In this document: piece after piece, positions 1 to 29,904 of the stretch
Numbering within the stretch: the first letter of the stretch is position 1
Layout: every line of letters begins with the position of its first letter
IMG/VR virus record: IMGVR_UViG_3300003794_000010
Coordinates: 1-29,904 of that record
DNA: 29,904 bases
DNA from: a virus
Strand: one strand, 5' to 3'
Notes under the pieces: generated by a model
Database searches by the model: none
The model's input: the letters and a program-made list of their open reading frames with translations, nothing else
What the model was told of the DNA's origin: nothing
Translations under genes and position numbers: made by a program

Positions 1-129
1 GTGACAGCTATCGCAAGGGATGAGTTCCCAGAGAACACAGCAGTATCGATCAAGGTTGTCGTTAGGGACGATACCGACTTCGCCATCTTTTCGGGGAGTC
101 TAACGTTTGAAGTTCAGTGGAACGATTAA
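1..129 (+). CDS. 3' part of an unidentified small protein
   Basis: The frame is open from the first base to a TAA at 127-129 and gives 42 residues, ending FEVQWND. The window happens to open with GTG, but no upstream sequence is available to test this as a start, so I treat the gene as partial. The residues alternate hydrophobic and polar, as in beta strands. I do not recognise a family. It runs toward the lysis cassette of the opposite strand and is followed by a terminator at 210-247. It may be a host gene or a gene at the left end of the prophage. Confidence 0.45.
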   Translation: MTAIARDEFPENTAVSIKVVVRDDTDFAIFSGSLTFEVQWND

Positions 130-209
130 CTGACGCCCTACCTCAAAATAGCTATGTCCCTTTTCTTCAAAAGGGCGATCTCACCTCGACCAACCAACGG
201 ACTGCTGGG

Positions 210-247
210 GGCTCGGACGGGAAAAACGGCCGGGCCTTCTTTTTTTA
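210..247 (+). terminator. Rho-independent terminator
   Basis: GGCTCGG (210-216) can pair with CCGGGCC (230-236) through one G-U pair, followed by a T-rich tract (237-246) with seven T in a row. It lies 80 bases after the stop of the plus-strand gene at 1-129 and just beyond the end of the converging late operon, so it marks the boundary between the two transcription units. Confidence 0.6.
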
Positions 248-257
248 TGCCGCACGA

Positions 258-515
258 TTATCTGACTTTGCAGTAGGCATCCCGGGTAGCGTTGTTGGCC
301 CGAACTTGTACCTGCGTTTCCGGTGTGTCCCGGCTGGAATAGGTTGTCGGCTTCCACGCCCTGCAGACATCCGAGGCGACCGAGCCCACGGTCTTCGCCG
401 CGTCAGTCCCGCCGGTAAGGGTCGAGAGGGTCGGGCTGCACGCTGCCAGAACGCACAGCATCGCCAGCAGAAACGGCAGCGTCCACGCGCTTCCGGTGAA
501 GGTTTTCCAGCTCAT
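258..515 (-). CDS. Rz1-like outer-membrane spanin lipoprotein
   Basis: The 85-residue product has a charged N-terminus, a hydrophobic stretch and a lipobox (LAAC, Cys at residue 25), so it should be exported, cleaved and lipidated. The mature part is about 60 residues with two further cysteines. Its first 113 bases lie in another frame inside the 3' half of the upstream gene (403-609), the classic embedded Rz/Rz1 arrangement, and it is the last gene of a holin-endolysin cassette. Known o-spanins join an inner-membrane partner to disrupt the outer membrane at lysis. The start at 515 follows an AAGG-type ribosome site. The assignment rests on architecture and position rather than on recognised sequence similarity. 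Confidence 0.6.
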   Translation of the reverse strand: MSWKTFTGSAWTLPFLLAMLCVLAACSPTLSTLTGGTDAAKTVGSVASDVCRAWKPTTYSSRDTPETQVQVRANNATRDAYCKVR

Positions 516-609
516 TGAGCACTGCCTTTTCTATATCGATCCGTTCAGCCCGCCGGGCGACGTAGCCGGCGAGCTGCAGGATGATTTTGAGGACCGCCAG
601 CCAGGTCAT
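403..609 (-). CDS. Rz-like inner-membrane spanin
   Basis: The 68-residue protein begins with a short hydrophobic segment (about residues 2-18) followed by a charged helix rich in Arg, Glu and Lys and a Pro-rich tail ending DPYRRD, which fits an i-spanin with one membrane anchor and a periplasmic coiled region. The ATG at 609 overlaps the stop of the holin gene (ATGA), so I chose it over a longer upstream start at 750, which would overlap the holin for most of its length. The lipoprotein gene 258-515 starts inside its 3' half. It is shorter than lambda Rz (153 residues), so the periplasmic part is small. Confidence 0.55.
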   Translation of the reverse strand: MTWLAVLKIILQLAGYVARRAERIDIEKAVLNELENLHRKRVDAAVSAGDAVRSGSVQPDPLDPYRRD

Positions 610-842
610 GCGGATGTCGGCTTGTTCGGAGGAAACCACCAGACGAAGAACGTGTTGACCGCGGCCAGCACGGCACCGGTGATCTGGGCAGTCGTGAAGC
701 CGAAGACGGTGCAGATCTGATCGAGATCGGCAGTCGGGCCAGGAACGCACTCGGCGATGCCCTTGGTGCTGAGCCAGACGAGCAGGATGGCGACCGCGTT
801 ACCGATGACGGCAGCGGCAAGCTTGCTGTAATTTCCGAACAT
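606..842 (-). CDS. Putative holin
   Basis: The 78-residue protein has two predicted membrane spans (about residues 8-24 and 50-67) separated by a short acidic loop with two cysteines, and a basic end (PPNKPTSA). Size, topology and place between the endolysin and the spanin pair support a class II-like holin that permeabilises the inner membrane to release the endolysin. The start at 842 has an AAAGGAAA ribosome site; a longer frame to 953 would run into the endolysin gene. No sequence family was recognised, so the call rests on topology and synteny. Confidence 0.65.
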   Translation of the reverse strand: MFGNYSKLAAAVIGNAVAILLVWLSTKGIAECVPGPTADLDQICTVFGFTTAQITGAVLAAVNTFFVWWFPPNKPTSA

Positions 843-859
843 GGGATTTCCTTTCGAGG

Positions 860-1630
860 TTAGAGCTTGGATTGCACCATGGCGCGCATTTGATCGCCGA
901 TCGGGATCGCGCCTTGGATCGAGGTGTCGAAAGGCAGGCGGGCGATATCCCACTTACCCCTCTGGGTGATCTTGAGGGTGGTTTGCACTTCGGCGTGGCT
1001 GAGGACTGTCTTGCGATCAACCTTGATGCCGTAGCGCTTGCAGAGCTGGGCCAGGACGTAGACCAGCGCATTCCACTGCGTTCTGGTGATGGGCTGCTTG
1101 CCTGCGCTGAACGGGCTCTCGACGGCGCCTGCCATGCCGCAAAGCGAGACGCCGATCGAGCCGGTGTTGCAATTGAGAGTATGGGCCGCGTACCCGGCCT
1201 TGGCCTTCGGCTCAGTGTTCAGCGCGATCGACGGCTTGCCGCGGACGAGCTTGCCGTCTCCCTCGATCAGGATGTGGTAGTGATCCCGGTCGAGGTCGCT
1301 GGCTTTGTTCTGACCGGCTGTCCAATGAAAGATGATCCGGGAGATTTTCGCGTCGGGCAGCCAATCGGCGGGGATGATGCCGAGACTGGCGCGAGCTTCA
1401 TCGGCTGTGGTTGCCCCGGTCCCTGGCGGGAAAAGGGGAGCCGTAGGCGGGGCTTCTGTTGAAAGTGGCGCCTTCAAGCCATTGACGCTTCGGAGCGTCG
1501 CCAGCTCGTCGAGGGCCTTGTTGACGGCGATGATGCTTTCGGAACCGAAGTCCCCGTCAGCGCCAAAATGAGGCAGCGGGTAGCCAAGCGCGATCAAGCG
1601 CCGCTGCAGAGCCTGCACGGTCGTGTTCAT
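860..1630 (-). CDS. Endolysin: N-acetylmuramoyl-L-alanine amidase with N-terminal peptidoglycan-binding-like region
   Basis: 256 residues. Residues 1-45 resemble a peptidoglycan-binding repeat (VQALQRRLIALGY then DGDFGSES). After a Pro/Thr-rich linker (about 55-75) comes an Amidase_2-type domain (about 95-250): FHWTAG with His102, the segment DHYHI (116-120), SHAEV with His212, and GKWDI with Lys226 and Asp228. His102, His212 and Asp228 fit the zinc ligands of this family, which cuts the amide bond between N-acetylmuramic acid and L-alanine. No signal peptide is seen, so export should depend on the holin at 606-842. The start at 1630 has an AGGA site. Confidence 0.88.
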   Translation of the reverse strand: MNTTVQALQRRLIALGYPLPHFGADGDFGSESIIAVNKALDELATLRSVNGLKAPLSTEAPPTAPLFPPGTGATTADEARASLGIIPADWLPDAKISRIIFHWTAGQNKASDLDRDHYHILIEGDGKLVRGKPSIALNTEPKAKAGYAAHTLNCNTGSIGVSLCGMAGAVESPFSAGKQPITRTQWNALVYVLAQLCKRYGIKVDRKTVLSHAEVQTTLKITQRGKWDIARLPFDTSIQGAIPIGDQMRAMVQSKL

Positions 1631-1713
1631 ATTGATTATCCTTGTGAATATCCAGCTTCGCTCAAGTTAGCTCTTGCTAACTTAGAATCTCAAAAATCAA
1701 GGAGACGGGTAGC

Positions 1714-1824
1714 GTGAGTTACGAGTGGGACATTGAGCGGTATATTGCAGCCCAGGACAGGAGGCGTAGCGCGTCGATCACGCTGCTCCTCCTTCCGCTC
1801 ATTTTCTATTTTCTGATGTTCTAA
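1714..1824 (+). CDS. Tiny membrane protein with YEWD N-terminus (copy 1)
   Basis: A GTG start preceded by GGAG at 1701-1704 opens a 36-residue frame beginning VSYEWDIERY, continuing with an Arg-rich stretch and ending in a single hydrophobic segment (about residues 22-36). It shares the Y-E-W-D N-terminus and the basic-then-membrane layout with the protein at 1905-2033, 80 bases downstream. Both face against the late operon. The short N-terminal part would lie in the cytoplasm. No function is known to me. The shared motif and ribosome site argue that it is real despite its size. Confidence 0.55.
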   Translation: MSYEWDIERYIAAQDRRRSASITLLLLPLIFYFLMF

Positions 1825-1904
1825 TCAACCGTTGCAAAGATGCACTCGACTCCCGGGCAGCACGGTGTTTCACTCTGAAGCAGTGAGGCGTGAGGGGGCG
1901 AGTA

Positions 1905-2033
1905 ATGGTTTACGAGTGGGATGCTCGACGAGCGAAACGTGCGTCTTTGATTAGGATGATCACAGCCTTATTGGCCGGTCTGATTGTTGCGGGTATCCCC
2001 GCCTGGATCGTAACCAAAGCTATCGAGCTTTAG
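1905..2033 (+). CDS. Tiny membrane protein with YEWD N-terminus (copy 2)
   Basis: 42 residues starting MVYEWDARRAKRAS, then one membrane span (about residues 17-36) and a short tail. A G-rich stretch (1892-1899, AGGGGGCG) about six bases before the ATG can act as a ribosome site. It is related to the 1714-1824 product by the YEWD box at the same distance from the N-terminus, followed by Arg residues and a hydrophobic helix. The two look like a diverged tandem pair forming a small plus-strand block between the tail-fibre genes and the endolysin. No function recognised. Confidence 0.55.
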   Translation: MVYEWDARRAKRASLIRMITALLAGLIVAGIPAWIVTKAIEL

Positions 2034-2057
2034 ATAATGCCGGGCCGCGCCCCGATC

Positions 2058-2345
2058 TTATTCGGCCGGAGCGTAGGTCAGGACTTCTGCTGGCGTCGCA
2101 GTGATTGCCGCGATACGCTGGTTGTTGACGATCGGATCGGCATCGACGATAGGCGCATTGGTGAAGTCTGCGGCGATGACCGAACCCGCATTCGGGATGG
2201 ATGCCCAGATCCAATAGGGATTCCCAACCCCCGCAATGGCCTTGACATACTGGCCCTGATTGCCGTTGGCGGTCGTGACGACGCGAAGGCTTGTGACGCC
2301 CTGATAGGTGATGTTGCAGACCATTTTCATTGGTGTGGTTCCCAT
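2058..2345 (-). CDS. Hypothetical phage protein downstream of tail fibre (95 aa)
   Basis: 95 residues, rich in Ala, Val, Thr and Asn, apparently beta-rich, with no membrane segment or signal peptide. I do not recognise a family. It follows the 115-aa gene with two bases between stop and start, so both are probably on one message from the tail-fibre region. In-frame ATGs at 2330 and 2324 are alternative starts; 2345 gives the tightest spacing. Position suggests a fibre-associated or minor structural role, which is inference. Confidence 0.6.
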   Translation of the reverse strand: MGTTPMKMVCNITYQGVTSLRVVTTANGNQGQYVKAIAGVGNPYWIWASIPNAGSVIAADFTNAPIVDADPIVNNQRIAAITATPAEVLTYAPAE

Positions 2346-2347
2346 GG

Positions 2348-2695
2348 TTACAGTGCTCGCATGATGATGATGGAAATGCAGGCTGGGTCTGCTGGCGTTC
2401 CGGCCAGGTCAGTGGTTGTGACGGTGAAACCATCCACGCTGTAATCGTCTGGCTGCACGTAACAGCGGAAAAGACCGCCATCGAAGACGTTGACGATGTA
2501 ATCGGTATCGGGCTGAGGGGTGCCGAAGAACATCAGGAACTTGCCAGTGTCGATCGCGAAGCCGCCGGCAATGGCGCTATCGGCAGCGAACCCTTCGACC
2601 AAGCCGTCATTGATCGAGAGCTTGGCGGACGCGATGGTCTGAGGCGTCCGGGTGACAGGCGGGATTCGTGAGGTGTCGATCGAGACAATGCTCAT
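2348..2695 (-). CDS. Hypothetical phage protein near tail fibre (115 aa)
   Basis: 115 residues with alternating hydrophobic and polar segments and many Asp and Thr, as in small beta-sandwich virion proteins. No known motif seen. The ATG at 2695 overlaps the stop of the upstream 74-aa gene by four bases (ATGA) and has a GGAG site, indicating translational coupling. It could be a fibre cap, base or decoration protein; sequence alone cannot tell. Confidence 0.6.
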   Translation of the reverse strand: MSIVSIDTSRIPPVTRTPQTIASAKLSINDGLVEGFAADSAIAGGFAIDTGKFLMFFGTPQPDTDYIVNVFDGGLFRCYVQPDDYSVDGFTVTTTDLAGTPADPACISIIIMRAL

Positions 2696-2916
2696 GCGCC
2701 TACTCCATCAGTAAGGTCCGCTTCGTTCACGACCCACCCCATTCTCTCCGATCGGTCGGGCGGAAGATCAGACTCGTCGATGATCTTGAAGGGTAGGCCC
2801 GTCGGCACCGCGATTGCGCCGATCTCCTCCATCGTGTGGGTTTCGTAAGCATGGGACGCAGGCCAGAAGACCGCCGCGAGGCCATCCGGTCGCCGATAGA
2901 TAATCACTTGTGACAT
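2692..2916 (-). CDS. Small conserved-type phage protein next to tail fibre (74 aa)
   Basis: 74 residues. It opens with IIYRRPDG, has a middle TMEEIGAIAVP, and KIIDESDLPPDRSERMGWV toward the end. As I recall, small proteins of this pattern recur beside fibre genes in phages of Gram-negative bacteria and are usually annotated as hypothetical. The start at 2916 has a strong AAGGAG site, 12 bases after the stop of the tail fibre. A role in fibre assembly is an inference from position. Confidence 0.65.
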   Translation of the reverse strand: MSQVIIYRRPDGLAAVFWPASHAYETHTMEEIGAIAVPTGLPFKIIDESDLPPDRSERMGWVVNEADLTDGVGA

Positions 2917-2928
2917 GAAATTAGCTCC

Positions 2929-4068
2929 TTACCAGAGGACCGCGAGCATGACGTAGTCGCAATCAACCTGGTTGTTGGTCCCTTGGGTGAGGCATTTGAC
3001 CGAAAACCCTGCCGTAGTCGGCGCAACATCGATATGCGCGCTTCCGTTGTACGATGAAAAGGGTACGCACTGAGCGCTTGCCAGACTGGTTGACGCCGGC
3101 ACGCGGCAGGTCGGGACTACGGCATAGTTCGCGTGAGGTGGGGCAACACTGAACACGGGAGCGTATTGACCGACGCCGTTGTCGGTCACACCGAGAATAT
3201 CATTGCTTGCGCGAACAGCGAGGGTGCCGGTCCCGTTGAAGTTCACCCACGCCTGCACAGCGTCGGTAATGCCGAGGTTGGTTTTTGCTCCGGCCGCGGT
3301 AGAAGCGCCGGTCCCCCCATTGGCGACGGCGAGTGCTGTTCCAGACCAATTGCCGTTGTTGACGGTATTCAGCGTCGATAGCGTCCCAAGCCCCAGCCCC
3401 GTCCTCGCCGTCGCCTGCGTTGTCCCTCCCGTGCCTCCGTTCGCGACAGCGAGCGCTGTGCCGGACCAATCCGAATTATTGATAGTCGATTGGGTAGCGA
3501 GGGAGCCGAGCCCGAGGGTCGCCCTGACAGTTGCGGCGTCTGCGTCGTCGAGAATGGTGCGAGCGAATGCCGTGAGTGACGAAGTGGCATACGTATCCAA
3601 CGCGGTGGTGTAAATCAGTTGGTTTGCAGCGGTCGTAAGACCAGCGATGGACTGGAGGCCCGCATCTTGAGCTTGCACGTTCGTACCAATCACGAGACCT
3701 AGAGTGGTCCGCGCCGCTGCGGCGTCAACATCATCGATGAGCGAGCGCCCGTAAGAGGTGATCGTCGTCACCGCCGCCGTGTCGACGCCGGTCGTGTAGA
3801 TCATCCTATCGGCGACCGTGGTGAGCCCCGCGATCGACTGCAACAGAGCGTCCTGAGCCTGGACATCGGTTCCGATCACCAATCCGAGGTTTGTGCGCGC
3901 GCCACTTGCCGTCGTCGCACCGGTACCGCCGGCAGTGACCGGGCGTGCAGCATTCGCGTCGGCCGCGAAGTCGTCGAGCTGGGCGTTGTACGGCGCCGAT
4001 TGGATCGTCGTGTTTGGCGTACCCTTCGACCCCGAAAGAAGCGAAAAGACGCCACCAGTTCTAGGCAT
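2929..4068 (-). CDS. Repetitive tail fibre protein
   Basis: 379 residues. After an N-terminal part (1-45) come repeated units: LGLVIGT followed by VQAQDA at about 61 and 123 (period 62 residues), then two 40-residue units with [15 protein letters not shown] or its variant, ending near residue 268. Gly/Thr repeats with the AxGGTGA motif are typical of trimeric phage fibre shafts. The C-terminal 110 residues are non-repetitive and should hold the receptor-binding tip. The start at 4068 has an AGGAG site. A terminator-like hairpin lies just upstream at 4088-4113. The receptor is unknown. Confidence 0.85.
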
Positions 4069-4087
4069 TGCGTTCTCCTAATGTAGA

Positions 4088-4113
4088 GAAAGCCCCGCGA
4101 TTGCGAGGCCTTT
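4088..4113 (-). terminator. Terminator-like hairpin ahead of the tail fibre gene
   Basis: Read on the minus strand, GGCCTCGC (4110-4103) pairs with GCGGGGCT (4098-4091) around the loop AATC, with two G-U pairs and two extra A-T pairs, followed by TTTCTCT. On the plus strand the same bases give mismatches, so it is better formed in leftward transcripts. It lies just upstream of the ribosome site of the tail fibre, where it could attenuate late transcription. Confidence 0.5.
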
Positions 4114-4185
4114 CAAGGATGTCGGCGGTTCGGATTCGACTCTTGCGGAGGTTGTGCGATGATCCTGGGAATGGAGGAAAAGCAC

Positions 4186-4512
4186 ATGTCCGAAGACGAA
4201 CCGAGAGAAGCCAGATCGAATGACGTAGTTCTCACGAGCGGTAAGAAAATCGCCGTTGGCTCTGAGTGGTGGACCCTTGAAAACACCGACGTTGCCGTCG
4301 ACTATGTCGATCTAATTACCGAGGCCCGCCAATTTAACGGGGTCGTACACCTTTCCCTGGGCGCAGGCGTTCGCGACGCCAATAATGCCGGTGTAGTCAG
4401 GGTCAGCACTCGCTTTCGGATGAATCTTCTGGTTGCTCAAGGTCTGCACAGTTTGCTCGGGAGCATGATTTCGGACGCGCTTAAGCCAGTTGACAAGTCT
4501 CAGGCCAATTGA
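4186..4512 (+). CDS. Hypothetical protein, first gene of a plus-strand block (108 aa)
   Basis: 108 residues with an acidic, polar N-terminus and a body with the segment SLGAGVRDANNAGVVRVSTRFRM cut here into SLGAGVRDANN and VVRVSTRFRM, which looks beta-rich, then a helix near the C-terminus. The ATG at 4186 is preceded by GGAGG at a good distance and is preferred over the ATG at 4159. No membrane segment. The residues around 60-95 resemble small cytoplasmic proteins of unknown function; I make no functional call. It is transcribed against the late operon. Confidence 0.6.
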   Translation: MSEDEPREARSNDVVLTSGKKIAVGSEWWTLENTDVAVDYVDLITEARQFNGVVHLSLGAGVRDANNAGVVRVSTRFRMNLLVAQGLHSLLGSMISDALKPVDKSQAN

Positions 4513-4543
4513 GCTTTTCATCGTCTTCTCCTATGTTGCGGGC

Positions 4544-4804
4544 ATGATCCGTGCCCTTCTCTTTATGATTGCTGTGGTGGTCTTAGTTTTCGGCCTATTC
4601 TGGTGGTCAGGAGCAAACCGAGCCGAAGCGTTCGGATACTGCGAGATGCGCCGAATGGAGCAATCCATTCCGATGCAAAACGCGAACATCTACATCGACC
4701 ACTGCATGGCGTCGCGCGGATTCAACCGGCCTCCAGGTGGGTGCAGTTACGACCTCCCCGCCTATCCCTTCTGTTATGAGCCGGCGTGGGTCTTTTGGCG
4801 TTAG
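4544..4804 (+). CDS. Small membrane-anchored cysteine-containing protein (86 aa)
   Basis: 86 residues: one hydrophobic N-terminal segment (about 3-22) that is a membrane anchor or signal sequence, then an extracytoplasmic part with four cysteines and a CMASRGF motif reminiscent of small exported proteins of rhizobia that carry C-M-x-x-x-G-[FY]. A frame extended to a TTG at 4490 would overlap the previous gene; the ATG at 4544 is preferred although no clear ribosome site precedes it. Function unknown. Confidence 0.5.
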   Translation: MIRALLFMIAVVVLVFGLFWWSGANRAEAFGYCEMRRMEQSIPMQNANIYIDHCMASRGFNRPPGGCSYDLPAYPFCYEPAWVFWR

Positions 4805-4850
4805 GTAACGCCAATTGCCCGGTTGCCCGAACTACGGTATTTCATTGCAT

Positions 4851-5096
4851 ATGCAGATCGACCACGACCCTAATGAACCATCGCGAAAGGCGCTGAAAAT
4901 CATCGGCGTGTTGACCGCCGTGATTGTGCTTTCGGTTATGGTTCCTGTTGCCGGAGGCCTGCGCTGGACCGTTGACCAACTTCCCGAATGGCTAATCGGC
5001 GTTTTATTCGTCGGGTTCATGTGCTTTGCCGCCGGCTTTTATAGCGGCCGTTGGGATGCAAAGCGTCAGTTTCGGACGCCCGGAAGAGACGAATAA
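4851..5096 (+). CDS. Two-span membrane protein (81 aa)
   Basis: 81 residues: a short cytoplasmic N-terminus, membrane spans at about residues 16-36 and 46-66, and a basic C-terminus. The start is uncertain: the ATG at 4851 lacks a good ribosome site and a TTG at 4815 is possible. Its last 31 bases overlap the 3' end of the converging 683-aa gene on the other strand. Small two-span membrane proteins among phage cargo can act in superinfection exclusion, but nothing here proves that. Confidence 0.5.
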   Translation: MQIDHDPNEPSRKALKIIGVLTAVIVLSVMVPVAGGLRWTVDQLPEWLIGVLFVGFMCFAAGFYSGRWDAKRQFRTPGRDE

Positions 5097-7117
5097 CCTG
5101 CAAGTCCGCCCCCACGGGTCAGAGCCCTTACAGCCCCCTCGCGCTGTTGGTCGATTACGTTTCTCTGCCCGCGCTTCAGGATCGCCTCGACGATCTGGTC
5201 ACGCGAAGTGCCCGTAGCAACACTGAGCTTGCCGATATCCTCCGCCAGCTTCCCGGCATTCGTTTCGGCATTGCCCTGAACCATCCGCTTGATGATCGAC
5301 CGGGCGAGCCGCGCCGTTGTGCCGGCGAGAGTGGCGTCGGACGGGATCTCCTGGCCCTTGGCGACTTCGTCGAGGAACTGGTTGAACCGGGTTCCCATCG
5401 CCGTGTCCGAGCCGCGCGTCACGCGGTTGGCGGTATCACCGAAGACCGTTTCCCGGTCGATCGCATTCAAGACATTATCCGCCGGCTCCTGGCCGAACAG
5501 CATGCCGAGCTTTTCCCGGTTCCAATCGCCCTCACCCCGCACGGTATTGCGCAGCGCGGTCGTGTCATTCGCTTTTGTCCCGATCGCCCGATAAAGCTCG
5601 CCAAGCGCACTTTGACGCATCCGGGTTGGCACGGCTGACGGGCCGATCTGCATCCCCTGAGGCAATGCACCTTCCGTCAATGCCTCCTGAAGCTCAACGG
5701 GCCGCATCGCGCTCGCCTCGTTATTCAGGATCGGCCGGCCTGTCCCAAGCGCTTCCAACTGTCGCGATAGTTCGGAATAACCAGCGTCAACTTCCTTGAT
5801 GCGCGGAACCGATGCCCTGAGCGCATCGTCGATCATCTGGCGGGCTTCGGTCAGCGCCGAAATGACTTTCGGATTCTGCTCCGTCGCCAAAACACCATCA
5901 ATCGCCTGGCGAGTCTGAAAGGCAACGGAGGGATCGTTGGTTACGGCCTCCCCACCAAAGTCATTCAGCATGCCGCGGACGCGCTGAAGCTGGCGCTGTG
6001 CGTCCCCGCGCAACGTCGAAATAGAATGATCAAGGTCGTCGGTGATGGGCGTAAAATCGTATGGCACACGCTCCCGCATGACCGGGCCGTATCGCCGAGC
6101 CAACTGAGCGCGGCCGCCTTCAATCTCGCGCGCGATCTGAGAGGGAACCGGATCTGGGCCAAGATTGGTGGCGACATCGGCGCGCAGTCGGGTATTTGCC
6201 AGACCGGCGCGTTCATTCAGCGGGTCTACGATAATCCCGCGTGTCCCCGGTCGAGCTGCGGCACCGCGCGCAACGCCCAACCATTCCGGCGAAACGTCGG
6301 CGAGCATGGCCTCCGGGCCAAGGTTGTCGAGGGATGATCGATAGCGGGCAAGCTTGCCCGGGTCAGACAGCTCGTTGACGACATACTTTCGGCCCTGCTC
6401 TGACAGCGACGACAGGGCGTCATTGCTTTCGCCAAGGATTCGACGGGTGAGCGCGGATGCAAGCCTATTCGCACCGGCCGCCAGCGGTACAGTCGCCATT
6501 CCTGCGCCGATCCCGATCAACCCTTCTTTCATTCCTTGTTGAGCGCGAGCCGTCGCATCGCCCTCACCCGCTCCAAAGCCCTGAACCGCTCCAGTAGCCC
6601 CACCGGCAACACCACCTGAAATAAGCCGCGCTCCCGTGGAAACTCCGGTGTTCCCGAGAGCATAATTTCCGATCACCGGAGCGGCCTTCAGCAGAGCGCC
6701 GCCCGAACCCACGCCGCCTGCAATTTTCAGGCCTGTCGAGACATAGGGATGGTCGTTGTCGAACTCGTCGTCTTTCCGCCGCTGGATGCCAAGCGCCTGA
6801 TCGTAGCGTTCGCCCCAAGTCGCGCCGGGAAGCTTCTCATATCCCCTATCCGGCAACATCGGGTCGATAAGCGGCGCCAGCGTTGCGTTTGTGGCAGCGT
6901 TCAGCTCGTCCAGATAAGAGCCAATACCGAGCGAACCGCGCGCGAGCGAACGGACGCCGCCCTCGATGCCGCCGGAGCGCTCTGGACGATTTCCGCGGCC
7001 GCCTGCAGCCATCTGTGTGGCAATCTCGTTGACGGTCGCCTCCTGATCCTCTGGAGAGAGGGTCTTGAAGCTATCATCAACCGTAATTTTGACGCCGTTG
7101 ACGGTAAGGGTTGCCAT
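5066..7117 (-). CDS. Large internal virion / DNA-ejection-type protein (683 aa)
   Basis: 683 residues. The N-terminus (TVNGVKITVDDSF, then LSPEDQEATVNEIA) is a short module that recurs at the start of large late proteins of alphaproteobacterial podophages. Residues about 125-220 form a Gly/Ala-rich hydrophobic region that could be membrane-active, and the rest is mostly helical and charged. It is the last of a run of overlapping genes that includes a tail-lysozyme protein, and its start overlaps that gene's stop by one base. Large helical proteins here are commonly ejected with the DNA to form a channel through the envelope. No catalytic motif seen. Confidence 0.6.
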   Translation of the reverse strand: MATLTVNGVKITVDDSFKTLSPEDQEATVNEIATQMAAGGRGNRPERSGGIEGGVRSLARGSLGIGSYLDELNAATNATLAPLIDPMLPDRGYEKLPGATWGERYDQALGIQRRKDDEFDNDHPYVSTGLKIAGGVGSGGALLKAAPVIGNYALGNTGVSTGARLISGGVAGGATGAVQGFGAGEGDATARAQQGMKEGLIGIGAGMATVPLAAGANRLASALTRRILGESNDALSSLSEQGRKYVVNELSDPGKLARYRSSLDNLGPEAMLADVSPEWLGVARGAAARPGTRGIIVDPLNERAGLANTRLRADVATNLGPDPVPSQIAREIEGGRAQLARRYGPVMRERVPYDFTPITDDLDHSISTLRGDAQRQLQRVRGMLNDFGGEAVTNDPSVAFQTRQAIDGVLATEQNPKVISALTEARQMIDDALRASVPRIKEVDAGYSELSRQLEALGTGRPILNNEASAMRPVELQEALTEGALPQGMQIGPSAVPTRMRQSALGELYRAIGTKANDTTALRNTVRGEGDWNREKLGMLFGQEPADNVLNAIDRETVFGDTANRVTRGSDTAMGTRFNQFLDEVAKGQEIPSDATLAGTTARLARSIIKRMVQGNAETNAGKLAEDIGKLSVATGTSRDQIVEAILKRGQRNVIDQQREGAVRALTRGGGLAGYSSLPGVRN

Positions 7118-9315
7118 TATTCAACGCTCCACTGGACGCCGGTCCTTGTCTTGAAGCCACCATTCGGCGTCGAGCCTTCCGGGACCTTATAGTCGGCCAG
7201 CGGGTTCTTGAGCTGACGGATCCGCTGACGCCCTTCGGCCGGCGTGATGGCCCTGTCAGCAACTGCATCGGCAATCTCGCCCATCTGCTGCTCATACTGC
7301 GCAATTCCGCGCATGGTCTGGAAGATGAGCTGGTTGCCTCCCGGCTGGTTGATGATGCGCGGCAGCGAAGCACGGAACATCTTGATATCGCCGTCGGACA
7401 TCGTTCCCGATCCGGGAAGACGCTGTTCCGGAACCATCTTTTCGAGAAGAGCCGAGGCAGCCTGAATATCGCTGGTGCCTTCGCCGATCGGCACCCCCCA
7501 ATCGCCCGCGAGCTTCTTGAACGCGCCCTCGGCGCCCTGTGGGACGTTGGCAAAGATGCTTTCCAGACGATCGATCTGCCCAAGTCGCCCTCTGGCCTGC
7601 ATGCCGGCATCGGACATTGCGGCGAACGTTTCTGCGTTCTTCTTGTCGAGATTTTCGAAGAACTTGTCCCCCTCACCGCCGACGATGTTCGTCGTGTTGC
7701 TGGCTCCAGCCTTCTTGATTTCCTGCTGGTACTGCAGCCGACCGAGCGGGACACGGCCCGCGGCGCGCTCCTCGCTGGCATAGGTCTCATAATCCTGCAT
7801 GTTTGCCGTCGGCTTGGGCGCGCTTTCATAGACCTTTTCCGGCGCACCACCGCGCGGATCGGTTCTTAGCACTGTTCCGTCCGGCAACGTTGTGTAGGTA
7901 TATTTCGGGCCTTTAGCCTGATCTATCTGGATCTGGCCGAGCTGCAATTCCTGCTGATAACGCGGGTCACCCTGGCGCTGCTGGCGCTCGTAATCCTGCC
8001 GCGCCCGCCACGTCTGCTCTTCCTGCGCCGCGGCGGCTTCCTGCATCTGCTGTTGCATGACCATGCGCAGCGCGGCCTTCTGTCCGTCGTCGAGGAACGG
8101 GTTGCTGAGGAGCTTGAGCATTTCCGGATCGGGGCGATACGGCTGCACACGTGGCATCTGCGGCGGACCGGCCTGCGCGACTTGCTGCGGCGGAACAGAT
8201 GCGACCGGCGGCGCGGCCGAGACATCGCGGCTCGGGAGCGGCGGAAGCGCGGTCCCCGTCTGCTGTGGCGGTAGAAATGCCTGCGGCTGCATGTCCGCGC
8301 CCATCTCGACCGCCGGGAGCACCTGACCACCTGAGGAAGCCGTTTCAGTCGTTGGCATAGCACCAGGATTCGGCGCGGTCGGGTTATAGTTCGGGGCGCT
8401 GACCTTAGGATCAACATACCCAGAGGCGGAAGCCTGACGCTCGATCGCTGCGGCGGCCGGAGGCATACCCACGGATGGGTCGAGGCTGGCGACTTCCTGC
8501 CCCTGCCCGGCGAAAGTCGGCAGATACGCGCTTGCATAGCTCCGCCGACGTGCTGCTTCGCCACCCGGCCGGTTATAGCCAGCAAACCGCCATGCATTGG
8601 CCATCAGGTCGGCCGCCTCCTCCGGGGATTTGGCGCTGTTGAGCTTCGCGACGAGCTGCGGATCCTCCTTCATGAAGAACTCGGCTTGCGTCTGGGGCGA
8701 GCCATTACCTTCCTCGCCCTTCGACGCGGCAAAGTTCCGGAGGTTCTGCAGCCGCTCGGCGCGCCAGGACATGACGCCGCCGGACGTGCCTTGCTCGCCG
8801 CTCTCGCTCGGATCGGCCCAGGAACCGCCGGCCTTCTTCGGAGACCAACCACTTTCGGCACGCCCGGTCGCGGCGACCGCTGCCAGCCCGTAGGGATTGG
8901 TCAGTCCGCCGGCCTTCACGGTGTCGATGAACGGTGAGAACGTCGAGCCGTTGTTCGACACGTCAGGAGGCGTCGAGGACGTCACCCGCATTGATCCATC
9001 GTCATTGACCTTCGGCATCATCGAACCGGTCGCGGTGGGCTGGCCGGTCGCAGCGGCGTTGCCGCCGCCGAGTATCCGCCCCAGGATGCTGTCGAACTGT
9101 GTGCTCGCAGCTGCCCTGCCCTCGCCCAGCGCCTTGTCGGCACGATACCGGCCGATGCCAGACGCAGCGCCCATCAGCAGCGCGCCGATGCCCTCTGGCA
9201 CGTTCTTCGGCTGCATGCCCATTATGCGCTTGGCGAGCGCGTCTGCGGCCTCACGACGGGATTGCAGATCCTGGTAGGTCAGGCCGGTATTGCCGCCGAA
9301 AAGATATCCGACCAT
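7117..9315 (-). CDS. Virion protein with phage tail lysozyme domain (732 aa)
   Basis: 732 residues. About 137-265 match the phage tail lysozyme type: NPYGLAAVAATGRAESGW with Glu154 as likely catalytic acid, the segment GTSGGVMSWRAERL, and WRFAGYNRPGG. The following part (about 270-420) is Pro/Gln/Ala-rich and repetitive, then a Gln-rich coiled region (about 410-450) and a helical C-terminal region. It would cut peptidoglycan locally while DNA enters the cell. Start and stop overlap neighbours by one base each (TGATG type). The low-complexity middle suggests a flexible linker inside the virion. Confidence 0.78.
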   Translation of the reverse strand: MVGYLFGGNTGLTYQDLQSRREAADALAKRIMGMQPKNVPEGIGALLMGAASGIGRYRADKALGEGRAAASTQFDSILGRILGGGNAAATGQPTATGSMMPKVNDDGSMRVTSSTPPDVSNNGSTFSPFIDTVKAGGLTNPYGLAAVAATGRAESGWSPKKAGGSWADPSESGEQGTSGGVMSWRAERLQNLRNFAASKGEEGNGSPQTQAEFFMKEDPQLVAKLNSAKSPEEAADLMANAWRFAGYNRPGGEAARRRSYASAYLPTFAGQGQEVASLDPSVGMPPAAAAIERQASASGYVDPKVSAPNYNPTAPNPGAMPTTETASSGGQVLPAVEMGADMQPQAFLPPQQTGTALPPLPSRDVSAAPPVASVPPQQVAQAGPPQMPRVQPYRPDPEMLKLLSNPFLDDGQKAALRMVMQQQMQEAAAAQEEQTWRARQDYERQQRQGDPRYQQELQLGQIQIDQAKGPKYTYTTLPDGTVLRTDPRGGAPEKVYESAPKPTANMQDYETYASEERAAGRVPLGRLQYQQEIKKAGASNTTNIVGGEGDKFFENLDKKNAETFAAMSDAGMQARGRLGQIDRLESIFANVPQGAEGAFKKLAGDWGVPIGEGTSDIQAASALLEKMVPEQRLPGSGTMSDGDIKMFRASLPRIINQPGGNQLIFQTMRGIAQYEQQMGEIADAVADRAITPAEGRQRIRQLKNPLADYKVPEGSTPNGGFKTRTGVQWSVE

Positions 9316-9611
9316 CAGTAGAGGCCTCCTTTGGGACCAAAGCCGAACAGCGCTCCAAGGTCCATGCTCTGCATCTTCGCCGTGCCGCCGGCAGCACCCG
9401 GCGCCGTCGGGAACTGGTTCTGCGGTCTATCCATGAAGCCGCGAAGGCCCATCCCTATGCCCGCTGCCAGTTGTCCTGCACCCTGGGGGACGCTCTGCGC
9501 CGGCTGGCCCATGATCTGTTGCGCGAGCTGCGCCGCCATCTGCTGGCGCCGAACGGCGGGGTCGGTCTGCCCCTGCTGCATGTAGCCGTAACGCTCAAAG
9601 CCGCCGTTCAT
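9315..9611 (-). CDS. Small Gln/Gly-rich virion-associated protein (98 aa)
   Basis: 98 residues, rich in Gln, Gly, Met and Ala, with MAAQLAQQIMGQP in the middle and a Gly-rich end. No domain recognised. The start overlaps the stop of the upstream gene (ATGA) and its stop overlaps the next start, so it is a coupled member of the ejection-protein cluster. The MAAQLAQQIMG segment resembles the N-terminal part of the 732-aa protein (ADALAKRIMGMQP and following), which suggests a related origin. Confidence 0.65.
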   Translation of the reverse strand: MNGGFERYGYMQQGQTDPAVRRQQMAAQLAQQIMGQPAQSVPQGAGQLAAGIGMGLRGFMDRPQNQFPTAPGAAGGTAKMQSMDLGALFGFGPKGGLY

Positions 9612-10942
9612 CGCGCAGCTCCAGCGTTGAAGAGCGCGCCGTAATTCACACGGCGATAGCCATCGCGGCCTTTGCGGACGGCGTCGGGTCGGACCTTCTC
9701 GACTTCCTGGGCCATAACGCCGATCCGCTTCGGAGCGTTTTTCGGCTCACCCTTGTAGCGATACTCGTAGAGGCCGCCGACCTTCTTGATGTCCTTCTTG
9801 GCGTCTTCGTCCGACAGGCTGAACAGGCTGCCGATGCCGCCGAGGATGGACCCGAGGCCCGCCTGCTTCTGCTGATAGGCGGCAAGGTCATTCTGATATT
9901 TCTGGTTCACGAGGCCGGCATAATCGACGTTCGGCAGGCTTTGCCCCTGCGTCGGCACGAAGTTCGGGTTATCGACAGGCGCGCCGGCCAGCAGGGCGGA
10001 AATCTCGTTGATCGGCTGGCTGCGCTCGGCATAGGCCTCGTTCAGGTACTGAGACCGAGCAGCATTCTGAGCGTTGATGCGCGCCTGCTCGGCGTTGAAC
10101 GTCTGATCCTGCAGCGCATTGTTGGCGCCGGTCGCGGTATTCTGGTTCTGGTACATCTGCTGATTGGCAGAGTTCGCCAGTTCGACGTTGCCCATATTCT
10201 GGGCATAGCCCTGTTGCTGCGCCGCGTTCTCGAAAGACGCCTTGTTTGCAGCCAGACCGGCAAGCCGTGACTGTTCCTGTCCTGCATTCAGGATCGCACC
10301 GTAACGAGCGTCGTTCTCCTGCCGGGTCGCAGCGTCGATAGCACGGTCGAAGGCAACGGAACCCGGCTGGAGGCCCTGGTTGATCAGTTTCGTTTCGAGC
10401 GCTTCTCGGCTCTGCGCCAGCTGCGGATTGATCCGCTGCATCAGCGCGTCTTCATATTTGCTCGTGTCGAAGTCGATGTCGTAGGTCTTCGTGATGTCGC
10501 CGGCGGGACCGGCGCTCGTCTGTAGCTGCGGACCGGCTCGGTATTGCTGATAGGTCGGCGCCGTGAGCGAGGAAGGGTCACCGGCTGCCGGAGCGCCGTC
10601 GAGCGAGAACGGGGTACCGAGCAGTGCGTCAAGCCGCCCGGACTGGTTGGCGGCAAGCGTGCCGAGGTTCAGGTTGGCTTTATCCTGCTGATCCTTGATC
10701 GCCTGCTGCGTCGGGGACAGGGTCTGCGTCACCGTCGTCGTCGGCACCTTGTAGGTCTGCCCCGTCGTCGGGTCATAGATGTCGCGGGACTCGCCATACT
10801 CATAGCTGAGCGTGCCATCCGGGGTGATCTGGTTGATGTTGCCCAGGTAGGAGTTTGCCGTGGCCGTGGCGACATTGGTCGCGGTCTGCGCTGCTGCCGT
10901 CTCGCGCGGGTCGGGAGCCTTCGGCGTCGATTTCTTACCCAT
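9608..10942 (-). CDS. Tail/internal protein with C-terminal S74-type intramolecular chaperone-like domain (444 aa)
   Basis: 444 residues. The N-terminus is basic (MGKKSTPKAPDPRE), the middle (about 20-360) is a long helical Gln/Asn/Ala-rich region, and the last 70 residues contain SDEDAKKDIKKV, YEYRYKG, and RIGVMAQEVEKVRPDAV, the pattern of the Peptidase_S74 (endosialidase chaperone) domain with its leading Ser-Asp pair. In other phages this domain assists trimerisation and may cut itself off. The ATG at 10942 overlaps the acetyltransferase gene by eight bases; a longer start at 11011 would overlap more and give a non-typical N-terminus. Confidence 0.72.
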   Translation of the reverse strand: MGKKSTPKAPDPRETAAAQTATNVATATANSYLGNINQITPDGTLSYEYGESRDIYDPTTGQTYKVPTTTVTQTLSPTQQAIKDQQDKANLNLGTLAANQSGRLDALLGTPFSLDGAPAAGDPSSLTAPTYQQYRAGPQLQTSAGPAGDITKTYDIDFDTSKYEDALMQRINPQLAQSREALETKLINQGLQPGSVAFDRAIDAATRQENDARYGAILNAGQEQSRLAGLAANKASFENAAQQQGYAQNMGNVELANSANQQMYQNQNTATGANNALQDQTFNAEQARINAQNAARSQYLNEAYAERSQPINEISALLAGAPVDNPNFVPTQGQSLPNVDYAGLVNQKYQNDLAAYQQKQAGLGSILGGIGSLFSLSDEDAKKDIKKVGGLYEYRYKGEPKNAPKRIGVMAQEVEKVRPDAVRKGRDGYRRVNYGALFNAGAAR

Positions 10943-11423
10943 GTGCCACCTTCCTGCGGTCCAGGCGTTCTTCCAGGCTGGTGTTGGCCTGGTGCTGCGC
11001 CCATGCATCATCTGTCAGCGTGAAAATGATCTCTGCTTCGTCCCGGCCATGAAGTCGGGGGATCTTGTAGGCGTTGAAGCCGAAGTCCTCGCAAATCTTC
11101 GCCATGCCGGTGTTGCTCTCGGCAACCCGGACAACGACCATCTGGCAACCAAGCTGCTTGAACGGATAATCGAACATCTCGCGGATGACGTTGCGGGTCA
11201 GCCAACGCTTGCTGATCGCCGCGACGGAGTATTCGATCACCCCGTGTTCGGGGAAATAGTTGTTGTAGACGACGGCCGCGATCAGCCTGTCTTTGTGGAT
11301 CACCCCGAAGGAAACGAAATCCCCGAAGCCGCGCTGACAGCCGGGAATAAGGTTCATGACGAACTGCCCAAGCGCCGCGTTCAGCTCCGGCGTCTTCTGG
11401 CTCGCCCAAACAACCTCGATCAT
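10935..11423 (-). CDS. GNAT-family N-acetyltransferase-like protein (162 aa)
   Basis: 162 residues with the order of a GNAT fold: strand VSFGVIHKDRLIAAVVYNNY cut short here to RLIAAVVYNNY, strand VIEYSVAA, the segment SKRWLTRNVIREMFDYPF in place of the acetyl-CoA loop and helix, strand MVVVRVAESN, then MAKICEDFGF and the following strand. The classic R/QxxGxG/A loop is not clear. Proteins of this kind occur between tail genes of many podophages. Substrate unknown; it may modify a virion or host protein. It overlaps both neighbours by 4-8 bases. Confidence 0.7.
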   Translation of the reverse strand: MIEVVWASQKTPELNAALGQFVMNLIPGCQRGFGDFVSFGVIHKDRLIAAVVYNNYFPEHGVIEYSVAAISKRWLTRNVIREMFDYPFKQLGCQMVVVRVAESNTGMAKICEDFGFNAYKIPRLHGRDEAEIIFTLTDDAWAQHQANTSLEERLDRRKVAHG

Positions 11424-13027
11424 ACGCTCTGTTCACCCGTCGTGATTTGAAGGTTGCCGAGATCAAGCGCCACCCGCAGCGCAACCGGGCCGCCGGAAAC
11501 GATCACCGCGCCGATCGCGAGAGTGTCGCCGCTGGCGCGCACGTTCTGCCGATACTCGAATCGCTGCATTGAGCTCGGGTTGTCCCAGACCGCGACGTCC
11601 CATAGGCCCACATCCCATTCCGACGATCCGGCATCGCCGACGGAGACGACATTGAACGTCGGGATGGAGGTATCCCCATTGGCCCGGGCGAACAGCAGAA
11701 GCTCCGGCTTTTCCCGGGCCTTGATATACATCTGGCCGATCGTCGCTTCCTTGCGTTGGCCGAAGGCGCCGACCGCACGGAACTGCGACAGGTAGGACGC
11801 GATGAACGGCAAGCCGTCGTCTGTGCCATTGGTGTCGCCCTGCCATACCGATCCGGCGAGCGAGCCGAAGAAGATGCTGCCCTGAATGCTGCCATAGCAG
11901 GTGGCTTTCCAGTTGGTGACCACCGACCAGGCCCAGGTCACTACATTCAGGACAAAGGTCGTGTCGGGAACGACGATGTTGTTGGGGAAGGACACAATGA
12001 CCAGCTTCTGTTCCGGCCAATAGGTCATCGACCAGCCGGTCGGCGCCGCGGTGGCTGCAGTGCTCCAGTCGTCCTCGATCGGGCGCGAGCGAGAGAACGA
12101 GGACAGGGCATCACCGTTTCTCTGGACAGCCTGCGACATCGGGATCAGCCCGGATACAGTCGCGATCAGGACGTCACCGCCGGCTTTGATGAAGGCGTTT
12201 TTCCCGAGCGGCTTGCCGATCTGATAGACGCCCTGAACTGTGAAGTTCCCGGCCACGTCAGGATCATCACCCTGAAAAACCGCGACCTCGCCCTCAGTCG
12301 TGACGAAGACGCAATATTCGTTCGGGCCGGTCCCGCTTTCGATCGACCAGTTGAAGCCCATCAGCAACGAGCCGCCGTTTTTCAGAGTTCCGCCGAGTGG
12401 GAAGACCTTCGCGGCACCGGAGATAGCAGCCGCCGGCAAATAGTAGGCGTCCATCGTCCCGGCTTTGACGAAAAACTCGCGGTTCTTGAACAGCCAGCCT
12501 TGCGAGAGCTGCGCCATCGTCGTCGAATCCGTGAACGTGATTGCCGGCGTGGTCCAGCTCGTACCGTCAAACACCCGGCGAGAGTCCGCACCGTTGGTGG
12601 CGATCAGATAAGCGCCGCCGGTGTTCGAATGCTGGAACGTGGACCAATCGCCGCCCGTCAGGCCGGTCACCACCGCCGCCGTGTTTGTCGGAGGCGCGGC
12701 CGGCGAGGTCATGTCATAGATCGCGTTCACCGTCGCCATGAACAGCTTCTCGGCGCCGCCGTATTTGTAGGTGAAGGCACTGACGAAATCGGCGCCGCTG
12801 GCAATGACGGCCTTCTTGATCGACCCGCCACGGATGCGGGCGCCGGTCAGCGTCGGAAGCCAATTCTTCAACACCGCCGCGGCGCCCGGCAGATCATCCG
12901 AAAGCGTCGTCGTGGTATAGAGGCCCTTCACGGGCGCCGGCAGCGTCAAGGGCGCCGATGCCTGCGGCGGGACGGCCTTCACCGGACCTCTGTTCGACTG
13001 CATCAATCGAGACGGGCGGAGCTTCAT
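11420..13027 (-). CDS. Large tail/hub structural protein (535 aa)
   Basis: 535 residues, rich in Gly, Ser, Thr and Trp, with many short beta-type segments and repeated forms such as TGGDWSTFQHSN and WDVGLWDVAVWDNP, compatible with a beta-propeller or beta-barrel virion protein. The place after two connector-like genes matches that of P22 gp10-type tail hub or stabilisation proteins (about 470 residues). The ATG at 13027 overlaps the upstream stop by four bases (ATGA); the longer frame to 13114 is rejected. The identity is inferred from size, composition and synteny. Confidence 0.65.
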   Translation of the reverse strand: MKLRPSRLMQSNRGPVKAVPPQASAPLTLPAPVKGLYTTTTLSDDLPGAAAVLKNWLPTLTGARIRGGSIKKAVIASGADFVSAFTYKYGGAEKLFMATVNAIYDMTSPAAPPTNTAAVVTGLTGGDWSTFQHSNTGGAYLIATNGADSRRVFDGTSWTTPAITFTDSTTMAQLSQGWLFKNREFFVKAGTMDAYYLPAAAISGAAKVFPLGGTLKNGGSLLMGFNWSIESGTGPNEYCVFVTTEGEVAVFQGDDPDVAGNFTVQGVYQIGKPLGKNAFIKAGGDVLIATVSGLIPMSQAVQRNGDALSSFSRSRPIEDDWSTAATAAPTGWSMTYWPEQKLVIVSFPNNIVVPDTTFVLNVVTWAWSVVTNWKATCYGSIQGSIFFGSLAGSVWQGDTNGTDDGLPFIASYLSQFRAVGAFGQRKEATIGQMYIKAREKPELLLFARANGDTSIPTFNVVSVGDAGSSEWDVGLWDVAVWDNPSSMQRFEYRQNVRASGDTLAIGAVIVSGGPVALRVALDLGNLQITTGEQSV

Positions 13028-13620
13028 CCGCGGTCCTCCTCGGTCGCCGTGGCAAGGGCAGCCTCGAACTCGGCAAGCGGATCGTCGTAGTTCAGGCCCT
13101 TTTGCCGCTTCCACCGCCAGATGAGGTTCAGGACCAGCAGACGTTCGGGGAAGACAACGACATCATCGTCTGCGGTCCAGTCTGCTTTTTCGGTCCCGGT
13201 GCTGCCCAGGATCCAGTTCTTGGAGACATACGTGACCAGGGCACCGACAGCGGCAGCGGCCGGCGAGAACGCAATGGCCGCGGTGGACAGGTAATAATAG
13301 GGCTGCACCGACGGCACCTGCAGGACGACCGCCCACTGCGACGGGCTCTTGACGGGGCGTGCGAATTCACCGGCCGCCGTGAAGACTGCTCCGCCCTCAA
13401 TCAGCCGGTCGTAGTCCGCCGGAAATGGGAATGGCGATGCCGACGCCGTGTCGGAGCGCTGGAGGGCCTTCCATGCAAACCGCTCTGCAATCTCCTGGCC
13501 GGCGAGCTTGGCAAGTTCAAGCATGGTCTGGGCGGCCGGATTGTTCGAGCCGTAGACGCTCGTGAAGCGGTCGAGCGAAACGACATCGCAAACGTCATTG
13601 ATCGCTGTCAGGACCGTCAT
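13024..13620 (-). CDS. Head-tail connector / tail accessory protein (198 aa)
   Basis: 198 residues. The N-terminal half is helical with TMLELAKLAGQEIAERFAWK, then PFPADYDRLIEGG and a Trp/Tyr-rich beta part, ending with a Trp-rich helix FPERLLVLNLIWRWKRQKG. Such patterns occur in tail tubular and connector-type proteins of podophages (T7 gp11 or P22 gp4 position). It overlaps the neighbours by four bases on both sides. The function follows from the order: capsid, connector, tail. Confidence 0.65.
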   Translation of the reverse strand: MTVLTAINDVCDVVSLDRFTSVYGSNNPAAQTMLELAKLAGQEIAERFAWKALQRSDTASASPFPFPADYDRLIEGGAVFTAAGEFARPVKSPSQWAVVLQVPSVQPYYYLSTAAIAFSPAAAAVGALVTYVSKNWILGSTGTEKADWTADDDVVVFPERLLVLNLIWRWKRQKGLNYDDPLAEFEAALATATEEDRG

Positions 13621-14219
13621 GGGGTCACCCCGCTCAAGGTGACCTGACCGTTGCCCCAGCGCGCCCGGTTATCAGCGAGCGTCAGGCCGGCCATAGCGTT
13701 TTCCTTCAACGGCCGCGCGCCGCCGACCAGTTCGCCGTTCTTGGCCCAGATGCCGATTTCCTCGACGAGTGCGTAGAGATAGGCGTCCGGCGCCTTCTCC
13801 AGCAGCCAGTTGGTCGGGCTCGTCGGCGTCAGCGGCGGGATCTTCGCATAGTAAGTCATGGTAAGGTTGCCGGTCGTCGTCGGCCGCGCCATGATCGTCG
13901 TGCCCACCACCGCATAACCCTGCGGATAGCCGCCATAGTTCCGGTAACGGTTCGTCAGCGCCTGGAGAGACCATGCGCCAATCGTGTATCCATCAGGGGT
14001 CAGCACCTCGCGCGCTTCGAGGAAGTCGGCGGGCAAGGTACCGTTGCCGTTCGTAAGCGCGACCGTTGCCACCGTCTCCATGTCGGCAATCCGCAGGACA
14101 CGGTTCATCTTGGCTTCCGCCAGCGCCACGAAGCGAGGGAATAGATGCGCGACGTCATCGCGGCCGGAATACTCGCCCGCGTCGATCAGCAGCGAGGCGT
14201 AATCTGAAATACCGGCCAT
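13617..14219 (-). CDS. Phage adaptor (head-tail connector) protein (200 aa)
   Basis: 200 residues from the ATG at 14219, chosen because it overlaps the previous stop (TGATG) with a GGAAGG site eight bases before; the ATG at 14234 lies further inside that gene. The helical part FVALAEAKMNRVLRI, then LPADFLEAREVL and TMTYYAKIPPL with NWLLEKAPDAYLYALVEE are typical of the SU10-type adaptor family found beside SU10/DUF5309 capsid genes. It should dock below the portal. Confidence 0.75.
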   Translation of the reverse strand: MAGISDYASLLIDAGEYSGRDDVAHLFPRFVALAEAKMNRVLRIADMETVATVALTNGNGTLPADFLEAREVLTPDGYTIGAWSLQALTNRYRNYGGYPQGYAVVGTTIMARPTTTGNLTMTYYAKIPPLTPTSPTNWLLEKAPDAYLYALVEEIGIWAKNGELVGGARPLKENAMAGLTLADNRARWGNGQVTLSGVTP

Positions 14220-14407
14220 CAGGCGACCTTCCATCCCGTTGCTTGTTGATACATGCGGTTCCGATCGGAGAGCCGTGCCATCTCTTCGGTCACCCGGCGG
14301 ATTTCATCAGACGCGTACTGATAGCCGCGGGGATCGTCCTCGATCGACGGTCGGCCGGCTTCCAAATCATGGAGTTGCTGTCGGAGCTGCGCCCACGTAA
14401 CGGTCAC
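14219..14407 (-). CDS. Small helical phage protein (62 aa)
   Basis: 62 residues, two amphipathic helices rich in Arg, Glu and Gln, with no membrane segment. It resembles small head-module proteins of unknown role. The start overlaps the previous stop by four bases and its stop overlaps the adaptor start by one base, so it is a coupled member of the operon. No function assigned. Confidence 0.6.
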   Translation of the reverse strand: MTVTWAQLRQQLHDLEAGRPSIEDDPRGYQYASDEIRRVTEEMARLSDRNRMYQQATGWKVA

Positions 14408-14727
14408 ACCCGACCCTCGAATGACCGCCAGGCGCGATTGTCGCTATCGTTCAGCCACCGGCTCACATAGGCGTCATCGCCTTCGCTATGGGCACGGACA
14501 AGGTTGGCGTGGTGGGCGTGGTTCGCCGGGACAGAGGCGATTTTCACCCAATCGCCGAACTTGTTGCCAGAGGTGGCATTCCGGGTGAACTCGTTTTCGC
14601 GGACGATGTTATCGACGGGCGTATCAATACGGAAAACGTATTCCTGCCCATCGAAATAACGCCAGACCGAACGGCCAGTGGCAAAGTCATAGTCGTGAAG
14701 TTCCCACTGGCCGTCACGGATCGTCAT
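14404..14727 (-). CDS. Hypothetical head-module protein (107 aa)
   Basis: 107 residues. The N-terminal half has several Trp and Tyr (GQWELHDYDF, then VWRYFDGQEYVFR) and is probably beta, the C-terminal half is helical and contains HAHHANLVRAHSEGDD. I do not recognise a family. It lies two bases after the upstream stop and overlaps the next gene by four bases. It may be a minor capsid or connector component. Confidence 0.6.
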   Translation of the reverse strand: MTIRDGQWELHDYDFATGRSVWRYFDGQEYVFRIDTPVDNIVRENEFTRNATSGNKFGDWVKIASVPANHAHHANLVRAHSEGDDAYVSRWLNDSDNRAWRSFEGRV

Positions 14728-14729
14728 GG

Positions 14730-15044
14730 TCAGTCGTCCTCGCCGAGCGGGATTTCCGCCTTGCCTTGGCCGATAAGCTGCTTTGCCTTGCTCACCGGCA
14801 CTTCGACGACTTCGCCAGCGGACTTGCGCTCGCCTTCTTCCGGCCAGTAGTCGAACTTGAGGCGAACCTCGACCATCTTTTCCTTTACCTTTTTCGGCTT
14901 CGGATCGGCGATGATAGAGGTGGGCGACGGCCCAGGCGTGATGCCTTCCACTTCCGGCGGAGCAGCATCATCAGGCAGGATAGGAGCCTGTTCCGTGGTC
15001 GAGGCCTGCCCCGGGTCAAGCGGTTTGTTTTTCGAGTCTGTCAT
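14730..15044 (-). CDS. Hypothetical head-module protein with Pro-rich N-terminus (104 aa)
   Basis: 104 residues. Residues 1-55 are Pro/Ala/Asp-rich and probably disordered; residues 60-100 form a compact module (EVRLKFDYWPEEGE, then VEVPVSKAKQLIGQGKAE). Similar short modules, with a strand pair followed by a helix that ends before a GKA turn, are seen in small proteins beside capsid genes. Function unknown. A ribosome site AAGGAGG precedes the ATG at 15044. Confidence 0.6.
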   Translation of the reverse strand: MTDSKNKPLDPGQASTTEQAPILPDDAAPPEVEGITPGPSPTSIIADPKPKKVKEKMVEVRLKFDYWPEEGERKSAGEVVEVPVSKAKQLIGQGKAEIPLGEDD

Positions 15045-15095
15045 GGCTTTCCTCCTTCAAGGAAAGAGGCGGCTCATCACCGCCCCCGTTTCGGA

Positions 15096-15530
15096 TTAGA
15101 CGGCCGCCGAGAACGGCGTGACTTCGGTACCCGTGCCGGAGCAGATCATCTGCACCTGCCAGGTATTGGCCGCGACGTCCTTCAGCTTGATCCGGTCACC
15201 CTTGATGCCGCCCTTGGTGGAGCCGTTCATGGTGATCGTGTCGGTGTCGACCGCGGTCTCGAAGCCGGCGACGGTATCGCCGGCATCCTGGGTCATCAGG
15301 CAGGCGCCGGTCATGATGTCGGCCGACCGGGAAACCTGAATGATGACGTTGTTCGACGTGACGGTGGTCCCGATCACGATGTCGAACTCGGCACCGGAGC
15401 CGGATGCATCCGGCAGGGTGAGCGTCGACCCGGCGGCACGGTTGACGACAACAGTCGCCGGTGTGCCATAGGTCGATGCATTGAGGGCGAGCGTTGCCGC
15501 CGTCAGGTTGAAGGGCAGATAGGTAGGCAT
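15096..15530 (-). CDS. Capsid decoration-like protein (144 aa)
   Basis: 144 residues, Thr/Ala/Val-rich and almost wholly beta-type, no cysteine cluster, no signal peptide. It lies directly after the major capsid gene (14-base gap, AGGAGAG-type site before the start). Size, composition and place fit a head decoration or capsid-stabilising protein. The family is not recognised, so this is a call from context. The segment TLTLPDASGSGAEFDIVIG resembles beta-type domains of virion surface proteins. Confidence 0.6.
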   Translation of the reverse strand: MPTYLPFNLTAATLALNASTYGTPATVVVNRAAGSTLTLPDASGSGAEFDIVIGTTVTSNNVIIQVSRSADIMTGACLMTQDAGDTVAGFETAVDTDTITMNGSTKGGIKGDRIKLKDVAANTWQVQMICSGTGTEVTPFSAAV

Positions 15531-15543
15531 GGGTTCGCTCTCC

Positions 15544-16530
15544 TTAGCTCGATGCAGTGAGGCCGAAGAGGTCTGCGGCGATGCCGAGGCCTTTTTCGTT
15601 GCTGACCTTCAGCGTGCCTTCGCCGATGATCACGCCCTTGTCGGCGTCACCGGTCTTCGCGACCTTCGTGTCTTCCTGGATCTTGCGGAGCCAGAGGAAT
15701 TCAAGAAAGTCGGTGTCGAGGAAGAAGGCATTGCGGGCGAGCGCCGCCGTCGACTGGATCGTGCTCGGATGCACCAGCACCTTGCCGAACGGGCCTTCGT
15801 AAAAGTCCGCCGTTGCGATGATGGTGTTGCGCTGCCCCTTCGACTCGACCGAGTAGCGGAACGGAGCGACGTTCGCGTCCGACATGAAGGTCACGAAGAC
15901 CGACTTGACGTAGGCGGAACCGACGACGTGCTTGAACTTGGCGCCGTTGTTGAAGCCCTGCTGCATCACACCGTCCATGATGGCCTTGGTGAATGCGCGC
16001 TGGGTGCCGTTCGTGGCCGCGACGGTGAAGCCGGAGACAAAGCCGCCGTTGGCGCCACCGGCACCGCGGGAGACGTTGCTGGTGATCCAGCTCGGAAGAC
16101 CGCCCAGGCGACGGATCGCGCCGCCGACGGAGCCCTGGTTGGACACGATGGCGAATTCGGTATCCTTGCGGATCTCGACGCCCTTCTTGGCCTTCTGATA
16201 CTTCCGCTTCTGGACCTTGCCGGCTTCGTCCACTTCTTCCTGCGTGCCGGAGATAATCCAGCTCTTGCGCAGGATCTGCGTGTAGTTTCCGACGCGGGCC
16301 GGAGCATCGACCTTATCGAAGTCGTACTCCTCACCTTCTTCGCGGGCGTTGTCGCCCGGTGCGGCAAGGTCGTCGGTTTCCCATTCGGGGTGAACGGACT
16401 TGGCCTTGCCCTTTTCGATCATGGAATAGATCGGGGTGTCTTCCGGCGTGATGCGGGACACCACGTCGGACAGTTCTTCTCGGTTACCGACCGCGTTCGT
16501 CGTGCGGACGGTGTTGGTGATGACAGCCAT
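15544..16530 (-). CDS. Major capsid protein, SU10/DUF5309 type
   Basis: 328 residues with marks of the DUF5309 (SU10 major capsid) family: N-terminal REELSDVVSRITPEDTPIYS, the charged loop after EWETDDLA, the segment TQILRKSWIISGTQEEVD, and the C-terminal part PFGKVLVHPSTIQ followed by DTDFLEFLWLRKIQ. The protein should have the HK97 fold and build the icosahedral shell around the scaffold encoded next to it. An AGGG site precedes the ATG at 16530. The family is found in podophages related to SU10. Confidence 0.88.
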   Translation of the reverse strand: MAVITNTVRTTNAVGNREELSDVVSRITPEDTPIYSMIEKGKAKSVHPEWETDDLAAPGDNAREEGEEYDFDKVDAPARVGNYTQILRKSWIISGTQEEVDEAGKVQKRKYQKAKKGVEIRKDTEFAIVSNQGSVGGAIRRLGGLPSWITSNVSRGAGGANGGFVSGFTVAATNGTQRAFTKAIMDGVMQQGFNNGAKFKHVVGSAYVKSVFVTFMSDANVAPFRYSVESKGQRNTIIATADFYEGPFGKVLVHPSTIQSTAALARNAFFLDTDFLEFLWLRKIQEDTKVAKTGDADKGVIIGEGTLKVSNEKGLGIAADLFGLTASS

Positions 16531-16583
16531 AATAGCCCTCTATGTTAAGGGGTCAGGGATGGACCGTCGGACGGTGAAATCGA

Positions 16584-17567
16584 TCAGAAATCGATGTTCA
16601 TCGCATCCTTGAGCGATCCGGTTCTGGTCAACCGAGCCATCGCATCCTGATTTTTCCGGGCCTGCTGGGCGTTCTGTCCACGGGCCTTGCCTGGCGGCAC
16701 GGCGGGAGGAGCATTCGTCACCTTCTCAAGCGCCTTCTTCTTCGCCCGCTCCGCTTGCATGCCGAGGCGCGCATAGTGAGCCAGCTTGAAGTAGCGATGA
16801 TCGGTAACATCCCGCATTTCCTCATCGGTCCAGCCGAGTTCGCGAGCGGTGGCGAATGCATCCTGGAAGAATGCTTCGCGGCCGTCATCGGTGGCGGTCT
16901 GAGGGAAGGCTTCGGCGAGCTTTGCGCTTTCCGTCGCGAGGAGGGATTCGCGTTGCTCGTTCGTCAGAGCTCCTGAAACCTGCTTCGGCACATTCGCCAT
17001 TTCGAGGATCTGGTTGACGCGCTGAGCCGCAACGTCAAAGACCGCCTTCTGGCGCGTGTATTCGGCAGGGTTCTGCATCGCCAACATGTGCGAAGGCTCT
17101 GCAGGCATCTGACTGATCAGGAAGTTTGCAATTGCAGTGGCCGTTCCGACCACACGGTTGGACATCTCTTCCAGGCCGCGGCTTTTGTTCGCCGTTTCCT
17201 GGGTCTTGAGGCGGTAGTCGCGCTCACGCATGTAACCGAGCTTCAGTTCCTTCACAGGAACCTGCTCGCCGCCCTTGAGCGTCACGAGGGTTTCGTCGAG
17301 CTTGTCGTCGGCCGTCGGTTCCCCGTCGCCGTCTTCATCGCTGTCAGCATCCTCGTCTGCGGAGCCGTCGGACTCTTGGCCGTCGTCATCGTTCTGATCG
17401 TCGGCCGCATCCGTCTCGTCTGCGATCCCGTCTCCACCTTGTGCCGGGTTGGCCTGTTCTTCTTCAGGCTCCCAGAAGTTCAGCGTTTCGGGGTTGTCGA
17501 TGTCCGAGGGTTCAACGGTTTTGCTCCCGCCGAGGTCCGGCAGGTTGGCACTTTCGTTTATGGTCAT
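16584..17567 (-). CDS. Capsid scaffolding protein (327 aa)
   Basis: 327 residues. The first 95 residues are extremely acidic with many Asp, Glu and Gly, the middle (about 110-290) is helical with ELKLGYMRERDYRLKTQ, and the C-terminus is basic, ending SLKDAMNIDF. Such a charged helical protein between portal and capsid genes is a scaffold, which shapes the procapsid and leaves before DNA packaging. The basic C-terminus is the usual coat-binding end. No protease domain is visible. Confidence 0.78.
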   Translation of the reverse strand: MTINESANLPDLGGSKTVEPSDIDNPETLNFWEPEEEQANPAQGGDGIADETDAADDQNDDDGQESDGSADEDADSDEDGDGEPTADDKLDETLVTLKGGEQVPVKELKLGYMRERDYRLKTQETANKSRGLEEMSNRVVGTATAIANFLISQMPAEPSHMLAMQNPAEYTRQKAVFDVAAQRVNQILEMANVPKQVSGALTNEQRESLLATESAKLAEAFPQTATDDGREAFFQDAFATARELGWTDEEMRDVTDHRYFKLAHYARLGMQAERAKKKALEKVTNAPPAVPPGKARGQNAQQARKNQDAMARLTRTGSLKDAMNIDF

Positions 17568-17596
17568 GGTTTTCCCTTGAGGGCTTGGCGCCGGCG

Positions 17597-17833
17597 TTAT
17601 GCGGGCGCTCGATTTGCACCAGCCTTGGCTTCCTCCGAGAGGTGGTTGAGCTTGCTGCGCAAATTTCGGATGGCGCGAACCTCTGCCGCGTGGGCAGCGC
17701 GCGCCTCATGATCTGTCGCCTTTGCATTCACGCAGGCGTTGATGGCGGCTGTCTCGATCTCGTCGAGCAACAGCGTGAATAGCGGATTGTCGCGAAGCGC
17801 GCGGGCAAGAGCGACCTTCTCAGCGTCCCTCAT
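17597..17833 (-). CDS. Small helical phage protein downstream of portal (78 aa)
   Basis: 78 residues, nearly all helical and rich in Ala, Glu and Arg, with a single cysteine. It overlaps the end of the portal gene by four bases (ATGA) and is followed by the scaffold. Small genes at this place occur in many podophages; the role is unknown. Confidence 0.6.
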   Translation of the reverse strand: MRDAEKVALARALRDNPLFTLLLDEIETAAINACVNAKATDHEARAAHAAEVRAIRNLRSKLNHLSEEAKAGANRAPA

Positions 17834-19884
17834 CCTGGCATCCCTCCGAGCTGCGTCGGCATGATGTGACCACCTGAGAGAACTTCCGCCATGTTCTGGC
17901 GCTGCTTCAGGGCAATCTCCTGATCGATCTGGTAGCGTTTGAGGCGTTCCTCCTGCTGGAGCCGCGCCATGGCGATACGCTCCTCGCTCTCGATCTTCAT
18001 CTTGTCAGCGGCCGCATCGGATTGGATTTTTGCCTGCTGCAGCTTCAGCTTCTCCATTTCCGGATTCGGCTTTGCCGCCTCAGCATCCATCATCTTCTTG
18101 ATCTTGGCCTCGTCCGGTTCGGTGAAATACTGATCGACGGATCGCAGGCCTGAAGCTTCGACGAGCTTGGTCAGAGCGTTGTAGACGTTCTTCGGCGTGA
18201 CGAACGGGTTATCGACGGCACCGAGCTGGGCCAGAAGCTTCTCCTGAAGCCCGGTGATCATCTGCATCATCATCATGTCGCGCTCACGGGTGCCCGCACC
18301 GAGGCCGGTGTTGACCGTGACGTCCATGTCGCCGTTCCATGGGCGAGGATCGAAGGTCACCCATTTCTTGCGCAGCCGCACCGTGCGCGGGCGGTCCTGG
18401 TGCTTGATGGTGAGCTTGAGCAGCCCCTTGAACACCCTGACCAGGCCGCGGGCGATGGTGCGCGCCATAAGCTCGGTCTGTCCGATACCTGCCTGTTCGA
18501 ACATTGCGGACGCCTTCGCCGTCATGTTCTGCAGCGCGTCCGGCGCAAGCCCGCTCGATGCGTCGGAAATGCCGGTCACGTCCGACATCTCGCGATCGAA
18601 ATAATCCATCATCTGGAACGAGCTGGCGGCAACGAAAGGCACCTGCGTGAAGCCGAGCGCCGCACGGACATCAACGCCCGCGTTCACCCGGATTGGCTTG
18701 CCGAACGCCGGGTTCAGCACTGCTTCGGGGTTTACCACCGCTGTTTCATCCACGATCGGCTGCGGCTTGTTCTGCCAATAGATGTTGTCCAGGCTCTCCC
18801 GAAGCAGGACCGTCTTGACCTTCTGGCCTTCCATCGTGTCATCGGAGATCGACGTGCCTTCGCGCTGATGCGGCCGGCGCTCCGAGATGATGTCGGCGAA
18901 CGGGACCTCGTCCCATTCCTCGTTTTCGAGCAGATAGTCTTCCTTGATACCGCCGGCGTAGACCATGCGGCGCAGCTCGGCGATTCCGTCGTCGTCCTGG
19001 TCGATACGGACATAAAGCTCGTAGTATTCGATCTCCTGCAGCGACTTCGCGAGCGTGCTGGAGTCGTCGTTGATCAGATCACGGCGCCGGGTGTCTTCCT
19101 CGTCGTCCTGATCGATCGTCGAGCCGGCAATCGGCAGGTTCTCGATCGTGTCCCTGTCGTAACCGAGCGCGACCAGTTCCGACCGACGGAGCCGCATGTT
19201 GATGCCGGTCAACGGGCTTTCGACGATATCCAGCGCGTCGGGATGAACAAGCAACTGCTCCGGCGGCACCGCGCCAAGGCGGGTTCGGCCCTTTTCGCAC
19301 CGCTTGCGGATCTTCACGTCATACACGGTCTGTGGCTGCGGCGGCTGGCCGTCACCGGCATCCATCATCTCGACGCGCGTTTCCTGCTCCAGCACCGTCA
19401 CGTCGTCGTCTGCGACCAGTTGCACCAGCGACATTTCGTCGAGGCCCGTGTGCTTCGTGACCGAGACGAAAGCCTTCTTCTCGAACCACCAGCGAATGAT
19501 ACCATTGCGGAGCTTCAGCGCGTCGTGGATCGCATCCTCAACCGCCTCGTATCCATCGCTCTCCGGGAATACCACGTTGCTGATGTAGTCGGTCGCCTGC
19601 TCTGCAAACGGTTCGTCGCCCTCGGCAACCGGCTGATACTCGGCAATTCTGTCATTGCCCAGGATCGTGCGGACCAGCGACGGCAGCACCTTCTTCACAT
19701 GGGCGCGCACGTCACGGCTGACGACTTTGGAGCGGCCGTCTGTGACCGGAACATCATCCATCTGGCCGTCAAAATATTCTGTCGCCTTGTCGCGATCGAT
19801 CGACAACTGCTCGCGATAGCTTTCGCACTCCTTGACCAGGTTCGCGATTGTCGGGGTCAGATTGTCTTTCTCGGTCTCAGCCAT
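17830..19884 (-). CDS. Portal protein, P22-like (684 aa)
   Basis: 684 residues from the ATG at 19884, which overlaps the large terminase stop (TGATG); the upstream ATG at 19914 lies inside that gene. The N-terminal YFDGQMDDVPVTDGRSKVV, the acidic parts, DALKLRNGIIRWWFEKK, DLINDDSSTLAKS, SDVTGISDASSGLAPDALQ, and a long helical C-terminal region with EERIAMARLQQEERLKRY fit the large portal of P22-type phages (P22 gp1, 725 residues). Twelve copies should form the DNA channel and dock the terminase. The C-terminal coiled coil may form the barrel inside the head. Confidence 0.85.
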   Translation of the reverse strand: MAETEKDNLTPTIANLVKECESYREQLSIDRDKATEYFDGQMDDVPVTDGRSKVVSRDVRAHVKKVLPSLVRTILGNDRIAEYQPVAEGDEPFAEQATDYISNVVFPESDGYEAVEDAIHDALKLRNGIIRWWFEKKAFVSVTKHTGLDEMSLVQLVADDDVTVLEQETRVEMMDAGDGQPPQPQTVYDVKIRKRCEKGRTRLGAVPPEQLLVHPDALDIVESPLTGINMRLRRSELVALGYDRDTIENLPIAGSTIDQDDEEDTRRRDLINDDSSTLAKSLQEIEYYELYVRIDQDDDGIAELRRMVYAGGIKEDYLLENEEWDEVPFADIISERRPHQREGTSISDDTMEGQKVKTVLLRESLDNIYWQNKPQPIVDETAVVNPEAVLNPAFGKPIRVNAGVDVRAALGFTQVPFVAASSFQMMDYFDREMSDVTGISDASSGLAPDALQNMTAKASAMFEQAGIGQTELMARTIARGLVRVFKGLLKLTIKHQDRPRTVRLRKKWVTFDPRPWNGDMDVTVNTGLGAGTRERDMMMMQMITGLQEKLLAQLGAVDNPFVTPKNVYNALTKLVEASGLRSVDQYFTEPDEAKIKKMMDAEAAKPNPEMEKLKLQQAKIQSDAAADKMKIESEERIAMARLQQEERLKRYQIDQEIALKQRQNMAEVLSGGHIMPTQLGGMPG

Positions 19885-21263
19885 CAAACAACCTTCTGCG
19901 GTGTGAAGTCCCATGAGCCGGCGGTCGGCTTTACGATGGCCTTGCGCAGCATCATGAGCGCGTACCGAGACGCGGAAATTGTATCGTCACGCTCTTTGAC
20001 GACCTTGCCGTCCTTACGATGGTAAAGGCGACGTTCCTCAAGCCAGGCGCCACAGGTGCGGAACACCTTGAACCGGCCAGTCTGCATTCGATCGAGCATG
20101 TCCATCAGGCCCGCCTCTACGCTGTTCGAGCCGTCCAGAAACGTTGCGCGCTCCGGCAGCATCTTCAGGCCCTGCGCCCTGTATTGTGTCGCGAGGTTCT
20201 CGCCGGCAGCCGTGTCATTGTTCCCGTCATGCGGCCAGGCCCACGGCATCCATATGCCCCAAGGCTTCAGCGCCGCGGCATGCAAGATCGGTGTAGCCTG
20301 CCTCTGGCGATAATCCCGCGTCAGGTAGACGATGTCGCTGTCCCGGTCCCAGGCTAGACTTGCTGCCGCCGTTGGGTGGTCCCATCCGAAGTCCAGTCCG
20401 CCGATCTGCGGCCAGTGCTTCGGGATGAGGAACGGATCAACGACAATGTCCTCTTCCAGGATCGGGAAGATCAGACCGGAGCCGAGCGTCGGAACGCCCT
20501 TCGTTCGCGCGTCGCGCTCGTGCGCCGGATAGCTGGCAATGATGCGCTTTCTGTCCTCTGGCGTGTAATGCTCGGCGTCCTCGATCGTCATGGTGATCAC
20601 CCGACGATGCTCCGATGCCTCCAGCAGATACCGGGCGACGACCGCGCTCATCCCCTTGAGCGGCGTGAACGTGACGGCGATCAACCCGCCCGTTGCGTTC
20701 GTTCTCGTGATCCCCTCAAAGTACACGTCTTCCGGTGGCTCCTCGTCAAACCAGACGTAATCGACCGTGTTGGCCTGCCATTTGCCGCGGCCCTGCTCAT
20801 AGGCCTTGAAGAGCAGCGTCGATGATCCACCCGACGCATGCCGAACGGTGACGCTATCGAGTGCGCCAGAAACGCCCGACCGGCGCGTGGTGGCGATGAT
20901 GTCAGCCTTTGGGATGTAGCCGGTGCCCCACTCCTCCTCGTTCATCGGAGGGCCGATGAGCAGCCGCTGCACACCGTCGCGCGTCAGTTCGTAGGACTCG
21001 GAGCCGGCCAGCATCACGATCGGCTTGTTGAACCGCTTGCCGTTCCACCCTTCCGGATATCGGCCCGTCAGGTGCATCGCGGCTTCGGCAGCACCGGCCA
21101 GCGTCTTACCAAGCTGGTTGCCGGCCATGAACAGGCGCTCGCGATAGGCAGCGCCGGCTAGGTGGAATTCCTTCTGCTTTGCGTACGGCCTGTAGGAAGC
21201 GAGGCGATTAGTGCGCCGTCTCCGGTCCATCTCTGCCAGTAGCTCGGCCTGCTCCCTCAGCAT
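19884..21263 (-). CDS. terL: Terminase large subunit
   Basis: 459 residues from the ATG at 21263. Walker A is AGNQLGKT (47-54), Walker B is YVWFDEE (169-175) with catalytic Glu next to Asp173, and the nuclease centre starts at GGLDFGWDHP (Asp291). The protein pumps DNA into the head and cuts it. The start is uncertain: ATGs at 21320, 21287 and 21230 are also in frame, and longer ones overlap the small subunit by up to 113 bases. No strong ribosome site is seen for any of them, so coupling to the small subunit is likely. Confidence 0.92.
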   Translation of the reverse strand: MLREQAELLAEMDRRRRTNRLASYRPYAKQKEFHLAGAAYRERLFMAGNQLGKTLAGAAEAAMHLTGRYPEGWNGKRFNKPIVMLAGSESYELTRDGVQRLLIGPPMNEEEWGTGYIPKADIIATTRRSGVSGALDSVTVRHASGGSSTLLFKAYEQGRGKWQANTVDYVWFDEEPPEDVYFEGITRTNATGGLIAVTFTPLKGMSAVVARYLLEASEHRRVITMTIEDAEHYTPEDRKRIIASYPAHERDARTKGVPTLGSGLIFPILEEDIVVDPFLIPKHWPQIGGLDFGWDHPTAAASLAWDRDSDIVYLTRDYRQRQATPILHAAALKPWGIWMPWAWPHDGNNDTAAGENLATQYRAQGLKMLPERATFLDGSNSVEAGLMDMLDRMQTGRFKVFRTCGAWLEERRLYHRKDGKVVKERDDTISASRYALMMLRKAIVKPTAGSWDFTPQKVV

Positions 21264-21597
21264 CAAGGAAAGGTCGGATCGCGGCATCAAGGGTCCGGAT
21301 GCGCTCAAGGAGCTGCTCATCCGTCAGGTCATCCATCTGGTTGATGTTTACGTTCAGGTCCTTCGGCATCAGAGACGCCACGACCTTCAAGAAATCCTGC
21401 GGGCGCTTCTCGATCACCGTCTGGATTGCCGCCGGCCCCTGGCTCTCCCAGGCGGCCAGCAGATCCTCTATAAAGGCCTCGCCCAGCTTGCTACGGGCAC
21501 CCTTGGGCCTCCCCGGGTTACCAGGCTTGAACTGGTACTCGACGGGCGGCTTTCCCTTACCCGTTTCCTTCCCGTTTTTTCGGGGATCGTCAGCCAC
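21208..21597 (-). CDS. terS: Terminase small subunit, DUF5681-like
   Basis: 129 residues. The N-terminus contains YQFKPGNPGRPKGARSK, the mark of the DUF5681 family, which is found just before phage large terminases; it is followed by a helical part with AFIEDLLAAWE and KRPQDFLKVVASLMP. It should recognise the packaging site and guide the large subunit. The start is GTG at 21597 with GAGAGG six bases upstream; there is no in-frame ATG earlier. It is the first gene of the head operon. Confidence 0.82.
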   Translation of the reverse strand: MADDPRKNGKETGKGKPPVEYQFKPGNPGRPKGARSKLGEAFIEDLLAAWESQGPAAIQTVIEKRPQDFLKVVASLMPKDLNVNINQMDDLTDEQLLERIRTLDAAIRPFLDAEGAGRATGRDGPETAH

Positions 21598-21633
21598 TTG
21601 GGCCTCTCAATTCGCGAGGGGGTGCGGATATCT

Positions 21634-21693
21634 CATGGTTGCTCCCCGATAGACATGCAACCTAATTTGTGGTGATCTACCCGGACAACCATG
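21634..21693. repeat. Inverted repeat in the divergent terS / moron intergenic region
   Basis: CATGGTTG (21634-21641) and CAACCATG (21686-21693) form a perfect 8-base inverted repeat 44 bases apart, in the 106-base region between the small terminase (leftward) and the secreted protein gene (rightward). It may be a pair of binding sites for a regulator of both units. The distance is too long for a simple hairpin. Confidence 0.4.
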
Positions 21694-21703
21694 GGGGAAT
21701 CTG

Positions 21704-21961
21704 ATGAAGTATACGACTTTCGTCCTCGGTGCCTTGGCAGCCGTTGCAATTCAGTTTTCAGCATCCGCGGCGGATCTCACTCCACCCCGCGCCAAAGAGT
21801 CATCCGACGGTATTAGCAAAGCGCGTACCGGGGTTTGTAATCCGCCGGCCAGATACAAAGAATGCAAAGGCAAAGGGTTCAGCAGCAACGTAACGGAATG
21901 CTGCCGAAATACCGATACCTGCGGATACGGGGCTTCGGGTTATCCAATCTGCATGCCGTGA
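21704..21961 (+). CDS. Secreted small cysteine-rich protein (85 aa)
   Basis: 85 residues. The N-terminus is a Sec signal peptide (about 1-22, cleavage after SASA). The mature part of about 63 residues has six cysteines (45, 54, 66, 67, 73, 83), a number that allows three disulfides, and many Gly, Lys and Tyr. There is no anchor, so the product should be released to the periplasm or outside. GGGGGA is present as ribosome site. It is the first gene of a plus-strand block. Function unknown; a moron acting on the host envelope or on surroundings is possible. Confidence 0.65.
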   Translation: MKYTTFVLGALAAVAIQFSASAADLTPPRAKESSDGISKARTGVCNPPARYKECKGKGFSSNVTECCRNTDTCGYGASGYPICMP

Positions 21962-21998
21962 CATTGTCGGCTTGATCATCGTCGCTCAGGAGGGCGGA

Positions 21999-22301
21999 AT
22001 GAACGATAATACAGATGCAGTGAACGAGCTATCTTTAGGGGGCGTCGGAGGAATTCCTAAGCGCCCTCAACTCATCACCAGCTACGTGCCCGGCCCCGCT
22101 GGCGACGGAAAGGCAACTCTGTACATAGGCGGCTCGACAATCAAAGTCACTGGCATCACTAGCGTCGACGTTTTCCAATTCTCGGAGCACGACCGGCGCC
22201 TTTGGTTAAACATCCAGTCGAGAGATGGCAACGGAGGCGAATATATCCTCGGTAGCGACGACAGTTGTCACTTTGGGATGGCCCGTTCGGTTCCGCTGTA
22301 G
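21999..22301 (+). CDS. Hypothetical protein of plus-strand block (100 aa)
   Basis: 100 residues with no signal peptide or membrane segment. The N-terminal 35 residues look flexible, the rest alternates strand-like pieces (KATLYIGGSTIKVTG, then RLWLNIQSRDGNG). The ATG at 21999 has AGGAGGGCGG just ahead, better than the ATG at 21972. It follows the cysteine-rich gene by 37 bases. No family recognised. Confidence 0.55.
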   Translation: MNDNTDAVNELSLGGVGGIPKRPQLITSYVPGPAGDGKATLYIGGSTIKVTGITSVDVFQFSEHDRRLWLNIQSRDGNGGEYILGSDDSCHFGMARSVPL

Positions 22302-22418
22302 GCGTTGGTTCAACAATGAAGCGAAGCATGAGGCTCACTTCATCCGTGGCCATGTGCGGACTTCTCATGCCGGGCGTTGTTCAGGACAGGCATGGGCTAA
22401 CCTTAGGAGGAAGACAAC

Positions 22419-22598
22419 ATGCGAATGCGAGTAACCATCAGAGACACGAAGAATCCCGACAGATCCGTGGTGCTGGAATTTTCGGCATCCGAGGAGAGGG
22501 ATATAGCCGCGAACGTCAAAGCCGCCGGTGACAATTTCCGTATGGAATACCCAGACGTGCCATTCGACGACAAGATGATCTCTCTCGACAAAGCGTGA
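22419..22598 (+). CDS. Small protein of plus-strand block (59 aa)
   Basis: 59 residues, beginning MRMRVTIRDTKNPD and ending MISLDKA. It is charged and looks like a short strand-helix-strand fold. A textbook ribosome site (AGGAGGA, 22406-22412) precedes the ATG, which decides for this frame over a longer overlapping one. No motif recognised. A GC hairpin follows its stop. Confidence 0.65.
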   Translation: MRMRVTIRDTKNPDRSVVLEFSASEERDIAANVKAAGDNFRMEYPDVPFDDKMISLDKA

Positions 22599-22612
22599 TA
22601 TGAACTGCCGAA

Positions 22613-22628
22613 CCGGGCCTTCGCCCGG
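22613..22628 (+). terminator. GC hairpin after the 59-aa gene
   Basis: CCGGGC (22613-22618) and GCCCGG (22623-22628) form a perfect 6-base stem with a four-base loop, 15 bases after the stop codon. No T-run follows, so it is at best a weak or Rho-assisted terminator, or a stabilising end. Confidence 0.35.
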
Positions 22629-22812
22629 CACACCTTATCGGGTATGAGGGAGCATTACAGACTCACGCCGCTAAACATTCGGCGGCGGAGGTACAGTAAT
22701 TTGCTCCGCGGTTGCGGCGGCGCTCTGTGGACTACTGTGGGCATCTTATTCCCTATTGCCGAATCAGCCGTGCAAGTGGTTGCGTGTCCTCCCAACTGGA
22801 GGAGATGTAACG

Positions 22813-23022
22813 ATGTGGCTCGCGCTTATTTCGATCACCGGCACCAACATGTTTGTGAATATCAACCGGGTTGGCGGAATTTGGGAACAATCAGATAGGA
22901 GCGCCAAGCTTCTGATCGATGGAGAAGAGGTTTACGTCCGCGACAACTATTCAACAATCGTTGCCGCGATTAAGACCGCTCAGCCTTTTCTTAACCCATA
23001 TTCCGCCAATCACGAGAGCTGA
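22813..23022 (+). CDS. FlbD-like mini-protein (69 aa)
   Basis: 69 residues. The pattern TGTNMFVNINRVGGIWEQ, a polar turn, LLIDGEEVYVRD, then STIVAAIKTA repeats the small FlbD-type layout (T/NG, N-I-D-x-I, a two-stranded DG-turn, ending in a V-x-D/E-helix). FlbD proteins in flagellar clusters are of similar size; here the gene is phage cargo and no flagellar gene is near. The ATG at 22813 has GGAGGAG eight bases upstream. The relation is my reading of the pattern, so treat it as tentative. Confidence 0.6.
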   Translation: MWLALISITGTNMFVNINRVGGIWEQSDRSAKLLIDGEEVYVRDNYSTIVAAIKTAQPFLNPYSANHES

Positions 23023-23044
23023 GCCGGGCCGCAAAGCCCGGCTC
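23021..23044 (+). terminator. Hairpin terminator after the FlbD-like gene
   Basis: GAGCCGGGC (23021-23029) pairs perfectly with GCCCGGCTC (23036-23044) around a six-base loop, starting on the stop codon. There is no clear T-run after it, yet the stem is strong (nine pairs). From here to 23317 (about 270 bases) I see no convincing gene; the stretch should hold the leader of the next gene. Confidence 0.5.
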
Positions 23045-23317
23045 CATTGGTGAGTGTTGAACGCCTGACATGCATCACCTTTGCCGGTCTGTGCGGCCGT
23101 GGCAATCTACGTGTGACAACAGATAGGGGTGGCCCGTATGCCGATGCAATCTCGCTGGCAGGCCCCGGTTAGCATCTAAGCCAAGCTCTTTCGGCGAAGA
23201 CCGACACAATCGACGGGATCGAAATATGTGAGCGCTTGAATAACTAAAGTCTTCGTCTCATCTAAGACTGCGCTTTCGCCAAAAGGGCGTCAAAGCCCGG
23301 CCAAATGGAGGATCAAC

Positions 23318-23563
23318 ATGGCAATCACCCCGGTTCGGCTCACGGTAAAGTCACCATTCCAAAGAGATGGGCACGCGATCGATGCTGCCGACTATGCCGG
23401 GCGAGAAATTTCTCGTCCTGATGTTAACTCCTCTGGCGGCCTAAAGACAACCTACCTGTTAAACGCCGTGGTACCAGTTCGGCAAGACACAGCCATCAGC
23501 AACATGGGTTTAGAACTGGACGTCACCGATCTTGTCGATTCCGGCCAAATCGAGGTGCTTTGA
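23318..23563 (+). CDS. Hypothetical protein of plus-strand block (81 aa)
   Basis: 81 residues, no membrane segment. Short hydrophobic strands (VRLTVKSPF, LLNAVVPVR) and an acidic helix toward the end (LELDVTDLVDSGQIEVL). A GGAGG site precedes the ATG at 23318. The region before it (23045-23317) lacks other genes and may hold a promoter. No family recognised. Confidence 0.6.
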   Translation: MAITPVRLTVKSPFQRDGHAIDAADYAGREISRPDVNSSGGLKTTYLLNAVVPVRQDTAISNMGLELDVTDLVDSGQIEVL

Positions 23564-23651
23564 CCGCGCCGCTCCGCTGCTTAGAGGCTTCGCCTTTTCA
23601 TTGAGGACGAGTGCCACTGGCGCGCGCCCAATTCCGGCCGGCGGGAAGGCA

Positions 23652-24167
23652 ATGTGTCATCAGCCATCAGAACCTAAGCTTGAATTCTACCATCTTCGCG
23701 CTGTCGACTTACGACAGATTCCGTTGCAAACTTTGAACCTTAAAAAGGGAGCTTCAAATATCGTGACCCTTATTCATCTAATTTGGCTCCTCGGCCACGC
23801 CGTTGCGATTTATGGATTGGGCACAATGATCATCCAGTCGCTTTACGATGTTGGCCTAGCCTCTCCAGACATCTATGCGCCATTGCAGAAGTGGACAGGG
23901 GCTTTCTTGGCAGCCGCGTCTATAATATTGGTGTCGGTCTCGATTTATTTCGAGAGAGACTGGCGCCCTCCGCCAAGTTCCTTCTCGCGGACAAGAACTG
24001 CGCCACTATTTATTTTTGTTGGCATCATCTATCTTGCCGTTTTTCTCTTTAGCAAGGGATCAATCAGTTCCTCTTATGCTGATGGTTTGAGTGCCATTGC
24101 GCTAGGGGGATCACTAATCCGTCTTACTGGCGTTCCTTACGGCTATGAAAACAGAAGTGATATCTGA
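23652..24167 (+). CDS. Multi-span membrane protein of plus-strand block (171 aa)
   Basis: 171 residues with an N-terminal soluble part of about 40 residues and three to four predicted membrane spans (about 43-66, 84-104, 120-138 and a weaker one at 145-160). The base composition is more AT-rich than the structural operon. A GGGAAGG site precedes the ATG at 23652; the longer frame to 23532 overlaps the previous gene. No family recognised. Membrane proteins at such places in prophages may block entry of other phages, which is speculation here. Confidence 0.6.
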   Translation: MCHQPSEPKLEFYHLRAVDLRQIPLQTLNLKKGASNIVTLIHLIWLLGHAVAIYGLGTMIIQSLYDVGLASPDIYAPLQKWTGAFLAAASIILVSVSIYFERDWRPPPSSFSRTRTAPLFIFVGIIYLAVFLFSKGSISSSYADGLSAIALGGSLIRLTGVPYGYENRSDI

Positions 24168-24252
24168 CATAGAGACTGCACGTTGGTAATCGGCCCGCGA
24201 CCGACCCGGCTATAGTCACGCAGCCAATTTTGGGCGCATTTCTGGATTGGTA

Positions 24253-24271
24253 GGAAAGCAACTAGCTTTCC
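24253..24271. other. Perfect short hairpin between converging genes
   Basis: GGAAAGC (24253-24259) and GCTTTCC (24265-24271) are perfectly complementary around a five-base loop, in the 171-base gap between the converging membrane-protein gene and the NusG-like gene. No T-run is present on either side, so a bidirectional terminator is possible but not proven. The rest of the gap contains no gene I would support. Confidence 0.35.
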
Positions 24272-24338
24272 CGTGGCCCCGTGGGTGACATATCGCCCCC
24301 AACAGAAAAGACAGGCCCGCAAATCAGTTGCGCACAAT

Positions 24339-24845
24339 CTATGCCACAAGCCTCAGATTTGCAATGCTCAGCTCGATTTCCTGCAGGCCTTCGAGGTTTT
24401 CAACCACAGCTTTGACGGCCTTCTTGCCTTTCGGCCTGACGACGTTGGCGTAATAGCCAGCGAGCGGGCCGCTCTCGATCAGAACGCGTGAGTTCGGCTT
24501 GAGCTGCGTGATGGTCGGCGGACGCATGACATCGAAGTCGCCGCGGTTCTGCGCCTCGCACATTTCCAGCACATTCGCCGTGGGGATCGGGATCGGCCCT
24601 TGGTTTCCGCCCAGGATGGCGATGACGTTGTCCATTGCCCGCAGGCAATCGAAATCAACGTCATCGTTCAGGGCGGCGAAGATGTACTGACTGAAGATCG
24701 GAAATCTTCGCATCATCCATTTTTTCGTCTGAAAATGCTTGATCTCTTTCCGCATGACCGGCGCTATCACATCGAGCCCGATAGCTTCCAGCTCCTCGAT
24801 CGCCATGGCCTGACGACCTGGAGCCGTCCTTAGAACATACCACAT
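24339..24845 (-). CDS. NusG/RfaH-family transcription antitermination-like protein
   Basis: 168 residues. It starts WYVLRTAPGRQAMAIEELEA, the usual beginning of the NGN domain (W-Y-V followed by a helix), continues with MMRRFPIFSQYIFAAL, matching the P-x-F-x-G/x-Y-I/V-F pattern of NGN, and ends with a KOW-type part (about 116-166: LKPNSRVLIESGPLAGYYANV, as in NusG's V-x-V-x-x-GPF). The family binds RNA polymerase and changes pausing or termination. It is upstream of the whole leftward late operon, which suits an antiterminator. A GAGG site precedes the start; the upstream stretch includes an 8-base palindrome (TAACGTTA, 24874-24881). Confidence 0.85.
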   Translation of the reverse strand: MWYVLRTAPGRQAMAIEELEAIGLDVIAPVMRKEIKHFQTKKWMMRRFPIFSQYIFAALNDDVDFDCLRAMDNVIAILGGNQGPIPIPTANVLEMCEAQNRGDFDVMRPPTITQLKPNSRVLIESGPLAGYYANVVRPKGKKAVKAVVENLEGLQEIELSIANLRLVA

Positions 24846-24909
24846 TTTGAACCTCGACCGTCCCGTTATGATCTAACGTTACGCATAGCACATTCTTGGA
24901 ATCATTGCA

Positions 24910-25413
24910 CTATTGGGACATGACGCGGCGGTATTCTTCCGACAGATAATCACCGATTTCCTCGGACCGTCCCGGGACAGTCACATGACTTATGCCCATC
25001 ATCGATAGCTCGTCCGCCCGCTCGTTACCGACGATCCCGCTATGGCCTTTGCACCATGTCAGTTTCAGGGGATAGATCGTCAACACCTCGTCGAGGGACC
25101 GCCACGGCGCCGGGTTCTTGATCTCCTCCTTGCCGCGCTTCCAGCCCTTGGCCCTCCACTTGTGCCGCCAGTCGTTGCAGCCATCGACGACATACCGGCT
25201 ATCCGAGTATAAAGCCGCCTCCCGGCCTGCGCAGTTCACGACCATCCAAGTCAGAGCCCGCAGCGCGCCTTCCAGTTCCATACGGTTGTTCGTGGTCTCG
25301 GGATCGCCACCGAAATCGCTGTGGATCTCAGCGCCGTTCTCATAGGCGACGAAACCCCAGCCGCCTGGGCCAGGGTTCGGTTCGCATGCGCCGTCGCAAT
25401 AGACTTCGATCAT
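24910..25413 (-). CDS. rnhA: Ribonuclease HI
   Basis: 167 residues from the ATG at 25413. Catalytic acids are present at Asp7 (YCDGA), Glu46 (RMELEGAL), Asp71 (YSDSRYV) and Asp134 (NERADEL), with His124 in WCKGHSG, close to the E. coli numbering 10, 48, 70 and 134. It cuts RNA in RNA-DNA hybrids and may remove primers in phage replication. The start overlaps the upstream stop (ATGA); the longer frame to 25590 is rejected. The host should have its own copy, so this is a phage version. Confidence 0.93.
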   Translation of the reverse strand: MIEVYCDGACEPNPGPGGWGFVAYENGAEIHSDFGGDPETTNNRMELEGALRALTWMVVNCAGREAALYSDSRYVVDGCNDWRHKWRAKGWKRGKEEIKNPAPWRSLDEVLTIYPLKLTWCKGHSGIVGNERADELSMMGISHVTVPGRSEEIGDYLSEEYRRVMSQ

Positions 25414-25715
25414 TGGGCGTTCGGTTCCTCGTCGAGCAGGATTTGCCGGTCCCAGCCCTTCCAGGCGCGTTCGCGCATGTAAGACACTTGCCGAGCAGCG
25501 ACGATATCGCAGACGCCGCCGACGCATCGGGCGGCGGTGCTGTTGGCGCTTTCGATCGTGGGGAATATCCCTTCGCCCCACACCTTCCAACCGCCCGCGC
25601 CATTCGGTACGACGATAGCGAAGCCGTTTCGGACGTTCTGCCCGTAGCGATCGAGAACTCGCAAGTCGAAGAGCTTGTCCACCTTGTCCCTGATTTCGAT
25701 AGATCTCAGAACCAC
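25410..25715 (-). CDS. Hypothetical early protein (101 aa)
   Basis: 101 residues with a mixed strand-helix pattern and two cysteines (GGVCDIVAARQ segment). It starts MVLRSIEIRDKVDKLF and its stop overlaps RNase HI by four bases while its start overlaps the previous gene by ten bases. No family recognised. It is in the early leftward cluster. Confidence 0.6.
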   Translation of the reverse strand: MVLRSIEIRDKVDKLFDLRVLDRYGQNVRNGFAIVVPNGAGGWKVWGEGIFPTIESANSTAARCVGGVCDIVAARQVSYMRERAWKGWDRQILLDEEPNAQ

Positions 25716-26008
25716 CAGCCCCGCGCCTCCTGTGCGCGGCGCTTCAGGAGCGCCCGCCGTTCCGGCGTCAGGTGGACATAGGCCGGACGCCAGTTCATCG
25801 GAACCGGATAAACCCGCTCTGGAGGATCCAGCCGATACCAGCAGCCGTCATGGTCGAGGAAATAGTGTCTATCCTCGGTTTCGAAGTGCCCCGCCATGTC
25901 GTCGAAAAGCAGATCGCAGATGAGGCCTCCGGGCTTCGCCGTGTGCATCGGCCGCCATGGATTTTCCTTGTCCCGGGCTTCCCGGGCTTGGCGTTCAGCG
26001 ATGGTCAT
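25706..26008 (-). CDS. Hypothetical early protein (100 aa)
   Basis: 100 residues from the ATG at 26008, which overlaps the stop of the DUF6074-like gene (ATGA). The body is rich in Trp, His, Asp and Arg: NPWRPMHTAKPGG, then HFETEDRHYFLDHDGCWYRL. It resembles small early proteins of rhizobial prophages that open with a helical RQAREARDK stretch. Function unknown. The frame continues to an ATG at 26074, not used here. Confidence 0.6.
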   Translation of the reverse strand: MTIAERQAREARDKENPWRPMHTAKPGGLICDLLFDDMAGHFETEDRHYFLDHDGCWYRLDPPERVYPVPMNWRPAYVHLTPERRALLKRRAQEARGWWF

Positions 26009-26286
26009 GCTGCACCTCCAGGACTGCTTTTCTCGGAAACCTTCGGGCGCCAGGTAGAGCCGAGTTTTCGGCATTCTTCATATATCGAGAATATGTAGTC
26101 CGATTGTTCCAGATCGATTTCTGCGTCCGGGATAGAGGCGTTCTGCATTTGCCGTTCATGGGCGCTAAGTGCGCGAGACAGGATGTGTTCAGCCTCGCGA
26201 CCGCTCCGGGACTTCGACAACTGATCTGCTATTTTTCGGGCATGTCCGGAGCGTCGTTTCGACGGGAACGGGATGATCAAGGTCAT
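26005..26286 (-). CDS. DUF6074-like protein (93 aa)
   Basis: 93 residues. The beginning LIIPFPSKRRSGHARKIADQL and the helical middle match the layout of DUF6074, a family of small Rhizobiales proteins (IPFPxxRR, then a helix of Arg/Ala) of unknown function that is common in prophages. It overlaps its neighbours by four bases on each side. The assignment comes from the motif and genome context. Confidence 0.65.
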   Translation of the reverse strand: MTLIIPFPSKRRSGHARKIADQLSKSRSGREAEHILSRALSAHERQMQNASIPDAEIDLEQSDYIFSIYEECRKLGSTWRPKVSEKSSPGGAA

Positions 26287-27080
26287 GCTGCTTCCTCTCT
26301 ATCGAACTCAGTTTCGATAAGCCGGTAGGCTCGCCCAAGTATCGGATCCCCTTGGTGGTGGTCTTCGCCGCCGCCCTCGTGGATTTCTTCGAGCCGGCGG
26401 CGGATGTCCTCCGCAAGGCCGCGGCTGAAACGCCGGCCGGCACTGACTTCCCTGTCGAGGGAACCGAGGAACCCGTAATCTTCACGGGTTGCGAGGATAC
26501 GACGACCGACCGCGTCGTCCTCTTCTATTTTTGCTTCAGAGTGAAGCCTAGATAGGGATGCGTCGTCTTCCGATTTTTCGGAAGTGACGCCGACCCGGAA
26601 CATGGGTTTTTTCCCAGAGTTCGGCTCCGAGAGTTTGGGTGCAGTTTCCTGCGCCAGACTAGGTGCAGTTTCCTGCGCCAAGTAGGTGCAATTTTCCGCG
26701 CCCAATTTTTTGCTCAATCTCTCTTTTCGCTGAGTTGAGGTTACGACCGCGACCCTACTCTTAGCTTTCCCTTCATATTCGGAAACCACCTCGCTCAACC
26801 GTTTCCAAATAATCTCATAGGAACTGCTTTCATTCTTTCGCAGCTTCCTGGACACAACACCGAGCTCAACGAGTTGCTGAACTGCGGTCTGAATTGTTCT
26901 ACGGGAAAATCCCGTCTCGTCGCGCAGCCTTGCTTGCCCCGGATCACAGCGACCAGTCGTCGCATTGGCATGCCAGATAAGCCAAGCCCCGACAGTTCGT
27001 GAAGCCGGCGCGAGCTTCGGCATCCAATGCAGCGCATAGAGGGCCTGCATCTTCTGCCCCTTGGCTGGAGCCTTAGCCAT
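26283..27080 (-). CDS. Helix-turn-helix replication-initiator-like protein (lambda-O layout)
   Basis: 265 residues. Residues about 20-95 form a winged helix-turn-helix: ASRTVGAWLIWHAN, QARLRDETGFSRRTIQTAVQQL (recognition helix region) and VELGVVSRKL. The centre (about 127-149) has LAQETAP twice; its DNA carries a near-exact tandem repeat (26638-26702). The C-terminal part is acidic and helical. A DNA-binding N-terminus, repeats within the gene and a charged C-terminus recall the lambda O type. It overlaps the DUF6074-like gene by four bases. The role in replication is inferred from architecture. Confidence 0.65.
   Translation of the reverse strand: MAKAPAKGQKMQALYALHWMPKLAPASRTVGAWLIWHANATTGRCDPGQARLRDETGFSRRTIQTAVQQLVELGVVSRKLRKNESSSYEIIWKRLSEVVSEYEGKAKSRVAVVTSTQRKERLSKKLGAENCTYLAQETAPSLAQETAPKLSEPNSGKKPMFRVGVTSEKSEDDASLSRLHSEAKIEEDDAVGRRILATREDYGFLGSLDREVSAGRRFSRGLAEDIRRRLEEIHEGGGEDHHQGDPILGRAYRLIETEFDREEAA
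26638..26702. repeat. Iteron-like tandem repeats within the HTH gene, possible replication origin
   Basis: Two identical 19-base copies (GGTGCAGTTTCCTGCGCCA at 26638-26656 and 26662-26680) and a degenerate third (26685-26702, GGTGCAATTTTCCGCGCC) are spaced 24 and 23 bases. They encode the LAQETAP repeat and a frame-shifted remnant, so selection seems to act on DNA rather than on the peptide. This is the arrangement of phage iteron origins located in the initiator gene. Confidence 0.5.
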
Positions 27081-27255
27081 TCAGCTTCCCTCCCGAACGG
27101 AGCTCTTGCGCCAGCTTGCAGACCTCACAGCTCTGGAGAGCCGTGAGGCTGAATTTCTGCCGGATGGTGTTGATCGGATTGGACGGCGCTACCGTCTGTT
27201 CTGAGAGCCAGCGCGCCGCAGCGCTGACCCGGCCGTTGTCGTGAGATCCGTCCAT
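27073..27255 (-). CDS. Small conserved-type early protein (60 aa)
   Basis: 60 residues, with AARWLSEQ, then PINTIRQKFSLTALQSCEVCKLAQELR. As I recall, small proteins with a W-L-x-E/DQ start, a P-[IV] bend and an L-[RQ]-x-[RK]-F helix are common ahead of replication genes in rhizobial prophages. The stop lies eight bases inside the HTH gene start. Function unknown. Confidence 0.6.
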   Translation of the reverse strand: MDGSHDNGRVSAAARWLSEQTVAPSNPINTIRQKFSLTALQSCEVCKLAQELRSGGKLNG

Positions 27256-27581
27256 CAGACAGTCGCCCCCGTGTTATCTTCGAGGATTTCGACCTTGGAA
27301 TGGAGCTTGTATCTCGCGTGGGTCCCCGAAAACGTGCCGCCGTGCTTCTCGTGGACCGTCTCGATGGTAAAACCCATCTTCTTCCGCAGGAGGTACGTGT
27401 AATGACTCCAGCGCGGGCCAGGATGGTCAATCGGCGTACAACCATGTTCGCCAGCGGCGATCAGGTTTTTGAGAGCCCACGCCGCCCGACCAGAAGCTGT
27501 GATCGGTAGGCCACTAACCTCGTTATTGTCGTCCAGGCACTGGACTCGAAGCGAGTATTGCTGCTTAGCTGGTTTTGCCAT
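27255..27581 (-). CDS. Winged-helix domain protein (108 aa)
   Basis: 108 residues. GRAAWALKNLIAAGEHGCTPID, then GPRWSHYTYLLRKKMGFTIETVHEKHGG and GTHARYKL fit the Rhizobiales winged-helix proteins with the GCTPID and GTHARY signatures, thought to bind DNA. A GAGG site precedes the ATG at 27581. Its stop overlaps the next start by one base. It may be an early regulator or a replication accessory; the exact target is unknown. Confidence 0.7.
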   Translation of the reverse strand: MAKPAKQQYSLRVQCLDDNNEVSGLPITASGRAAWALKNLIAAGEHGCTPIDHPGPRWSHYTYLLRKKMGFTIETVHEKHGGTFSGTHARYKLHSKVEILEDNTGATV

Positions 27582-27708
27582 CGATGATCCTCGTATCGTT
27601 GATGGAGGGGAGTGCCGCGGCTCGCCGCGGTTGACGCTCGATATGGGCAGTAGGGGATGTGCTTGCCGGCTCGGACCCTGCTGCCTTTCCTGTTTTGAGG
27701 CGCATCAT
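27565..27708 (-). CDS. Small coupled ORF between AlpA-like and winged-helix genes (47 aa)
   Basis: The ATG at 27708 overlaps the AlpA-like stop by four bases (ATGA) and the frame ends at TAA 27565-27567, 17 bases inside the winged-helix gene. The product begins MMRLKTGKAAGSEP, is basic and Pro/Ala-rich and shows no domain. The coupling suggests it is translated, but the composition is that of a linker, so I keep the call low. Confidence 0.35.
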   Translation of the reverse strand: MMRLKTGKAAGSEPASTSPTAHIERQPRRAAALPSINDTRIIDGKTS

Positions 27709-27887
27709 GCGGCCCCCTTGAAGCGCCGCCGCTCCCACGCAATGATCTCATTTTCGTTGAACAGCCGTCGTTTGTTGATGACGAGCGGCCGAGGGAATTC
27801 AAGCTTGTCGTCCTTCAGCCAACGGTGAAGAGACATTTGGCAGATCTGGTATCGCTCTAAGACCTGCTTGGCAGTCAAATAGGCCAT
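27705..27887 (-). CDS. AlpA/excisionase-like MerR-type regulator (60 aa)
   Basis: 60 residues: LTAKQVLERYQICQMSLHRWLKD is a helix-turn-helix of the AlpA type, then the wing with FPRPLVINKRRLF and a final helix EIIAWERRR. Known members act as excisionases or as regulators of excision and prophage genes. The ATG at 27887 has GGGAG upstream; the ATG at 27920 would add 11 residues with a hairpin across the start. It is the first gene of the leftward early operon. Confidence 0.75.
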   Translation of the reverse strand: MAYLTAKQVLERYQICQMSLHRWLKDDKLEFPRPLVINKRRLFNENEIIAWERRRFKGAA

Positions 27888-27911
27888 GTATTTAGAACTC
27901 CCTTTCTTGAC

Positions 27912-27926
27912 GGCGAACATTTCGCC
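27912..27926. promoter_or_regulatory. Palindromic element before the AlpA-like gene
   Basis: GGCGAA (27912-27917) and TTCGCC (27921-27926) form a perfect inverted repeat around three bases. It lies about 25 bases upstream of the chosen start in the leader and could be an operator or a short RNA hairpin. Confidence 0.4.
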
Positions 27927-28033
27927 ACTTGCGATACCGATTTATAACACTTCGGAAGAATCGCTTTGGCCTTTGCGGTCCTTAATCCACAGGCAAGTTT
28001 GTTCTTTATTTGTTTCATTTTATTCCTAGACTG

Positions 28034-28043
28034 CTGTCAACAG
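28034..28043. promoter_or_regulatory. Operator-like site upstream of the AlpA operon
   Basis: On the minus strand, CTGTTGACAG forms part of the palindrome GCTGTTGACAGC (28033-28044), containing a consensus -35 hexamer TTGACA for leftward transcription; no good -10 box is found at 17 bases. It differs in one base from the site at 28276-28285. Confidence 0.45.
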
Positions 28044-28052
28044 CCTCGTAGA

Positions 28053-28241
28053 TTATTTTTCTCCTCCAGCGTCCGTCGCGGCAAGGAGCACATCGCGAAT
28101 CCAGTCGCTCAGCGTGGCTGCACCAGCCGCCTGCCAGGCGTCCTGCAATCGCTCCATCTCATTTTCCGACACTAAGACGACGATCCTTTTGTCCCGGCGC
28201 TTCTCGCGCCTCAGATGCTCCGGCACTGGCGGACGACCCAT
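28053..28241 (-). CDS. Ribbon-helix-helix-like regulator (62 aa)
   Basis: 62 residues. A basic N-terminus (MGRPPVPEHLRREKRRDK) is followed by the strand RIVVLVSENE, helix MERLQDAWQAAG, and helix LSDWIRDVLLAA, the order of CopG/Arc-type ribbon-helix-helix proteins. Such dimers bind palindromes in promoters, and palindromes are seen on its own upstream side. The GAGG site precedes the ATG at 28241. It is transcribed divergently from 28375 and may be the prophage repressor or a mobilisation-type regulator. Confidence 0.65.
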   Translation of the reverse strand: MGRPPVPEHLRREKRRDKRIVVLVSENEMERLQDAWQAAGAATLSDWIRDVLLAATDAGGEK

Positions 28242-28268
28242 GGAACTACCCTCGTTGTTAGCTCGTCC

Positions 28269-28297
28269 TCCATAACTGACAACAGTTTTAATTGCAA
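28269..28297 (-). promoter_or_regulatory. Leftward promoter with internal operator palindrome
   Basis: On the minus strand TTGCAA (28297-28292) and TATGGA (28274-28269) are 17 bases apart and could be -35 and -10 boxes. The palindrome AACTG-N4-CAGTT (28274-28287) lies in the spacer and overlaps the -10 box, so a bound protein would block transcription of the regulator gene at 28053-28241 (autoregulation). Confidence 0.45.
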
Positions 28298-28315
28298 TAT
28301 TTATGTGCGCGTCTA

Positions 28316-28344
28316 TTGACGGCTATTAACTATGGTTGTTAATA
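28316..28344 (+). promoter_or_regulatory. Rightward promoter with overlapping operator
   Basis: TTGACG (28316-28321) and TTAATA (28339-28344) are 17 bases apart. The inverted repeat ATTAAC-N7-GTTAAT (28325-28343) covers the spacer and -10 box, which suggests control by a repressor. It should drive the 28375-28563 gene. GAGGAG (28363-28368) is its ribosome site. Confidence 0.55.
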
Positions 28345-28374
28345 TGTGTGCGTTAACTGATTGAGGAGACCATA

Positions 28375-28563
28375 ATGCTCACCAACGCAAGCGGAACGAA
28401 GATCCTCATCCCGACAGGACGCGGAAGCTATGTGTTCTTCGGCGAGAAGACGCTGGAGAAGCTGCTGGCCTCGTTCGATCGGGCGCACCCGGAACATACT
28501 GTCATGACCAAGGAGGAAGTCATTGCCGCCTATCGAGCGGCGGAAAAGCAGGCAGCAAAATAA
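28375..28563 (+). CDS. Small protein divergent from the RHH-like gene (62 aa)
   Basis: 62 residues, starting MLTNASGTKILIPTGRG, with a short strand, a helix EKTLEKLLASFDRAHPEH and a final basic helix. No membrane segment. A strong ribosome site and the promoter at 28316-28344 precede it. A weak hairpin (GGATC/GATCC with inner GGGAG/CTCCC, 28568-28601) follows. The role is unknown; the divergent place resembles a Cro-type or early rightward gene. Confidence 0.6.
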   Translation: MLTNASGTKILIPTGRGSYVFFGEKTLEKLLASFDRAHPEHTVMTKEEVIAAYRAAEKQAAK

Positions 28564-28634
28564 GAGCGGATCAGGAAGGGAGTCCAGCCCCTCCCCGATC
28601 CAGTCAAACCCGAAACCCTCGTAAGGAAACGGAC

Positions 28635-29450
28635 ATGAACAAGATGACGACTACCACAATCGCCGCAACTACGGAACAGGCTTTGAGCCGCCGGCAAATG
28701 CTCATTGGCCTTGCTGCAGCCTCTACCGCCGCCGCGACCGCCGTCATGCCCTCTCCTGCCCTGCCCGCCCAGGTCATGGAGAATCCTAAGCTTATCCGTC
28801 TTGGTGACGATCTGCCGAAGCATATTGCTGCATTTGAGACTGCACGGAACGATCGACTGGCAATCATAAGGGCATGGAAGCACAAATGGCCCCTGGCGCC
28901 GGACAGTATCACCGAAATCCCAGATTTCGACACTCCTTTCCATTCCGGGAAAGAGCTGGATATGTTCGGAGCGCCGTTCAAGCGTCCGGGGGAAAAGCAT
29001 CCTCGCTTGATATCGTCGGGATGGCGTATCGAGAGCAGCGTCAAGTCGGCGAGGCGCGCGCTGCGGTCCAAGAAGATGGCGCAATCCGGCCATGTTCAGG
29101 GCATGCCCTACGAGCAATGGGAAGATATCCTGAAAGAGGCGCTGGCGGTCGAAAAAGCCCACAACGAATACACGACGGCGGTTGAGGATTTCTATTTCCT
29201 CTCAGGCTACAAGGCCGCTCACGCCGCTTTCAACGAAGCAGCCGAACGCCTCGTTGCACACGTCAACGCTATTCTTCGCCAGCAGGATTACTCGATGGAA
29301 GGCATTCTGGTTAAGGCGCAGGCGATACGCCTTCAAGCCGACCCGGATCTGACGTTGAGGTCGATCGTAGCCGAGGGCGGCGGGTTGAGCTCGTGGGCCG
29401 CGTCTCTTGGTGAATCCATCCTGCGGCTTGCAGGCGAAGGGAGGGCATGA
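28635..29450 (+). CDS. Exported protein with twin-arginine signal (271 aa)
   Basis: 271 residues. A twin-arginine motif (LSRRQMLIG, residues 17-25) precedes a hydrophobic stretch and a likely cleavage site after ALPA (about residue 45), so a folded protein would be exported by the Tat system. The mature part of about 225 residues is mostly helical, with RLGDDLPKHIAAFETARND, SSVKSARRALRSKKM, and a Trp/Glu-rich part. No cofactor motif is visible. Proteins with this layout and no known function occur in rhizobial prophages. AAGGAA is the ribosome site. Confidence 0.7.
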   Translation: MNKMTTTTIAATTEQALSRRQMLIGLAAASTAAATAVMPSPALPAQVMENPKLIRLGDDLPKHIAAFETARNDRLAIIRAWKHKWPLAPDSITEIPDFDTPFHSGKELDMFGAPFKRPGEKHPRLISSGWRIESSVKSARRALRSKKMAQSGHVQGMPYEQWEDILKEALAVEKAHNEYTTAVEDFYFLSGYKAAHAAFNEAAERLVAHVNAILRQQDYSMEGILVKAQAIRLQADPDLTLRSIVAEGGGLSSWAASLGESILRLAGEGRA

Positions 29451-29451
29451 C

Positions 29452-29679
29452 ATGGAAACCAGCAACCCCACGCTCACCAACCGCGAATCGACGACAAAAC
29501 AACGGCTCAACCACCTAGTCGAGAAGTTCCTCGCTGACGCGAAGGAAATCGATCCCACGATCGACGGAGTATATATTGGCTATGACGGGCCGGCGTTCGA
29601 TCGGCCATTCATCGTGAGTCTTGTTATCAATCTTGAACGAGCCGATGGGTGGAAACTGAGGGAGCACCAACCGTCATAA
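29452..29679 (+). CDS. Small protein downstream of the Tat-signal gene (75 aa)
   Basis: 75 residues, with a helix (KQRLNHLVEKFLADAKEI) and then DGVYIGYDGPAFDRPFIVSL. The ATG at 29452 is one base after the previous stop and has GGAGGG; the upstream frame to 29407 overlaps the Tat gene. The two genes form one rightward unit ending at the terminator 29701-29724. No family recognised. Confidence 0.55.
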   Translation: METSNPTLTNRESTTKQRLNHLVEKFLADAKEIDPTIDGVYIGYDGPAFDRPFIVSLVINLERADGWKLREHQPS

Positions 29680-29700
29680 TTTCCATCCAATCCGTGCGTT

Positions 29701-29732
29701 GCCCGCTTCACAAATGGAGCGGGCATTGTTAT
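29701..29732 (+). terminator. Rho-independent terminator of the rightward unit
   Basis: GCCCGCTTCA (29701-29710) pairs with TGGAGCGGGC (29715-29724) through one G-U pair, around a four-base loop, followed by ATTGTTAT. It lies 22 bases after the last prophage gene before the tRNA. Confidence 0.6.
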
Positions 29733-29804
29733 GCCGCCGTTACCCCAAACGTTACCCGGGAATTGGCGCAAAACCTTTGATAGTCGCTATCTTGTTGAAA
29801 TCGT

Positions 29805-29881
29805 TGGCGACCCCTGCAGGACTCGAACCTGCGACCTGCTGCTTAGAAGGCAGCTGCTCTATCCAGTTGAGCTAAGGGGCC
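29805..29881 (-). tRNA. tRNA-Arg (anticodon TCT)
   Basis: The minus strand folds as a cloverleaf: acceptor GGCCCCT with AGGGGTC (one G-U), an anticodon stem GCTGC/GCAGC with loop CTTCTAA (anticodon TCT at 29847-29845), a T arm GCAGG/CCTGC with loop TTCGAGT, discriminator G and an encoded CCA (29807-29805). It reads AGA codons. Its 3' end faces the prophage, as for a tRNA that serves as integration site. Confidence 0.95.
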
Positions 29882-29904
29882 GATCTCGGCTGCGGCGCCC
29901 GGAG

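Follow-up and report, generated by a model that had tools for sequence, protein, structure and literature searches.

A recurrent slot for swappable accessory genes between a NusG paralog and the terminase genes of temperate rhizobial phages

The island at positions 21704-24167 of the window, by which we mean the whole stretch of viral DNA that was analysed (29,904 nt), consists of six plus-strand open reading frames, genes A to F, antisense to the late operon. These six genes are a mosaic of swappable cargo and not one system. Taken as a whole, the locus is best explained as a moron slot in a temperate podovirus-type Rhizobiaceae phage, bordered by a NusG paralog with an RNA element on one side and by terS-terL on the other, and putatively associated with antitermination. 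We assign this reading a probability of about 0.78. The slot itself, between NusG paralog and terS/terL, recurs in numerous temperate phages from Rhizobium and related bacteria. The island is thus turned into something searchable, the interval from NusG-paralog gene to terS in rhizobial temperate phages, which can be mined systematically for new accessory genes, perhaps including defence genes. The NusG-linked, covarying RNA, present in dozens of phages, is in turn a testable candidate for late-gene control and for the tolerance of antisense cargo.

The six genes of the island

The features of the locus are as follows.

19884-21320, minus strand: terminase large-subunit gene (match to terminase), the anchor for slot comparison
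21208-21597, minus strand: gene in the terminase small-subunit position (phrog_8771), adjoining terL, at the other edge of the slot
21704-21961, plus strand: gene A, 85 aa, signal-peptide-like N-terminus and six cysteines in the order C-C-CC-C-C; orphan
21999-22301, plus strand: gene B, 100 aa, residues ~20-100 with a chromosomal relative
22340-22393, minus strand: scar of a foreign Terminase_2 small-subunit gene, first 17 codons (MPVLNNARHEKSAHGHG*), pseudogene fragment
22419-22598, plus strand: gene C, 59 aa, no family match, beginning right after the terS-scar element
22613-22628, plus strand: GC hairpin after gene C, read from sequence, no T tail
22813-23022, plus strand: gene D, 69 aa, predicted FlbD-fold mini-protein of five strands and a helix
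23022-23043, plus strand: GC hairpin after gene D, read from sequence, no T tail
23318-23563, plus strand: gene E, 81 aa, slot-cargo family
23652-24167, plus strand: gene F, 171 aa, membrane protein with three strong hydrophobic segments; orphan
24228-24338, minus strand: conserved three-stem RNA element, directly after the NusG-like stop codon, in late-transcript sense
24339-24845, minus strand: NusG paralog (UpxY/RfaH/LoaP-like), putative antiterminator (Pfam NusG, 3e-13; phrog_6386, 3.5e-30)

An earlier note, made from the letters alone, had described a six-gene plus-strand block with good ribosome sites, and both points hold. The six ORFs are real: under a dicodon model whose training set was genes of related phages the annotated frame of each is the best of six, and a plausible Shine-Dalgarno (SD) sequence precedes each one. 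Absolute scores of A and F in the same model are weak. GC content is 53.4% in the slot and 61.1% in the late region. Several of the genes are separated by gaps of 100-300 nt with hairpins; the two internal hairpins previously reported are those after C and D, neither of which is listed by a search for T-tailed terminators. The sub-gathering Rfam match CC0196 (E=0.01) at 23021-23045 corresponds to nothing more than the GC hairpin that follows gene D. No sigma-70-type promoter was recognised for the plus-strand genes.

Gene A fits its description as a secreted six-cysteine protein, with cysteines at residues 45, 54, 66, 67, 73, and 83. The AF2 model of gene A alone had a pLDDT of 53 and was uninformative, and no true relative was found in Pfam, PHROGs, pattern searches of viral_contigs, or 200 Rhizobiaceae genomes. 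The best match in these genomes (L202, E=1e-6) resembles a haem-protein gene, carries a CxxCH-type motif, and has sox-like neighbours; it was rejected because it paired mainly via the signal peptide. Residues ~20-100 of gene B are related to a signal-peptide-bearing protein on the chromosome of another Rhizobiaceae genome (L211, E=4e-13), and the SD and first codons of gene B match those of a cargo gene in the related phage locus L109. Relatives of gene C were not found in PHROGs, Pfam, or ~160 terminase-related loci.

Gene D had been called an FlbD-like mini-protein, a description that the predicted fold bears out. The AF2 model (pLDDT 83) predicts an FlbD-type fold, and structure comparison gave a TM of ~0.73 with phage proteins named FlbD-type and with N4 gp27, so that fold and size are shared with phage proteins annotated FlbD-type, whereas the match to Pfam FlbD (PF06289; E=0.15, 12.1 bits) lies below the gathering cut-off of 24.7. 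The best viral structural matches include proteins annotated as flagellar or swarming motility; a structure search returned no PDB match at E<=0.001. Relatives of gene E sit in slots of other phages, and in two of these (L189 and L212) the relative is immediately divergent from a DUF2280 gene beside the terminase. Gene F is the multi-span membrane protein of the earlier description, and no relatives were found in viral_contigs, plasmids, or the ~160 terminase-related loci. A back-translated pattern search of viral_contigs found no relatives of A, B, D, E, or F, plasmid searches with D and F gave no match, and neither did a nucleotide search of phages with the slot DNA. As had been claimed, PHROGs and Pfam link no product of the island to a structural or replication family of phages, and none of the six matches a known defence family in PADLOC at E<=1.

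The block could be decaying, mostly unexpressed junk DNA left by illegitimate recombination, a reading consistent with the terS fragment inside it, the weak coding scores of A and F, the lack of detected relatives of A, C, and F, and the unrecognised plus-strand promoter. We consider this improbable, given that all six ORFs have an SD and the best of six frames, that proteins B and E are conserved in other genomes, and that the slots of relatives likewise hold ORFs and known toxin-antitoxin pairs.

The slot in related phages

The presence/absence comparison proposed earlier was carried out over ~160 terminase-related loci. Not one of the six island proteins occurs in them, including two loci with 96% TerL identity (L109 and L004), and in these two and other relatives the NusG and TerS/TerL flanks are retained. 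The gaps between NusG-like gene and terminase in relatives span 1-5 kb and contain differing genes, mostly on the opposite strand, among them BrnTA, HicAB, and small secreted proteins. Cargo genes opposite the late operon are therefore replaced between close relatives. Cargo families are also common to phages with unrelated terminases, as in L109 and L169. Phage phiLM21 and the S. meliloti Ak57 prophage, both annotated, show the same gene order. Some slot proteins of relatives gave weak PADLOC matches (Cas2-like, ZorA, and capH), which were not counted as defence evidence.

The flanks named previously, a NusG-like gene and terminase, are confirmed and can be refined: the gene that adjoins the island is the one in the small-subunit position, and the island itself contains a scar of a foreign terS. 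The suggestion of an accessory or defence function stands in its first half, since the slot is conserved, its content hypervariable, its composition foreign, and its genes mostly antisense to the late operon; for defence there is no direct evidence, PADLOC having matched none of the six. The further idea of an undescribed system found no support. Nothing shows that the six genes work together, because the scar parts A-B from C-F, and the loci that carry a relative of B (L211) or of E (L189, L212-L214) have none of the remaining five.

The same observations bear on a single co-selected defence or exclusion system, with F as membrane effector, A as secreted component, and B-E as regulators. The genes are closely packed and all read in one direction behind good ribosome sites, a membrane-bound and a secreted product would suit exclusion, and the corresponding slot of relatives contains toxin-antitoxin genes. 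Set against this are the absence of a PADLOC match, the scar between B and C, the occurrence of B and E relatives on their own, and the hairpin-bearing gaps of 100-300 nt between several genes, which together make the proposal very improbable.

The swappable cargo resembles known moron or lysogenic-conversion genes, which, like A-F, are small, foreign in composition, opposite to the surrounding operon, and variable between relatives; the candidate morons here are grouped in a fixed slot between NusG paralog and terS. The anti-phage hotspots of P2 and P4 measure 1-5 kb, show high turnover of genes, and lie between two conserved phage genes beside the packaging site (Rousset et al. 2022, PMC9122126). 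The rhizobial slot is similarly small, of high turnover, and placed beside the terminase genes, but phages and flanks differ, none of the six is a verified defence gene, and toxin-antitoxin pairs are found in relatives only.

The terminase fragment between genes B and C

The conserved DNA at the scar spans 22345-22413 (nhmmer E=3.8e-10) and takes in the SD of gene C. Intact copies of this sequence are Terminase_2 (PF03592) genes. The N-terminus MPVLKNARHEKFA is shared with proteins matching PF03592; the window reads MPVLNNARHEKSAHGHG followed by a stop. On this match, 22340-22393 is the relic of a foreign Terminase_2 small-subunit gene. Truncated copies of the terS start occur in ~15 other phages, which retain it to varying lengths; further pattern matches (L172, L180, L187, L198) were dropped as chance. 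Some cargo swaps were joined within the first terS codons, leaving scars such as 22340-22393.

Alternatively, 22345-22413 may be a functional leader (a promoter, cos/pac, or recombination site) retained for itself and not a dead scar. Two phages (L169 and L184) carry two copies each, the conserved block nearly always ends in an SD serving a plus-strand gene, and the cargo hotspots of P2/P4 adjoin cos (PMC9122126). We regard this as unlikely: intact copies encode Terminase_2 start codons, truncated copies keep the terS start at variable lengths, and the pattern search itself demanded ~5 terS codons and so does not fix the minimal unit. A structured RNA leader at 22345-22413 was rejected, as the fold is no better than shuffles and the sequence is the reverse strand of a Terminase_2 start.

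The NusG paralog and the conserved RNA

The island parts the putative antiterminator from the operon that it should serve. This point, made earlier, is correct, yet such a layout is usual in many related phages, and a possible explanation is provided by the conserved RNA at the border. The NusG paralog also matches UpxY (3.4e-16, below the NCBIfam cut-off). The RNA element is absent from Rfam, and the literature searched does not describe such an element for these phages either. In a shuffle-based test, 5 of 22 pairs covary, and doubly changed cells number 11, compared with 2.5 in shuffled data (0/500). Stem 3, a GC-rich hairpin, keeps its pairing across many different sequences, and an invariant core is present in 43 sequences (GGTGATTTG..GCTGTTC..GCGGACCTC..GAGGGAAYAC..CGCCGGGC). 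Outside the training set, matches lie directly after NusG-like genes in L059, L188, and L179. A second subclass, differing from the RNA of the window in stem 2, was found in 49 viral contigs; a NusG-like ORF ends 20-50 nt upstream in 37 of the 43 testable. The element is not simply the nusG 3' UTR, since in several phages (L051, L259, and L249) other genes stand between it and the NusG gene; it is still found downstream of NusG, at or near the slot start. Late-sense coding falls from 95% before the element to ~53% downstream. A promoter reading of the block downstream of NusG was rejected: the subclasses share the stems but differ in hexamer spacing. Among 299 Rhizobiaceae genomes only Rhizobium sp. 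CF080 (G001) matched the RNA model at E<=0.001 under strict filters, and the window's own subclass is therefore rare in that sample.

The element might be only a terminator or mRNA-stability hairpin that ends the early operon, unrelated to antitermination. Its position at the end of the early genes and a terminator-like stem 3, GC-rich and free in sequence with pairing kept, are consistent with such a role. On balance it is rather unlikely: a T tail is absent in both directions, three stems and a long invariant core (43 sequences) exceed the needs of a terminator, and the element stays downstream of NusG, near the slot start, even where genes intervene.

Under the moron-slot reading, cargo would be expressed in the lysogen, and each gene would act separately, its target being the host envelope, host regulation, or competing phages. 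In the lytic cycle, RNA polymerase would acquire the NusG paralog at the RNA element, and late transcription would then run antisense through cargo and hairpins into terS-terL. Such readthrough would explain why new cargo is tolerated in the slot. Temperate phages of the Hyphomicrobiales may possess an undescribed processive antitermination module, in which a NusG paralog and a three-stem RNA mediate antisense readthrough of an open slot. We put this forward tentatively, at slightly less than even odds; if true, a permanently open slot would have evolved as a genetic docking site beside terS.

Late control in phage lambda follows a comparable plan. The lambda Q gene lies directly upstream of its own cis site, with a toxin-gene slot before the lysis genes; Q does not belong to the NusG paralogs, it is loaded at a site in the DNA, and the lambda cargo runs in late sense. 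The proposed order of antiterminator, cis site, cargo, and late genes is alike here, with cargo mostly antisense.

Recruitment of a NusG paralog by RNA is established for LoaP, which uses the dfn hairpin (PMC12691694). There, too, a NusG paralog has a structured RNA as its partner, located in the leader of a long operon that contains terminators. The element described here differs in having three stems, in belonging to alphaproteobacterial phages, and in lying at or just after the nusG-like gene, and binding is putative. The likeness extends to the stem-3 loop, which is UUCG in most of the window's subclass, whereas the window itself (UAGUU) and subclass 2 (containing UCACCG) have loops that are not of the UNCG type.

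Cargo genes and the slot that holds them

The long minus-strand block of the 29,904-base IMG/VR virus record is a podovirus-type late module with genes for the terminase large subunit, portal, major head protein, tail and endolysin. Its nearest named relatives are Rhizobium phages, e.g. RHph_N3_2 and RHph_N2, and closely related terminase loci are present in Rhizobium, Sinorhizobium/Ensifer, and other Hyphomicrobiales genomes. As the earlier note had described, six plus-strand ORFs lie inside 21704-24167, in a slot between a NusG-like gene and the terminase genes:

19884-21320, minus strand: terL, terminase large subunit
21208-21597, minus strand: gene in the terS position
21704-21961, plus strand: gene A, hydrophobic N-terminus followed by six cysteines
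21999-22301, plus strand: gene B
22340-22393, minus strand: terS scar
22419-22598, plus strand: gene C
22813-23022, plus strand: gene D
23318-23563, plus strand: gene E
23652-24167, plus strand: gene F, three strong hydrophobic segments
24228-24338, minus strand: border RNA
24339-24845, minus strand: NusG-like gene

A dicodon model trained on genes of related phages ranked the annotated frame first of six for all six ORFs, with clearly positive scores for B to E and weak scores for A and F. In A the cysteines follow the order C-C-CC-C-C, as in knottin-type peptides. No acceptable family was found for any of the six in Pfam, PHROGs or NCBIfam. By sequence, gene D matches FlbD at E=0.15 only. 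Its AlphaFold2 model (pLDDT 83; input including four weakly similar slot proteins) matched no PDB chain at E≤0.001; the best fold matches among viral proteins include N4 gp27 and phage proteins annotated as FlbD-type.

The interval from NusG-like gene to terminase was compared across ∼160 loci (L-numbers) fetched via the terminase large subunit. None encodes the A-F proteins, not even L004 and L109 of Rhizobium sp. CF080, with TerL 96% and TerS-position protein 98% identical to those of the window. Where a NusG-like gene is recognisable, slots measure 1 to 5 kb; their gene content differs and lies mostly on the strand opposite to the terminase. In a set of 86 slot proteins from relatives, Pfam identified BrnA antitoxins (n=5), BrnT toxins (n=4), one HicA/HicB pair, HTH proteins, and two weak FlbD matches, and several cargo families are common to phages with differing terminases, e.g. 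L109 and L169, or L008 and L201. The accessory reading is thus borne out by a slot that is kept while its content varies, and by its GC content (53.4% vs 61.1% in the late region). In phiLM21 (L215, 4929-5676) the slot is bordered by the NusG-like gene and terS and contains a tRNA-Met and an HNH endonuclease.

Relatives of gene E occur in L189 (E=1e-8) and in three copies in genome G158. Those in L189 and L212 are cargo-strand genes that diverge directly from a DUF2280 gene adjoining the terminase; this is a slot of the same type, in other phages. A chromosomal protein of genome G132 that bears a signal peptide is a relative of gene B (E=4e-13), which lacks the signal peptide. At 22 of 24 bases, the SD and first codons of B agree with the start of an L109 cargo gene, suggesting that B arose via a swap at the gene start. 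No relatives of A, C or F were found, the sole apparent relative of A having been rejected as a signal-peptide coincidence. Because relatives of B and E occur without the other five genes, the proposed six-gene system finds no support. The same holds for defence: PADLOC gave no acceptable family for any of A-F. Defence may, by analogy, be the role of some rhizobial slot genes.

The terS scar between B and C

Window positions 22345-22413 match the DNA just upstream of the L109 TerS (82% identity over 68 bases), with different surrounding genes. An exact pattern for this element matched 29 viral contigs and, among 299 Rhizobiaceae genomes, 5; four of these matches were afterwards dropped as chance, and a reversed control pattern had none. 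On the minus strand the element encodes the protein start MPVLKNARHEKFAQ.., and its other half is the SD of a divergent plus gene. About half of the proteins with this start are full length (131-204 aa) and the others truncated. Of six full-length versions tested, five match Terminase_2 (PF03592) and the sixth (L168) shares only the start; the equivalent place in phiLM21 and S. meliloti records is annotated as terminase small subunit. The window retains 17 codons, MPVLNNARHEKSAHGHG, followed by a stop; L109 retains 23, abutting the present TerS. From this terS-start/SD pattern we infer that a phage whose terS was of the Terminase_2 type was the source of gene C, and perhaps of the C-F block, and that A and B were inserted between the scar and the TerS now in place.

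An nhmmer profile of the element scored the window copy at E=3.8e-10 and recovered two copies each in L169 (7194-7156 and 8492-8454) and L184 (4095-4131 and 4358-4392), each pair within one slot, as would result from two additions of cargo at a single boundary. In L075 (about 2500-2960) another ORF continues in frame from a Terminase_2 start, giving a chimeric slot gene of 142 aa.

A conserved RNA at the slot border

Of greatest interest is a feature just beyond 21704-24167, a conserved RNA coupled to the NusG paralog. The gene order is NusG-like gene, RNA element, variable and mostly antisense cargo, terS, terL. The ∼110 bases 3' of the NusG-like stop are non-coding and conserved in 14 relatives, beyond which the cargo is wholly different. 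RNAalifold predicts three stem-loops; 96.1% of cells pair, and 5 of 22 pairs have changes on both sides. Doubly changed cells number 11, against a shuffled mean of 2.5, and none of 500 shuffles reached 11. The signal was lost in a sliding-partner control, which is biased toward this structure because the structure was derived from the same sequences. Outside the training set, a covariance model found copies that immediately follow NusG-like genes in L059 and in two phages with other terminases, L188 and L179; in L051 and L033 it found further copies near NusG-like genes. A similar arrangement was judged by eye in the S. meliloti Ak57 prophage and phiLM21. No Rfam family matches the element. 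In L188 a tRNA gene (RF00005; 3119-3191, minus strand) lies directly 3' of it.

A second subclass was matched by pattern in 49 viral contigs; a NusG-like ORF ends 20-50 nt upstream in 37, and 6 of the remaining 12 have <300 nt of upstream sequence. Its core, partly fixed by the search pattern, is nearly invariant in 43 distinct copies (GGTGATTTG-GGCTGTTCTG-GCGGACCTC-loop-GAGGGAAYACTCGCCGGGC), and the last stem, outside that pattern, keeps its pairing with at least 7 different sequences. Around these elements (14 loci), coding DNA is in the late sense for 95% upstream vs about 53% in the 2 kb downstream. The border RNA does not immediately follow the NusG-like gene in L051 (3414-3532), L249 (3415-3521) and L259 (1661-1767). 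Since the RNA is separated from NusG by other genes in L259 and is preceded by a large ATPase-like gene in L249, it is part of the slot head and not strictly of the nusG gene.

NusG paralogs such as LoaP are recruited via a leader RNA hairpin and promote terminator readthrough (PMC12691694), and on this ground the phage paralog may load at the border RNA. Once loaded, it may enable RNA polymerase to cross the antisense cargo, GC hairpins included, and reach the late genes; in the lysogen, expression of the cargo would be from its own strand.

Other plus-strand genes of the window

A second small opposite-strand group, three ORFs at 4159-5096 (plus strand), breaks the minus-strand late genes. 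Its first ORF (4159-4512) shares 49% identity with a relative in L133 (287-598) and resembles, by eye, a slot gene of L229. At 28635-29450 (plus strand) lies a protein with a twin-arginine-like N-terminus and a weak TIGR02811 match, whose N-terminal part is seen again in L065 and L109.
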